Source: Bacteroidia bacterium (GTDB taxonomy: Bacteria > Bacteroidota > Bacteroidia > Flavobacteriales > Flavobacteriaceae). From it: 64,000 nucleotides of DNA. The stretch covers positions 62,001-126,000 of the forward strand of contig JAUIBW010000006.1 in assembly GCA_030427585.1 (NCBI GenBank), given 5' to 3'. The first letter of the stretch is position 1; the number at the start of each line of letters is the position of its first letter. Of this stretch, positions 1-64,000 are shown in pieces. The notes under the pieces are model-generated. The model was not told where the DNA came from. It made no database searches and worked only from the letters and a program-made list of their open reading frames with translations. A program made the translations under genes and the position numbers.

Positions 1-1731
1 AGCATATTTTTTAGAAGCTTCTTCATTTACAATAATCTTTAGCTCAATACTGTAGTTTTTTAATTTTTTGAACATAAACTGCAATAACCCAGATTGTGCA
101 GCTTCCATATCAACTTTCATCGATTGATTAGGTAATTCTAATAAAATACAATCTTCGTCAAGGGTTGGGATATTCATAGCAAACATAGATCCAATAATAC
201 GCTCTCCCTTTTTATCTTGCATTTTACCATACTCTATCCAGACCGCTTGCATTTGTGATTCTGTAAATTTTTCTTTTGGTAAATTTTTGGGATCAATTAT
301 TTGCTCTTCTTTACTTTCTTCATGTTCTTTCTTCCTTTTAATACTACTTAATGATAGGCCAGAAGTTCTACGTTCTCTATGTATTAAACCCAGTTTTTTC
401 TCTACTACTACAGGAGTTTTAGCTATAATTGTACTTTCAGAATTATCTTTTTGAATATCAGATTTTGCGTCTTTGTTTTGTGTAATCTCAGAAACGGTAG
501 TAGCAGAAGGTCCTGTTTTTTCTTCTACTTGAGGAAGTGTATTGTTTTGCTTTTCAGTTTCGGTTTTTTCTAAAGTCTTTTCTTTTACTTCAGATGAAAT
601 TTTAACGGGCTTAATTCCTTTTTCCTTAAAGTAAGAAGGAGGAATTATGTAGGGTTTGTCATTTTTTTTTTCTCCATCCACAAGGATAGAGGCAAGTTGC
701 ATTAGGCATAACTCGACCAGCAATCTTTGATTGCGACTAGTTTTATATTTTAGGTCACAATCATTAGCAAGTTCAATACCCTTAATAAGAAAAGCATGTG
801 TGGCTTTTTGCGATTGCTCTAAATATTTAGTTTTTGTTTGTTGTCCCACTTCGAGAAGATTGATAGTAGCTTGATTTTTGCATACTAATAAATCTCTAAA
901 GTGTGATGCAAGGCCCGATATAAAATGATGCCCATCAAAACCCTGAGCAAGAATTTCGTTAAATTCTATAAGGAGTTGTGGGATATTATTCTCAAGTATT
1001 AAATCGGTAGTTTTGAAATAAGTTTCATAATCTAATACATTCAGGTTTTCGGTTACTGCCTGTCTGGTTAAATTTTTTCCACTAAAGCTAACAACTCTAT
1101 CAAAGATTGATAGCGCATCTCGCATTGCCCCATCTGCTTTTTGGGCGATAATTTGCAAAGCATCTTCATCTGCGGTAATCCCCTCTTGCGTTGCTACTTG
1201 CATTAAGTGATTTTTTGCATCAGTCACGGTAATGCGTTTAAAATCAAATATTTGACAACGAGATAAAATTGTAGGTATGATTTTATGTTTTTCTGTCGTA
1301 GCCAGAATAAAAATAGCATGTTTGGGAGGCTCTTCTAATGTCTTTAAAAAGGCATTAAAGGCTGCTTGAGAAAGCATATGTACCTCATCAATAATGTACA
1401 CTTTATATTTCCCAACTTGTGGAGGGATTCGTACTTGGTCGATAAGGCTTCTAATATCATCTACAGAGTTGTTTGAAGCTGCATCGAGCTCAAAAATATT
1501 AAAAGCAAAATCTTCATCAGGGTGTTCATTTCCATCCTGATTAATTGTTTTTGCAAGAATTCTGGCACACGAAGTTTTTCCTACTCCTCTTGGTCCGGTG
1601 AATAATAAAGCTTGTGCAAGATGATTATTTTCTATAGCATTAAGGAGTGTATTGGTAATTGCTTGTTGCCCTACAACATCCTTAAATGTTTGGGGTCTAT
1701 ATTTACGTGCTGATACTATAAAATGCTCCAT
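1..1731 (-). CDS. dnaX: DNA polymerase III subunit gamma/tau (3' end runs off the window)
   Basis: Minus-strand translation from ATG at 1731: MEHFIVSARKYRPQTFKDVVGQQAITNTLLNAIENNHLAQALLFTGPRGVGKTSCARILAK; Walker A and typical DnaX N-terminus. Open to the window edge, so absent from the ORF track. Confidence 0.95.
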   Translation of the reverse strand, partial: MEHFIVSARKYRPQTFKDVVGQQAITNTLLNAIENNHLAQALLFTGPRGVGKTSCARILAKTINQDGNEHPDEDFAFNIFELDAASNNSVDDIRSLIDQVRIPPQVGKYKVYIIDEVHMLSQAAFNAFLKTLEEPPKHAIFILATTEKHKIIPTILSRCQIFDFKRITVTDAKNHLMQVATQEGITADEDALQIIAQKADGAMRDALSIFDRVVSFSGKNLTRQAVTENLNVLDYETYFKTTDLILENNIPQLLIEFNEILAQGFDGHHFISGLASHFRDLLVCKNQATINLLEVGQQTKTKYLEQSQKATHAFLIKGIELANDCDLKYKTSRNQRLLVELCLMQLASILVDGEKKNDKPYIIPPSYFKEKGIKPVKISSEVKEKTLEKTETEKQNNTLPQVEEKTGPSATTVSEITQNKDAKSDIQKDNSESTIIAKTPVVVEKKLGLIHRERRTSGLSLSSIKRKKEHEESKEEQIIDPKNLPKEKFTESQMQAVWIEYGKMQDKKGERIIGSMFAMNIPTLDEDCILLELPNQSMKVDMEAAQSGLLQFMFKKLKNYSIELKIIVNEEASKKYA

Positions 1732-1846
1732 CGCTACAAAGTTAAAAATTGCTTACAAAAAATAAATTATAGCTATCGGTTTTTATTTTTAGTTATTAAC
1801 AGCCAAAAATAATTCTGAATTCTGATTTCTAAGTTCAGAATTATAA

Positions 1847-1854
1847 TACTTTTG
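1847..1854 (+). promoter_or_regulatory. Bacteroidetes -7 promoter element TAnnTTTG (TACTTTTG) for rnpB
   Basis: Exact match to the TAnnTTTG consensus, ending 5 nt before the predicted 5' end of RNase P RNA. Confidence 0.65.
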
Positions 1855-1858
1855 CACA

Positions 1859-2160
1859 AAGCAGATCACCTTATCGCTCTCGATAATTCGGGGGAGGAAA
1901 GTCCGGACACCATAGCACAGTATAGCGGGTAACGCCCGTCCGTCGTAAGACGAGGACAAGTGCAGCAGAAAGTATGTACAGGTAATGCTGTAGTGAAACC
2001 AGGTAAACTCTATACGGTGCAACGCCATGTAAACCAGCTTTTGAGGGTTGTGCGCCCAATGTTGGAGGGTAGGCGGTTTGAACTAATAAGTAATTATTAG
2101 TCTAGATAAATGATAAGGACCCGATATATCGGGAAACAGAATCCGGCTTATGATCTGCTT
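1859..2160 (+). ncRNA. rnpB: RNase P RNA component (bacterial class A)
   Basis: GAGGAAAGTCCGGACACCATAG core near the 5' end, CAGAATCCGGCTTATGATCTGCTT at the 3' end; 5' AAGCAGATCA pairs with 3' TGATCTGCTT (P1), followed by a T-run. Confidence 0.95.
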
Positions 2161-2233
2161 TTTTTTACAACTCTTTTAACAATATCTAATATCAATTTTC
2201 TTGTACCTTGTACCACAAGAAAAATTATTTTGA

Positions 2234-3361
2234 ATGAAAATTGCTATAGTCTGTTATCCTACCTTTGGAGGTAGTGGAGTAGTGGCCACAGAATTAGGAA
2301 TTGCTTTGGCAAAACTAAACCACGAAGTACATTTTATTACCTATAAACAGCCTGTTAGGTTAAACTTGTTAAATCCGAATATTCATTTTCATGAAGTAAG
2401 CGTACCTACATATCCTCTTTTTCATTATCAACCCTACGAATTAGCACTATCTAGTAAATTAGTTGATACAATTAAAAAGTATAAAATAGATGTACTTCAT
2501 GTTCATTATGCTATTCCACATGCATATGCGGGATATATGGCAAAAAAAATGCTTGAAGAAGAAGGAATTTATGTTCCTATGGTGACCACATTGCATGGTA
2601 CTGATATTACACTGGTTGGGAACCATCCTTTTTATAAACCTGCAGTAACATTTAGTATCAATAAAAGTGATATTGTTACTTCGGTATCTCAAAGCCTTAA
2701 AGATGACACGTTACGTCTGTTTGATATCAAAAACGATATTGAGGTAGTCCCTAATTTTATTGATGCGAGCCAGAGGAAAACTAGTTTTACAGATTGCCAG
2801 CGAGAACTCATGGCAACCCCAGAGGAACGTATAGTTACTCATATTAGTAATTTTAGAGCTGTAAAACGTATTATTGATGTTGTAGATGTTTTTTATAATA
2901 TTCAGAAAAAGATGCCTGCAAAGTTATTGATGGTTGGAGAAGGCCCAGAACGTAAACCTGCAGAAGAAAGGTGTAAAGAACTAGGTATAAAAGATAAAGT
3001 GGTTTTCTTTGGTAACAGTAATGAAATAGATAAGATATTGTGTTTTTCTGACCTATTTTTACTTCCATCTGAGCGAGAAAGTTTTGGTTTGGCAGCATTA
3101 GAAGCGATGGTAAATAAAGTAGCTGTAATATCTAGTAATGCAGGAGGAATTCCAGAAGTGAATAATCATGGTGTTTCTGGTTATATGAGTGATATAGGAG
3201 ACGTAAGAGATATGTCAGAAAACTCGATCAAGATTCTTGAAAATGATGACAGATTAGAAACCTTTAAAGAAAATGCGTATAAAGAAGCAATGAAATTTGA
3301 TATAAGTAATATTATCCCGTTATATATAAAAATGTATGAGAGTGCTTTAGCAGCAGTATAA
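2234..3361 (+). CDS. bshA: N-acetyl-alpha-D-glucosaminyl L-malate synthase BshA (bacillithiol biosynthesis glycosyltransferase)
   Basis: MKIAIVCYPTFGGSGVVATELGIALAKLNHEVHFITYKQPVRLN; GT4 fold with ERESFGLAALEAM motif. Confidence 0.9.
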   Translation: MKIAIVCYPTFGGSGVVATELGIALAKLNHEVHFITYKQPVRLNLLNPNIHFHEVSVPTYPLFHYQPYELALSSKLVDTIKKYKIDVLHVHYAIPHAYAGYMAKKMLEEEGIYVPMVTTLHGTDITLVGNHPFYKPAVTFSINKSDIVTSVSQSLKDDTLRLFDIKNDIEVVPNFIDASQRKTSFTDCQRELMATPEERIVTHISNFRAVKRIIDVVDVFYNIQKKMPAKLLMVGEGPERKPAEERCKELGIKDKVVFFGNSNEIDKILCFSDLFLLPSERESFGLAALEAMVNKVAVISSNAGGIPEVNNHGVSGYMSDIGDVRDMSENSIKILENDDRLETFKENAYKEAMKFDISNIIPLYIKMYESALAAV

Positions 3362-3380
3362 TACATTTATTAATAAATAT

Positions 3381-3417
3381 AAAAACCCCTTGTTATATAT
3401 CATAACAAGGGGTTTTT
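3381..3417. terminator. Bidirectional intrinsic terminator between convergent genes
   Basis: AAAAACCCCTTGTTAT-atatc-ATAACAAGGGGTTTTT. Confidence 0.9.
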
Positions 3418-3442
3418 GGTTTTTATTTTACTTGATGTATGC

Positions 3443-3976
3443 CTAAAATGTATATCTGGCAGAAATCCCTACACTTGCTCCAACATTATCCACATCCTTA
3501 AACCCGTTTGTTCGATCGATATCATGAATATCAAATGTAGGACGAATACTAAATGCTACTTGAAGCGGGAAATCAAAACGATAATCAACTCCAAAATCTG
3601 CTCCTATAAATGGAAAAAACTCACCGTCTCTATCTACCGTGTTAAAACCAAAATAGACAGTTTTAAAGTCTACATATCCGGCTCCTAAACCAGGACCAGC
3701 AAACCAGTTTAGTTTATCCCAAATATTATATGTCCAATGTAAATATACAGCTCCACGATAAGTAGAGATAAAAGAATTTGTTTTAAAGCCTAAATTAGCA
3801 TCAATTCTATTGTGCTCACTTATTATTTGTCGTTGGTATGTAATTTCGGGACCAAAGCCTTCATCTCCAATAACTCCTTCCGACAATCGAATTCCTATTG
3901 CATTTTCAGGAATATCTTGTGCTTGCAGTTGTGAAACCGAGATAATGATTGATAGTACAAAAAAAAGTTTTTTCAT
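3443..3976 (-). CDS. Outer membrane beta-barrel family protein
   Basis: Signal peptide (MKKLFFVLSIIISVSQLQAQ), alternating barrel strands, terminal aromatic GISARYTF. Confidence 0.7.
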   Translation of the reverse strand: MKKLFFVLSIIISVSQLQAQDIPENAIGIRLSEGVIGDEGFGPEITYQRQIISEHNRIDANLGFKTNSFISTYRGAVYLHWTYNIWDKLNWFAGPGLGAGYVDFKTVYFGFNTVDRDGEFFPFIGADFGVDYRFDFPLQVAFSIRPTFDIHDIDRTNGFKDVDNVGASVGISARYTF

Positions 3977-4068
3977 GATTTAAATTTTTAAAAGTTTTAA
4001 TTGATTATTATAAAAATGGTTAGTGTATCTTATTAGGTATTGCTCATAAAATGAGTGCATTGAGAATA

Positions 4069-4563
4069 TTAATCAAACTTGTATCTGGCACTTATGCCAA
4101 AATTAAAAATAATATCATCATTAATATAACTATCGAAGTATATTTCTGGCCTGAAGTCAAATGAGATTAATAGTGGAAAATCAAAATTGTACTCAATACC
4201 AACATCTCCCGTTACGAAGCCAAAAGTAGTTAAATTATCATCACGTACAATATTAGAGTCAAAATCAACTAATCCACCTCCGATTCCGGGGCCAACATAC
4301 CAATTTAAACCTCTGTCAATATTAAAAACCCACTGATACATCCCTGTAAGTTTTAGAGCATTGTAGCTTCTTTTGGTTTGTCCTGCAAGTCCTATTTCTA
4401 TTCTTGTTTTAGCACTTACAGCATTTTGATATGAAGCTTCGGCCCAAAAACCATTTGCTTCGCTTAAACGTAAACCAATAGTATGTTTAGAAATTTCCTG
4501 AGATTGTATAGTACCCATACAAAGGAATAGAAAAGGAAGTATAAAAAAAATATTTTTCGTCAT
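4069..4563 (-). CDS. Outer membrane beta-barrel family protein, paralogue of 3443..3976
   Basis: Signal peptide; shared WYVGPGIGGG(L/Y)VDF and GISARYKF motifs with its neighbour. Confidence 0.7.
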   Translation of the reverse strand: MTKNIFFILPFLFLCMGTIQSQEISKHTIGLRLSEANGFWAEASYQNAVSAKTRIEIGLAGQTKRSYNALKLTGMYQWVFNIDRGLNWYVGPGIGGGLVDFDSNIVRDDNLTTFGFVTGDVGIEYNFDFPLLISFDFRPEIYFDSYINDDIIFNFGISARYKFD

Positions 4564-4654
4564 AATCGTAAATAGTAATTCCCTACTTTCGGACTATAAC
4601 GTGATAAATCTTCTATTCTGTAAGGATAAATCTTAAATCTTTGTTAAGATTGAA

Positions 4655-5467
4655 CTAGTTATGCTGTAACTGCATATTGGTACTCTCAAAAATCTTATCT
4701 GCAGAATCAGCAATAAATCCATTAAAAATTGCATTTTGATTATTTTTATAACGATATGAAAATTCGTAATAGCAGGATGTGATTTCTTTAACGTATTCTT
4801 CAAATTCTACCTCAATCATGTCAGCCAAAATACTGGATTGTTCTAGTAGTTGAGACGAAGAACCTTTTATTTCGCCTCCAGAAGTATTCATTTTGAAACC
4901 GTTCTCTTTGAGGAATTCATTTACTTGGGATAAATTTTTAAATGTTTGAAGTTTATTAACATCTACCGTAAAATGATTACAACAAAAGCCATTAACATAT
5001 ACCCAGGCAGCATATTCTGATGCCGAAAGAAGCTTTTTGTAAATCTTAAAAGATGGTTTGGGCCAAACTCTACCCTTTAGGATAAGATCTTCTTGTTGTA
5101 AAATAGTGTAATCTATTTGGTTTATAGTATTTTGGATAATGCTATTTAGCTCAACAGAAAATTCTTCAAGAAGCAATTCACTAATAAAGATTTTTGGTGC
5201 ATTACTATCACTTTTGTGTTCAAAATGTTTTGCACGTAATTTTTTAGCCCTAAAATGATATTCTCCTTTGGGTTCATACCCCATAGCAATAAAAGGTTTT
5301 GCCAAAATATCAATACTAACTCTCGGATCATTAAAAGTACGTATTGCAATATGATCATTAAAAACGATATTGCCTTCTGCTTCAAATAAAGATTTAATTT
5401 TTTGTGCAGAAGGAGTTTTAGCAGTGTACTGTTTCCAAAGTTCTTCAAAAAAATAAGTCAAATCCAT
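4655..5467 (-). CDS. DUF1338 domain-containing protein (2-oxoadipate dioxygenase/decarboxylase-like)
   Basis: MDLTYFFEELWKQYTAKTPSAQKIKSLFEAEGNIVFNDHIAIRTFNDPRVSID; start moved to MDLTY because the upstream extension is low-complexity. Confidence 0.8.
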   Translation of the reverse strand: MDLTYFFEELWKQYTAKTPSAQKIKSLFEAEGNIVFNDHIAIRTFNDPRVSIDILAKPFIAMGYEPKGEYHFRAKKLRAKHFEHKSDSNAPKIFISELLLEEFSVELNSIIQNTINQIDYTILQQEDLILKGRVWPKPSFKIYKKLLSASEYAAWVYVNGFCCNHFTVDVNKLQTFKNLSQVNEFLKENGFKMNTSGGEIKGSSSQLLEQSSILADMIEVEFEEYVKEITSCYYEFSYRYKNNQNAIFNGFIADSADKIFESTNMQLQHN

Positions 5468-5630
5468 TTTAATTATGTTTTTGTTTGAAGCAAAATTATT
5501 ATTTTTGACTATTATTGCGCATATATATATTGTTTTTAGTTTAAATTGTATAAATTTTGTGTCAAATTTAAGGTGATGTTTTGTTTTTGTTATCAATTTT
5601 GACTACAAGTGTTTTAATTTTTTTAGGAGT

Positions 5631-6113
5631 ATGAATCATTTTGATTATATAGATCAGCAGATTTTATTGCAGATACGTGAAGATGCTAGAAAGCCTTTCT
5701 CTCAAATAGCAGAGAATTTAAAAATTTCTAATTCTTTGGTGCATCAAAGAATTAAAAAACTTAAGCAACGTGGTGTAATAAAGAAAGCCGAGTTTGTTGT
5801 AGATGAAAAACAGATCGGTTTTAAAACGAAATCTTATGTTGGTATTCGTCTAAGAGAAGCTAGATATGCAAAACAAGTAGTGGATGGTTTAAAAGAAATT
5901 CCTGAAATATTAGAATGTAATTATGTTTCAGGTCATTATGCTATTTTCATTCTTATTTTTGCATTTGATAATCATCATTTACGTAAGATTCTGTATGAAC
6001 AAGTACACCAGATTGATGGAGTTGCAGGGACAGATAGTTTTATTTGTTTTGATACTAATTTTAGAAGGCAGGTCTCTTTAAATTCTTTAGGAAAGAATAT
6101 TGCATATGATTGA
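5631..6113 (+). CDS. Lrp/AsnC family transcriptional regulator
   Basis: N-terminal HTH (IDQQILLQIREDARKPFSQIAENLKISNSLVHQRIKKLKQRGVI) plus AsnC-type ligand domain. Confidence 0.9.
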   Translation: MNHFDYIDQQILLQIREDARKPFSQIAENLKISNSLVHQRIKKLKQRGVIKKAEFVVDEKQIGFKTKSYVGIRLREARYAKQVVDGLKEIPEILECNYVSGHYAIFILIFAFDNHHLRKILYEQVHQIDGVAGTDSFICFDTNFRRQVSLNSLGKNIAYD

Positions 6114-9027
6114 TAAAAGTAAAATGACATCTTTACAAAACCAGCTAGGAGGTCAACTACAATTTGATACTTTAATTACTGCTTTATATGCTACAGATGC
6201 TTCGGTGTACCGTAGAATTCCCCTGGCAGTAGCATTTCCAAAAACAATACAAGATGTAAAAAAAATAATTGCTTTTGCATCTAAGCATGATATTGGTATA
6301 ATTCCCAGAACAGCAGGAACATCACTTGCAGGGCAATGTGTGGGGGATGGTATTGTGGTAGATGTTTCTAAATATTTTACTAAAATAATTGCTGTAGATG
6401 AAACCAAAAAAACAGTAACTGTTCAGCCAGGAGTGATACGGGATGACCTTAATCGTTTTTTAAAACCATATGGATTATTTTTTGGGCCTAATACATCAAC
6501 ATCTAATCGCTGTATGATTGGCGGAATGGTAGGAAACAATAGTAGCGGTACGACATCGATTCAATATGGTGTTACAAGAGATAAAGTCTTAGAATTACAA
6601 ACCATATTGTCTGATGGTAGTGAAGTTACTTTTTCTGAAATATCACTACATGACTTTGAGACAAAACGAAATTTAGATACCCTTGAAGGAGAAATCTACA
6701 ACCAGATTTATACCGAACTTTCTTCTAAAGAAGTTCAAGAACAAATTACGACTCATTTCCCGAAAAAAGAAATTCATAGGCGTAACACAGGTTATGCTAT
6801 TGATGAATTGATTAACTCTGAAGTGTTTTCTACGACCAATACACATTTTAATATGTGTAAACTCCTTACAGGAAGTGAAGGTACATTAGCTTTTACAACA
6901 CAAATTACATTACAGCTGGATGAACTCCCTCCAGAAGAAACCTTAATGGTTGCAGCACATTTTAGGACTATTGATGATTGTATGAGAGCCGTAGTGCCTG
7001 TAATGCAACATTCGCTATTTACTTGCGAAATGATGGATAAAACCATTTTGGATTGCACAAAAAATAATATCGAGCAATTAAAGAACCGTTTTTTTATTGT
7101 TGATGATCCAGAAGCAATCCTTATGTTAGAACTTAGGGCAAATGATGCCAATCATTTAGAACAGCAAAAAGATAATCTGTTAAAAACTCTTGATGGTTCT
7201 GGACTAAGCTATGCCAGTCCAATTTTACGTAAGGAAGAAATAGATAAGGCTTTAGAGCTAAGAAAAGCAGGATTAGGGTTATTAGGTAATATTGTTGGTG
7301 ATAAAAAAGCAGTTGCTTGTATAGAAGATACGGCAGTCGCAATCTCTGATTTGTCAGATTACATATCAGAATTTACAGATTTAATGAAATCTTATGACCA
7401 ACAAGCGGTGTATTATGCACATGCCGGAGCGGGAGAGATTCATCTTCGACCTATTCTGGACCTGAAAAAAAGCAAGGATGTAACCTTATTTAAAAAGATA
7501 ACAGATGACGTAGCATCTTTGGTGAAGAAATATCAGGGTTCTATGAGTGGTGAGCATGGTGATGGTATAGTAAGGGCAAGATACATACCTTTTATGATTG
7601 GTGAGGATAATTATAAGATTTTAGAACGTATTAAAAGGACGTTTGATCCTAATTTTATTTTTAACCCGGGTAAGATTATAGATGCCTATCCCATGGATCA
7701 AAAACTGAGATATGAGGCCGATCGAAAAGAACCAGAAATAGATACCATTTTTGATTTTACTGACTCGATGGGAATTCTAAGAGCTGCAGAAAAATGTAAC
7801 GGTAGTGGTGATTGCCGTAAGTCTGTAGAAGCAGGAGGAACCATGTGTCCCAGTTATCGGGCTACAAAAAACGAAAAAGATACTACCCGAGGTCGGGCAA
7901 ATACACTAAGAGAGTTTTTAACCAATAGTGAGAAGGTTAATAAATTTGATAATAAAGAATTAAAAGAAGTTTTTGACCTCTGTCTAAGTTGCAAAGGATG
8001 TGCCAGTGAATGCCCCTCTAATGTTGATGTAGCTGCGCTGAAAGCAGAATTCGAATATCAATATCAACAAGAAAACAGAGTATCATTACGTACAAAGCTT
8101 TTTGCACACAATAGTAGATTGAATACTATAGGAAGAATCGCGCCTGGTTTAACAAATTTTTTCTTTTCCAACGCATTAACATCTGGTGTTTTAAAATCTA
8201 TTTTAGGTATTGCCAAACAACGAAATTTACCTTTGTTAAGCAAACAATCCTTAGGAGGTTGGTGTAAACAAAATATAAAAAAAATACAACCAAAGCAACC
8301 TATAAAATCAGTATACTTTTTTATAGATGAATTTACCAATCATCTGGATGCCGAAATTGGGATAGATGCGATCAAGCTACTTACCAGATTAAATTATGAA
8401 GTAAGGATTATTGATCATAAAGAAAGTGGGCGGACTTTTATATCAAAAGGATTGTTGAAACAAGCCAAAATGCTGGCAAATCTTAATATAAGAACGTTTA
8501 GCAATCATATTACAGCAGAAACTCCTTTGGTTGGATTAGAACCTTCTGCCATACTTACTTTTAGAGATGAGTATTTGAGATTGGCAGACGATAAAGAAAA
8601 AGCAACATCAGTAGCAACACATACTTTTTTGATTGATGAATTCTTACATACAGAAATAGAAAAAGGAAATATAAATGCAGATTTGTTTACTACAGATACT
8701 AAAACCATCAAAATACATGGGCACTGTCATCAAAAGGCTTTATCGGGTATACACAATACATTTTCGATTCTAAACTTACCTAAAAACTTCAACGTTACGA
8801 TTATCCCATCGGGATGTTGTGGTATGGCAGGATCTTTTGGATATGAGAAAGAGCATTATAATATTAGTATGCAAATAGGGGAGCAGACCTTATTTCCATC
8901 GGTTAGAAAAACACCTAAGGATACTATTATTGTGGCTGTAGGAACTAGCTGCAGGCATCAAATAAAAGATGGGACCCAGCGAGAAGCACTGCATCCCATT
9001 AGCATTCTCAAAAATGCTTTAGTATAG
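6100..9027 (+). CDS. FAD-binding and (Fe-S)-binding oxidoreductase (D-lactate dehydrogenase / YdiJ-like)
   Basis: FAD-binding PCMH motif (GIIPRTAGTSLAGQCVGDGIVVD), GEHGDGIVRARYIP, Cys motifs CLSCKGCASECPSNVD and a C-terminal CCG domain (SGCCGMAGSFGYE). Confidence 0.85.
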   Translation: MHMIDKSKMTSLQNQLGGQLQFDTLITALYATDASVYRRIPLAVAFPKTIQDVKKIIAFASKHDIGIIPRTAGTSLAGQCVGDGIVVDVSKYFTKIIAVDETKKTVTVQPGVIRDDLNRFLKPYGLFFGPNTSTSNRCMIGGMVGNNSSGTTSIQYGVTRDKVLELQTILSDGSEVTFSEISLHDFETKRNLDTLEGEIYNQIYTELSSKEVQEQITTHFPKKEIHRRNTGYAIDELINSEVFSTTNTHFNMCKLLTGSEGTLAFTTQITLQLDELPPEETLMVAAHFRTIDDCMRAVVPVMQHSLFTCEMMDKTILDCTKNNIEQLKNRFFIVDDPEAILMLELRANDANHLEQQKDNLLKTLDGSGLSYASPILRKEEIDKALELRKAGLGLLGNIVGDKKAVACIEDTAVAISDLSDYISEFTDLMKSYDQQAVYYAHAGAGEIHLRPILDLKKSKDVTLFKKITDDVASLVKKYQGSMSGEHGDGIVRARYIPFMIGEDNYKILERIKRTFDPNFIFNPGKIIDAYPMDQKLRYEADRKEPEIDTIFDFTDSMGILRAAEKCNGSGDCRKSVEAGGTMCPSYRATKNEKDTTRGRANTLREFLTNSEKVNKFDNKELKEVFDLCLSCKGCASECPSNVDVAALKAEFEYQYQQENRVSLRTKLFAHNSRLNTIGRIAPGLTNFFFSNALTSGVLKSILGIAKQRNLPLLSKQSLGGWCKQNIKKIQPKQPIKSVYFFIDEFTNHLDAEIGIDAIKLLTRLNYEVRIIDHKESGRTFISKGLLKQAKMLANLNIRTFSNHITAETPLVGLEPSAILTFRDEYLRLADDKEKATSVATHTFLIDEFLHTEIEKGNINADLFTTDTKTIKIHGHCHQKALSGIHNTFSILNLPKNFNVTIIPSGCCGMAGSFGYEKEHYNISMQIGEQTLFPSVRKTPKDTIIVAVGTSCRHQIKDGTQREALHPISILKNALV

Positions 9028-9050
9028 ATAGAATTCTTAAGAAACAAATA

Positions 9051-9474
9051 TTAGAATTGATAACGAATCCCTAATCCAAATTCTGTATGAGGATATGCCG
9101 AAGTGGAGTTGTTATCATATTTGGCAAAAAGTATTCCAGGCCTTATATCTAACGAAATTTGTATTGGAATTTTTGGATTGTATTCAATTCCACCATTGAC
9201 CATTAATCCTAAAGTTACTCCACCACCTACAACAAGTATTCCCAAATCAAACTCTAATCTACTTTTCCTGCAATACCAAGTTGGTAGGAAATACTGATAC
9301 CGCCACTATCACCATTTATTTCATCGTCATCTTCATTATCATCATGACCATCAAAGTGAATAGTGATAGCTTCTGTTCGAACCCCAAGAGTGTGTTTAGA
9401 AAATTCTTGTGATTGAGTGGTATTTACAATCAATGCAAAAACTGCAAAAATTAAACATGTTTTTTGTACATCAT
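9051..9474 (-). pseudogene. Degraded outer membrane beta-barrel gene, third member of the 3443/4069 family
   Basis: MMYKK/TCLIFAVFALIVNTTQSQEFSKHTLGVRTE matches the 4069 paralogue N-terminus (QSQEISKHTIGLRLSE), and GGIEYNPKIPIQISLDIRPGI...FGLGIRYQF matches its C-terminus; the parts are in different frames and the centre is missing. Confidence 0.75.
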
Positions 9475-9604
9475 AAAAAAGGTTAGTAGTAACAACAACA
9501 GGTTTTATTGGGACATCGCAAATATGTCACAAGGTTTTTAAGGAAAAGTCACGGTTTTCGGGGATATTGAAAAAGTAATAACAATAAAACGTGAGAAAAA
9601 CAGG

Positions 9605-10471
9605 TTATAATTTTCTGAGAGATGTAATTACCTGGTTGGTAATAAAAGAAGCTTGTAGGGCTTCGGGATCAATTTCTAAACTATCGGCCTCTTCAATAGA
9701 TTCTTCATAAGCTTTCATAGATTCATTCTCATAGTGTACTAGTTTCCATGCTGCATCATGATATTCTAACGAAGTTAGATTTTCTATCCAGTCTCCAGAA
9801 TTTAAATATATGCAAGATCCGTTTTTATCGTCGTATTCCCGCATTTGAGGTTGATGAATATGACCACATACTACGTAGCTATACTTATTCTTAACGGCTA
9901 ACTCTGCAGCAACATCTTCGAAATCATTAATATACTTGACAGCTTTTTTTACACTATTTTTAATTTTCTTTGAAAGAGAGAATTTTTCTTTTCCCATACG
10001 TACCAGAAACCAATTAATAGCTTGGTTAAAAAGAATTAGCATATCATATCCCCAACCACCTAATTTGGCTAACCATTTTGCGTTTTGAATTGAAGCATCA
10101 AAAACATCCCCATGAAAAAACCATGCTTTTTTACCATCTAATTCTAATACAAGTTTATCAACCAATTTAAAATTTCCCATTTGAGTATCACTAAACTTGC
10201 GAAGCATCTCATCATGATTGCCTGTGATATAGATAACCTCTGTTCCTTTTGAAGCAAACGAAATAATCTTTTTGATAACTTTAAGATGAGATTTTGGAAA
10301 ATATCGTTTTCTAAATTGCCAGATATCTATAATATCACCATTAAGAATAAGAGTTTTTGGTTTGATACTGTTTAGGTAGTTGAGAAGCTCTTTTGCATGA
10401 CAGCCATAAGTACCAAGATGGATATCCGAAATTACAACAAGCTCTATAATACGTTTTTTCATATAAAACAT
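9605..10471 (-). CDS. UDP-2,3-diacylglucosamine diphosphatase-like metallophosphoesterase
   Basis: VVISDIHLGTYG, LNGDIIDIW, ITGNHDEML, VVCGHIHQPQ metallophosphoesterase motifs. Confidence 0.8.
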   Translation of the reverse strand: MFYMKKRIIELVVISDIHLGTYGCHAKELLNYLNSIKPKTLILNGDIIDIWQFRKRYFPKSHLKVIKKIISFASKGTEVIYITGNHDEMLRKFSDTQMGNFKLVDKLVLELDGKKAWFFHGDVFDASIQNAKWLAKLGGWGYDMLILFNQAINWFLVRMGKEKFSLSKKIKNSVKKAVKYINDFEDVAAELAVKNKYSYVVCGHIHQPQMREYDDKNGSCIYLNSGDWIENLTSLEYHDAAWKLVHYENESMKAYEESIEEADSLEIDPEALQASFITNQVITSLRKL

Positions 10472-10702
10472 AATAGTTACACAAAGAAAAGAACGGATTA
10501 TAAATCATAGATTAAGAAAGTATAAGCATATTGTTATGTGGTCTTTAAGAATTAAGTTATAATATTAATTTGAGATTAAGGAGCCTTTGGCTTGATACTG
10601 AGAATAAAAGAATTTAAATTTTGATGATGATATGATTTATTATTAACAAATAGATTCAATTTTTGCAAATGAATCCTAATTTTTTATATGATAATACTAC
10701 TG

Positions 10703-10730
10703 TATTTTTGAAGATTAAAAATTACATTTG
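10703..10730 (+). promoter_or_regulatory. Two tandem TAnnTTTG -7 elements (TATTTTTG 10703-10710; TACATTTG 10723-10730) upstream of aroC
   Basis: Exact consensus matches 16-43 nt upstream of the aroC start codon. Confidence 0.4.
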
Positions 10731-10745
10731 CTAAAAATTGTATGC

Positions 10746-11810
10746 ATGGCAGGAAATACATTTGGTAATCTATTTAAGGTTACTACTTTTGGAGAATCAC
10801 ATGGAGTAGCAATTGGCGGAGTCATCGATGGCTGCCCAGCTGGTGTAACACTTGACTTAGATGCTATTCAACAAGAACTTGATCGTCGTAAACCTGGTCA
10901 GTCGGCTATTGTTACGCAACGTAAAGAACCCGATACTGTTGAGTTTTATTCTGGTATTTTTGATGGTGTTACAACGGGAACCCCGATAGGTTTTGCAATC
11001 AAAAATGCAAATCAAAAATCTAAAGATTATTCTCATATTAAAGATTCTTATCGACCGTCTCATGCAGATTATACCTATGATCAAAAATATGGTATTAGAG
11101 ATTATAGAGGAGGAGGACGCTCTTCTGCTCGCGAAACAGCAAGTAGAGTCGTAGCAGGAGCAATAGCTAAGCAAGTGTTGTCTGATATAAAATTTCAGGC
11201 CTATGTAAGTGGTGTTGGCCCCATCAAATTAGAAAAAAACCATACCGAACTTGATTTATCATTAACCGAAAGTAATATTGTGCGATGCCCAGACCCTGAG
11301 ATGGCTTCAGAAATGGAACATTATATCAAACAAATTAGGAAAGAAGGAGATACTGTTGGCGGAATTGTAAGTTGCGCCATTTCTGGTGTGCCAGTAGGGT
11401 TAGGAGAACCAGCTTTTGATAAGCTACATGCCGAATTAGGGAAAGCAATGCTATCTATTAATGCAGTTAAAGGATTTGAATATGGCAGTGGTTTTGCAGG
11501 ATCAGAGCTAAAAGGAAGTGAGCATAATGATCTTTTTAATACCGATGGAACTACAAAAACAAACCTATCTGGAGGTATACAAGGAGGGATTTCTAATGGG
11601 ATGGATATCTATTTTAATGTAGCTTTTAAGCCGGTGGCTACAATCATGCAGGATCAGGAAACTATCGATAAAGATGGTAATATCGTCACTATGCAGGGAA
11701 AAGGGAGACATGACCCTTGTGTAGTTCCCAGAGCAGTACCTATCGTAGAAGCTATGGCCGCCTTAGTACTTGTTGATTATTGGTTAATGAATAGAACAAT
11801 TAAGAAATAA
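10746..11810 (+). CDS. aroC: Chorismate synthase
   Basis: [33 protein letters not shown]; start set at MAGNTFG rather than the ORF-track MLKIVC. Confidence 0.95.
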
Positions 11811-11975
11811 ATTAATACAGAACCATGTAGTTTTAATGTGTAGAACGATTAGAATAGAACTCTTATATGCTAAAAAAACCGATGTTTTATTTTGTATTTC
11901 GCAATTTCTACCCCTTTTTATTATTTTAAATTTATATATTGGACGCTGTTTTGTCTTAAAAATTAAATTCTTCAC

Positions 11976-13298
11976 ATGAAAAAAATAGCACTGCATTGGA
12001 AAATTATGATCGGAATGATATTAGGTATATTATTCGGATTTTTAATGACAACATTTTCATGGGGAAAAGAATTTACAGGAGATTGGATTGCACCTTTTGG
12101 GACCATATTTGTAAATTTATTGAAACTAATTGCGGTTCCGTTAATTTTGGCTTCTTTAATCAAAGGAATCTCTGATCTAAAAGATATTTCTAAATTTAAA
12201 CTGATAGGAGGAAGAACTATCATTATTTATATCTTAACTACAGTAATTGCAATAACTATTGGTTTACTAATGGTCAATGCTTTTAAACCAGGAAATGGAA
12301 TTACTCCCGAGACTATAGAAAAACTAAGTACAGAATACGCTGGTAATGCTAAAATATCAGAACGTATTGCCGAAGCAAGTAGACAAAAAGAAAGCGGTCC
12401 TTTGCAGTTTATTGTTGATATGGTTCCTCAAAATGCTTTTAAAGCAATGAGCAATAATAAGATGATGTTGCAGGTGATATTCTTTGCAATTTTCCTGGGT
12501 ATTAGTATGTTATTAATAAAACCTTCACAATCAGAACCTCTTAAAAAATTCTTTGATAGTTTAAATGATGTAGTGTTAAAGATGGTTGATTTGATTATGC
12601 TTACGGCACCATATGCTGTTTTTGCATTATTAGCTAATGTAGTAGTTACTTCTGATGATCCTGATATATTATTAGCATTATTAAAATATGCTGGTGTTGT
12701 AATATTTGGATTAGCATTAATGATCATATTCTATTGTATATTAGTTGCTGTTATTACTAAGAAATCTCCATTGTGGTTTTTAAAGGAAATTAGCCCTGCA
12801 CAATTATTAGCATTTTCGACAAGTTCTAGTGCAGCTACGCTTCCTGTTACCATGGAAAGAGTAGAGGAACATATCGGTGTAGATAAAGAAGTATCCAGTT
12901 TTGTATTACCGGTTGGTGCTACTATCAATATGGATGGAACCAGTTTGTATCAGGCGGTAGCTTCAGTATTTATTATGCAAGTGCTTTGGCCCGAAGGATT
13001 AACCTTTAGTAATCAAATTACTATTGTACTAACAGCTTTATTAGCTTCAATAGGATCCGCGGCTGTTCCCGGAGCAGGAATGGTAATGTTGGTTATTGTA
13101 TTAGAAGCAATTGGTTTCCCGTCGGATAAATTACCTATCGGTTTAGCGCTAATCTTTGCAGTAGACAGACCTTTAGATATGTTAAGAACAACGGTTAATG
13201 TTACCGGAGACGCTACTGTGTCTATGATTGTAGCAAAATCGGTTGGGAAATTAGGAGAACCCAACGTAAAAGAATGGGACGATGATTATCAAGGGTAA
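11976..13298 (+). CDS. Dicarboxylate/amino acid:cation symporter (DAACS family)
   Basis: Multi-TM protein; STSSSAATLPVTM and NMDGTSLYQAVASVF signature motifs. Confidence 0.92.
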   Translation: MKKIALHWKIMIGMILGILFGFLMTTFSWGKEFTGDWIAPFGTIFVNLLKLIAVPLILASLIKGISDLKDISKFKLIGGRTIIIYILTTVIAITIGLLMVNAFKPGNGITPETIEKLSTEYAGNAKISERIAEASRQKESGPLQFIVDMVPQNAFKAMSNNKMMLQVIFFAIFLGISMLLIKPSQSEPLKKFFDSLNDVVLKMVDLIMLTAPYAVFALLANVVVTSDDPDILLALLKYAGVVIFGLALMIIFYCILVAVITKKSPLWFLKEISPAQLLAFSTSSSAATLPVTMERVEEHIGVDKEVSSFVLPVGATINMDGTSLYQAVASVFIMQVLWPEGLTFSNQITIVLTALLASIGSAAVPGAGMVMLVIVLEAIGFPSDKLPIGLALIFAVDRPLDMLRTTVNVTGDATVSMIVAKSVGKLGEPNVKEWDDDYQG

Positions 13299-13327
13299 AT
13301 TAAATTAAACTTGATTAATTGTTTTAT

Positions 13328-14209
13328 TTAATTAACAGCCCAGTTTTTAAGTAATTCAAATAATAGCGGATATTCGGCTTCTCTTTCGGGGTTCCACATC
13401 ATGGTGAGTTGTGCCTTCTGTTTTATATCTTTCAATTCAATAATTTTTATAGGAAACTCATGTCCCTGTAATGAAGATACAGGTTCGAAAGAAATTCCTA
13501 ATCCAGCTTCGACAAGTCTGAAACTAGTACTTGCAGAATCTGTTTCGTGAACAATTTTTGGAGCAAAACCAGCATCAATACAGATAGATTCTAGGATGTG
13601 AACATAATTCGGGCCATCTGCTACCGACGGAAATATAAACTCCTCATTAGAGAAAACAGAAAAATCGGTATAATTATGTTTATCAACAGGGTGATCTTCG
13701 GGTAGAAGTATCAAAAAATTATCAATACGAAGCACTTTGCTTTTTAGATTAAAAGGTACCATCGGATTTGTGGCAAAACCAATATCTAATTCGTTTTGTT
13801 GTAATGCCAGATATTGATCTCGGTTATTCATTTCTTTTAAAACTGCTTTTATACCAGGTATTTGACAATTAATTGTTTTTAGAATTTCGGGTAGGATAGT
13901 CTGCATTATAGAATGTGTAAATCCTATATTAATCTCTCCGGCGTGCCCATTATGAATATTAACGGTTTGCTTTTTTAGTCTTTCTAATTGAGCAAGTTGT
14001 TTTTTAACTTCTTTTACAAAATGTTGCCCGGCAGGAGTAAGTTTTACGTTACGTTTATCTCTTATAAATATAATAGCTCCAATCTGTTCTTCTAACTGTT
14101 TAATTTGTCTGCTTAAAGCCGGTTGAACAATGTTTAGTTCTTCTGCTGCTCTTGTGAAATTTAATTTCTCTGATAATATAACCGCACTTTTTAATTGTTG
14201 AAGCGTCAT
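13328..14209 (-). CDS. LysR family transcriptional regulator
   Basis: MTLQQLKSAVILSEKLNFTRAAEELNIVQPALSRQIKQLEEQIG HTH plus LysR substrate-binding domain. Confidence 0.92.
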   Translation of the reverse strand: MTLQQLKSAVILSEKLNFTRAAEELNIVQPALSRQIKQLEEQIGAIIFIRDKRNVKLTPAGQHFVKEVKKQLAQLERLKKQTVNIHNGHAGEINIGFTHSIMQTILPEILKTINCQIPGIKAVLKEMNNRDQYLALQQNELDIGFATNPMVPFNLKSKVLRIDNFLILLPEDHPVDKHNYTDFSVFSNEEFIFPSVADGPNYVHILESICIDAGFAPKIVHETDSASTSFRLVEAGLGISFEPVSSLQGHEFPIKIIELKDIKQKAQLTMMWNPEREAEYPLLFELLKNWAVN

Positions 14210-14319
14210 TTATTACTTTTTGTTATTAATTTATCAAAATTAAATATTTTTTATTATAAATGTAGATAGCTAATTTTGGAATGTTTAAATGTTTATTTAA
14301 TTCATTGCGCATATTAGAG

Positions 14320-14423
14320 AATTAGTGATCAGAACTTGTCAGCCTGCCATTCTGGTAGATTGTCTTAATGTAGTTGATACTTTTCTGCTTGTTATACAGG
14401 CTGACAAGTTCTGATCACTAATT
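14320..14423. repeat. Perfect 27-bp inverted repeat with 50-bp spacer
   Basis: AATTAGTGATCAGAACTTGTCAGCCTG (14320-14346) and its exact reverse complement (14397-14423). Confidence 0.9.
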
Positions 14424-14466
14424 TTTCATATGTACACTATTAAAAGACCTAATTCTAATACGAAAC

Positions 14467-15909
14467 ATGCAGAATACAATACCAAAAACAGATATATTAG
14501 AAAAAGCTTACGATCCTTCAGATTTCAGAAAGATGGGACATCAAGTTATTGATTTACTGGCAGATCACTTAGAAAAGGTTCAGACCGATCGAGAACATCC
14601 TGTACTACCTTTTCGCAATCCCGAAGAAGAATTATCCTACTGGAAACAAGATTTTTCTTCAGATTCAGGAACATTAGATGTGTTTAAAAGTATTTTGGAT
14701 CACTCAGTTCAGGTGCATCACCCAAGATATATTGGTCATCAGGTTGCAGTTCCTGCATTGATTTCAACTTTGGCTGGATTGATGTCTGATTTATTAAATA
14801 ACGGTACCGGTGTATATGAAATGGGAATGGCAGCTAATGCAATTGAAAAGATCGTTACTGATTTCGTAGCACAAAGAATTGGATATACTGCAAAGACTTC
14901 TGGTTTTCTTACTTCTGGAGGTACTTTGGCTAATCTTACGGCACTATTAGCAGCACGTAAAGCTAAAGCTCCATCTGGCGTTTGGGAACAGGGGCATCGG
15001 GAAAAATTGGCAGTTATGGTTTCTGAAGAAGCACATTATTGTATTGATAGAGCGGCCAGAATTCTTGGCTTAGGTAGCGAAGGAATTATTAAAGTACCAG
15101 TGGATATAGATTTTAAAATAGATACAAGTGTGCTAGATACATATTTGGATAAAGCTAAATCTGATGGTTTTCATGTGATTGCACTTATCGGTTGTGCGTG
15201 TTCTACAGCCACAGGGTCATATGATGATTTAGAAGCATTAGCTGATTTTGCAGAACTAAATAACTTGTGGTTTCACATAGATGGAGCACATGGTGGTGGA
15301 GTAGTGTTTTCAAAAAAATATCAACATTTAACTAATGGAATATCTCGTGCTGATTCTGTAGTTATAGATTTTCATAAAATGTTAATGACTCCCGCATTAA
15401 ACACAGCATTAATTTTTAAGAAAGAAGAAAATGCTTATCAAACATTTGCTCAAAAAGCCCAATACCTTTGGGATTCTCAACATACCAGAGAATGGCACAA
15501 TTCGGGAAAACGAACTTTTGAATGTACAAAATTAATGATGTCTATTAAGGTATATACCATTCTTAAGACATATGGAGAAGAGATATTCGAAAAGAATATT
15601 AATAAACTTTATGATCTGGGTTCGGTCTTTGCAAAAATGGTAAGAGAACGACCTTCTTTTGAATTAGCGCTGGAGCCAGAAGCTAATATTGTTAATTTTA
15701 GATATTTCAAAACAGATTATGAAGATCTTAATACTCTTAATAATGCTATTCGCCAATGGTTAGTGAAATCAGGTAAGTTTTATATTGTTCAGACCACAAT
15801 AGGAGAGCATCGTTATTTAAGAACTACGATTATGAATCCATTAACTCAGGAAGATGATCTACGAGCCCTTTTGGATGAAATAGAACATATTGCAAAAACT
15901 TTGATATAA
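14467..15909 (+). CDS. Pyridoxal-dependent (group II) amino acid decarboxylase
   Basis: HPRYIGHQVAVPALISTLAG, GFLTSGGTLANLTAL, FHIDGAHGGG, VVIDFHKMLMTPALNTA (PLP lysine). Confidence 0.88.
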   Translation: MQNTIPKTDILEKAYDPSDFRKMGHQVIDLLADHLEKVQTDREHPVLPFRNPEEELSYWKQDFSSDSGTLDVFKSILDHSVQVHHPRYIGHQVAVPALISTLAGLMSDLLNNGTGVYEMGMAANAIEKIVTDFVAQRIGYTAKTSGFLTSGGTLANLTALLAARKAKAPSGVWEQGHREKLAVMVSEEAHYCIDRAARILGLGSEGIIKVPVDIDFKIDTSVLDTYLDKAKSDGFHVIALIGCACSTATGSYDDLEALADFAELNNLWFHIDGAHGGGVVFSKKYQHLTNGISRADSVVIDFHKMLMTPALNTALIFKKEENAYQTFAQKAQYLWDSQHTREWHNSGKRTFECTKLMMSIKVYTILKTYGEEIFEKNINKLYDLGSVFAKMVRERPSFELALEPEANIVNFRYFKTDYEDLNTLNNAIRQWLVKSGKFYIVQTTIGEHRYLRTTIMNPLTQEDDLRALLDEIEHIAKTLI

Positions 15910-16022
15910 TCAGAATTTGATAATGATATGATTACAGGTTTTGATATTTAACATTTATTAACGCAACGTATACTAAATGTAATTCATCTACTGTTATATA
16001 GTAGTAACCAAAAATAATAGAG

Positions 16023-16436
16023 ATGAAACATTTTATTTGTGTAGTATTCTTGTTTGTAATAATAGGTTGTGATAGCGATGATGATGTTACTCCAGTTAAT
16101 CCTCCTTCTAACCCATCTGGTTTGATAGGGATTTGGAATTTAGTAAATGTTACAGGAGGTTTTTCTGGTATAAATGATGATTTTGAAAAAGGTGTTATAG
16201 TTTGGGATTTTGATGATACCAAAAAAAGAGTAGAAGTAACTAATAATAACGCGGCTAATTCTTCTACCGAAGATTTGTTTCCAACAGGGGTTTATACTTT
16301 TTCTATTGTTACCATAAATGGTAATAAAGAACTGATCGTTAACGAAAGAAACTTAGGTAATTTTGAGATTACAACTAATGAATTTATTGTTGACGAACAG
16401 TTTAAAGACGGCTTTCGTTATACATTTCGGCGCTAA
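16023..16436 (+). CDS. Putative lipoprotein (lipocalin-like)
   Basis: Lipobox VFLFVIIGC followed by SDDD; GIWNLVNV motif. Confidence 0.6.
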   Translation: MKHFICVVFLFVIIGCDSDDDVTPVNPPSNPSGLIGIWNLVNVTGGFSGINDDFEKGVIVWDFDDTKKRVEVTNNNAANSSTEDLFPTGVYTFSIVTINGNKELIVNERNLGNFEITTNEFIVDEQFKDGFRYTFRR

Positions 16437-16589
16437 AGGGTAATCTGTTTAACATAGATGACATTTCTTTTATAAAATTGTTTATTTGTTTTACAGGGGA
16501 AAAACCCCCTTAGCATTCTTAGTCGAAATCCCCTTACGCCGTATCATTCTTATCAATACATTTGAAGTATCACATAAATACTCATAAAG

Positions 16590-16775
16590 ATGAAACGGCT
16601 TTTACTACCCATAGTGCTTATTGCTTTTGCTGTAATATGTTTAAGTATTGTACATATAGACAATGTTAATAAGTTAGATGCTCAATCCAACGAGCTCAGA
16701 AAAAAATATCAAACAGAATATACAATAAAACATCAAACCAGTGATTCTTCGGTTATTATACCAGAAACCAAATGA
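16590..16775 (+). CDS. Small hypothetical membrane-anchored protein
   Basis: 61-aa ORF with N-terminal hydrophobic segment. Confidence 0.4.
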   Translation: MKRLLLPIVLIAFAVICLSIVHIDNVNKLDAQSNELRKKYQTEYTIKHQTSDSSVIIPETK

Positions 16776-16800
16776 AGAAATATAGATAATGATTCAATTA

Positions 16801-17214
16801 CTATTGATCTATAAAAAGAGCGTTGAGTTCTGGAGTTGGAATCATACAACTTTCTTTTCTACCAAACCATTTATACCTGTTTTTGGCAATAATATCATAA
16901 ATCCAATCTCTAAAGAATCTTGGTAAAACAAGAAAAACCGAAAGTAAGGGATATATACCAGAAAGTTGTTTCGCAATATGCAGAGCAGCCGTAGATTTAT
17001 AGTAGTATGCAACATCAGGCTCAATCAATACTATAGAGTCTAATTTTTTAGGATCTATATTTCGCTCTGCGATTAATCTTTTACCAATTTTGCTTTGTAA
17101 TGGAGCATAGCGAAATACATCATTTTTATCCCGCTTAATAGTAAATAAAATGGCACTGTTGCATAAGTTGCAAACACCATCAAATAATATGATTTTTTTT
17201 CCATTTTCAATCAT
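16801..17214 (-). CDS. DCC family thiol-disulfide oxidoreductase (DUF393)
   Basis: KIILFDGVCNLCNSAILFTIKRD motif; start moved to MIENGKK. Confidence 0.85.
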   Translation of the reverse strand: MIENGKKIILFDGVCNLCNSAILFTIKRDKNDVFRYAPLQSKIGKRLIAERNIDPKKLDSIVLIEPDVAYYYKSTAALHIAKQLSGIYPLLSVFLVLPRFFRDWIYDIIAKNRYKWFGRKESCMIPTPELNALFIDQ

Positions 17215-17271
17215 AGTACAAAGATAATAGGAATATATATTATTAATAATCAATTATCGATATATTAAGAA

Positions 17272-18087
17272 TCATTTAGCGATTACAGAATCAATAACCT
17301 GTTGCGTAGTAATCTGAAGATTTTTAGGAAGTTTATTGTCTTTTGGTAAAACAGCAAGATAACGATCATTATTAGAATCATAGACTTGCTTAAAAACTGG
17401 GTCATCTAATTGCAAAGCATCACAAATTTCTTTAATTAGATCGAGATGATAAATAAGATCAGTACTTCCAAGATGAAAAACACCTTTCTTACTACGATTA
17501 ATGATATAATGTATTTGTTGTGTTAATTTGGATATCGAAGTTGCATTAATAATAACATTTGGAAAAACTTCTATAGGAGCTTTAAGATCATGCAGAGTTT
17601 TAAGCTCTTGTACTCTTGGAGTAGTAGAACCAAAAACCATAGGTACCCGAGCTATTACATATTTATGAGAAGGTAACCGCATTAGTGCATTTTCAATTTT
17701 GATTTTGAATCTACCAAAAACGCTATCACTAAGGGTTTTATCATATTCGTATGATGGGTAATTGCTAAAAGAATCAAATACATTAGCACTTGAGATAAAA
17801 ACAAGTCGACATTTATGTTTTTGAATCCACTGTATGATACGTTGATGTGCATCTAATTGTGAATCAAAATTACCTCTAAGAGCAGTAATAATAGTAGTAG
17901 GCTTAAGATTGTCTAATAAAATAGAAATATCTTCGAGTTCCATATCATACTGAAAAAACTTTTGATTTTTTTCAAAAAATGGATTATCTGTATGGTATGT
18001 ACCATAAGTATCAAAATAAGAATTAAGCTCTTTATATAGCGCATTTCCTATAAAACCACTGGCTCCTATGATTAAAACTTTCTTCAA
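17272..18087 (-). CDS. NAD-dependent epimerase/RmlD-like sugar nucleotide reductase
   Basis: KKVLIIGASGFIGNALYKEL Rossmann motif; SSANVF and YDKT regions. Confidence 0.8.
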   Translation of the reverse strand: MKKVLIIGASGFIGNALYKELNSYFDTYGTYHTDNPFFEKNQKFFQYDMELEDISILLDNLKPTTIITALRGNFDSQLDAHQRIIQWIQKHKCRLVFISSANVFDSFSNYPSYEYDKTLSDSVFGRFKIKIENALMRLPSHKYVIARVPMVFGSTTPRVQELKTLHDLKAPIEVFPNVIINATSISKLTQQIHYIINRSKKGVFHLGSTDLIYHLDLIKEICDALQLDDPVFKQVYDSNNDRYLAVLPKDNKLPKNLQITTQQVIDSVIAK

Positions 18088-18170
18088 TATTAGTTATGTG
18101 TAAAAAAAATTAAGTTCCAAATATTACTACTGTAACTTTGAAACTTAACTATACTATTTTTATTGTAAAA

Positions 18171-19253
18171 CTACCCTTTGTAGAAAGGTAACTTTATTAC
18201 TGTTGCAGGAATCGCATTTTTACGTACCTGGATATTGATTTTGCTTCCTGGTTTTGCAAAAATCGAAGGAACATATCCAAGACCAATACCTTTTCCTAAT
18301 GAAGGGGACATAGTACCAGATGTTACTATCCCAATACTATTTCCGTTTCCGTCTACAATATCATAATCATGACGAGGAATACCGCGTTCATCTAACTCAA
18401 AACCAACTAATTTTCGTTCTGCACCATGTTCTTTTTCTTTGGCTAAGGCTTCTGCATTAATAAAATCTTTTGAGAATTTGGTAACCCAACCTAATCCAGC
18501 TTCAATAGGAGAGGTGGTATCATTAATATCATTACCATAAAGGCAATATCCCATTTCTAATCTTAATGTATCTCTGGCTGCAAGACCAATAGGTTTAATA
18601 CCATAATCTGCTCCGGCTTCTAATACTTTATTCCAAATTTGTTCTACTTCAGAATTTTTACAGTAGATTTCAAAACCACCACTACCAGTATATCCTGTAG
18701 CAGAAATAATAACGTGTTCGATTCCTGCAAAATCAGAAACTTCAAAAGTGTAAAATTTCATTGCTTCAAGATCAACAGAAGTCAAAGATTGCATAGCTGC
18801 AGCAGCTTTTGGTCCTTGAATAGCTAATAAAGAATATTCATCAGATAGATCACGCATTTCAGCATTCATTGTGTTATGGTTACTTATCCAATCCCAGTCT
18901 TTTTTAATATTAGATGCGTTAACCACCATAAGATACTTTTGGTCGGCAATTCTATACACAATTAAATCATCGACAATCCCACCTTTGTCATTTGGTAAGT
19001 AGCTATACTGTGCTTTTCCGTCTACTAACGTAGAAGCATCATTAGAAGTTACTTTTTGGATAAGGTCTAATGCATTGGGACCAGTAATAAGAAACTCTCC
19101 CATATGAGATACATCAAAAACTCCAACACTTTTACGCACTGTTTCGTGTTCTATATTTACACCTTCGTAAGATACTGGCATATTATATCCAGCAAAAGGA
19201 ACCATTTTTGCTCCCAAGGCAGTATGAATTTCTGTCAAAGCAGTATTTTGCAT
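18171..19253 (-). CDS. gcvT: Glycine cleavage system aminomethyltransferase
   Basis: [58 protein letters not shown]. Confidence 0.95.
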
Positions 19254-19451
19254 AGTAGATGATTTATGGTTATCAAATAGACGCCGAATGTAAAAAACTT
19301 TGTGTCGGTATCCAATGCTTTTTTGTATAATCCTAATAAATTATTGATTAGCTATCATATTTATGAATAAAATTTTGAATAGATAAAAGGTACAAAATAA
19401 TTCTAAGAGCATTTTTTTTTATGGTATTTAGTAACTTTGAATAGTGTTATT

Positions 19452-19609
19452 ATACCAGTTCTGATTTAAAAATACTCAAATAAAAAGCAGTCATTTTTTG
19501 ATTGGGCGAAAAAAGAAAAATCGAGCATAGCCTTAGCTACGGTTTAGTTTTATTTTGAAGCATAAGTGAAAAAGGACAAATTTGAGTATTTTTAAGTCGG
19601 AAATGGTAT
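19452..19609. repeat. ~158-bp long imperfect palindrome (MITE/REP-like)
   Basis: Terminal arms ATACCAGTTCTGATTTAAAAATACTCAAAT and ATTTGAGTATTTTTAAGTCGGAAATGGTAT are 27/30 complementary; imperfect complementarity continues to a central TAGC-CTTA-GCTA. Confidence 0.75.
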
Positions 19610-19636
19610 TAATGTATTTGTAAACATATTTTTATT

Positions 19637-20050
19637 ATGTCAACAGGATATTCGGGTACACCTCTAGCCAAAAAATTAGGAATTAAAGATGATAATATAC
19701 TAATGTTATATAAACAGCCCAATTATTATTATAGTCTTTTTTCAGATATACCAAAAAGAATTAGAGAGGTAAAGCAACTTAAAAATGAAAGTGTAGATTT
19801 TATTCATATTTTTTGTACCACTTTTATAGAATTGCAGGAAGTAGTAGTAAAATATAAGACTGCTTTAAAAAAGAACGGAATGCTATGGGTGAGTTGGCCA
19901 AAAGGAAGCTCATCTATCCCTACAGACCTTAAAAGAGATCTTATAAGAAATTATCTAATAAGTATAGGATTAGTCGATGTAAAAGTGGCTGCAATAGATA
20001 AAGATTGGAGCGGATTAAAATTTGTATATAGAATCAAGGATAGAAATTAA
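19637..20050 (+). CDS. DUF3052 family protein
   Basis: TGYSGTPLAKKLGIK start and LWVSWPKGSSSIPTDLKRDLIR motif. Confidence 0.8.
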   Translation: MSTGYSGTPLAKKLGIKDDNILMLYKQPNYYYSLFSDIPKRIREVKQLKNESVDFIHIFCTTFIELQEVVVKYKTALKKNGMLWVSWPKGSSSIPTDLKRDLIRNYLISIGLVDVKVAAIDKDWSGLKFVYRIKDRN

Positions 20051-20244
20051 TGAAATAAAAACTTCATTAATATACCTGTTTTTAAAGTTTTTATACGGAA
20101 ATAATAAATTAATAAAATCCTTTGATATATGTATATATATCAAGGCTTTGTAGGTTATTTTGTGATAATGAAATTTTTAATGTTAATTATTTGTTGTAGT
20201 ATCGTTAAAAAAAATATTTACCTTTATCATGAATTATTGTACTA

Positions 20245-20817
20245 GTGAAAAAGGAATCACAAATAACACAAAGCTATTTCATTAAGAATATAAATGAAGG
20301 AAATGAAGAGGCCTTCAAAATTCTTTTTGAGCTTTATTATAGTAAGTTATTATATGTAGCTCAAAGCTATGTTTCTAATAAAGAAGAGGCAGAAGAGATA
20401 GTACAGGATGTATTTGTGAAAATCTGGAAAAACAAAAAAAATATTACTACTAATATTAATGGGTATCTGTTTAAGAGTACCAAAAATTCCTGCCTAGATT
20501 ATCTACGATCTAAAAAATATAAACTTAATAGCTCAAATAATATAGTACAACTTGAAGCTTATATAAACCATAATGCACTTGCAGATAAGGATGCCTCTTC
20601 TATACTAGAAAAAGAATTAGAACAAAGAATACAGACAGGTATCGAATTACTTCCGAAGAAATGTAAAAAAGTTTTTGTTAAAAGCCGAATTGAAGGTTTA
20701 AAGAATAGAGAAATATCTGATGAATTAGATATTTCGATTAAAACTGTAGAGAATCATATGTCTAAAGCAATAAAGCATATGAGACTACATCTACGAGAAT
20801 TCTTATCTTTTTTTTAA
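20245..20817 (+). CDS. RNA polymerase sigma-70 factor, ECF subfamily (GTG start)
   Basis: EEAEEIVQDVFVKIWKNK region 2 and LDISIKTVENHMSKAIKHMR region 4. Confidence 0.9.
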   Translation: MKKESQITQSYFIKNINEGNEEAFKILFELYYSKLLYVAQSYVSNKEEAEEIVQDVFVKIWKNKKNITTNINGYLFKSTKNSCLDYLRSKKYKLNSSNNIVQLEAYINHNALADKDASSILEKELEQRIQTGIELLPKKCKKVFVKSRIEGLKNREISDELDISIKTVENHMSKAIKHMRLHLREFLSFF

Positions 20818-20883
20818 AAAAAACAAAAGTTATTGGGGGGTAATCCATATTTATACGTCTGTATAAATATAAGATTGTAATTA

Positions 20884-21858
20884 ATGCAAGAAAAAGACCT
20901 TATAAAATTTATAAAGGGAGATGCTAGTCCTGATGAAAAGAAAATAGTAGTCGAATGGATTAAAAAAGATAGTAAGCATCAAAAACAGTTCAATTTACTT
21001 AAAGCAGAATATGTTGCTTCTAATTTGGATTCGTTAAGCGATATAGATGTTAATGCTCAATACCAACGTTTTCATTCTAAGAGAACTAAAAAGAAAAGAT
21101 ACTATTACACAGCTATTGCAGCATCAATAGTGGTACCTTTTATGATGTGGTATATGTTTACATCTTTTCCTGGTAACGATTCGGTTGTTGATACTATAGA
21201 AATTCTTAATACTACTACTAAGTATGTAGCGACCAGCCATGGAGGGTACAAAACTGTAGTATTACCAGATGGTTCTACGATTGTATTAAATGCAAATAGT
21301 AGTCTTACTTATCCTATTACATTTACAGATAGTATTAGAAAAGTTACATTAATAGGAGAAGCATTTTTTGATATAAAAAGAGATGTAACCAAACCTTTTA
21401 TAGTAACTACAGACCATATTAATATTAGAGTTTTGGGTACATCATTTAATGTGAAATCCTATCCAAAAGATGAAAAAGTTGAAACTACATTGGTAACAGG
21501 AAAAGTTGAAGTTTTTCAACAACAAAAAGAAAAACCTATCGTTTTGGAACCATCGCAAAGAGCAATTTTTGATAAAGAAAAAAGTAATATCAAAGTAGAT
21601 AGAGTGGATTCTAAAAATATAGTGGCCTGGCAGGAAGGTAAATTAATTTTTGATAAAACCCCATTAAAACAAGTTGTATTAGATCTAAACAGAAAATATA
21701 ATGTAGAATTTACAATTAAGTCTGATTCACTTCTACAATACAAATATACAGGAGAGTTCGATAACCTTACCCTAAAAGAGGTGTTAGAACTCATCAAAAT
21801 GTCTTCACCTATTAATTATAAATATGTAAACAACAAAGTCATGCTCAATTCAGAATAA
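20884..21858 (+). CDS. FecR family anti-sigma factor
   Basis: YKTVVLPDGSTIVLNANSSLTYP, GEAFFDIKRDVTKPFIV, VLGTSFNVKSY motifs. Confidence 0.92.
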   Translation: MQEKDLIKFIKGDASPDEKKIVVEWIKKDSKHQKQFNLLKAEYVASNLDSLSDIDVNAQYQRFHSKRTKKKRYYYTAIAASIVVPFMMWYMFTSFPGNDSVVDTIEILNTTTKYVATSHGGYKTVVLPDGSTIVLNANSSLTYPITFTDSIRKVTLIGEAFFDIKRDVTKPFIVTTDHINIRVLGTSFNVKSYPKDEKVETTLVTGKVEVFQQQKEKPIVLEPSQRAIFDKEKSNIKVDRVDSKNIVAWQEGKLIFDKTPLKQVVLDLNRKYNVEFTIKSDSLLQYKYTGEFDNLTLKEVLELIKMSSPINYKYVNNKVMLNSE

Positions 21859-21950
21859 TATAATAAATAGAGAAGAGGATGCGGTAACATCCTCTTCTGT
21901 TAATCATTTAATTAGACTCAGAATTAGAATAATTAAAATCACACAAAATT

Positions 21951-24900
21951 ATGAAAAAAAACCTTTCCGGAGTTTTCTTATCCAGAAAACATCTTATAAG
22001 AATTATGAAAATTTATTCTTTACTTATATGTATTACCATTTCAAAACTATTTTCATTTAATACATATTCTCAAAATATCTCAATCTCACTTGAGGAAGTT
22101 ACACTACAAACTGCTATTGAAGAGATTGAACAAAAAAGCGAATTTCGTTTCTTTTATAATAATAATTTGGTCGATATTTCAAGAAAAGTGTCTCTTGTTG
22201 CTACTAATGAGCGAGTAAAAAAAGTGTTGTACGGGCTATTTGATGATACTAATATAAATTTTAAGATTTATAAAAATCAAATTGTTTTATTTCCAAGAAA
22301 TGTAAAAACATCTGGATTAGCTCTTAAAAATCTATTAGATTATATAGAAAAAAAGTCAGTAGAGCAAACCAATAAAAATACGACTAGTGATAAAACTAAA
22401 ACACAGCAAAATTTTGTAAGCGGTACAATACAAAGTGAAGAAGGCTACCCTTTACCAGGAGTTAATGTAATTATTAAAGGAACAAATAAAGGGACGTTAA
22501 CAGATTTTGATGGTAATTATAAATTAGAAGCAAACCAAGGTGATGCCCTGGTATTTTCTTATGTAGGTTTTGAAACACAGGAAATTGTAGTAACTAAGAA
22601 TGTTATCGATGTAGTCCTAAAAGAAGATATTAGTAATCTAGAAGAAGTAGTTGTAACGGGATACGCTGTCCAACGAAAGTCTAGGCTTACTGGCTCAGCG
22701 ATAAATGTAAAATTGGAAGCAATTAATGCTACGCCAAGAGCTGCAATACAAGAGAGTATTCAAGGTAATGTTCCTGGAGTGTTTGTTACAGCAGATAGTG
22801 GGCAACCAGGAGCGACACCAAATATAAGGATTAGAGGAGTTGGATCTTTTACTGCTTCATTTCCATTATATGTAATTGATGGAATCCAAACAAGAGATGC
22901 TTCAATAATTACTTCTCTTAATCCAGGAGATATTAAAACGATTTCTGTTTTAAAAGATGCTGCTGCTACTTCTATTTATGGAACTCGGGGAGCCAATGGA
23001 GTAATAGTGATTCAAACGAAATCTGGTGAACAAGGTAAAATGATTATTTCATATAGTGCACAAGCTGGATTATCTTCTCCAACAGTAGCAGATCGCTTTA
23101 AGCCTCTTAATACTTCAGAATTACAAGAATTATTGGTAGAAGGAGTACAAAATGCAGGAATACGTGATAATGATAATGATGCATTGACTTACATAACAGA
23201 TAGAGGTTTTAATCCTGATGTGAATACAGACTGGTTTGATTTATTAACTCAAGATGGTTTCTATCAACAACATGATTTATCCTTGAGGGGAGGAAATGAA
23301 AATACCAAGTATTATTTTTCAGGAGGGTATTATAATCAAGAAGGAGTTATCATTGGTTCTCAGTTTGAAAGAATGAACTCAAGAATTAAAATTGATCAAA
23401 GGATAAATACCAGAATTACGCTTAAAGCAAATCTGTCTTATAATAAGAATATTTCTAATGTAAGGCCTGATGGAGGGGCTTTTGCTAATCCCGTAAGATC
23501 AATATACCGAATAAGGCCCGATATTTCCCCTTATAACGAAGATGGAACATTTAATTTTGGGTTTAATAGTACGCATAACCCTGTAGCCCAAGCTGAAAAT
23601 GAAACTAGAAGAAATATAACGCATAGAATTTTAGCAGGAGGAGATTTGTCTTACAAAATACTAAAAGGACTTTCTTTTGAGTCATCTATTAATATGAATC
23701 AGGGATTTAGGGATGATTATATCAGACTCCCCGCAGGCTATGGAGATGGCAGACCTACAGGAAGAGGAAATCAGGATTCTGACTTTTTGTTTACCTGGCT
23801 ATTTAGAAATATGTTACGATATAATATGAATTGGCACAATCATAATATATCAGCTTTTGGAGGATATGAACTTCAAAAAACCAGAAACAAGTTTACTGAT
23901 ATACAAGTTGAAAATATTCCTGATGGATTTGAAGATTTAAATGCTGGTAGCTTGCCAACAGAAGCTTCAACAAATAGAAGACAGAGCGGATTAAATTCAG
24001 TGTTTTTTAATGCTGAATACTCATACGGTGATAAGTATCTGATTAGTGGCTCGCTTAGGCGAGATGGGAGCTCTACATTTAAAGATGATAATCGATATGG
24101 TATTTTCTGGTCTGTTGGTATTGGTTGGAATATTGCTAATGAGCAGTTTATGAGCTCATTAGGTTTTATAAATGACTTTAAATTAAGGGCAAGTTATGGA
24201 GAGAATGGAAACGATCCTATTGCTGGTAATGAGAATTCTAATAGTGTTGATGATAACCCTTATGCTGTATTTGATCTTTTTTCTATTAATGATTATGATG
24301 GCAGTCCTGGATTGTTCTTCTCCGATTTAGGAAACCCTAATTTAAAATGGGAAGTTAATAAACCTTTAAATATTGGACTTGATTATTCTTTATTGAATAA
24401 TAGAATACAAGGAAGTTTTGACTGGTATAAAAGAGAAACCACTGATCTTATTAGGGCAAGGCCTATTTCATCTACAAATGGAGATGTAGATATTGTACAA
24501 AATATTGGAGCAATGGAAAATACCGGAATTGAATTTAACATCACCACACGTAATATTGTAAATGTAAGTGATGGATTTACCTGGACGACTAGTTTTAATT
24601 TTACAACAAATAAAAATAAAATAACTAAGCTATCTGGTGATGGAGAACCTATTATAGGAGGAACCCGTATTACTGCTGTTGGAGAAGATTTTGAAACATT
24701 CTATCTCCCTCGATATGCAGGGGTGGACCCTAATAATGGAGAAGCACTATGGTTTATAAATGACGAATCAGATGCTACTACTAATAATTATGGTGATGCA
24801 GATCAGGTGATTATTGGTAATGCTACTCCAGATTTTTTTGCAGGTTTTAGAAACACATTTTCATATAAAGGAATCTCTTTAGATTTTCAACTTTATAGTG

Positions 24901-25337
24901 CCTGGGGTGGATTGGTATATGATACATGGAACAGATTTACACTTAGTGATGGTTCCCGAAGACTTTCTAGTACGGGCAATGTAACTCGTGGTACTTACGA
25001 AAGAAGATGGCAACAACCAGGAGACATGACAGACGTACCCGCTTTTGTTTATGGTAATAGACAAACTGGTCAATCGTCTAAACCCTCAAGCAGATTTGTA
25101 TATGATGGATCTTTTATACGATTACGAGATGTGACTCTTGCATATTCAATACCGGCTAAAAGTATTGAAACCATTGGCCTCTCTACTGCCAGAATTTATA
25201 TTAAAGGAAATAACTTATATACTTATATTAAAGATGATCGGTTAGAACGAGATCCTGAAGCTGGATCAGACGGTAGATTGAACCAAGAGATTCCGATTTC
25301 AAGAGCTTTATTTTTAGGTATCGATTTAACATTTTAA
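21951..25337 (+). CDS. SusC/RagA family TonB-linked outer membrane protein with N-terminal STN domain
   Basis: STN domain (LQTAIEEIEQKSEFRFFYNNNLVD), carboxypeptidase-D-like plug, LEEVVVTGYAVQRKS TonB box, YVIDGIQTRD, GANGVIVIQTK. Confidence 0.95.
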   Translation: MKKNLSGVFLSRKHLIRIMKIYSLLICITISKLFSFNTYSQNISISLEEVTLQTAIEEIEQKSEFRFFYNNNLVDISRKVSLVATNERVKKVLYGLFDDTNINFKIYKNQIVLFPRNVKTSGLALKNLLDYIEKKSVEQTNKNTTSDKTKTQQNFVSGTIQSEEGYPLPGVNVIIKGTNKGTLTDFDGNYKLEANQGDALVFSYVGFETQEIVVTKNVIDVVLKEDISNLEEVVVTGYAVQRKSRLTGSAINVKLEAINATPRAAIQESIQGNVPGVFVTADSGQPGATPNIRIRGVGSFTASFPLYVIDGIQTRDASIITSLNPGDIKTISVLKDAAATSIYGTRGANGVIVIQTKSGEQGKMIISYSAQAGLSSPTVADRFKPLNTSELQELLVEGVQNAGIRDNDNDALTYITDRGFNPDVNTDWFDLLTQDGFYQQHDLSLRGGNENTKYYFSGGYYNQEGVIIGSQFERMNSRIKIDQRINTRITLKANLSYNKNISNVRPDGGAFANPVRSIYRIRPDISPYNEDGTFNFGFNSTHNPVAQAENETRRNITHRILAGGDLSYKILKGLSFESSINMNQGFRDDYIRLPAGYGDGRPTGRGNQDSDFLFTWLFRNMLRYNMNWHNHNISAFGGYELQKTRNKFTDIQVENIPDGFEDLNAGSLPTEASTNRRQSGLNSVFFNAEYSYGDKYLISGSLRRDGSSTFKDDNRYGIFWSVGIGWNIANEQFMSSLGFINDFKLRASYGENGNDPIAGNENSNSVDDNPYAVFDLFSINDYDGSPGLFFSDLGNPNLKWEVNKPLNIGLDYSLLNNRIQGSFDWYKRETTDLIRARPISSTNGDVDIVQNIGAMENTGIEFNITTRNIVNVSDGFTWTTSFNFTTNKNKITKLSGDGEPIIGGTRITAVGEDFETFYLPRYAGVDPNNGEALWFINDESDATTNNYGDADQVIIGNATPDFFAGFRNTFSYKGISLDFQLYSAWGGLVYDTWNRFTLSDGSRRLSSTGNVTRGTYERRWQQPGDMTDVPAFVYGNRQTGQSSKPSSRFVYDGSFIRLRDVTLAYSIPAKSIETIGLSTARIYIKGNNLYTYIKDDRLERDPEAGSDGRLNQEIPISRALFLGIDLTF

Positions 25338-25348
25338 TTTATAACATC

Positions 25349-26749
25349 ATGAAAAATAAAATATTATATACCCTTGGAGCATTTGTTTTGATGTTAAGTG
25401 CTTGTGAGGACACATTAGAACAGGAATTTTCAGACAATGTAGAGGTTTCTAATGCCATTGTAGATCTTAATTCTTTAAATTTAGCAGCAAATGGTTCTTA
25501 TAGCTTGTTTGCAGATACAGATGTATATAACCGTACCATTATGTTGCTTCCTGAAATTTTATCTGACAATGCATTTATAGATGCATTTGATAATACAGGG
25601 AGGTATTTGGATTTTGATTTATATACAGTGAACTCTAATAATAGATTCATAACTCCTGCCTGGGAAGATCTTACACGTATTATAGCTTCTACTTCAATAA
25701 TCATAGAAAGGGCAGAGTTATTATTTTTTCCTGAGTCAGAGCAAGAAGATGCAGAGCAATATATAGGAGAAATGTACGCATTAAGGGCATTGGCATTTCA
25801 TAATCTTCAATTATTATTTGCTCAACCTTATAATTTTACGTCAGATGCTTCTCATTTTGGTATACCTATTCCTGATTTTGAAACTTTAGGGGATGGAGGT
25901 ACAATCCAAGAGCCGGGAAGAAGCACAACAGCAGTCGTTTATGCTCAAATTGAAAGTGATTTAGTAAAGGCTATTGATCTTATGAAAAAAAAGTCATCTC
26001 CTTACAGAATGGATGTTTATGCAGCAAAAGCATTACTTGCCCGAGTGTATTTACATATGGAAGATTGGGGAAAAGCAAGAGATATGGCTACCGATGTAAT
26101 TGATAATAGTGGGAATAAGCTATTAGAGAATCAAGAATACATTGCAAGTTGGGCTTTAGATGATAATAGTGAGACTTTATTTACATTAGTAAATAATGAA
26201 ACTGATAATTCAGGAACAAATTCCATCGGTTATTTTTATCTCACTTATAAAGATGCTTTCGCCACAGACGATTTTGTGAATATTTTGAGTAATACAGATG
26301 TTAGAAAAGAATTATACCCGGTTGATGATGGTGTGAATTTGGTTACGAAATTTCCTAAAGTAGCGGCTCAAGATGATAACATACAAATATTAAGATTATC
26401 AGAAATGTATTTAATTAAAGCAGAGGCTCATGCTCAATTAAATGAAGATATAGATGCTCAACAAGCTTTGGATGCTATTATACAGAGGGCCGATCCATTA
26501 GCAGTTGCATCTACAGAAACTGGACAGGCATTAATAGATAAAATTATTTTAGAAAGACGTAAAGAATTAGCTTTTGAAGGGTTTAGACTTTATGATCTTA
26601 GCAGATATAGAATTACATTTAGTAAATTTCTTCAAGATGGAAACCCTATTGTAATTTCTGCTCCAGAGAACAGAACAATTATGCCTATACCTATCGATGA
26701 GATTAATGTAAACCCTAATATTGCTAATCAACAAAACCCAGGATATTAA
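25349..26749 (+). CDS. RagB/SusD family nutrient uptake outer membrane lipoprotein
   Basis: Lipobox LMLSACED; EMYALRALAFHNLQLLFAQPYN; ILERRKELAFEGFRLYDLSRY. Confidence 0.92.
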   Translation: MKNKILYTLGAFVLMLSACEDTLEQEFSDNVEVSNAIVDLNSLNLAANGSYSLFADTDVYNRTIMLLPEILSDNAFIDAFDNTGRYLDFDLYTVNSNNRFITPAWEDLTRIIASTSIIIERAELLFFPESEQEDAEQYIGEMYALRALAFHNLQLLFAQPYNFTSDASHFGIPIPDFETLGDGGTIQEPGRSTTAVVYAQIESDLVKAIDLMKKKSSPYRMDVYAAKALLARVYLHMEDWGKARDMATDVIDNSGNKLLENQEYIASWALDDNSETLFTLVNNETDNSGTNSIGYFYLTYKDAFATDDFVNILSNTDVRKELYPVDDGVNLVTKFPKVAAQDDNIQILRLSEMYLIKAEAHAQLNEDIDAQQALDAIIQRADPLAVASTETGQALIDKIILERRKELAFEGFRLYDLSRYRITFSKFLQDGNPIVISAPENRTIMPIPIDEINVNPNIANQQNPGY

Positions 26750-26790
26750 AATATAAAGAAGGACTAAGATTTGAGTTGGTCATTGGTAAT

Positions 26791-26823
26791 GGGCTCGATT
26801 AATAGTAAAAATTAGTCGAGCTC
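26791..26823 (+). terminator. Putative terminator hairpin after the SusCD locus
   Basis: GGGCTCGATTAAT-agtaaaa-ATTAGTCGAGCTC stem (two G-U pairs); weak T-tract. Confidence 0.5.
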
Positions 26824-26895
26824 ATTTAATATAAAGACCTGTTTAATCATTAAATTTCCGTTTAAAAATCCATATCTTGGCAGTAACAAAATGTA

Positions 26896-27492
26896 ATGTT
26901 TTGTATGCCTAATTTTGAATGGATGAATTATAAAATTCTTGATGAAAGTTTGGTTTATGATGGCTTTTTAAAAATTAAAAAAGCCATAGTTACTCATGAT
27001 CGATTTCATAAAAATACTCCGGTGATATATTCTCGGGAAATGGTGGATCGAGGAGATTCTGTTGCAATTTTATTATATGAGAAAGACACCGATCATCTAA
27101 TCTTGATCAATCAATTTCGTTACCCTACCACAAAAAATGGTAATGGCTGGCTTATTGAAATTCCGGCAGGAGGCTTAGAAAAAAATGAAGACCCTGTTGC
27201 ATGTGCTATTCGCGAAGTCGAAGAAGAAACGGGATATCGAGCAAATAATTTAAGACATATCACTACATTTTATGCTACCCCGGGTGGTTCTTCTGAAAGA
27301 ATGTATTTGTATTATGCCGAAGTTTCTGAGAAAGATAAAATATATGAAGGAGGAGGGTTACAAGAAGAGGAGGAAGATATAGAGTTATGTAAGTACCATA
27401 TCTCAGAAATAGATGATTTATTAATATCCAAAAAGATAAACGATGCAAAAACCATTATAGCACTACAATGGTTTAAAATAACGTTTAAGTAA
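26896..27492 (+). CDS. NUDIX hydrolase (ADP-ribose/GDP-mannose pyrophosphatase-like)
   Basis: Nudix box GGLEKNEDPVACAIREVEEETGY. Confidence 0.88.
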   Translation: MFCMPNFEWMNYKILDESLVYDGFLKIKKAIVTHDRFHKNTPVIYSREMVDRGDSVAILLYEKDTDHLILINQFRYPTTKNGNGWLIEIPAGGLEKNEDPVACAIREVEEETGYRANNLRHITTFYATPGGSSERMYLYYAEVSEKDKIYEGGGLQEEEEDIELCKYHISEIDDLLISKKINDAKTIIALQWFKITFK

Positions 27493-27517
27493 AGTTTGCC
27501 AATTGCAAATAAACTTG

Positions 27518-28105
27518 TTATTCGCAATTGGTAGTAACGGTAACTTTTTTTAATTTTTTCCAGATTTGATGTTCGAGGGGTTGCGGAGATAAATTAAATA
27601 ATATAAGGTGCTTGTTTTGTAATTCACACTTACTGTAATTTACTGTAATATTTAAATTCAATTCTTTTTTTGTAGTAAATGTATCATAAGTAAGTATTTT
27701 TCCTACGTATACAGAATCATTTACTTTTTCAAAAAAAGCTTTAGATTTGGGTATTTTACTCTTTTGTCTAGTATCTGTTTTGGATACCAAGTGCATTAAG
27801 CCATCAAAATAAACTTCCATTTCGGATTCAATTTTTTTGGCAGATAACTCAGGATCCTCGTTTATATCCCATAAAAATACATATGAAAAATAGTCTGAAG
27901 CGCCTTCTTTTCCCCACCCTGGAGCAAAACGTACATATTCGACACCCGAATATTGTAAAGAAGTAGCAAATTCTAAAGGAAATTCAATAACTTCGCTCCT
28001 CCAATTTTCTGAAGCACTTAATAAATTTTTGATTTTGGTAGTATTGTCACATTGAACAAATAATAGCGTTATTATAATAAAAGGTATGGTTTTTGCAAAA
28101 GACAT
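27518..28105 (-). CDS. Hypothetical lipoprotein
   Basis: Signal plus lipobox IITLLFVQC; no recognised domain. Confidence 0.6.
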   Translation of the reverse strand: MSFAKTIPFIIITLLFVQCDNTTKIKNLLSASENWRSEVIEFPLEFATSLQYSGVEYVRFAPGWGKEGASDYFSYVFLWDINEDPELSAKKIESEMEVYFDGLMHLVSKTDTRQKSKIPKSKAFFEKVNDSVYVGKILTYDTFTTKKELNLNITVNYSKCELQNKHLILFNLSPQPLEHQIWKKLKKVTVTTNCE

Positions 28106-28203
28106 ATTAAAATGTTATTTTAAGCAATAAAAATACAAAATTGTATAATTACAGATTTTTCATAAATTTGTGTTAAAAGGGAATAGAATACAAAACCTAC
28201 AAA

Positions 28204-29085
28204 ATGAATTATTATAGAGAATTTTTACTATTATTTATTTTCGTAATTCAGATGGCCCCAGCTCAGACTGAACAAGATCGAAAAGAAGCAGAGATTATTA
28301 ATATCCAAAAAGGAATTGTTGCCAAACTTACAGGTCATGAACCTATTAAAGGCAGAAAAAAATTAAAAAGTAGAGAAAGTGCTTCAGAAAGGAAGGCTTC
28401 TGCAGACTTTTTATATAATTCTTTAAAAGATATAGGACTTAAGCCTGAAAGACATTCTTATAATGTGAAGGATAAAAAGGGAAACTTATTTAATGGTACA
28501 AACGTTTATGCCGAAATTCCTGCCACCAATGGCAATGATGAATATGTAGTGATAGCCGCACATTTTGATACTGTTAAAGATAGCCCTGGTGCAGTTCATA
28601 ATGCTACAGGAGTTGCGATAGCATATTATGTTGCTATGAAACTAACAGAATTAAAAGAACGTAACCGAAATTTTATGGTCGTGTTCTTTGACCATTGGAA
28701 AAGTAATATGGTTGGTACTAGGATGTTTACCAAAAAGTTGAAAGATGAAGAATATAAAATCCATTCAATGCATCGATCTGATTATATGGGATGGGATAAT
28801 GACGAAGATAGAGCAATCGAGATGCTGGCATCCAGTCTCAGTTTAGAATCATTATATCGTATAGAATCTCCTGTGCCCATTTATAAAAGAGAAGTAGCTA
28901 CACCAGAAAGTAGGTTTTTTGCTAATTTTGGTTATGAAACCGTTACGCTTACTGCAGAGTTGAAAAATGCTGATAACTCACCTTTTGTACGCCAGAGCGA
29001 AGATAAGTATACAACAGTAAATTTTAAATACCTGGCATCTACTACCGATATTGTTCATGGAGTAATGAAATCTTTGGCTAAATAA
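28204..29085 (+). CDS. Secreted M28-fold protein with degenerate active site
   Basis: AAHFDTVKDSPGAVHNATGVA and VVFFDHWKSNMVGTRMF align to M28 motifs but lack the bridging Asp and the catalytic Glu-Glu. Confidence 0.75.
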   Translation: MNYYREFLLLFIFVIQMAPAQTEQDRKEAEIINIQKGIVAKLTGHEPIKGRKKLKSRESASERKASADFLYNSLKDIGLKPERHSYNVKDKKGNLFNGTNVYAEIPATNGNDEYVVIAAHFDTVKDSPGAVHNATGVAIAYYVAMKLTELKERNRNFMVVFFDHWKSNMVGTRMFTKKLKDEEYKIHSMHRSDYMGWDNDEDRAIEMLASSLSLESLYRIESPVPIYKREVATPESRFFANFGYETVTLTAELKNADNSPFVRQSEDKYTTVNFKYLASTTDIVHGVMKSLAK

Positions 29086-29106
29086 AGATTTAAAAAATAA
29101 AAATTG

Positions 29107-29134
29107 AAGAGTTCTTACCGAAGTAAGAACTCTT
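29107..29134. terminator. Hairpin terminator between convergent genes
   Basis: AAGAGTTCTTAC-CGAA-GTAAGAACTCTT. Confidence 0.75.
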
Positions 29135-30404
29135 TTAGTTTTTCATAATTATTTACCATTATACTATGTTTTTCTTTACCCATCACTTTTTGAATCTGAT
29201 TCGGGATTTCTATAGTTGTATCCAGAGTTTCTTCAACTATATTTAAAAATTTAACCGGGTGAGCCGTTTCTAAAAATATACCATATTGATCATTAGTGAT
29301 CTCATGCTCTTTAAGTCCCAAATATCCGACAGCACCATGTGGATCGGCAACATATCCCGTTTCATTATATATCATTTTCATAGCTTTTCTGGTCTGATCA
29401 TCATTAAAACTATATGCAGAGAAGTTATTCTTAAGATCGGCAAAACTATGATTAAAAAGTTGTTGTATTCTGATAAAATTACTTGGATTACCTACATCCA
29501 TCGCATTAGAAATTGTAGCTTTTGATGGTTTTGGTTGATATTCTGAAGTTTCTAAATACCTAACAACAGTATCGTTTATATTGGTCGATGCTACAAACTG
29601 TTTAACAGGAAGTCCTAATTTGTGAGCTACAATTCCTGCGCAAATATTACCAAAATTACCACTAGGTACAGAAAATACAATATCTTTTTTCTTATGCTTA
29701 ACCTGTTTGTAGGCAAATAAGAAATAAAATAATTGCGGAAGCCATCTAGCTACATTAATAGAATTTGCCGACGTTAATTGTTTATGATCCGTAATACTTA
29801 TATCCAAAAATGCAGTTTTTACCATTTCCTGACAGTCATCAAATACTCCGTCGACTTCTAAAGCTGTTATGTTTTGCCCTAGTGTAGTTAATTGTTTCTC
29901 TTGTATTTTGCTTACTTTCCCGCTGGGATAGAGAATAACCACATTTACGCCTTTTACTCCTAAAAAGCCATTTGCAACCGCACCACCGGTATCTCCAGAA
30001 GTAGCGACCAAAACAGTAACCTCGTTTTCGTTATTTCTATTAAAGTATCCTAAACATCGTGCCATAAAACGGGCTCCAACATCTTTAAAAGCCATAGTTG
30101 GGCCATGAAATAGTTCTAAGGTTCCTATATTATCTTCGACTTCTACAACCGGGAAATCAAAACTTAAAACATCGGCCAAAATATCCCGTAGTTCTGGTTC
30201 AGGAATTTCATCCCCAACAAATTGTTGTATTGCCTGATAAGCAATTTCAATGTTATCCAGGTGTTCTATGTTTTCAAAAAACGAACCGGGTAACGGAGTA
30301 ATATTTTCTGGAAAGTACAATCCTCGATCTGGAGCTAAACCTTTTATGACAGCTTCAGAAAAGGATACTTTAGGAGCATTATTATTTAAGCTATAGTATT
30401 GCAT
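29115..30404 (-). CDS. thrC: Threonine synthase
   Basis: MQYYSLNNNAPKVSFSEAVIKGLAPDRGLYFPE; FHGPTMAFKDVGARF; ATSGDTGGAVANGF. Confidence 0.95.
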   Translation of the reverse strand: MQYYSLNNNAPKVSFSEAVIKGLAPDRGLYFPENITPLPGSFFENIEHLDNIEIAYQAIQQFVGDEIPEPELRDILADVLSFDFPVVEVEDNIGTLELFHGPTMAFKDVGARFMARCLGYFNRNNENEVTVLVATSGDTGGAVANGFLGVKGVNVVILYPSGKVSKIQEKQLTTLGQNITALEVDGVFDDCQEMVKTAFLDISITDHKQLTSANSINVARWLPQLFYFLFAYKQVKHKKKDIVFSVPSGNFGNICAGIVAHKLGLPVKQFVASTNINDTVVRYLETSEYQPKPSKATISNAMDVGNPSNFIRIQQLFNHSFADLKNNFSAYSFNDDQTRKAMKMIYNETGYVADPHGAVGYLGLKEHEITNDQYGIFLETAHPVKFLNIVEETLDTTIEIPNQIQKVMGKEKHSIMVNNYEKLKEFLLR

Positions 30405-30429
30405 TATTTTTTTATTTTCTGTATTCAGT

Positions 30430-31353
30430 TTATTCTATTATCTTAATTCCTTTACCATTAATCTTTGAAATGTGTATATCAAAATCAATTCCTGTTTTGT
30501 CGTAAATATCTTGTATCACATTTGCTACATCGTTTGCAATCTTCATACCTTTACTAAGTGCAAAAATCGAAGGCCCCGAACCAGATATTCCCGAACCCAA
30601 AGCACCTTTTGCAATAGCTGCATTTTTAACATTATTAAATTCAGGAATTAAAATAGATCGTAACGGTTCGATAATTACATCATCCAGACTTCTACCAATT
30701 AAATCATAATCTTCTGTAAACAATCCAGCAACAAACCCTCCTAGGTTTCCCCATTGATGAATTGCTTTTTTTAAGGTTACTTTATGTTTGATTACAGATC
30801 GTGAATCTGATGTTTTTACTTCTATTTGCGGATGAATAACGGTCATTACCAGGTCTTTTGGTGAATGTAGTTTTATAATATCCAATGGATCATAACTACG
30901 TACCAAAGTAAATCCACCAAGAAGAGCAGGGGCAACATTATCTGCATGTGCATTACCACTCGCTAATTTTTCCCCTTCCATTGCAAATTTTACCAATTCG
31001 TGTGTGGTAAATGGATTACCTAATAAATGGTTTATAGCCCAAACAGCACCAGAGCTACTGGCGGCACTACTTCCTATTCCGCTACCTGCTTTTATCTTTT
31101 TATAAATTTCAATAGCGACTCCAATGTTCTCTCCGTATGCTTTAAGAAAAGCTTCAACAGCGACACCAGCAACATTTTTATGAGTCTCCATAGGAAGATC
31201 AGCTCCTTCAATCTTTGTTATTTTTACACCAGGATCTGCTGTGATAGAAATTACCATTTCGTCACCAACATTATCCAGACAACATCCTAACACATCAAAT
31301 CCGCAAGAAAGATTGGCAACCGTAGCAGGGGCAAATATTTTGATACTTTTCAT
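30430..31353 (-). CDS. thrB: Homoserine kinase
   Basis: FAPATVANLSCGFDVLG; GSGIGSSAASSSGAVWA GHMP kinase motif. Confidence 0.95.
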   Translation of the reverse strand: MKSIKIFAPATVANLSCGFDVLGCCLDNVGDEMVISITADPGVKITKIEGADLPMETHKNVAGVAVEAFLKAYGENIGVAIEIYKKIKAGSGIGSSAASSSGAVWAINHLLGNPFTTHELVKFAMEGEKLASGNAHADNVAPALLGGFTLVRSYDPLDIIKLHSPKDLVMTVIHPQIEVKTSDSRSVIKHKVTLKKAIHQWGNLGGFVAGLFTEDYDLIGRSLDDVIIEPLRSILIPEFNNVKNAAIAKGALGSGISGSGPSIFALSKGMKIANDVANVIQDIYDKTGIDFDIHISKINGKGIKIIE

Positions 31354-31379
31354 TTGTTGTTTTTTTTAGTACATTTTAG

Positions 31380-33827
31380 CTACTTACTTTTACCTATCCT
31401 TATAATATCTGCAAAGATACCAGAAGCAGTAACTTCGGCACCGGCACCAGCTCCTTTAACAATTAGAGGTTGTTTAGGATATCTATCGGTATAAAAAAGT
31501 ACAATATTATCACTTCCTTCTAGATTATAAAAGGGATGATCAACTGGTATGTGCTGTAATCCTACTTTGGCATTTTCTGCTTCATATTGTGCTACATACT
31601 TTAGTCGACATTGTTTTTTGTTGGCTTCTGCCAGAATTTCTTTAAAATGATCTTCGTTTTTGGCTAGTGAATTAAAGAACTCGTCTACACTTTTAGATTC
31701 TAAACTTTCCTGAGGAAGAAATGCTTCATTCTCTATATTTTCAAGCTCCATAACTTTTTCACTTTCACGGGCAAGGATCAAGATTTTTCGAGCAACGTCA
31801 ACACCGCTTAAATCAATCTTAGGATCTGGTTCTGTATATCCTTCTTGCTGAGCCTGTTTTACGATATCATGAAAAGTAACTTCTTCGGTGTAATTATTAA
31901 ACACAAAATTAAGACTGCCAGATAATACAGCTTGTATTTTATGAATATTATCTCCAGAGGCAATTAAGTTATTAAGTGTGTCTATTATTGGTAAACCGGC
32001 TCCAACATTGGTTTCATATAAGAACGGAGCATTAAATTTTCTAGAGAGATCTTGCAATTCTTCATAATTAGAATATTCATCTGCACATGCGATCTTATTA
32101 CAAGTTACTACAGCCATACTTTCTGCCAAATAGTGTTTATAAATCTTAGCAATATTAGGATTTGCAGTATTGTCTACAAAGATAGAATTACGTAGATTCA
32201 TTTCTTTTGCTTTTGCGAAAAATGATTCTGCATTGGCTTTTTCTCCTTGTGCAAGGATTTCTTGCCACTTATCAAGATCGATTCCATTTTCATTAAAGGC
32301 CATTGTTTTGGAATTTGACATCCCGACCACACGAATTTTTAAACGTAATTTATCTTTAAGATACTTATTTTGCTGCTGAAGCTGTTCAAGTAATTTACTC
32401 CCTACGTTTCCTACGCCAGTTATAAATAGATTTAGCTGTTTTGTTTTTACTTCAAAAAATCGTTCATGTAATATGTTTAAGGCTTTTTTGATATCCTTTT
32501 TTGCAATTACTACAGAGATATTTTTTTCTGAAGCCCCTTGCGCAATTGCCCTAATATTTACATTGTTTTTACCCAGCGTACTAAACATTTTTCCACTCAA
32601 CCCCTGGTGATGGTACATATTATCACCAACCAATGCGACAATAGCTACATCATTTTCTATTTTAACAGGATCTAGCTTATGTTTAGAAATCTCGAACTCG
32701 AATGTAGTATCCAAAATGGTTTTGGCTTTCTCTGCTTCAGAAGCTTCGACAGCAAGACATATAGAATGCTCAGACGAAGCTTGTGTGATAAGGATTACAT
32801 TTATATTTTCTAAAAATAAAGCTTCAAATAAACGTTTTGAAAATCCAGGAATACCAACCATGCCACTTCCCTCCAGAGAAATGATCGAGATACTATCTAT
32901 ATGACTAATCCCGGTAACTGGTTTTTTTCGTTCTTCTACTTTTCTAGTGATAAAAGTTCCTTGATCCTTAGGTTTAAAAGTATTTTTAATCACTATAGGA
33001 ATATTCTTTTCTAATACAGGATGTATAGTAGGAGGGTAGATTACTTTAGCTCCAAAATGAGAAAGCTCCATAGCTTCCTGGTACGAAATATGATATACTG
33101 GTTTTGCTTGTTTTACCAATCTTGGATTGGCAGTATATAGCCCGCTTACATCTGTCCAGATTTGTAATTCGTTGGCATCGATGGCCGCAGCTAGAATAGC
33201 TGCAGTAAAATCAGATCCACCTCGTCCTAATGTTGTAGGTTCACCATCTTGTGTTCTTGCAATAAAACCTGGAAAAAGACTTACTTTGTGTGTATTGTTA
33301 TTTGCAAATTCTTTGATTCTGGCATTGGTTTCTTTATAATCTATTACAACTTTAGAGTTAATGGTTTTAACAATGAGTTCTCTAGAGTCTTTTAAAACGA
33401 TATCTAAGCCTTTTATTTTAGTTGCTTCTAGGATAATATAAGAAGAGAGCATTTCTCCAAAACTTGCGATTACAGAAGCAGTTTTGGGAGATAATTCACT
33501 TAGTAAATATACTCCTTCGCATAATGATTCTAGGGTATTAAGCTCTGCTTTAACCTTACTTATTATTGCACTTTGGGATACTACAGGAATAAGAGTTTTT
33601 ACAACCTCAAAATGTCTTTTTTCAATTTCTGCCAGTGTGTTTTTATAATTTTCATTATTAGCAGAAGCTTCCTCTCCGGCTTGTAACAACAAATCTGTAA
33701 TTCCGCCCATTGCAGAAACAACTACATATAAGGGTTGATTTTGTGATTGTTGTTTTATGATTTCTATTACACTTTCTATGGTCGATGCATTAGCGACAGA
33801 AGAACCTCCAAATTTTAGAACGTTCAT
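31380..33827 (-). CDS. thrA: Bifunctional aspartokinase / homoserine dehydrogenase
   Basis: MNVLKFGGSSVANASTIESV aspartokinase; ACT region; C-terminal HSD (FITGVGNVGSKLLEQL, EPDPKIDLSGVDVARK). Confidence 0.95.
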   Translation of the reverse strand: MNVLKFGGSSVANASTIESVIEIIKQQSQNQPLYVVVSAMGGITDLLLQAGEEASANNENYKNTLAEIEKRHFEVVKTLIPVVSQSAIISKVKAELNTLESLCEGVYLLSELSPKTASVIASFGEMLSSYIILEATKIKGLDIVLKDSRELIVKTINSKVVIDYKETNARIKEFANNNTHKVSLFPGFIARTQDGEPTTLGRGGSDFTAAILAAAIDANELQIWTDVSGLYTANPRLVKQAKPVYHISYQEAMELSHFGAKVIYPPTIHPVLEKNIPIVIKNTFKPKDQGTFITRKVEERKKPVTGISHIDSISIISLEGSGMVGIPGFSKRLFEALFLENINVILITQASSEHSICLAVEASEAEKAKTILDTTFEFEISKHKLDPVKIENDVAIVALVGDNMYHHQGLSGKMFSTLGKNNVNIRAIAQGASEKNISVVIAKKDIKKALNILHERFFEVKTKQLNLFITGVGNVGSKLLEQLQQQNKYLKDKLRLKIRVVGMSNSKTMAFNENGIDLDKWQEILAQGEKANAESFFAKAKEMNLRNSIFVDNTANPNIAKIYKHYLAESMAVVTCNKIACADEYSNYEELQDLSRKFNAPFLYETNVGAGLPIIDTLNNLIASGDNIHKIQAVLSGSLNFVFNNYTEEVTFHDIVKQAQQEGYTEPDPKIDLSGVDVARKILILARESEKVMELENIENEAFLPQESLESKSVDEFFNSLAKNEDHFKEILAEANKKQCRLKYVAQYEAENAKVGLQHIPVDHPFYNLEGSDNIVLFYTDRYPKQPLIVKGAGAGAEVTASGIFADIIRIGKSK

Positions 33828-33928
33828 AATATATTGTATTTTTTTAAGTTGAAATTATTAATAAAAGTTTTGTTAGTAATTCTTTTTTTTGAATTACATA
33901 CGTGATGCGGTGGTAATATATAAATGAA

Positions 33929-34042
33929 CTAACCCCTAAGGGTAATAGTAGTAATAGTACCTGTTGTAATAGAAGAAACCTCAGATACGATAATTGTTCC
34001 TAAGGTAAATAATAAAGCCGATAAGAAAATGGTACTAAACAT
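33929..34042 (-). CDS. Putative thr operon leader peptide, 37 aa: MFSTIFLSALLFTLGTIIVSEVSSITTGTITTITLRG
   Basis: Short ORF 101 nt upstream of thrA on the same strand, with Thr/Ile codon-rich tail (ITTGTITTIT) and a consensus promoter 24 nt upstream of its start. Confidence 0.8.
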   Translation of the reverse strand: MFSTIFLSALLFTLGTIIVSEVSSITTGTITTITLRG

Positions 34043-34065
34043 TTGTTTGCTTTACTTTGCGTGTT

Positions 34066-34073
34066 CAAATGTA
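34066..34073 (-). promoter_or_regulatory. TAnnTTTG -7 element (TACATTTG) for the thr leader/operon
   Basis: Exact consensus match; predicted TSS near 34061, ~18 nt before the leader ATG. Confidence 0.6.
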
Positions 34074-34306
34074 TAATTTTTTACTTTTAAAGAAAATTAA
34101 ATTAACGGCATTCTTAAACTTTTGCTAATTCAATAATTAATAACTTATTTCATTGTGTAATTCATAAAAAAATATGAAAATAGCTAGATTAAAATTGTAT
34201 TTAGTGTATTTGAGGAAGGATTATTTAATTTATTAAAAACTCTTAACATAGAGCTTCTAATATAAAAGCATAGACTAATAGAATACATATTAATACTTAT
34301 AGATAA

Positions 34307-35842
34307 ATGAAAATATTTTCTGCGCAACAAATGCGTATGGCAGATGAAGCTACAATGGTATCGGCTAAGATTACATCAATAGAATTGATGGAACGTGCTG
34401 CAACACAAATTTTTAATTTAATTCATAGCAGACTACAGGGGTCTCCAATTATGATCCATGTTTTTTGTGGTATTGGAAATAATGGAGGAGATGGATTAGT
34501 GGTTTCTAGATTATTGCTTGAACATGGGTATAATGTAAAAACTTATATTGTAAATTTTAGTGATAACAGATCAAAGGAATTTCTATTTAACTATGATCGA
34601 TTAAAAGAAATAGCTAAGGATTGGCCGATCCAAATTAAATGTGAAGAGGATTTTCCCCAACTCATGCGTGAGGATATGATTATTGATGCCATTTTTGGTA
34701 TTGGACTTAATAGACCATTGGTCCCTTGGGTTGTTTCTTTGATCAAACATCTTAATGCTTCAAGATGTTTTAAACTTTCTATAGATATTCCATCGGGCTT
34801 ATATTCTGATAAAGCACCAGATGACCCTGAAGGAGTTATTTTTGCTAATGTTACAGTTACATTTCAATTACCTAAACTTATTTTCTTTTTACCAGAAACC
34901 GGTATGTATACGCAAGATCTGGAGGTGATTGATATTGGATTAGATCGTAATTTTCTAATGCAAAATCCTGGTATCGGCGTCTTAATTAATAAAAACGAAG
35001 TAGTACCACTATATCGACCAAGACATAAATTTAGTCACAAAGGAACTTATGGCCATTGTGTAGTGATAGGAGGAAGTTACGGTAAGATAGGAAGTGTAGT
35101 TTTGGCAACTAAAGCTGCTTTAAAAACAGGTGCTGGCCTGGTTACTGCATATATCCCTGAATGTGGATATGAAGTACTTCAAACTACGGTTCCAGAAGCT
35201 ATGGTAATTGCAGATAGTGATGATGAATTAGAAGAAATTACCCTGGATTTTAAACCTGCAGCTATAGGAATTGGAGTTGGCCTTGGAACCGGCGAAAAAA
35301 CCATTAGTGCATTTGTAGAGTTTTTAAAAGAGAATACATCTCCTCTTGTTATAGATGCAGACGGGATCAATATCCTGGCTAAAAAGCCTGAATTTCTTGA
35401 AAAACTTCCAAAGAAAACTATTTTAACACCACATCCTAAGGAGTTAGAACGACTAGTTGGTAAATGGAAAGATGATTTTGATAAAATTGAAAAAACAAAA
35501 ATATTTTCAAAACAATATGATTGTGTTGTAATAATTAAAGGAGCCAACTCTATAACTGTATTTGAAGATCAATTATATGTGAATAATACAGGGAATCCAG
35601 GAATGGCAACCGCAGGAAGTGGGGATGTACTTACAGGAATGATTACCGGTCTATTGTCTCAAGGTTATGACCCTTTACATGCTGCTGTTTTTGGAGTCTA
35701 TCTGCACGGAAGTTCGGGAGACATAAGTGTTCAAAAAACTGGTTTTGAAGGATTGATAGCTAGTGAAATCATATCTCATATAGGCTCAGCTTTTATAGAG
35801 TTGTTTAAAGCTCCTAATACCGATGAGCAAAAGGAGAAATAG
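34307..35842 (+). CDS. nnrD/nnrE: Bifunctional NAD(P)H-hydrate epimerase / ADP-dependent hydrate dehydratase
   Basis: YjeF_N (CGIGNNGGDGLVVSRLL) and carbohydrate-kinase-like domain (NPGMATAGSGDVLTGMI). Confidence 0.92.
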   Translation: MKIFSAQQMRMADEATMVSAKITSIELMERAATQIFNLIHSRLQGSPIMIHVFCGIGNNGGDGLVVSRLLLEHGYNVKTYIVNFSDNRSKEFLFNYDRLKEIAKDWPIQIKCEEDFPQLMREDMIIDAIFGIGLNRPLVPWVVSLIKHLNASRCFKLSIDIPSGLYSDKAPDDPEGVIFANVTVTFQLPKLIFFLPETGMYTQDLEVIDIGLDRNFLMQNPGIGVLINKNEVVPLYRPRHKFSHKGTYGHCVVIGGSYGKIGSVVLATKAALKTGAGLVTAYIPECGYEVLQTTVPEAMVIADSDDELEEITLDFKPAAIGIGVGLGTGEKTISAFVEFLKENTSPLVIDADGINILAKKPEFLEKLPKKTILTPHPKELERLVGKWKDDFDKIEKTKIFSKQYDCVVIIKGANSITVFEDQLYVNNTGNPGMATAGSGDVLTGMITGLLSQGYDPLHAAVFGVYLHGSSGDISVQKTGFEGLIASEIISHIGSAFIELFKAPNTDEQKEK

Positions 35843-35952
35843 AAAATGTATTTTAACATAGGAAGAATATGTTATTACATACAATTTTGTAAGTGTTTTG
35901 GAGTTAATTTTAGTGTAATCTATTTACATTTGAAAGATAATTAAAAAGCAAA

Positions 35953-36837
35953 ATGATGACAAAAACAAAATTATTAATAGCAGCTCTACTTTTTGGAGTG
36001 CTATTCAATTCGTGTTCTAGTGATGATGATGGCCCTGCGGTTGCCACAATAGAATTAGAGACGATCGGATTAAAGGCTCTTACAGGAGGAACTTCTTATC
36101 AAGGATGGATAATTGTTAATGGACAACCTGTTAGTACTGCTAAGTTTACTAACCCTGCAGGAGTAGTTCGTTTAGAAGTATTTGCATCTGATCTTGCAAG
36201 TGCAACTCAGTTTATAGTAACAATAGAACCAGTAGGAGATATCGATAATGGACCTTCTGATACTAAAATTTTGACAGGTAATTTTAATGGCAATTCTGCA
36301 CAACTTACTTTTGCACCAGTAGTTGCTGATCTTTCTAATACATCAGGCCAGTTTTTTTTAGCGACTCCTACAGATAATGCTGGAGGTACAGATAATGGTA
36401 ATGATGAATTTGGCGTATGGTTTATGGATGGTGATACTGCTCCTGGCTTATCTCTTCCTGCTCTGGCTAACGGATGGAAATATGAAGGCTGGGTAGATTT
36501 TGGAACTAAAATTTTATCTACAGGTACCTTTTCTAACGTTAGTGGTGTTGATGATGGAAATTTCTTTAAAGGGTCTGGAGGAACCGTTCCTGCGTTTCCT
36601 GGAGAAGATTTTCTTGTCTTACCGACTCAAGTTCCTATTACAGGAATCACACTTCCTGCTGCCGTAACAAGTAAAAGAGTATTTATTACTGTTGAGCCTT
36701 TTGGGGATGGTGATCCAGCTCCATTTTTTATAGAACCTCTTAGTGCTACTGCAGGAATCACAACGGGATCTGGGAATCCTGTTACTATGTTGTCTAATAC
36801 TGTAGTACCTTCGGGAATTGTAAAAAGACCAAATTAG
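35953..36837 (+). CDS. Lipoprotein with two tandem anti-sigma-K (RskA) C-terminal-like repeats
   Basis: Lipobox LFNSCSSDDD; repeated units SYQGWIIVNGQPVSTAKFTN..FIVTIEPVGDIDNGP and KYEGWVDFGTKILSTGTFSN..VFITVEPFGDGDPAP. Confidence 0.55.
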   Translation: MMTKTKLLIAALLFGVLFNSCSSDDDGPAVATIELETIGLKALTGGTSYQGWIIVNGQPVSTAKFTNPAGVVRLEVFASDLASATQFIVTIEPVGDIDNGPSDTKILTGNFNGNSAQLTFAPVVADLSNTSGQFFLATPTDNAGGTDNGNDEFGVWFMDGDTAPGLSLPALANGWKYEGWVDFGTKILSTGTFSNVSGVDDGNFFKGSGGTVPAFPGEDFLVLPTQVPITGITLPAAVTSKRVFITVEPFGDGDPAPFFIEPLSATAGITTGSGNPVTMLSNTVVPSGIVKRPN

Positions 36838-36860
36838 TATTTTTAAATTAGGATATAGTA

Positions 36861-36907
36861 TACTAAAAGTCTGATTGAAATACCACTTTTCAATCAGCCT
36901 TTTAGTA
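36861..36907. terminator. Hairpin terminator between convergent genes
   Basis: TACTAAAAGtCTGATTGAAA...TTTTCAATCAGccTTTTAGTA. Confidence 0.75.
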
Positions 36908-36938
36908 TTGTAAATTTTAAGAGAACAAGTTGTATATA

Positions 36939-37835
36939 TTACCTCCTAGGATGAAAACTATGTATAACTTCGCTTAAATGGCTTCGATCGATATGCATAT
37001 ATATTTCTGTAGTCGTAATACTTTCATGCCCCAACATTAATTGAATGGCTCTTAAATCGGCACCATTTTCTAAAAGATGAGTAGCGAAGGAATGCCTAAA
37101 GGTATGTGGGCTAACCTGCTTATGGATTCCTGCTTTTTCTACCAATTGTTTTATGATCGTAAAAATCATTGCTCGGGTAAGTTGTCTACCTCTTCTGTTT
37201 AAAAATAAGGTGTCTTCATGCCCTTTTTTAATAGTAATATGATTACGGATTTCGGAAGTGTAAATATTGATATACTTTTGAGTGGTTTCTCCAATAGGCA
37301 CAAAACGTTGTTTATCACCTTTTCCGATAACACTAATGTACCCTTCATCAAAAAAAAGACTCGATTTTTTTAAGGAGATAAGTTCGCTTACTCGTAAACC
37401 ACACCCATAAAGAGTTTCAATAATTGCACGATTACGTTCTCCTTCAGGTTTACCAAGATCGATTTGGGCAATAATGAGATCTATTTCTTCGACAGATAGC
37501 GTATCGGGTAATTTTCTACCTATTTTTGGGGATTCTATAAGTTCCATTGGGTTAGATTCTCTATATTCTTCAAAAACAAGATAATTAAAGAAACTTTTTA
37601 ATCCAGAAATAATTCTTGATTGCGACCGGGGATTAACAAGTTTTGCTATTTCAAAAATAAATTGCTGAAGTATTTCTTTTTCAATAGAAAGAGGGGTAGT
37701 TACTATATCCTGGTCTTCGAGAAATTTTAATAACCGTTGGATATCAAGAGTATAGTTAATAATTGAGTTTTCAGACAATCCTCTTTCAATTTTCAGGTAA
37801 TGCTTATAATCTTTTATTGCGTGGTCCCATTTCAT
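36939..37835 (-). CDS. xerD: Tyrosine recombinase XerD
   Basis: GCGLRVSELISLKKSSL, SPHTFRHSFATHLLENGADLRAIQLMLGHESITTTEIYMHID; R-H-R-H-Y residues intact. Confidence 0.9.
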   Translation of the reverse strand: MKWDHAIKDYKHYLKIERGLSENSIINYTLDIQRLLKFLEDQDIVTTPLSIEKEILQQFIFEIAKLVNPRSQSRIISGLKSFFNYLVFEEYRESNPMELIESPKIGRKLPDTLSVEEIDLIIAQIDLGKPEGERNRAIIETLYGCGLRVSELISLKKSSLFFDEGYISVIGKGDKQRFVPIGETTQKYINIYTSEIRNHITIKKGHEDTLFLNRRGRQLTRAMIFTIIKQLVEKAGIHKQVSPHTFRHSFATHLLENGADLRAIQLMLGHESITTTEIYMHIDRSHLSEVIHSFHPRR

Positions 37836-37918
37836 TACTACTAAGGTATGATATAAAAGAAAACCATCCCAATTTACTTTGAGACGGTTTTATAGATTGT
37901 TAAAATTTATTTTACCTC

Positions 37919-38506
37919 TTAGAATTTATATACTAGACCAAGGTTAAGATCATCGAACCCAACTCCAATATTAAAATTATCTATCGATTCCCCACCATTA
38001 TCTGGCTCTAATGTTGAATATTCTAATATTCCCCAAAATAATTCTAAAGCAAAATTATGATTTAAGAAATAGCTAATACCAGGGCCGCCACCCAGATTAA
38101 AGCCATCAATAGTGATTTCGGTTGTACCATTGTCAGATTTTCCGCTTTGATATGCTACTCCAAATTCACCAAAAAGGGAAAATTTTGTTGATGGAGTAAA
38201 ATAATATCTTCCGAAAGCACCCAAACTAAATGTGTTAATGTCTAATTCTCCACCTCCAGCAAATTCCTGAGAATTACTTTGATACCCTAATTTTGGTCCG
38301 ATTGCGATATTTTCAGAAATAAAATACCCTAGTTTTGGGGTAATTGTAAAAGTGTTGTTTTTACGATCACCTTCTTTTTCTGAGTTATATCCAAATTGAC
38401 CAGAAATAAAAATATCTCCTTTAGCGAATCCTGATACATCTTCATCTTGAGCTTGTACACATGTGAAACCTAATACTGCTAATGCAGTTAACATTAATTT
38501 TTTCAT
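37919..38506 (-). CDS. Outer membrane beta-barrel protein
   Basis: Signal peptide, LGYFISENIAIGPKLGYQ strands, terminal LGLVYKF. Confidence 0.8.
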   Translation of the reverse strand: MKKLMLTALAVLGFTCVQAQDEDVSGFAKGDIFISGQFGYNSEKEGDRKNNTFTITPKLGYFISENIAIGPKLGYQSNSQEFAGGGELDINTFSLGAFGRYYFTPSTKFSLFGEFGVAYQSGKSDNGTTEITIDGFNLGGGPGISYFLNHNFALELFWGILEYSTLEPDNGGESIDNFNIGVGFDDLNLGLVYKF

Positions 38507-38821
38507 AATAATAAATGGTTTAAATTTCTTTATGAAATTGTTTAATTTACCTGTGTAAAACGCTCTATGAATTTTAATATTTCATGCTAAATTTATTTTA
38601 ATCTTATCGTGCCTATACTCAATGTATTAATACAGTAATTATTTTTAATGGTCTTTATATTTTTTGATAGAATAACTTTCACTGCTTCTTTTTTAATTTT
38701 AAAAAACAGTGCTGTTAATTATATTGACAATCATTTCGAAATATTAGAATGCTTTTTTCGTTTGTAGGTTCAGGTTTTTTAAAAAATAAGACTACTTTTG
38801 AGTAGTAATAGTATTTATTAT

Positions 38822-39451
38822 ATGATGAAGAATTTTTTTCTTATTATTTCTAGCCTAATGATAATTACATCTTTAACTGCTCAGCAAGAGAGTGAAGAAT
38901 TATATACTCGTGCGGGATTTAAATTTGGGCTTAATTATGCAAATATAACCGGAGATATAAAAAATACAGATGCACGAGTACGTATGCACCTGGGGGCAGT
39001 TATAGAATTTCCTGTATCTCAACGGTTTTTTGTACAGGCAGAAGTATTGTATACAGCACAAGGATATAAAGTTGATGATAGTGGAGAAGAAAATAAGATT
39101 AGCTTAAATTATTTGGCATTGCCTATTATTGCTAAATATTATTTCACGGATAAATTTAGCCTAGAGACAGGGCCGCAATTGGCGATATTGGCAAATGCTA
39201 CAGAATCTGCAGAGGATACTCCCGATGAGTTCTTTGATTCTTTTAGTGGTTTTGATTTTAGCTGGGGATTCGGAGCCGGATATAAGTTAGAATCTGGTTT
39301 GTTTTTCCAATTACGATATAATTTGGGCTTAACAAATATTAATGATATTGATTCGTTAAACATAGATTTTAAACATTCTGTTGCACAATTATCGGTTGGG
39401 TATTTGTTTAAAACTAAGAATAACCGAAGACAAGATTCTATTAATGAATAA
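38822..39451 (+). CDS. Porin family (PorT-like) outer membrane beta-barrel protein
   Basis: RAGFKFGLNYANITGD, FVQAEVLYTAQGYK, LSLNYLALPIIAKYYF motifs; start moved to MMKNFF. Confidence 0.75.
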   Translation: MMKNFFLIISSLMIITSLTAQQESEELYTRAGFKFGLNYANITGDIKNTDARVRMHLGAVIEFPVSQRFFVQAEVLYTAQGYKVDDSGEENKISLNYLALPIIAKYYFTDKFSLETGPQLAILANATESAEDTPDEFFDSFSGFDFSWGFGAGYKLESGLFFQLRYNLGLTNINDIDSLNIDFKHSVAQLSVGYLFKTKNNRRQDSINE

Positions 39452-39507
39452 TAAGCATGTAAGTACATAATGGTTTGTTATGAGTTAAATTACTAAAAAA
39501 TAAACGT

Positions 39508-39927
39508 GTGAAATTACTAATCATAAATGGCCCTAATCTAAACCTCTTAGGTAAAAGAGAACCAGAAGTATATGGAAATCAAACTTTTGGTGACTTTTTT
39601 ACTCAATTACAATCTGATTTTTCTACACTAGAGTTATCTTACTATCAATCTAATATAGAAGGAGAGTTGATTACTAAAATACAGGAAGCAGATGATTGGT
39701 GTGATGGGATTATCCTTAATGCTGGTGCATATACTCATACTTCTATTGGTATCGGAGATGCTATAAAGGCAATATCAATTCCTGTTGTAGAAGTTCATAT
39801 ATCAAATACTTTTGGCAGAGAAGAATTTAGGCATCAGTCTTATATATCACCTAATGCAAAAGGGGTTATTCTTGGGTTTGGTTTACAAAGCTATATATTG
39901 GCAATACAAAGTTTTTCTACAAAATAG
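39508..39927 (+). CDS. aroQ: Type II 3-dehydroquinate dehydratase
   Basis: MKLLIINGPNLNLLGKREPEVYG; ILNAGAYTHTSIGI; EVHISNTFGREEFRH. Confidence 0.96.
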   Translation: MKLLIINGPNLNLLGKREPEVYGNQTFGDFFTQLQSDFSTLELSYYQSNIEGELITKIQEADDWCDGIILNAGAYTHTSIGIGDAIKAISIPVVEVHISNTFGREEFRHQSYISPNAKGVILGFGLQSYILAIQSFSTK

Positions 39928-39964
39928 TTCAGAATAAAAATACCTACTTTAAAATAACTAATAC

Positions 39965-40003
39965 AAAAACGCCTTATTATCTATGATAATAAGGCGTTTT
40001 TTT
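39965..40003. terminator. Bidirectional intrinsic terminator
   Basis: AAAAACGCCTTATTAT-ctatg-ATAATAAGGCGTTTTTTT. Confidence 0.9.
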
Positions 40004-40019
40004 AAGATATATAACTTAT

Positions 40020-41411
40020 TTATAAATGAATTACTTCACCGTATGCATCAGCTACTGCTTCCATTACAGCTTCACTCATTGTAGGGTGAGGATGGATAGC
40101 TTTTAATACTTCGTGACCAGTAGTTTCTAATTTTCTACCTAATACAGCTTCTGCTATCATATCGGTAACTCCGGCACCAATCATATGACAACCTAGCCAC
40201 TCACCATATTTTGCATCAAAAATCACTTTTACAAAACCATCTTTGGTTCCTGCTGCACTCGCTTTACCCGAGGCAGAAAAAGGGAATTTTCCTACTTTTA
40301 ATTCGTAACCTGCTTCTTTGGCTTGTTTTTCGGTCATTCCTACACTTGCAATTTCTGGAGAAGCATATGTACATCCTGGGATGTTTCCATAATCGATTGG
40401 TTCTACACGCATTCCTGCGATTTTTTCAACACAGGTAATTCCTTCTGCAGAGGCAACATGAGCCAGAGCAGGGCCAGGGACTACATCACCAATTGCATAA
40501 ATTCCCGGGATATTGGTTTGATACCAATCGTTTACTACAATTTTGTCTCTATCTGTAGCTATACCTAATTCTTCTAATCCTATATTTTCTATATTGGTTT
40601 TGATACCTACCGCAGACAATACAATATCTGCTTCGAGAATTTCTTCTCCTTTTTTAGTTTTTACAGTTGCTTTTACTCCATCACCACTTGTATCTACACT
40701 TTCTACAGAAGAATTGGTCATTACCTTAATTCCGGATTTTTTGAAATTACGTTCAAACTGTTTTGATACTTCTTCATCTTCAAGAGGAACAAGGTTAGGT
40801 AAAAATTCTACGATTGTTACCTCTGTACCCATTGCATTATAGAAATGTGCAAATTCGACTCCAATTGCTCCCGATCCAACCACAATCATCTTTTTAGGTT
40901 GAGATTCTAAAGTCATTGCTTGTCTGTATCCAATTACCTTTTTACCATCTTGAGGTAAATTAGGTAGCTCTCTAGATCTAGCTCCTGTAGCTATAATAAT
41001 GTGTTTTGCTTCATAATCAGTTGCTTTTCCATCTGCATCTGTTACTGTTATTTTATTACTGGCTTTTAATGTACCAAAGCCTTCGATGACATCGATTTTA
41101 TTTTTCTTCATAAGAAACTGAACTCCTTTGCTCATTCCTTCTGCCACACCACGACTACGTTTTACAACAGCATCAAAATCTTTATCAAATTTATCTACAG
41201 TAAGACCATAATCAGAAGCATGTTTTAGGTATTCAAATACCTGAGCACTTTTTAATAGTGCTTTTGTAGGAATACATCCCCAGTTTAAGCATACTCCGCC
41301 TAAGCTTTCTTTTTCAATTACGGCGGTTTTAAACCCTAGTTGTGAAGCTCTAATTGCAGTTACATAACCTCCGGGACCGCTTCCTAAAACGATGATATCA
41401 TATGTGTTCAT
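40020..41411 (-). CDS. lpdA: Dihydrolipoyl dehydrogenase
   Basis: GSGPGGYVTAIRASQLG, GGVCLNWGCIPTKALLK (redox Cys pair), C-terminal HPHPTMSEAVMEA. Confidence 0.96.
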   Translation of the reverse strand: MNTYDIIVLGSGPGGYVTAIRASQLGFKTAVIEKESLGGVCLNWGCIPTKALLKSAQVFEYLKHASDYGLTVDKFDKDFDAVVKRSRGVAEGMSKGVQFLMKKNKIDVIEGFGTLKASNKITVTDADGKATDYEAKHIIIATGARSRELPNLPQDGKKVIGYRQAMTLESQPKKMIVVGSGAIGVEFAHFYNAMGTEVTIVEFLPNLVPLEDEEVSKQFERNFKKSGIKVMTNSSVESVDTSGDGVKATVKTKKGEEILEADIVLSAVGIKTNIENIGLEELGIATDRDKIVVNDWYQTNIPGIYAIGDVVPGPALAHVASAEGITCVEKIAGMRVEPIDYGNIPGCTYASPEIASVGMTEKQAKEAGYELKVGKFPFSASGKASAAGTKDGFVKVIFDAKYGEWLGCHMIGAGVTDMIAEAVLGRKLETTGHEVLKAIHPHPTMSEAVMEAVADAYGEVIHL

Positions 41412-41510
41412 AAATGTCGATTTTTTGAAGTCACGAATTTAAGGATAATTCAGCTAACCAAAAAAGGATTTAAGTATTCCCTAAGAATAAGATTTTCATT
41501 AAAAAGGATA

Positions 41511-41541
41511 AAAAAACACCATGTTATACAACCATGGTGTT
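41511..41541 (-). terminator. Intrinsic terminator downstream of the 41606 gene
   Basis: Minus strand AACACCATG-gttgtataa-CATGGTGTT followed by T-run. Confidence 0.8.
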
Positions 41542-41605
41542 AATTTTTAATGTTTTTTATTATAATTAGTACTTATTGTGAAGTATAATTAAATTATGTG
41601 CTTCT

Positions 41606-42103
41606 TTAAAATTTTAGCTTAAGTGCTCTTTTTACAGTATTAAAATCAGAGAAATCTATTTTTGAATTTTTTGCAAAGGTTGAAGGTATAACTACAATCC
41701 TGAAGGACTGATTATCTGTAATATCAGCAGCCAATGCATTTAGATCATCGCTCTCTAAAAATATATCAATACTTGCAATATTTTGTACTTCATTAAAAAT
41801 GAAATTGAATTGAAATTGAGCAAATTCACCAGGGGCAAAGAAAAAAGTTCTTGGTAGGGGTTCCCATACATCAACCTGGGCTGTAGATTTTTCAGGATCT
41901 AATATATAAACCAACGCAACATCTGAGTCTAATACATTAACATTATCTGGTACTACAGCTTCTATTCGAAAGTTATTAGCTGTGTTAAATGTTCCTGTTA
42001 CTTCAAAAGTATTTGCTATGGTATCAAAATCTGTATCATCATCGCTAGAACAAGATGTTAATATAAATGTGGCTAGACATAGTAGTGCGAAAATTTTTCT
42101 CAT
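41606..42103 (-). CDS. Hypothetical lipoprotein
   Basis: Lipobox ATFILTSC followed by SSDDD. Confidence 0.6.
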   Translation of the reverse strand: MRKIFALLCLATFILTSCSSDDDTDFDTIANTFEVTGTFNTANNFRIEAVVPDNVNVLDSDVALVYILDPEKSTAQVDVWEPLPRTFFFAPGEFAQFQFNFIFNEVQNIASIDIFLESDDLNALAADITDNQSFRIVVIPSTFAKNSKIDFSDFNTVKRALKLKF

Positions 42104-42131
42104 GAATTCTAAATTTTATTTATTTATCGAT

Positions 42132-42527
42132 TTATTTTTTATTAAAGTCTATACTAACAGAATTTACACAATAACGTTGACCAGTAGTTGTTGGGCCATC
42201 ATTAAATACATGGCCTAAGTGGCTACCACAATTCGCACATAATATTTCTGTACGTATCATACCGTGTGATGTATCTTTTATATATTCTACGCTTCCTTCT
42301 ATTGATTCATCAAAACTTGGCCACCCACATCCCGAATCAAATTTAGAAACACTTTTAAATAAAGGTACATCACAAGCCATGCAGGTATATACTCCATCTT
42401 CAAAATGCATGTTGTATTCTCCGGTAAACGGTCTCTCGGTTCCTTTTTGTCTCAATACTCTATATTGTTCATCTGTTAGCCTCTCTTTCCATTCAGTTTC
42501 AGATTTTTGTATCGGATACTTACTCAT
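42132..42527 (-). CDS. msrB: Peptide-methionine (R)-S-oxide reductase MsrB, cytosolic form
   Basis: CMAC...CANC zinc motifs, [12 protein letters not shown], catalytic RYCVNS. Confidence 0.93.
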
Positions 42528-42531
42528 TTTT

Positions 42532-43014
42532 TTATTTATTAGGTTTAAATATTAGAGCATCACCATTAATGCAGTGCCTCATACCTGTAGTTTCTTTGGG
42601 GCCATCATTAAATACGTGGCCTAAATGCCCACCGCAAGTAGCACATAAGAGTTCGGATCGTGCATATCCCAATTTATGATCTATATCGGTATCGATACTT
42701 CCTTCTATTGCACGGTCAAAACTTGGCCAACCTGTCCCACTATCAAATTTATATTTACTTTCGTATAACGGAGTATTACATGCGGCACAATGAAATGTAC
42801 CATGTGCATACAATTTGTTTAAAGGACTAGAAAACGGTCTTTCTGTTCCGGCTTGCCTAAGAATATAGTATTGCTCGGATGTTAGCATCTTTTTCCATTC
42901 GGCATCCGTTTTAGAAACGGCATACACTTTATTCTCTTTTTTACCTTCTTTTTGCGCTGTACTTGTACAACTTATTGCCAGAATACTAATACATACTACA
43001 ATAAAACGTTTCAT
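42532..43014 (-). CDS. msrB: Peptide-methionine (R)-S-oxide reductase MsrB, exported lipoprotein form
   Basis: Lipobox ILAISC; CAAC...[16 protein letters not shown], catalytic RHCING. Confidence 0.92.
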
Positions 43015-43085
43015 AGTTTTTCTAATTTTAATTAAAGTTATACCTAATTAGTCGTATAAACTGGCTTAGAATAACTAATCAATAA

Positions 43086-43955
43086 CTATTCCAAAATAAA
43101 TTCTATGATTTTGGATATTACTTTTGGGTCTCCTAAAATTTTTCGGTGGCCTAATTGTTCAGTTAGGAGCAGTTGCCCATTTTCTAGATTATTAATGATT
43201 TCATGAGCTGCGCTATAATGTACATCAACATCATTTTTATCATGTACTACCAGAGTAGGTGTTTTAACTCCGGCAGCAGAGGTTGCTCCAGAGTAATTGT
43301 CAAGATCTTCTCCATACCTTTTATCAAAATATGTTTTTAATAAACGCCCCACTTTTTGGTTTAATTGTAAGTTTTTGGCAAAATTTTTAGTGATTGCAGT
43401 AATACTATTGGCAGTACCGATAATAACGAGGGATTTAATTTGTAGCCCAAACCGGGTAGTTCTTAATAGTGACATTCCGCCTAATGAATGCCCTATTGCA
43501 GCTTCAAATGGACCGTGAGTTTTTTCTAATTGGTGTATTGTTTCGATAAAAAAGGGAAGCATACTTCTTTTTCCCGGAGCATTACCGTGTGCTGGAGCAT
43601 CAAAACTTACAGTACTATATCCTTGTTCTAGTAATTGATCTGCAATTTTAGAAAGTTGTGTTCCACTTCCGGACCAACCGTGGACTAAAAGAATTTTTTT
43701 ATCAGAATTTCCGTAGTTATAGACGATAACCTCTCGGTTAATTTTTTTAATTCGAATTCTTTCCTTTTTGCTTTTTTCATACATTTCTTTCTCTCTGTCT
43801 GGCATTTTATAACCAAAAGGAGTTAAGAATATTCTGGCGGCAAATCTTGAAGCCAGAATAGGGGATATCCAATTCAATATTTTTGCGGTATGTACGATAG
43901 ATCTAGGAATTAAAAGTGCCTGTACAGGAATTTGGTCTTTGTCTGCTTTAGCCAT
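43086..43955 (-). CDS. Alpha/beta hydrolase
   Basis: LLVHGWSGSGTQ, AIGHSLGGMSLL nucleophile elbow. Confidence 0.88.
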   Translation of the reverse strand: MAKADKDQIPVQALLIPRSIVHTAKILNWISPILASRFAARIFLTPFGYKMPDREKEMYEKSKKERIRIKKINREVIVYNYGNSDKKILLVHGWSGSGTQLSKIADQLLEQGYSTVSFDAPAHGNAPGKRSMLPFFIETIHQLEKTHGPFEAAIGHSLGGMSLLRTTRFGLQIKSLVIIGTANSITAITKNFAKNLQLNQKVGRLLKTYFDKRYGEDLDNYSGATSAAGVKTPTLVVHDKNDVDVHYSAAHEIINNLENGQLLLTEQLGHRKILGDPKVISKIIEFILE

Positions 43956-44211
43956 TAAATAAAATAAGTATTTGAAAAGGATAAAATTAAAATAACAACT
44001 GTTATTGAAATATATAATTATGATAAATTAATAGTATACAAATAAACGTAAAGAAACAAAAAATGTCTAGTTTTTATACACATATTTGGACTTATATGAA
44101 TTCTTATAATATAGTAAAATAAAACGTAAATAGATCAAATATATTTTCTCAATTCTTTCATATAACCTTTAAAAGTGTTTAATTTTGTAGCTTATTTTTA
44201 ATAAGAGTTAC

Positions 44212-45732
44212 ATGCGATTACAACCCCAGAGGGTAAACAAAAAAGAACAAAAAGTACTTTACGATTATCAGAAACGGGATATAGATAAGATATTTAATCG
44301 TCTAAAAGAATTTCCCCAAAAATATAATCTGTTGTATCAGCTTCCTACAGGAGGAGGAAAGACAGTTATTTTTTCTGAAATTGTTAGAAGATATATAGCA
44401 TCTACTCGAAAAAAAGTAGTTGTTCTTACACATCGAATTGAACTCTGTGGCCAAACCTCAAAAATGCTAAGCGAGTTTGGGGTAAAGAATAAAATTATAA
44501 ATAGCTCTGTTAAGGAACTCGATGATCAAAACGAATATATGTGTTTTGTTGCAATGGTAGAAACCCTTAATAATAGGCTTAATGATGATCATTTAGAACT
44601 GCACAATGTAGGATTGGTTATTATCGATGAAGCTCACTATAATTCGTTTAGAAAACTGTTTAAATTTTTTGGCAATTGCTTTATCCTTGGGGTTACTGCT
44701 ACACCTCTTAGTTCTAATATGAAACTCCCAATGAAAGACAATTATAATGAATTGATTGTAGGTGATACAATTAGCTCATTAATTAATAGCGGGTTTTTAG
44801 CTAAACCTATAATTTATACTTATGATGTTGGATTAGGGGCGTTGAAAATAGGAATGAATGGGGACTATACCGTAAAATCTTCGGAAGATCTATATACTAA
44901 TATGCTAATGCAGGATAAGTTATTGCATGCTTATGAAGAAAGATCGAAAGGTAAAAAAACATTGATTTTTAATAATGGAATCAATACTTCTATTTATGTT
45001 TATGAAACTTTTAAAAAAGCAGGGTATCCTATTCGTCACCTTGATAACACGAATAGTAAACAGGAAAGAGAAGATATTTTGGCATGGTTTAAAAATACAG
45101 ATGATGCAATACTTACTTCTGTGAGTATTCTTACTACAGGATTCGATGAACCCACAGTAGAAAGTATTATTCTTAACAGAGCGACAAAATCACTTACATT
45201 ATATTTTCAGATGATTGGTAGAGGGTCTCGTATATTACCTACTAAACCAAAATTTTCAATAATCGATTTAGGAAATAATACTGCAAGATTTGGGTTATGG
45301 AATTCTGATATCGACTGGCAATCTATTTTTAGGTCGCCAGATTTCTATTATGATAATCTGGTAGAGGATGAGGAGATAGAACGTAATTTTAAGTATATAT
45401 TACCAGAGGAGTTAAGAAAAGAGTTTTTAAACTCTGAAGATATTGAGTTTGATATCGAAGCCGAATATGCAAAAACAAAACGTTATGGATATAGAAGCTT
45501 AACGGTTCTCGAAAAATCTATAGAACAACATGCTGTAATGTGTGTGCAAAATAGTGAAGATGTTTTTGATGCACGTACCCTAAGTAAACTTTTGGATCAG
45601 GACATAGAGTATCGTGTACGTAGATATTCTTATTGTATTAGTAAAAGCACTAAAAATTACAGGGATTGGTTAGAAGAAGATTATAAACGAAAATTGAGAT
45701 CTAAAATCAATCAACTATTCATGGATGAATAG
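44212..45732 (+). CDS. DEAD/DEAH box helicase (RadD/SSL2-like)
   Basis: QLPTGGGKTVIFSE, IIDEAHYNSF, VTATP, QMIGRGSRILPTKPKFSIIDLG. Confidence 0.88.
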   Translation: MRLQPQRVNKKEQKVLYDYQKRDIDKIFNRLKEFPQKYNLLYQLPTGGGKTVIFSEIVRRYIASTRKKVVVLTHRIELCGQTSKMLSEFGVKNKIINSSVKELDDQNEYMCFVAMVETLNNRLNDDHLELHNVGLVIIDEAHYNSFRKLFKFFGNCFILGVTATPLSSNMKLPMKDNYNELIVGDTISSLINSGFLAKPIIYTYDVGLGALKIGMNGDYTVKSSEDLYTNMLMQDKLLHAYEERSKGKKTLIFNNGINTSIYVYETFKKAGYPIRHLDNTNSKQEREDILAWFKNTDDAILTSVSILTTGFDEPTVESIILNRATKSLTLYFQMIGRGSRILPTKPKFSIIDLGNNTARFGLWNSDIDWQSIFRSPDFYYDNLVEDEEIERNFKYILPEELRKEFLNSEDIEFDIEAEYAKTKRYGYRSLTVLEKSIEQHAVMCVQNSEDVFDARTLSKLLDQDIEYRVRRYSYCISKSTKNYRDWLEEDYKRKLRSKINQLFMDE

Positions 45733-45738
45733 CAGTGT

Positions 45739-45788
45739 AATCTACCACTAAAGAATTATATCTTGAATATATTCTTTAGTGGTAGATT
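45739..45788. terminator. Hairpin terminator between convergent genes
   Basis: AATCTACCACTAAAGAAT...ATTCTTTAGTGGTAGATT. Confidence 0.75.
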
Positions 45789-45801
45789 ATCATCTTATAT
45801 A

Positions 45802-46506
45802 TTATACTATATATTCTTTTTGTAGGGCTGTTTCAACTGCACTTTCTGCATGAATTTTTGTGGTATCAAATACAGGAATATCAACATCATCTTGTTTGAT
45901 CAATAAAGGTATTTCTGTACATCCCAGAATTACACCTTCTGCTCCTTCACACTCTAATGTTTTTATAATTCGTTTAAATTCTTCTCTAGAATTATTTTTA
46001 ATATTTCCGAGTACCAGTTCGTTATAAATTATCTGGTGAATAAGCTCTCGATCATTTTGATTAGGAAGTAGTATTTCAATACCATACTCTTTTAAGGTAT
46101 TTCTATAAAAATCTCTCTCCATTGTAAATTTTGTACCGAGGAGTGCTAGTTTTTTTAATCCTTTAGACTTAATATTTTTACCTGTAGCACTTGCTATATG
46201 TAGAAAAGGGACCGAAGCATTCTTAATGATTTCCTCACTACATAAATGCATTGTATTTGTACATAGAATTATCAGATCTGCTCCTGCGCTTTCTAATTGT
46301 TTTGCAGATTTAACCATTAATGTATTTAATTCATCCCAATCATCACCACGTTGTAAACTTTCGATTTCAGCAAAGTCGACAGAAGCCAAAATGCATTTGG
46401 CAGAATGAAAACCTCCCAGAAGTTCTTTTGTATGTTTATTAATCAATTCATAATAGAGAGCCGATGATTCCCAGCTCATTCCTCCAATTAACCCTATAGT
46501 TTTCAT
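45802..46506 (-). CDS. Aspartate/glutamate racemase family protein
   Basis: IGLIGGMSWESSALYYELIN; ILCTNTMH; ILGCTEIPLL; both catalytic Cys present. Confidence 0.9.
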   Translation of the reverse strand: MKTIGLIGGMSWESSALYYELINKHTKELLGGFHSAKCILASVDFAEIESLQRGDDWDELNTLMVKSAKQLESAGADLIILCTNTMHLCSEEIIKNASVPFLHIASATGKNIKSKGLKKLALLGTKFTMERDFYRNTLKEYGIEILLPNQNDRELIHQIIYNELVLGNIKNNSREEFKRIIKTLECEGAEGVILGCTEIPLLIKQDDVDIPVFDTTKIHAESAVETALQKEYIV

Positions 46507-46576
46507 GAGTTTTAATTTTAAAGGTTAGTACTTGTTTTTAAAGTATTTGATATTATTACAGTAGCAATTTCTATAA

Positions 46577-47362
46577 TCATATTTCTATTTCTCCGACTAG
46601 GTATGGAACCGAATGTCCGCTAAGAAAAACGCGATTTCCTTCTAATTTACAATCTAATTCTCCTCTACGAGCAGACAATTGCTGAGCTTTAAGATCATTT
46701 TTTCCTAGTTTTTTAGCCCAAAATGGAACCAAAGAAGCATGAGCAGAGCCTGTAACCGGGTCTTCTGGTTGAATAATACCATTTGCATCAAATACACGAG
46801 AAACAAAGTCTGCGTGTTTTCCCTCGGCAGTGATTACAATACATAAATAGGGTAGGTCCTTAAGTAAATCGAGTTTAGGATTTTCATTTAGTACTTCTTC
46901 TTCAGACGAAAGCCTGATTACCAAATCACGAGCAGCAAAAGTAGCAATAGGTTTTGCTTTCAAAGCTTGGTGAATTTCAGATGGAATTTCAATAGGTTCT
47001 GGTGGTCTCGAAGGAAAATCCAATGTGATTGCTCCATTATCCTCTTTTTTAGCTTTTAGAATTCCGCTTTTTGAAGAAAATGTAACTTCATTAATAGAAG
47101 TATCAAGATAGTTGAAAATTACATATGCCGATGCAAGTGTTGCATGACCGCATAAGTCAATTTCGGCATGAGGCATAAACCATCTTATTTCGTAGATGGT
47201 ATCTTTTTTTACAAAAAAACCGGTTTCTGCCAAATTATTTTCTACTGCTATATTCTGTAGAGTTTGATCTTCTAACCAATGTGGCAAATGGCATATTGCC
47301 GCAGGGTTGCCCCCAAATAGTGTTTTGGTAAAAGCATCGATCTGATACATTGAAATTTTCAT
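46577..47362 (-). CDS. PhzF family isomerase
   Basis: YQIDAFTKTLFGGNPAAIC; DLCGHATLASAYV; EDPVTGSAHASL. Confidence 0.93.
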   Translation of the reverse strand: MKISMYQIDAFTKTLFGGNPAAICHLPHWLEDQTLQNIAVENNLAETGFFVKKDTIYEIRWFMPHAEIDLCGHATLASAYVIFNYLDTSINEVTFSSKSGILKAKKEDNGAITLDFPSRPPEPIEIPSEIHQALKAKPIATFAARDLVIRLSSEEEVLNENPKLDLLKDLPYLCIVITAEGKHADFVSRVFDANGIIQPEDPVTGSAHASLVPFWAKKLGKNDLKAQQLSARRGELDCKLEGNRVFLSGHSVPYLVGEIEI

Positions 47363-47381
47363 AATTTGATGTGTTTCGTTA

Positions 47382-47981
47382 TTAATATATTTTACAAATA
47401 GTACCTGTGTTGTTATTATTGAATAGTTGTTTGTAGCTATCTACTACTTCTGTAATATTAACAGGGTAGTATCCAGCAAATTTTTGGTCTTCAGGAAAAT
47501 CTCCTGCAATAGCACCAGGAGCTACAATATTTAGCCGAATTCCTCGATCTAGTTCTTTTGATGCAGCATGAACAAAGCTATGCAAAGCACCATTTACCAG
47601 TGATAATCCGACAGCATTGGGTTCATAATGCTCTGCCAAAATACCAGTTGTTAAGGTTATTGAGGCATTGTCATTTATATAATCTTTTGCGACATGTACA
47701 AGGTTTACTTGCCCCATTAGTTTACTATGTATCCCTATATAATAATCATCTTCTGTTAATTCTGATAATGGTTTCCAGGAAGCTGTGCCTGCTGCATTAA
47801 TTACTGCATCTATTTTAGGTAGTTTTTCAAATAACACTTCTATAGATTTTTTATCTGTAATATCTACAGGATAGGATTTACTATTTCGATGAGCACCAAA
47901 TACATCATTGTATTCATTCTTAAGAGTGCCATAAATTGCACTGCCTATTGTACCGGTAGCACCAATAACTAAGATTTTCAT
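47382..47981 (-). CDS. Short-chain dehydrogenase/reductase
   Basis: KILVIGATGTIGSAIY; VINAAGTASWKPL. Confidence 0.88.
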   Translation of the reverse strand: MKILVIGATGTIGSAIYGTLKNEYNDVFGAHRNSKSYPVDITDKKSIEVLFEKLPKIDAVINAAGTASWKPLSELTEDDYYIGIHSKLMGQVNLVHVAKDYINDNASITLTTGILAEHYEPNAVGLSLVNGALHSFVHAASKELDRGIRLNIVAPGAIAGDFPEDQKFAGYYPVNITEVVDSYKQLFNNNNTGTICKIY

Positions 47982-47993
47982 ACATTTTTCTTT

Positions 47994-48359
47994 TTAGATA
48001 GTTTCTAATTTATCTTGCGTTAGACTTCCTGGAGCATTCCCTGTATTGATTGTAGTGTTGGGTTCGAAGAGCATTACAGAAACTTCTTGTTCTGCTACTG
48101 GCCTATGCTCTGTTCCTTTTGGAATAATCAAAAACTCATTGGCTTTTAAGTGTATGGTTCGATCACGAAACTCCATTTTAAATTCACCATTTACAACATA
48201 AAACATTTCATCTTCGTTATCATGTTTATGCCATACAAATTCACCTTTGAACTTAACTAATTTTACATGTTGTCCATTAAGTTCTCCTACGATTCGTGGA
48301 TTCCAATGATCAGAAAAGAGGGAGAGCTTGTCGTTGATGTTTACTTTTTCTATATCCAT
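47994..48359 (-). CDS. Cupin domain-containing protein
   Basis: EFVWHKHDNEDEMFYVVNGEFKMEF...IIPKGTEHRPVA. Confidence 0.9.
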   Translation of the reverse strand: MDIEKVNINDKLSLFSDHWNPRIVGELNGQHVKLVKFKGEFVWHKHDNEDEMFYVVNGEFKMEFRDRTIHLKANEFLIIPKGTEHRPVAEQEVSVMLFEPNTTINTGNAPGSLTQDKLETI

Positions 48360-48414
48360 TTTGATATTATTATAACTATATATTTAGTTTTATAGATATG
48401 TTTTTTAAAATTTT

Positions 48415-48726
48415 TTATAACTCTTCGTTTATGGTTTCTAAAAATTCTTTAATTACCGATTCGTTCCTTTTAAAATAGGTCCATTTCCCATGTCTTGTGG
48501 TAATTAACAAACCAGCCTTATGCATACCGGTTAGATAATGTGATATAGTAGGTTGTGATAAACCTGATTTATCTTTGATATGTTGTCCACATACACCATC
48601 GTTAAAATGCCCAAGCTCTTCGTGTGGAGGGAAATTAGCTTCAGGATCTTTTAGCCATTTTAGTATATCTAAACGTGTAGCATTAGATAAAGCTTTATTT
48701 ATTTCAAGTATTCTCGCATTGTTCAT
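48415..48726 (-). CDS. ArsR family winged-helix transcriptional regulator
   Basis: NKALSNATRLDILKWLKDP...LSQPTISHYLTGMHKAGLLITTRHGKWTYFKRN. Confidence 0.9.
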   Translation of the reverse strand: MNNARILEINKALSNATRLDILKWLKDPEANFPPHEELGHFNDGVCGQHIKDKSGLSQPTISHYLTGMHKAGLLITTRHGKWTYFKRNESVIKEFLETINEEL

Positions 48727-48730
48727 ATTA

Positions 48731-48738
48731 CAAATATA
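48731..48738 (-). promoter_or_regulatory. TAnnTTTG -7 element (TATATTTG) directly upstream of the ArsR start codon
   Basis: Exact consensus ending 5 nt before the ATG. Confidence 0.5.
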
Positions 48739-48960
48739 TATATTTAATTTTATAAATATGATAAAAATCTTTTCATGATGCTTACTTTATGCTAAATAGC
48801 TATTATTTTTCAATTTAACATGTTGATAATTAATCTTTTGTGAAATAATTTAATTTTACCGTGTAACAAAAATAGGGAATGCTCGTCTAGTAAGTGTAGG
48901 CAGTAAAGAAATGATTAATTTCTTGAAGATAAGCAAATTAGTTTTAACGATACCTATAGG

Positions 48961-48996
48961 GCGCGTATCTTGATACATCTTGAGATGAGTGCTTTT
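48961..48996 (+). other. Structured hairpin, copy 1 of tandem pair
   Basis: GCGCGTATCT-TGATACATCTTG-AGATGAGTGC followed by TTTT. Confidence 0.7.
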
Positions 48997-49080
48997 AAAA
49001 AAGGTTTATTTGCTTAAACCAATCATAGAATTGAGGTTCTATACTGTAAGGAATTCTTGATTCAAACAATATAAATAAGA

Positions 49081-49119
49081 GCGTTTATCCTGATACATCT
49101 TGGGATAAGTGCTTTTTTT
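49081..49119 (+). other. Structured hairpin, copy 2 of tandem pair
   Basis: GCGTTTATCC-TGATACATCTTG-GGATAAGTGC followed by TTTTTTT; identical loop to copy 1, 120 nt away. Confidence 0.75.
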
Positions 49120-49242
49120 ATGGTTATTCTAATAATTAAACAGTACTTTTTTTGAGTTTTTCCTGTATCCAGATACCGTGTAATTATATTAATTTTACTG
49201 AGATTAGTATGAAATCTCAATTAACCATAAATATTTACACAA

Positions 49243-49434
49243 ATGAAAATCATCTTAGACTTGGATGGCGTAAAAACTCTTAGTAAAGAAGAGCAAAGCA
49301 AAATCTCTGGGGCAGGACGTTATGCCTGCACACAAAGAGGTAGAATGTGTTGTGAACTAGCTCCCGGGGGTCCGTTCTGTGATGCGGGTATCTGTACGGG
49401 TATTGGTGGATCTGGAGGTTGTCTTTGGTATTGA
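49243..49434 (+). CDS. Cys-rich GG/GA-leader peptide (bacteriocin/RiPP-precursor-like)
   Basis: MKIILDLDGVKTLSKEEQSKISGA | GRYACTQRGRMCCELAPGGPFCDAGICTGIGGSGGCLWY: LSKEEQSKISG-type leader and 6-Cys core; own terminator. Confidence 0.7.
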   Translation: MKIILDLDGVKTLSKEEQSKISGAGRYACTQRGRMCCELAPGGPFCDAGICTGIGGSGGCLWY

Positions 49435-49456
49435 TTATTACTCGAAAAACAAGTTC

Positions 49457-49491
49457 AAAAACGAGACTGAAATGCAACAGTCTCGTTTTTT
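49457..49491 (+). terminator. Intrinsic terminator of the Cys-rich peptide gene
   Basis: AAAACGAGACTG-aaatgcaa-CAGTCTCGTTTTTT. Confidence 0.9.
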
Positions 49492-49531
49492 GTTTAATCG
49501 CAATTGGTTATTCTAAACTTGATAATAATAA

Positions 49532-51088
49532 TTAGTTTACTCCTCCTTTTCTGTTAGGACTTCTTAATTCTGGCCAGATATGTTGTTTTTTGGTACGTTT
49601 ATTTATTGGTAATACACTTTTTTCTCTAGAAGTTTTTTTAGGATCTTCACTAGCCTTGTATGCCAGAATTGCAGTTAGAATTACATTATTTAGTACATCA
49701 TCAAATATAATTTTATCGTATGTATCACGATTTGTGTGCCAAGTATAATTCCAGTACGACCAATTAAGTGAACTTAATGAAAACGCGGGAGCTCCGGCTG
49801 ATACGAAAGAAGCATAATCAGAACCGCCCCCGCCAGGAATCCCCGGGAACGTAGTTTCTATATGCTTCGTAATGTTTTCGGGAACAGCTTCTAACCATCT
49901 TCCTACATAATCATAAGAATGCAAGAATCCCTGTCCAGACAAGCGAACCACACGGCCTGTACCGTTATCCTGATTAAATAAGGCTTGTACACCCGCTACA
50001 ATTTTTGGATGATCTTCTACAAAAGCTCTGGATCCATTTAAACCTTGTTCTTCACTTCCCCATAGTCCAATAAGTATGGTTCGTTTGGGATTAGGATATA
50101 TTTTTTTAAGAATACGTGCAGCTTCCATCATAGTTATGGTTCCGGTCCCATTATCTGTTGCTCCAGTACCGCCATCCCACGAATCAAAATGGGCAGAAAG
50201 AATAATATATTCATCAGGTTTTTCGGTTCCCTTTATTTCTGCAATTGTATTAAATGTAGACATCATTCCTAATTCTTTAGATTCTGAAACTACTTTTATT
50301 TTTGGATTAGAACCATGCTGCACAAGACGATATAACATGCCATAATCCTCTAATGACAGATCTACTGTTGGTATTTTTTTTGTTTGAGCACTAAATATTT
50401 TGTTCACTCCAAATCCTTTAGACCAATTACTTTGTACTATTCCTACAGCGCCAGCTTGTTCTAAAGCAGGAGTGAGAGTTCGACGATTATATCCAGTTTT
50501 TTTTATGTTTTCTCGCCATGCTTTTGTTTGCTGACTTCTTTGTTCTTTCATTTTTTTGAAGGACTCTTCTGTAGCAAATTCTTCCCAATTATAATCAGGT
50601 CTCCCTGTAGGTTGATTCATAGATGTCATTACAATTTTGCCTTTTACATTTGGTAACCATTTTTGAAAAGCAATTGAATCTTTTACTTCTGGGATAACAA
50701 TTAACTCGGCTACAATACCAGCACTATCGGTACCAGGACTCCAAGCTAGTTGAGTCCCTTCAAGAGATTTTACCCAAGGGGATACCATATCAATGTGAGT
50801 AATTCCCCGTTCCCATCCACGCCATTCTCCCCATTTTTCATTTCTGGCCTCAATTCCCCAGATTTTATATTTAGCAACAGCCCAATCATGAGCTTGTTGC
50901 ATTTGTGGGGTACCAACTAATCTAGGTCCAATACCATCCATAAGTTCATGTGCCAGTTCTTTTAATTGAGAGTTTTCTGTGGCTTCTTTAATAATTTTTT
51001 CAATTAATGGATCTTTATCCTGTGCCGATGTGACAAAACAACAAAAATACATTACTATAATTACGATAAGTGTGAGTATGCGTTTCAT
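49532..51088 (-). CDS. Secreted M28 family aminopeptidase
   Basis: ILSAHFDSWDGGTGATDNGTG, GLWGSEEQGLNGSRAF, FNQDNGTG, WHTNRDTYDK: full M28 metal and catalytic set. Confidence 0.9.
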   Translation of the reverse strand: MKRILTLIVIIVMYFCCFVTSAQDKDPLIEKIIKEATENSQLKELAHELMDGIGPRLVGTPQMQQAHDWAVAKYKIWGIEARNEKWGEWRGWERGITHIDMVSPWVKSLEGTQLAWSPGTDSAGIVAELIVIPEVKDSIAFQKWLPNVKGKIVMTSMNQPTGRPDYNWEEFATEESFKKMKEQRSQQTKAWRENIKKTGYNRRTLTPALEQAGAVGIVQSNWSKGFGVNKIFSAQTKKIPTVDLSLEDYGMLYRLVQHGSNPKIKVVSESKELGMMSTFNTIAEIKGTEKPDEYIILSAHFDSWDGGTGATDNGTGTITMMEAARILKKIYPNPKRTILIGLWGSEEQGLNGSRAFVEDHPKIVAGVQALFNQDNGTGRVVRLSGQGFLHSYDYVGRWLEAVPENITKHIETTFPGIPGGGGSDYASFVSAGAPAFSLSSLNWSYWNYTWHTNRDTYDKIIFDDVLNNVILTAILAYKASEDPKKTSREKSVLPINKRTKKQHIWPELRSPNRKGGVN

Positions 51089-51205
51089 GTAGATTGATTT
51101 TTTATTTCTACAATTTAAACATATCAATATTTTCATGGTTTTTATTTAACAAAACCTTAATTCATTTGATATAATTATTTTAGGAAAACAAAATAATCAC
51201 TATTC

Positions 51206-52429
51206 TTGCATACGATGAATATTGTTCCCGAAATAATAACTAAAAGACTTGCTGTTAAGGTAAGACCTGCTGCAGAAAAGATAATAAAACAAGGACATCC
51301 CTGGATTTTTGAAGATAGCATTATAAAGCAAAATACAGTAGGAGAAGCGGGCGATTTGGTGATTGTTTATGATACTAAAAAGAATACTTTTTTAGCTTGT
51401 GGTTTATATGACCCATATTCTCCTATACGTATCAAATTGATTCAATTTAAGAAAGCAGCACAGATTAATGAAGAGTGGTTTGTTGAAAAAATTTCTGAGG
51501 CTTACAAAAAACGAACCCCTTTATTAGAAACAGATACAAATAGTTACCGATTGTTATTTGGAGAGAATGACCATCTTCCCGGATGTATTGCAGATGTGTA
51601 TGATCAAGTTCTGGTAATTAAGTTATATTCACATATTTGGTTTCCTTATCTAAATTGGATCATACAACATCTGGTTGCTATATCAGGTTGTAACTGTGCT
51701 GTGCTTAGGTTAAGTAGATTGTTACAATCTAGAGGTAAAGTATATGATTTAAAAGATGGCCATGTAATCTATGGAGCTCTGAAGGATGAAGTTGTGGTTT
51801 TTAGAGAACATGGAGTTTTATTTTCTGCAAATGTAATTAAAGGTCATAAAACAGGATATTTTCTTGATCACCGGCATAATAGAAAAAGAGTAGGGGAGCT
51901 TGCCTATAATAAAACTCTTTTAGATGTATTTTCTTATGCTGGTGGGTTTTCGGTTCATGCTTTAAAAGGTGGTGCAAAGAAAGTAGCAAGTTTGGATATT
52001 AGTAAGCATGCTTTGGATATGGCTAAAGAGAATGCTGCTTTAAACATGCATAATGGAAAACATGATATTATTGTAGCCGACGCTTTTGATGGATTACAGA
52101 AATTAATAGATCATAAAACCGTATTTGACATTGTGGTAATAGATCCACCTTCTTTTGCGAAAAGAGCAAACGAAATTCATAAAGCTATGATTAGTTATGC
52201 CCGATTAGCAGAATTGGGTTCATATCTGGTATCTCCTAATGGGATTTTGGTTTTGGCTTCTTGTTCTTCTAGGGTTTTGGCTAAGGACTTTTTTAAAATT
52301 TCTGAAGAGAGCATTCTTAAATCTGGAAGAAGCTTTAATGTATTAGAAAAAACCAATCATGATATTGATCATCCCGTTTCCTTTCCTGAAGGAGCCTACC
52401 TTAAATGCGGATACTATAGACTTGATTAA
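51206..52429 (+). CDS. Class I SAM-dependent rRNA methyltransferase (RlmI-like)
   Basis: PUA-like N-terminus (GHPWIFEDSI), LDVFSYAGGFSVHALKGGAKKVASLDIS, VVIDPPSFAK. Confidence 0.9.
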   Translation: MHTMNIVPEIITKRLAVKVRPAAEKIIKQGHPWIFEDSIIKQNTVGEAGDLVIVYDTKKNTFLACGLYDPYSPIRIKLIQFKKAAQINEEWFVEKISEAYKKRTPLLETDTNSYRLLFGENDHLPGCIADVYDQVLVIKLYSHIWFPYLNWIIQHLVAISGCNCAVLRLSRLLQSRGKVYDLKDGHVIYGALKDEVVVFREHGVLFSANVIKGHKTGYFLDHRHNRKRVGELAYNKTLLDVFSYAGGFSVHALKGGAKKVASLDISKHALDMAKENAALNMHNGKHDIIVADAFDGLQKLIDHKTVFDIVVIDPPSFAKRANEIHKAMISYARLAELGSYLVSPNGILVLASCSSRVLAKDFFKISEESILKSGRSFNVLEKTNHDIDHPVSFPEGAYLKCGYYRLD

Positions 52430-52628
52430 ATGATACCAGATTTATCTAAATAAGCCTTGATATTATATTATTTTTTATTGTTTTCCAAAGACATAAACCT
52501 TTGCTTTTTTTTGATAAATTTTTAATACTATAATTTGTAGTGTTATAGTTTTATAAATGTTTGATTTATTACTAAGAAATTGTAATCATTAAAAGGTTTA
52601 ATCCATATTCCTTCATATGATAAAATTT

Positions 52629-52662
52629 AAAACGAGATGGATATGATGATCCATCTCGTTTT
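52629..52662. terminator. Intrinsic terminator
   Basis: AAACGAGATGGAT-atgatg-ATCCATCTCGTTT. Confidence 0.8.
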
Positions 52663-52699
52663 AAAAAAATAACGTAGTTGTTATTTTAAAAAGATATGA

Positions 52700-53533
52700 T
52701 TAGTTAGAAGACAACATTGCAAAAAACTTATCCATATTTGGTAATAATACGATTCTTGTACGTCTGTTTATCGCCATATTTTCTTCACTATCATTCTCTA
52801 CAAGAGGTTTATAACTGCTTCTTCCGGAAGCAATTAACTTGGCAGGGTCAACATTGTAGTTAGATTGTAGTTTTCTAATAATGGATGTTGCTCTTTTTAC
52901 ACTTAAATCCCAGTTATCTTGCACTACTGCATTGCTAATGGTTCTTGGATCAGTATGGCCCTCTACCATTACTTCAATACTTGGCTCAGAATTAATTACA
53001 TCTGCTAACTTTTTTAATACTTCATCAGCTTTATTACTTATTCTGTAACTACCGCTTTTGAATAACATTTTATCAGAAATAGATATCATAACTACGGTAT
53101 TATCGATATCTATAGAAATATCTTCATCTTGTTTTAGATCATCTGATAAAGAATTTTTTAAATTATGAGATACTGCCAAATTCATCGAATCTTTTAAGGA
53201 TTTAGCTTCCTGAAGCTTTTGTTGATCAACTTTGGCTAAGGTTTCCTTCATTTTCTCTTTGGTCTTGTTAGATATTGCAGCAACATCTTCTACCATTACC
53301 ATTTTTTCGTCATTAGAGTCTTTTAAAGAATTTATCTTAGCATTATAATCCGCTACTCTAGCTTCAATTTTAGCGAATTTACCTTCTAATTCATCTTTTT
53401 CTACTGCAGTCTTTTGTAATGTACTACGAGTGTCTTGTAGTTCCTGCTCTAATGCAACATATTTCTTCTTTGACACACACGATGTCATGATTAATGCCCC
53501 CGACAAAGCAATAAATGTGAATGATCTTTTCAT
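52700..53533 (-). CDS. OmpA family protein
   Basis: Lipobox LIMTSC; coiled coil; OmpA motif VEGHTDPRTIS..NWDLSVKRATSI..NRRTRIVL. Confidence 0.93.
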   Translation of the reverse strand: MKRSFTFIALSGALIMTSCVSKKKYVALEQELQDTRSTLQKTAVEKDELEGKFAKIEARVADYNAKINSLKDSNDEKMVMVEDVAAISNKTKEKMKETLAKVDQQKLQEAKSLKDSMNLAVSHNLKNSLSDDLKQDEDISIDIDNTVVMISISDKMLFKSGSYRISNKADEVLKKLADVINSEPSIEVMVEGHTDPRTISNAVVQDNWDLSVKRATSIIRKLQSNYNVDPAKLIASGRSSYKPLVENDSEENMAINRRTRIVLLPNMDKFFAMLSSN

Positions 53534-53869
53534 GGTTATTTAATTAATAATTAGTGTTATTTTAAACTACTACTACGGTCATTTATTGTTGTACTAATTA
53601 CTAATGTTTTCATATCAATTTCTTAAAAAGTGTTAATAATTTTTTGGATATATATTATCCCGTAAAATAGCTACGGAAAGCCTGTACAGCTTGATTTTGT
53701 TAATGTGTTGATTATCAAAATTATATGATGATTGTCGAAAAAAAGATGGTAGATGTTAAAAAATAAATTATTAACTTATTGTAATAACGTATTATTTTTA
53801 CAGTTATATTGTAGAAAATAAACCCTATTACCCAGGTCTACTTTAATTACTAAAAAAGTATAACAATAA

Positions 53870-54829
53870 TTGATGTTTTTAATTAAAAAAAGACTTGTAT
53901 TTTACTTTCTGATATTTTCACCATTCTTAATGGTGGTAGCACAAGAAACTTTAGAGCAAACAGAAAATATTCCTGTTGATCACAAAAAATTAGTCGTACA
54001 AGGTGAGATCATTTGCTTACCCATTTATCCAAAAAAAAATAGTAATTATTTTCCTGAAGAAAATGATTTATTAGAAAATTTAGAAGCCTATAATACAAAA
54101 TGGGACAACCAACAATTTAATCCATATTGGAATGAAGAACTTACATTTCCCTTTCAGTTGGCATTTCAAGAAGAAGATTTTTCACCACCGGTTGATCGCA
54201 AAATGGTAGTTACATCTCGTTATGGTTGGAGAAGAGGGCGACCACATCAAGGTATAGATATTGACCTTCAGGTTGGAGATAGTGTAAAATCGATATTAGA
54301 AGGTAAAATTAGATATGTTGGATATCATGGTGGACATGGAAATACAGTAGTGGTACGGCACTATAATGGATTAGAAACAGTATATGCACATCTTTCTAAA
54401 TCACTGGTGAAAGAGAACGACGAGGTAAAAAAAGGGCAAACTATAGGCACTGGGGGGGTAACAGGAAATGCAAGAGGAAGTCATTTACATTTAGAAGTTC
54501 GGTATCATGGTAAAAGTATTAATCCAGAATATTTATTCGAGTTTGCCAATGATACAAAAATTCGATCAGATACTCTTTTTGTAACTAAGAAATGGATGAC
54601 CCCCAGATATCATAGATCTACTCGCATGAGTAAAATCGTTATTCATAAAACTATAGAAGATATTGCCAGGATTAAAGAAGAACAAAAAAAGATTTATACA
54701 GTGCGTAGAGGAGATACTCTTCATCGAATAGCCAATAAATATGGATTGGCAGTTTCTGAAATATGTAAAACCAATTCGCTAAAATATAATTCGGTGTTAA
54801 AAATCGGGCAACAAATAATTATAAACTAA
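53870..54829 (+). CDS. M23 family metallopeptidase with C-terminal LysM domain
   Basis: SRYGWRRGRPHQGIDIDLQVGD, GSHLHLEVRYHG; LysM YTVRRGDTLHRIANKYGLAVSEICKTN. Confidence 0.93.
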   Translation: MMFLIKKRLVFYFLIFSPFLMVVAQETLEQTENIPVDHKKLVVQGEIICLPIYPKKNSNYFPEENDLLENLEAYNTKWDNQQFNPYWNEELTFPFQLAFQEEDFSPPVDRKMVVTSRYGWRRGRPHQGIDIDLQVGDSVKSILEGKIRYVGYHGGHGNTVVVRHYNGLETVYAHLSKSLVKENDEVKKGQTIGTGGVTGNARGSHLHLEVRYHGKSINPEYLFEFANDTKIRSDTLFVTKKWMTPRYHRSTRMSKIVIHKTIEDIARIKEEQKKIYTVRRGDTLHRIANKYGLAVSEICKTNSLKYNSVLKIGQQIIIN

Positions 54830-56104
54830 TTAATGGGTATGTATTGGATTGTCTATATGCCTGTGGATCATTTCTAATAAATGATTCTTATTGTAAGGTT
54901 TTAGTATATAGTCGTTTAACCCTGCCTGTACAATCTGTCTATTTAATTGTGTAACATCTACTGCAGTTAAAGCAATGATCGGTGTTTTTGTATCAAACTC
55001 ACGTATCCTTTTTGTAGTACCAATTCCATTTAATTTAGGCATATTAATATCCATAAGTATTACATTATATTCATTTTCTCTAACCAACTCTATAGCATCA
55101 AAACCATTATCTATAGTCATACAGTCAAAGTTTTCTTTTGATAGTATTTTGTCAGCAACCAGGAGGTTTAATTTATTGTCATCTACAATTAATACTTTAA
55201 GTTTTGAAACATTAGAATTAGTAAAGGAAGCGTTATGATTTATATCTTCTTTATTAATTTGTGACTTAAAATCAATAACCACCGCATACTCAGATCCTGC
55301 ATGAGAATTATTTTGGATAATAATTTCGGCATCTAGTGCTGAAGCAAGCCTATTTATTATTTTTGAATTAATTCCTGTACCCAGATATGTTGTTTTGGCA
55401 TTTCCGACATTAATAAACTCTTGATAGATAGATTTTTTGTCTTCTTTTGAAAGCTCATCCCCATCATGATTAATTTTAAAAGAAATAGTAGATATGTTTT
55501 CTTTTTTCTTAATTAAAACTACCGAGAAATATACATTTCCATTTTTAGTAAAACGTAAAGCGTTACTTATTAAATTCATAAGTATTTGAGACAGAATGCC
55601 AGGATCTCCATAAATCATTTGATCAATTTCTGGGTCAAACTCAAAATGCAATATATTATCACTGTTCTCTGTAGCATAACTAAAAGAATGTATAAGATTT
55701 TGAGTAACCTCTTTTATATCAAATAATATATTTTGTACAGTGATTTCCTCAGAATCTAAAAAATTAACATGTAAAACATTGTTGATAAGTGTAAAAAGAT
55801 AATCGCCAGAAAATTTTAATGATTTTAAGTTTTTATCATTTTTAAGATCAGGATATTCTTCTTCCAGAAGATTAGCTAATCCCATTATTCCATACAAAGG
55901 TGTTCTTAACTCTTGACTAAGAATAGAAATAAGGTCCTGTTGCAATTGAAACTGTTGTTCTGTTTCCTTGTTTAAAGATTCTAATTCTATATTCTTTTTT
56001 TTAAGTCTTTTGGTTACTTTTCTGTACTGTAAATACAGAAAAAAGATCGCAACCAGAAATACTCCCCCGATAGCATAATAGATCATACCTATTTTTAATA
56101 ACAA
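54830..56104 (-). CDS. Hybrid sensor histidine kinase/response regulator-like protein, predicted pseudokinase
   Basis: TM, coiled coil, HisKA-like helix LISILSQELRTPLYGIMGLANLLEE (H replaced by Q), HATPase_c-like domain, REC domain with VDDNKLN/LMDINMP/ALTA/KPY. Confidence 0.85.
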   Translation of the reverse strand: MLLKIGMIYYAIGGVFLVAIFFLYLQYRKVTKRLKKKNIELESLNKETEQQFQLQQDLISILSQELRTPLYGIMGLANLLEEEYPDLKNDKNLKSLKFSGDYLFTLINNVLHVNFLDSEEITVQNILFDIKEVTQNLIHSFSYATENSDNILHFEFDPEIDQMIYGDPGILSQILMNLISNALRFTKNGNVYFSVVLIKKKENISTISFKINHDGDELSKEDKKSIYQEFINVGNAKTTYLGTGINSKIINRLASALDAEIIIQNNSHAGSEYAVVIDFKSQINKEDINHNASFTNSNVSKLKVLIVDDNKLNLLVADKILSKENFDCMTIDNGFDAIELVRENEYNVILMDINMPKLNGIGTTKRIREFDTKTPIIALTAVDVTQLNRQIVQAGLNDYILKPYNKNHLLEMIHRHIDNPIHTH

Positions 56105-56447
56105 AATAATAAATATAAGGTTTATCTTACAAGTTTGTAGGTGTATTTTTTTACATATTTATAATAATTTATGGTTTACCGTAAAATTATTAGGGTAAGA
56201 AGAACAAATTCAGCTATTTATAGATTAAAATACGTAGTATTTTAAAGGGGAGCTTTTTAAAATTAACATAAAAATACCCTAAAATATGATAAATTGATTA
56301 TTGGCAGACATAACTAATACTGTTGACAATTGTAATTATTACAGTTTTATAACGTCTTTATTAGTGTACATGGTAGATAAGAAATAAGATTTTATAGTAA
56401 ATTAACAGTTATAAAAGACCTATAATATTTATCTTTACTTAAAATTA

Positions 56448-57110
56448 ATGAGTGGCATAAAAGAGATGAAAGCTAATTTTTGTATAGTTTTTTTGTTATG
56501 TATGGGAATGGTAATGCATGCTCAAATAGAAAATTCTACTTCTTTGCGAATTGATTCCAAAAGTGATCTTAATACTAATAAGTATAGTCTGTCTAAAGGC
56601 GTAACCCCTAACTTTAATAGCGATTCTTCTTTATATAAAAGTCCTGAAACATTATCTGAATATGCTCGTAGTAAGCCAACTTTTGATATGACAGGTAATG
56701 ATGGTTTTTTTAAACCCAAAACAGATCCTGTTCCAAAATGGTTTAAAAAAGATAATGAAATCAAAGACGAGTATAGGAGTGATCAATATTTGGGAGACTT
56801 TAAAAGTAACGGAGAATTTGTAAGATTGATGTATAGAGACCATCAGTTTGTAGATGGTGATGTGGTTAGAATATATCTTAACGATGCTGTTATTGTTTCT
56901 AAAATATTTCTTTCTGGAGATTTTAAAGGAATCTCGGTTGATCTTGCCAAAGGATTTAATAAAATAGATATACAGGCATTAAATCAAGGAGAATCAGGGC
57001 CTAATACGGCAGAGTTTCAACTTTATGATGACAAAGGAAATCTGCTTACAAGTAGCGAATGGAATCTCACCACTGGTGTTAAAGCAACATTGATTGTGGT
57101 AAAAGATTAA
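56448..57110 (+). CDS. Secreted hypothetical protein
   Basis: Signal peptide; C-terminal beta-rich region (FVDGDVVRIYLNDAVIVSKIFLSGDFKGISVDLAKGFNKIDIQALNQGESGPNTAEF). Confidence 0.7.
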   Translation: MSGIKEMKANFCIVFLLCMGMVMHAQIENSTSLRIDSKSDLNTNKYSLSKGVTPNFNSDSSLYKSPETLSEYARSKPTFDMTGNDGFFKPKTDPVPKWFKKDNEIKDEYRSDQYLGDFKSNGEFVRLMYRDHQFVDGDVVRIYLNDAVIVSKIFLSGDFKGISVDLAKGFNKIDIQALNQGESGPNTAEFQLYDDKGNLLTSSEWNLTTGVKATLIVVKD

Positions 57111-57264
57111 GATACTTACCTTTTTAAGAGCTGCTCATTATTGTTGTGGTAAGCTTATTTTTTAGTAAATTTTAAGAGTATAATTAGTACTTCACAAAAT
57201 ATTTATAACATATTCTGTGATTTTTTTGATATGTCTCATACTAATAATGAAAAAGTAGGTCTAT

Positions 57265-57753
57265 ATGAGTAAAGAATACGAGTTTACTCGAATTATTAAG
57301 GAGAATGAAGGAGTTATTTTTAAGATAACTACCATTTATACTAACAATTATGAGGATCAAAAAGATCTCTATCAGGAAATTGTTTACCAGTTATGGAAAT
57401 CATACGATAGTTTTAAAGGAGATTCTAAAATTAGTACCTGGATGTATCGCGTTGGACTTAATACAGCCATTACAAGATTAAAAAAAGAAAAACGAAGGGG
57501 AAATCAAATAGAAATATATGATGTGATCATGAGGCAAACCGAACAATATGACACAGAATTTGAAGAGCGATTGAAAAAATTATATGCTCATATACATAGC
57601 CTCAATGAATTAGATAAAGGATTGATTTTATTGCTTTTGGAAGGTAAAAAATATGATGAAATAGCAGTGATAATAGGTTTGTCGCCAACTAATGTTGGAA
57701 CCAAAATTTCTAGGATCAAGCAAAAATTAAAAACACAAATTGTAAAAAAATAG
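57265..57753 (+). CDS. RNA polymerase sigma factor, ECF family
   Basis: YEDQKDLYQEIVYQLWKSYDSFKGDSKISTWMYRVGLNTAI; IAVIIGLSPTNVGTKISRIKQKLK. Confidence 0.88.
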   Translation: MSKEYEFTRIIKENEGVIFKITTIYTNNYEDQKDLYQEIVYQLWKSYDSFKGDSKISTWMYRVGLNTAITRLKKEKRRGNQIEIYDVIMRQTEQYDTEFEERLKKLYAHIHSLNELDKGLILLLLEGKKYDEIAVIIGLSPTNVGTKISRIKQKLKTQIVKK

Positions 57754-57758
57754 ACGAG

Positions 57759-58376
57759 ATGGAATTGGAAGAAATGCAAGCAGTTTGGTCTCAGATGAGT
57801 GACCAGATAGAAAAACAAAAAAAATTAACCGATAAAATGATCATTATGATGACACAAGAGCAATACAGGCAAAAATTAAATAAAATAGCATATCCAGAGA
57901 TGATAGGAGCCATTATATGTTATGGTGCGGCAATATTGATATTAATTAATGTTAACAAGTTAGATAACTGGTATACCTTATTATCAGGAATAGTATCTAC
58001 AGTTATTCTATTCGTTTTACCCGTGTTATCGTTAAGGTCAATTTATCAAATGAAAAAAGTAAACATTGCAGTAAATAATTATAAGGAAACATTACTAGAG
58101 TATAGTAAAGGTAAAAAACGATTTCAGATGGTTACCAAAATAGGGCTTTATCTGGGGTTCTTTTTAATGTTTGCAATCATGCCGGTAGCTACAAAAATTC
58201 TTAATAATAAAGACTTGTTTTCTGGTACCAAATCTATTTGGCCACTTGTAATATCGATACCCATTGCAATTATAGTTTTTATTACATTTTCGAGATGGGT
58301 AGGTAGATGTTACAATAATAATATGAATTCTGCAGAGGCATTATTTAAGGAACTTGATGATGTTGATGTATCATAA
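57759..58376 (+). CDS. Membrane protein partnered with the ECF sigma factor (possible anti-sigma)
   Basis: Starts 6 nt after the sigma ORF; soluble N-terminus then TM helices. Confidence 0.6.
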   Translation: MELEEMQAVWSQMSDQIEKQKKLTDKMIIMMTQEQYRQKLNKIAYPEMIGAIICYGAAILILINVNKLDNWYTLLSGIVSTVILFVLPVLSLRSIYQMKKVNIAVNNYKETLLEYSKGKKRFQMVTKIGLYLGFFLMFAIMPVATKILNNKDLFSGTKSIWPLVISIPIAIIVFITFSRWVGRCYNNNMNSAEALFKELDDVDVS

Positions 58377-58405
58377 AGAAGTGAATCCCCAAACGTATTT
58401 ACTAT

Positions 58406-58433
58406 AAAAGGGCTGTTGATAAACAGCCCTTTT
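58406..58433. terminator. Intrinsic terminator
   Basis: AAAAGGGCTGTT-gat-AAACAGCCCTTTT. Confidence 0.85.
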
Positions 58434-58460
58434 CTCTTTTAATTTAAGGCAAAAAAAGAT

Positions 58461-59630
58461 TTATGATCCACAACGTCCACCATTGCTCCATCTTCCATTG
58501 GTTCCTAGTATATATAAAAACCCGTTATAAGTTACTTTATCTCCGGCAGTATAGCTGTTATTTCTACTATATTCGTTAACTCCTTCACAAATATCTGCAT
58601 TTGGCGTGGTGTCTTTACATTCTGCAATTCGATTCCATCTTGTAAAATCTCTTTCGTATAAGAACCCGCGATACGTTACTTTATCTCCTACAGAATAGCT
58701 TTGTCCGCTTACCCATTCTGCAATACCGTCACATGGATTTGTTCCTACAGGAGGATTGCCATCAGATGGATATGCTTTGTTTGTTCCTTCGATATCAAGA
58801 GCAGAAAGAGCAGCTTGTCTTCTCGGCAAAACATTCCCGTTAAGATCTGTTATGGTAGGTTTTCCGTTTTTACTAAATGTATAACTACCATACATCATTG
58901 TAGATTTAATATCAAAATCTCTGGTTAGCAAGGTAGCAGAATTACTTTTGTAAAACTGGTTAGTAGCACCATTCTGGATATTGTCAAAATTGATAATAAT
59001 ATGATTATCTCTATCCGAGCGGTTTTGCTCATGAATATATCCTAGAGTATGTCCTATTTCATGAATAATTACAAGAGCCGTTGTACGAGTACCCAAACGA
59101 ATAAATCCTCTCGATCCATTCATTCCCAGAGTCGCAACGCCGCAATTACAGTTATCTCCATTGCTACTAATGGTAACATAATTAGATTCATTAGTACGTT
59201 CTTTAAAACGAACATTAGTCTTGCTCGTCCACTCATCCATCGATTTTTGAAGTTCACTTCTCACAGATTGGCTCAGTCCATTAATTACATAGACTATAGT
59301 ATTGTTTGTCCATTTACGAACACCTCCACCAAGTCCTAGCTTTGCATTTATTCCTGCATCTGGTGCTATCTTATCCGAGAGAGGAACTTGTGTATCGGTT
59401 AACTGATCTTCAAATAATCTGGCATCGGTTCCTTGAAGGCTATAGGTTCCATCATCTTCTTTTTTTACAAGGACACGGTCTCCCAGGAAATACTTTTCGA
59501 TAAATTGATCTTGCTCTCCAATAGTATCTGGATTTTGATCAAAATCTTCATTTTTTTGACAGGAAGCAAAAGATAAAGCAACTGCCAAGGTTCCGATTTT
59601 AAATCGGTTTAATACGGTTTTCGTTTTCAT
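58461..59630 (-). CDS. Secreted astacin-like (M12A) metallopeptidase with two C-terminal CBM5/12-like repeats
   Basis: VIIHEIGHTLGYIHEQNRSDRD zinc motif and STMMYGSY Met-turn; C-terminal WVSGQSYSVGDKVTYRGFLYE and YSRNNSYTAGDKVTYNGFLYI. Confidence 0.88.
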   Translation of the reverse strand: MKTKTVLNRFKIGTLAVALSFASCQKNEDFDQNPDTIGEQDQFIEKYFLGDRVLVKKEDDGTYSLQGTDARLFEDQLTDTQVPLSDKIAPDAGINAKLGLGGGVRKWTNNTIVYVINGLSQSVRSELQKSMDEWTSKTNVRFKERTNESNYVTISSNGDNCNCGVATLGMNGSRGFIRLGTRTTALVIIHEIGHTLGYIHEQNRSDRDNHIIINFDNIQNGATNQFYKSNSATLLTRDFDIKSTMMYGSYTFSKNGKPTITDLNGNVLPRRQAALSALDIEGTNKAYPSDGNPPVGTNPCDGIAEWVSGQSYSVGDKVTYRGFLYERDFTRWNRIAECKDTTPNADICEGVNEYSRNNSYTAGDKVTYNGFLYILGTNGRWSNGGRCGS

Positions 59631-59815
59631 TAAGTTTAATTTTGAGTTTATGATTTTAGTCTAATCTGTGCACATTGTTTAAACTAGTGGCACAATTAAT
59701 TAGTCTTTAAGACCGAGTTAAAAAAACCGTTAAACTTTCTTAAAATTAATGAGAAGGCTTCAATATTTGATGAAATCAATCTAATACGATTTTACTTTGC
59801 ATATAAGATAAATTC

Positions 59816-59849
59816 ATAAAAAAAACCTGAATCAACAATCGTGATTCAG
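59816..59849 (-). terminator. Intrinsic terminator downstream of the 59884 gene
   Basis: Minus strand CCTGAATCA-cgattgt-TGATTCAGG then T-run. Confidence 0.85.
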
Positions 59850-59883
59850 GCAGTAATATTTTAGTATTACAGGATGTTTCTTG

Positions 59884-60312
59884 TTACGAAATCAATCCCT
59901 TTGCTATAGAATTTCTCGAAAACCAAACTAAAAAAATAGCAACGACTATAACTATAATAGGCATTATAATTCGATTACCAGATAATGCTACATAATCTTG
60001 CAAAAAGAAATTGTATGTAGCTTGCGCAATAACAGCAATGAGTGAAAGAAGGAGGAGAGGAGAAGCCCATTTTTTTCTAAGGAGCAAGGCAAGGCAACCT
60101 AAAGTTCCTGCAAATACAGCTATAGCAAAAGCAGCAGTTACCCAAGCAGGTGTATTATTATAAAAATTTTGCTCTCCTTCTGGCAAAGTGGCCAGTACTT
60201 CATCTGTCATAAAAGCTTGACCAATATATGCCATTACCCCCATGATATTCCATAAAAGCGCTAAGACACTAATAATCCAAAACCATACAGGTGTTTTTGT
60301 TTTTGTTTCCAT
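59884..60312 (-). CDS. Small integral membrane protein
   Basis: Four predicted TM segments; 142 aa. Confidence 0.65.
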   Translation of the reverse strand: METKTKTPVWFWIISVLALLWNIMGVMAYIGQAFMTDEVLATLPEGEQNFYNNTPAWVTAAFAIAVFAGTLGCLALLLRKKWASPLLLLSLIAVIAQATYNFFLQDYVALSGNRIIMPIIVIVVAIFLVWFSRNSIAKGLIS

Positions 60313-60498
60313 AATCTATTGATATTAAGTTGTTTTGCTGTAACAATGTAATTAGAAACTCAATGAAATACAAATTAGAGGTTTTATAGATCCCATTTTT
60401 TTATGTACAATGAATGAAAGAGATGTCTTTTCTCATAAAAGGATATAGTTCTTATAAGCACTATGTACAAGATAATTATTAGTATCTTTATTTATAGG

Positions 60499-60543
60499 TT
60501 TGCTAATGCTATACACTTAAGTATATAGCATTAGCAAATTTTT
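60499..60543 (+). terminator. Terminator-like hairpin without an annotated upstream gene on this strand
   Basis: TTTGCTAATGCTATA-cacttaagta-TATAGCATTAGCAAA then TTTTT. Confidence 0.6.
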
Positions 60544-60637
60544 AATTAAGAAAAGGATTAAATAATTTATAATGTAATGTTAAAAAAGTAGAAGTGTATA
60601 TAGTCTGATTTTTTACTCTAAAACCTGAATTTTAAAT

Positions 60638-61048
60638 ATGTCAGATCCTATAAAGAATGATAAGCTTATCAAGCAATATGATCTTGAGCTAGGTAAGGTT
60701 TTTTTCTATAAAAATTATTTGATCATCGAAGTAGCAGAAGGTATTTGTTTTGATTATGAAAAAGCAAAAACATTATCTCTGTTAACAAATTTACATTTTG
60801 GTGATCGCTCTTTTGGTTATATCTCTCATAGAATAAACTCATATTCATTAGAAGCGACAGACTATATGAAAATAAAGGATGTGCTTCCAAATATAAAAGC
60901 TTTTGCCGCAGTTACGTACAACGAATCTCAGAAGGCAAGTATAAGAATAGAAAATATGTTTTATCAAGAAGGTATTGTATCTTTCGAGAATATTGAAGAG
61001 GCAATTAAGTGGATTACAGAAAAACTAGAAAAAGATGCTAACACCTAA
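60638..61048 (+). CDS. Hypothetical protein (STAS/SpoIIAA-like fold)
   Basis: 136-aa ORF; pattern resembles small STAS-like proteins; no strong motif. Confidence 0.5.
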   Translation: MSDPIKNDKLIKQYDLELGKVFFYKNYLIIEVAEGICFDYEKAKTLSLLTNLHFGDRSFGYISHRINSYSLEATDYMKIKDVLPNIKAFAAVTYNESQKASIRIENMFYQEGIVSFENIEEAIKWITEKLEKDANT

Positions 61049-61067
61049 TATTGAATACATGATAACA

Positions 61068-61391
61068 TTAGGACATATTGTCTAAATAATTACTTAAATC
61101 ATCCAGAGCACTATCCCAGAACTGTTCGTAAAATTTTAGCCATTGATTTACTTCTTTTAATGGATTAGCATTGGCATAGCAAAAACGCTCTCTTCCTTTG
61201 GTATCTATATTAACCAAACCTGCTTCTTCCAGAGTTTTTAGGTGTTTGGTAATCCCCTGGCGACTAATATCAAATTGACTTGATATCTGAGTTATAGGTA
61301 GCGCAGTAGTTGCAACCACCAAAGCGTGAAAAATTTCACGCCTGGTGGGGTCTGCAATTGCCTTTAATATTTTGGTAATTTTATCCTGCAT
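61068..61391 (-). CDS. ArsR family transcriptional regulator
   Basis: KAIADPTRREIFHALV...ITQISSQFDISRQGITKHLKTLEEAGLVNIDTKGRERFCYAN. Confidence 0.93.
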   Translation of the reverse strand: MQDKITKILKAIADPTRREIFHALVVATTALPITQISSQFDISRQGITKHLKTLEEAGLVNIDTKGRERFCYANANPLKEVNQWLKFYEQFWDSALDDLSNYLDNMS

Positions 61392-61806
61392 AAATCATTT
61401 GTTTTAGATAATCTGTTAACCCAGATATACAATTATCCCATCCACCATTAAAACTATTAAACATTTCAACGGCAGTTTCTCCTTGGTAACCTGAGATTCC
61501 AGAATGTTCTAGATATAATTTGGTGCCTTCTTCAACCTCTTCTAGTACCCATTTTACAGTAGTCTCTAAAGGTTTTTCTGTTACAATCCACGAATATACT
61601 AAAGTATAGGGATTTGCCTGTTTTACTTCACCTTTTATTGGAGAACATTCTCCTCCAGAAGCATTAAAGGTGTATTGGTATCCTGTTTCGGCTTTAAAAT
61701 CCGCCTCGATAAACCAAGTCGAAATCTCTTTGGCATCGATTATAGCGTTCCATACTTTATCGATAGGGTGATTAAGTATTTTCTCTTTGATTATTACATC
61801 TTTCAT
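61381..61806 (-). CDS. SRPBCC/AHSA1 domain-containing protein
   Basis: IIKEKILNHPIDKVWNAIIDAKEISTWFIEADF; start moved to MKDVII; overlaps ArsR start by 11 nt. Confidence 0.9.
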   Translation of the reverse strand: MKDVIIKEKILNHPIDKVWNAIIDAKEISTWFIEADFKAETGYQYTFNASGGECSPIKGEVKQANPYTLVYSWIVTEKPLETTVKWVLEEVEEGTKLYLEHSGISGYQGETAVEMFNSFNGGWDNCISGLTDYLKQMIYAG

Positions 61807-61831
61807 TTTTATTTTGTTTTTAAAATTAATA

Positions 61832-61890
61832 TGCAACTATATGGTTGCAAATATATATAAATATATTTAATATGCAACAAAAAAGTTGCA
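61832..61890 (-). promoter_or_regulatory. Dual ArsR operator: two TGCAAC-N6-GTTGCA palindromes over the promoter
   Basis: TGCAACTATATGGTTGCA (61832-61849) and TGCAACAAAAAAGTTGCA (61873-61890), with TATATTTG -7 element (minus, 61855-61848). Confidence 0.8.
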
Positions 61891-61967
61891 TATTAAAACA
61901 AACTACCATTATATCAATCATATTTATAGCAAAACAATTGTCTAGTTATTAAAAAATAGAATACTTT

Positions 61968-62819
61968 GTGTGTATGGAAAGTATAATTAGTTATTTTGAA
62001 ACAATACCATCATCCCATCGTAGCCTAATTTTGGTAGGTGGGATTACTCTTTTCTGGCTTATAGAATATGCTATGCCTTTGTTTAAATTTAATTATAAAA
62101 AGTTTAGACATGCATGGCCTAATATATTTTTTACACTAACTACTATAGTTATAAATTTTGTATTGGCTTTTATATTACTTAAAACCAGCGATTGGACGGT
62201 AGCTAATCAATTTGGAGTATTGCAATGGTTAGCATTACCGTTATGGGCAACAATACTACTAGGTATAGCTTTACTGGATCTAATAGGAGCTTGGTTGGCA
62301 CATTATGTTCAACATATCATAAAACCATTATGGATGTTTCATCTTATACATCATACCGATAATCATGTAGATACTACAACAGCTAATAGACACCATCCGG
62401 GAGAAAGTGTTATTCGGTTTTTGTTTACCACTTTGGCCGTATTTATTGTGGGAGCACCTATAGGTATTATTATGTTGTACCAATCTTTATCTGTTGTATT
62501 ATCTCAATTTAATCATGCCAATATATCTTTACCAAAAAAAATAGATGATATGATAAGTTGGATTATAGTTTCTCCAGATATGCATAAGGTACACCATCAT
62601 TATGTATTGCCCTATACAGATACAAATTATGGTAATATCTTTTCTATTTGGGATAGAATTTTTGGCACTTTTTCCAAAATACGAAATGAAAACTTGATAT
62701 ATGGGGTAGATACCTATCCCGATGTGGATTCAAATGCAAATGTGGGCAAATTATTAAAACTCCCTTTTTTAGGATATCGAGCACCAACTGGTGCAAAGTT
62801 TGAATCCGAAAAATCATAA
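61968..62819 (+). CDS. Sterol desaturase/fatty acid hydroxylase family protein
   Basis: Histidine boxes HYVQH, FHLIHHTDNHVD, HKVHHHYV. Confidence 0.9.
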   Translation: MCMESIISYFETIPSSHRSLILVGGITLFWLIEYAMPLFKFNYKKFRHAWPNIFFTLTTIVINFVLAFILLKTSDWTVANQFGVLQWLALPLWATILLGIALLDLIGAWLAHYVQHIIKPLWMFHLIHHTDNHVDTTTANRHHPGESVIRFLFTTLAVFIVGAPIGIIMLYQSLSVVLSQFNHANISLPKKIDDMISWIIVSPDMHKVHHHYVLPYTDTNYGNIFSIWDRIFGTFSKIRNENLIYGVDTYPDVDSNANVGKLLKLPFLGYRAPTGAKFESEKS

Positions 62820-62843
62820 TCTAATTTGCTAAAATAGAAATTC

Positions 62844-63239
62844 ATGAAAGTTATACCCATTATTTGTTATTTCATCATTTCAACAGGGCTTTTTGCACAA
62901 ACTAAGAATGCAATTCTGGATTTTGAACCGGATCAGAATTATGATAATATACTAGTTAAAAAAGTGTATAGCGATGCAAATACTTCGACTTTTGTAATAT
63001 GGATTAAAAAGAATGTTAGACTTCATAAACATATAAAACATACAGAACAGGTATTTGTATTAGAAGGTAGAGCAAGTGTTCAATTAAATGATAAAGAAAT
63101 TATCGTAGAAAAAGGGGATTGGGTTACTATACCAAAACAAACTATACATGCTGTAAAAGTCTTATCCAAAATACCGTTGAAAGTAATTTCTGTTCAAACT
63201 CCCGAGTTTAAGGGAGAAGATCGAGTGTTTGTAGAGTAA
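62844..63239 (+). CDS. Secreted cupin domain-containing protein
   Basis: Signal peptide; RLHKHIKHTEQVFVLEGRASVQLNDKEIIVEKGDWVTIPKQTIHAV. Confidence 0.85.
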   Translation: MKVIPIICYFIISTGLFAQTKNAILDFEPDQNYDNILVKKVYSDANTSTFVIWIKKNVRLHKHIKHTEQVFVLEGRASVQLNDKEIIVEKGDWVTIPKQTIHAVKVLSKIPLKVISVQTPEFKGEDRVFVE

Positions 63240-63304
63240 TACTAATACCCCGAAAACACAAAATTTTCATAAAATCGATCTACTGTACTCTATTTAAAAG
63301 TATT

Positions 63305-63997
63305 TTGAAAACTAAAGGAGTTGTAAAAATATTTGGTATGCAAAAACAACGAATACAGTTTTTAGTTTTATCAGTTTTGATATTGATAGTAGAGATGAGT
63401 TATGCCCAATACAAAAAAACGGATTGGGAAGAAAGAGATACCTGGATGAATGTATCTGGAATTTTTAAACTTGCAGGAGTAGAGGAAGGTAATGCAGTTG
63501 CAGATGTTGGTTGCCACGAAGGATATTTTACAATACATTTGGCCCAAAAAGTAGGAGAATCTGGAAAAGTCTATGCAGTAGATGTAAGAGAAGATAGGAT
63601 TGATAAGTTAAATACATATATTAAAGATCGTAAGCTTCAAAATATAAAAACCATTGTTGGAGATTATGATGATCCTAAATTACCAAACGAAACATTGGAT
63701 GTAGTTGTTGTAATGGATACATATCATGAAATGGATGATTACATGAAAATACTGGATCATATAAAAAATGCACTAAAACAAGGAGGAAGGATTGTAATCA
63801 TTGAGAAATTAAAAAAACATATGCTCAATACATCAAGGGCAGAACAAACGGAAGCACATACATTATCTTTAAAATATGCGAAGAAAGAATTGCAAAAAGC
63901 AGGATTTACGATCTCTAACGAAATTAAAGATTTTGGAAAATGGAAAAATGAATCTGATAAGACGATTTGGATTTTGGTAGGAACCAAAAACAATTAA
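63305..63997 (+). CDS. Class I SAM-dependent methyltransferase with N-terminal signal/TM segment
   Basis: NAVADVGCHEGYFTIHLAQKVGESGKVYAVDV; VVVMDTYHEMDD. Confidence 0.88.
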   Translation: MKTKGVVKIFGMQKQRIQFLVLSVLILIVEMSYAQYKKTDWEERDTWMNVSGIFKLAGVEEGNAVADVGCHEGYFTIHLAQKVGESGKVYAVDVREDRIDKLNTYIKDRKLQNIKTIVGDYDDPKLPNETLDVVVVMDTYHEMDDYMKILDHIKNALKQGGRIVIIEKLKKHMLNTSRAEQTEAHTLSLKYAKKELQKAGFTISNEIKDFGKWKNESDKTIWILVGTKNN

Positions 63998-64000
63998 TTT

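Follow-up and report, generated by a model that had tools for sequence, protein, structure and literature searches.

A conserved threonine-rich leader ORF without an evident intrinsic terminator precedes thrABC in Aquimarina and most Flavobacteriaceae

The window analyzed here is a stretch of 64,000 nucleotides from a genome of the class Bacteroidia, and it carries the threonine operon thrABC on its minus strand. The nearest named orthologues of its thrA (94-98% identity) belong to A. atlantica, A. megaterium, A. macrocephali, and close relatives, and by sequence the source genus is Aquimarina. Read along the minus strand, a TAnnTTTG element (34073..34066) is followed by a short ORF, a 101-nt gap, thrA beginning at 33827, thrB, and thrC (Table 1). 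The sequence-only reading of this DNA had proposed the short ORF as an unannotated leader peptide, and both its extent (34042..33929) and its distance from the thrA ATG matched exactly. The aspartate-kinase paralogues of the same Aquimarina genome have no such leader. Elsewhere, the window contains a bacterial RNase P RNA of class A (RF00010; positions 1858-2165, 212.7 bits).

Table 1 Features of the thr locus, with positions in the window, and the tandem attenuators upstream of ilvD in the same genome
Feature	Position	Strand	Basis
Predicted promoter -7 element TACATTTG (TAnnTTTG) of the leader-thrABC transcript	34066..34073	(-)	family-wide occurrence of TAnnTTTG
Leader peptide ORF, 37 codons + TAG, Thr-rich tail ITTGTITTITLRG	33929..34042	(-)	ORF list; family-wide conservation; N/S
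Hairpin 1, ACCC(TTAG)GGGT, from the last Thr codon to the stop codon	33932..33943	(-)	recurrence at the same position; helix variants; compensatory change
A/U tract, nearly G-free, about 8-16 nt past hairpin 1	33914..33925	(-)	base composition across genera
C-rich patch CCACCGCATCACG	33901..33913	(-)	base composition across genera
Hairpin 2, GTAATTC-A8-GAATTAC, without U-tract	33876..33897	(-)	strong stem in many genera
thrA, fused aspartate kinase-homoserine dehydrogenase, 815 aa	31380..33827	(-)	name from sequence and operon order; orthologues
thrB, homoserine kinase	30430..31353	(-)	ORF; assigned by sequence and operon order
thrC, threonine synthase	29115..30404	(-)	ORF; assigned by sequence and operon order
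Tandem ilv attenuators	L249, about 814-960 and 993-1130; contig C44, upstream of ilvD at 52473		

The ORF translates to MFSTIFLSALLFTLGTIIVSEVSSITTGTITTITLRG*, and its tail holds six threonines within ten codons. In 5000 dinucleotide shuffles, the 479-nt intergenic region never reached this density, and it reached five threonines in 0.08%. Over 136 leaders, threonine made up 32% of the last 14 codons (a family mean of 4.3 per leader) compared with 13% of the earlier ones, while isoleucine made up 16% compared with 12%. The tail had been described as Thr/Ile-rich and read as sensing both amino acids. With strong enrichment of threonine and slight enrichment of isoleucine, these figures bear out the threonine half of a joint sensor and do not establish the isoleucine half, and the leaders are better called Thr-rich. 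Several patterns indicate that the frame is under coding selection. Among single-base codon differences in 170 Aquimarina pairs, N/S was 1.21 compared with a neutral expectation of 2.43, and third codon positions changed most. Leader lengths in this genus differ by threes, while the lengths of the untranslated gap take all three phases. In the N-terminal half of the peptide, the first 24 residues (window 33971-34042) are hydrophobic and signal-peptide-like in Aquimarina (MFSTIFLSALLFTLG...), and not so in most other genera.

We sampled the regions upstream of thrA in 55 congeneric genomes, in about 100 Flavobacteriaceae genera (one genome each), and in samples of the order and the class. To count as a leader, an ORF had to read in frame across a hairpin of the form ACCC(C)-loop-(G)GGGT and to stop within or just past that hairpin. 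Such a leader was present at 140 of the 155 oriented Flavobacteriaceae loci (about 90%), comprising 52 of 53 Aquimarina genomes and 88 of 102 other genera of the family; 82 of the latter 88 were Thr-rich, with at least three threonines in the last 16 codons. The corresponding figures were 0.5% and 0% in shuffled regions and 36% and 2.6% on the opposite strand, where matches are expected since the hairpin is palindromic. The endings were TLRG*, TPLG*, and TLWG(C/Y)*, along with forms whose stop lies in the hairpin loop, and the distance from the leader stop to the thrA ATG was fairly steady at 60-110 nt. The 15 exceptions mostly had no leader or had a promoter near thrA; two of the exceptional loci (L158 and L159) followed the classical design described below, and a third (L118) had the hairpin with a slightly longer loop. 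When the hairpin-plus-A/U pattern was searched for in 56 Aquimarina genomes, it occurred at thrA in 36 and gave only two matches elsewhere. The Thr-rich ORF proposed from one sequence is thus kept in orthologous upstream regions, and across Flavobacteriaceae the leader keeps its position, its reading frame, and its ending.

Hairpin 1 is the most conserved part of the leader region. It overlaps the last leader codons, directly precedes the stop, and was missed by the sequence-only reading. It recurs at the same position in the 140 loci counted above, as well as in several other Bacteroidia families, and its helix is kept with different bases (AACCC/GGGTT, ACCCC/GGGGT, CAACCC/GGGTTG, and ATTACCC/GGGTAAT). 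In an unfitted alignment of 43 sequences, which were selected for ACCC..GGG so that the three inner pairs barely vary, 85.5% of cells were paired compared with 79.8% after shuffling, and 11 cells were compensatory compared with 4.8; neither value was reached in 500 shuffles. Slid registers of the alignment paired clearly worse, and a compensatory A-U/C-G change was found in columns 5/16. Three f31 genomes of the class (L208, L214, and L216) carry ACGGG-GTAA/GTGA-CCCGT-like hairpins in the same place, with reversed arm bases and the stop codon in the loop, and these comparisons lend hairpin 1 independent support.

Upstream, the TACATTTG element noted by the sequence-only reading was confirmed, and 125 of 136 loci have TAnnTTTG in the 70 nt that precede the leader ATG (5.7% of shuffles), mostly at -24..-31. 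The leader is accordingly predicted to be the first element after the promoter in the thrABC transcript. A second promoter between leader and thrA was considered and rejected as a general feature, TAnnTTTG being present there in only 14 of 94 regions (4 expected).

No intrinsic terminator with a U-tract was found between leader and thrA in the window by a test that recovers positive controls in the same genome, and neither hairpin 1 nor hairpin 2 is followed by a U-tract in the window or in most genera. Under a lax test, hairpin 1 counted as a terminator in about 22 of 136 loci, and a few copies of hairpin 2 (L042, L097, and L112) are followed by T runs. The caution that no convincing terminator separates leader and thrA was therefore justified, and it applies to the greater part of the family. 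A conserved antiterminator was likewise not found: the G arm, once freed, paired with RNA further downstream at 0.71 compared with 0.69 for shuffled sequence, and leaders paired with the downstream RNA, at hairpin 2, no better than swapped leaders did (P=0.49). A scan of the leader with Rfam covariance models returned no family at E<=5, including Thr_leader (RF00506).

The untranslated stretch past hairpin 1 has a distinctive composition. About seven nt separate the hairpin from the A/U tract; G reaches at most 3% at positions 8-16 past the hairpin among 98 genus representatives, and ATAT occurs in the tract in 81 of these 98, compared with 45% of shuffles. At positions 15-25, C ranges from about 18 to 42% across genera. 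A reading of the A/U and C-rich element as a transcriptional pause consensus was discarded, as there is no G at -10. The AT-rich hairpin 2, which had been pointed out as the one obvious hairpin and was confirmed, forms a strong stem in 57 of 98 genera compared with 5.9% of shuffles; its 3' end lies a median of 39 nt upstream of the thrA ATG, and its arm sequences vary between genera. From hairpin 1 to the ATG, C exceeds G in 132 of 136 loci, with a C/G ratio of 2.14 compared with 1.22 where the window is intergenic elsewhere. For the window's own leader, the C-over-G score stands at the 94th percentile and is equalled by 15% of other upstream regions.

Classical attenuators in the same Aquimarina genome served as internal controls. 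Its his, trp, and two tandem ilv leaders all have strong U-tract terminators of 10-13 bp. The hisG leader MKNIFVHHHHSYIFAQAW is followed by a strong terminator (L250, contig C5, 27852), and so is the trpE leader MKTILTNNWWWLSQNENVVR, which matches Bacteroid-trp in Rfam (RF01692; L257, contig C4, 205201-205323; trpE was named from its sequence). Two tandem Ile/Val leaders, MNTRSININTVIIIEVIISPR and MKIFSNIISNVIVIIVIISP, precede ilvD, each with a U-tract terminator of its own. These leaders share an amino-acid-run peptide with the thr leader, but strong intrinsic terminators are theirs only. At thrA itself, eight relatives (L159, L196, L198, L199, L209, L212, L215, and L217) carry terminator-type Thr attenuators with a U-tract terminator of 9-15 bp and a G-rich antiterminator segment. 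L158 has a AACCTTTC..GAAAGGTT stem followed by T's, where the automated test chose another stem. Such classical Bacteroidia attenuators share the gene, the Thr-codon leader, and the class with the Aquimarina leader, while the terminator and antiterminator belong to them alone. The terminator-type and hairpin-type leaders are interspersed in the same order, even in the same family, suggesting a switch of design at one locus, thrA. Since simple, terminator-bearing Thr-leader attenuators are found at thrA in relatives, control of this gene by a Thr leader is either ancestral or recurrent.

We consider it likely, with a probability of roughly 0.8, that thrABC is controlled by a Thr-codon leader without an intrinsic terminator. 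The leader is very probably a real threonine sensor acting by ribosome stalling. Comparison across genomes strongly supports this sensor half, a ribosome that would read the Thr codons; the output half we infer. When charged tRNA-Thr is scarce, the ribosome would stall on the Thr run and the operon would stay on, and when threonine is plentiful, it would finish and leave, letting hairpin 1 refold. If it stalled toward the end of the run, the ribosome would have to cover the 5' arm of hairpin 1. Enterobacterial thrL (RF00506) is likewise a short ORF rich in Thr codons that lies between a single promoter and thrABC, and it responds to the same signal, charged tRNA-Thr, that the Aquimarina leader would sense. 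Unlike thrL, the Aquimarina leader has neither terminator nor antiterminator, its Ile run is not clearly selected, and its peptide is unrelated outside the Thr run. Of the thrL logic invoked by the sequence-only reading, our comparison supports a Thr-rich leader peptide that is conserved, looks translated, and belongs to the thrABC transcript, and it does not support the terminator/antiterminator design; the mechanism is not that of enterobacterial thrL.

The off-switch may be termination that depends on Rho or on pausing with the help of another factor, and it would take place in the untranslated, G-poor stretch past the leader stop. A ribosome stalled over the Thr codons and the 5' arm of hairpin 1 would prevent it. 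Given the leader model, and on the basis of the C-over-G bias past hairpin 1, we regard such termination as the most likely effector, tentatively and at somewhat less than even odds. The succession of a C-rich tract, a GC hairpin, and an A/U plus C-rich tract recalls the rutA-boxB-rutB layout of phage lambda. Leader peptides that act through Rho include tnaC of E. coli and mgtL and corL of Salmonella. E. coli toiL-topAI is a further case (PMC12121999). A short ORF and the lack of an intrinsic terminator are common to these leaders and ours, and the untranslated C-over-G stretch downstream may be a further likeness; their signals differ, and the role of Rho here is putative. Because the window's own C-over-G score is unremarkable, Rho is weakly supported. 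Beyond hairpin 1, moreover, most of the RNA would stay exposed even with a ribosome stalled on the leader, so that the blocking of Rho by stalling is not fully explained.

Among the possible outputs, we would place Rho or another factor first, control of RNA stability or translation next, and a weak factor-assisted terminator third. The second of these, in which the stalled ribosome and hairpin 1 would alter ribosome access to thrA or shield an RNase site in the A/U tract while transcription is not attenuated, is rather unlikely. It fits the lack of a terminator at thrA, and a single-stranded A/U segment beside a hairpin resembles an RNase cleavage site. It is also favored by the pairing, in the window and its closest relatives, of the RNA just past the leader stop with the thrA start through GUUCAU:AUGAAC plus an AU helix (P about 0.97; window 33926-33906 with 33840-33822, minus strand). 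However, other members of the genus and family do not preserve this pairing (own -4.06 vs swapped -4.13 kcal/mol), and the comparison yielded no conserved helix that would sequester the start. The idea that the A/U element hides the thrA start was therefore rejected as confined to the window's clade, the only place where the sequestered main-gene start typical of a translational attenuator of the ermC type was seen. The sign would be wrong as well, because with plentiful threonine the AUG would be released by the ribosome that has reached the leader stop.

A weak intrinsic terminator, formed by hairpin 1 or 2 with a poor U-tract and aided by NusG or NusA, with the ribosome occluding the 5' arm, is improbable. 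The loci that pass the lax test and the T runs behind a few copies of hairpin 2 would suit it, but the U-tract is absent in the window and most genera, about seven nt lie between hairpin 1 and the A/U tract, and the four true terminators of the same genome are far stronger. Still less probable is a leader that boosts thrA by translation reinitiation, or keeps the RNA open, with no sensing of threonine (cf. PMC4833913): the steady spacing between leader stop and thrA agrees with it, but it leaves the selection for Thr codons and the terminator-bearing Thr leaders of relatives unexplained. As for a chance ORF in AT-rich intergenic DNA, only its small size speaks for it, and conservation has already refuted it, given the 0 of 5000 shuffles, the 90% of 155 loci compared with 0.5% of shuffles, and an N/S at half the neutral value.

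More broadly, and at close to even odds, the locus may exemplify a previously undescribed, Bacteroidia-wide attenuation design. Its entire cis-element would be a Thr-codon leader with a small hairpin at its own stop codon. The stalled ribosome would act directly on this hairpin, and factor-dependent termination or RNA processing would follow in place of an intrinsic terminator. This design would have interchanged with the classical one at the same gene during evolution of the phylum.

Earlier comparative predictions of classical attenuators reportedly cover Bacteroidetes. Predictions of this kind in bacteria are attributed to Lopatovskaya 2010, as cited in PMC10272879. Leader-peptide attenuation upstream of amino-acid operons of Flavobacterium psychrophilum has been noted in general terms (PMC9723704); that paper concerns the same family and makes the same type of claim, and its main text mentions neither a thr element nor a leader that lacks a terminator. 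A candidate attenuator in a Bacteroidota genome thus has more precedent than the sequence-only reading implied, in view of that paper and of the his, trp, and ilv leaders of classical type in this genome. The literature we covered, with PMC9723704 represented by its main text, contained no account of a Thr leader of the terminator-less kind.

As related genomes carry one design or the other at thrA, and four classical leaders provide internal controls, terminator-less attenuation is directly testable here, in a phylum in which transcription termination and Rho have been little studied. If the proposal is true, most Flavobacteriaceae, and apparently other Bacteroidia, would control threonine synthesis by an unannotated leader with a non-textbook off-switch.
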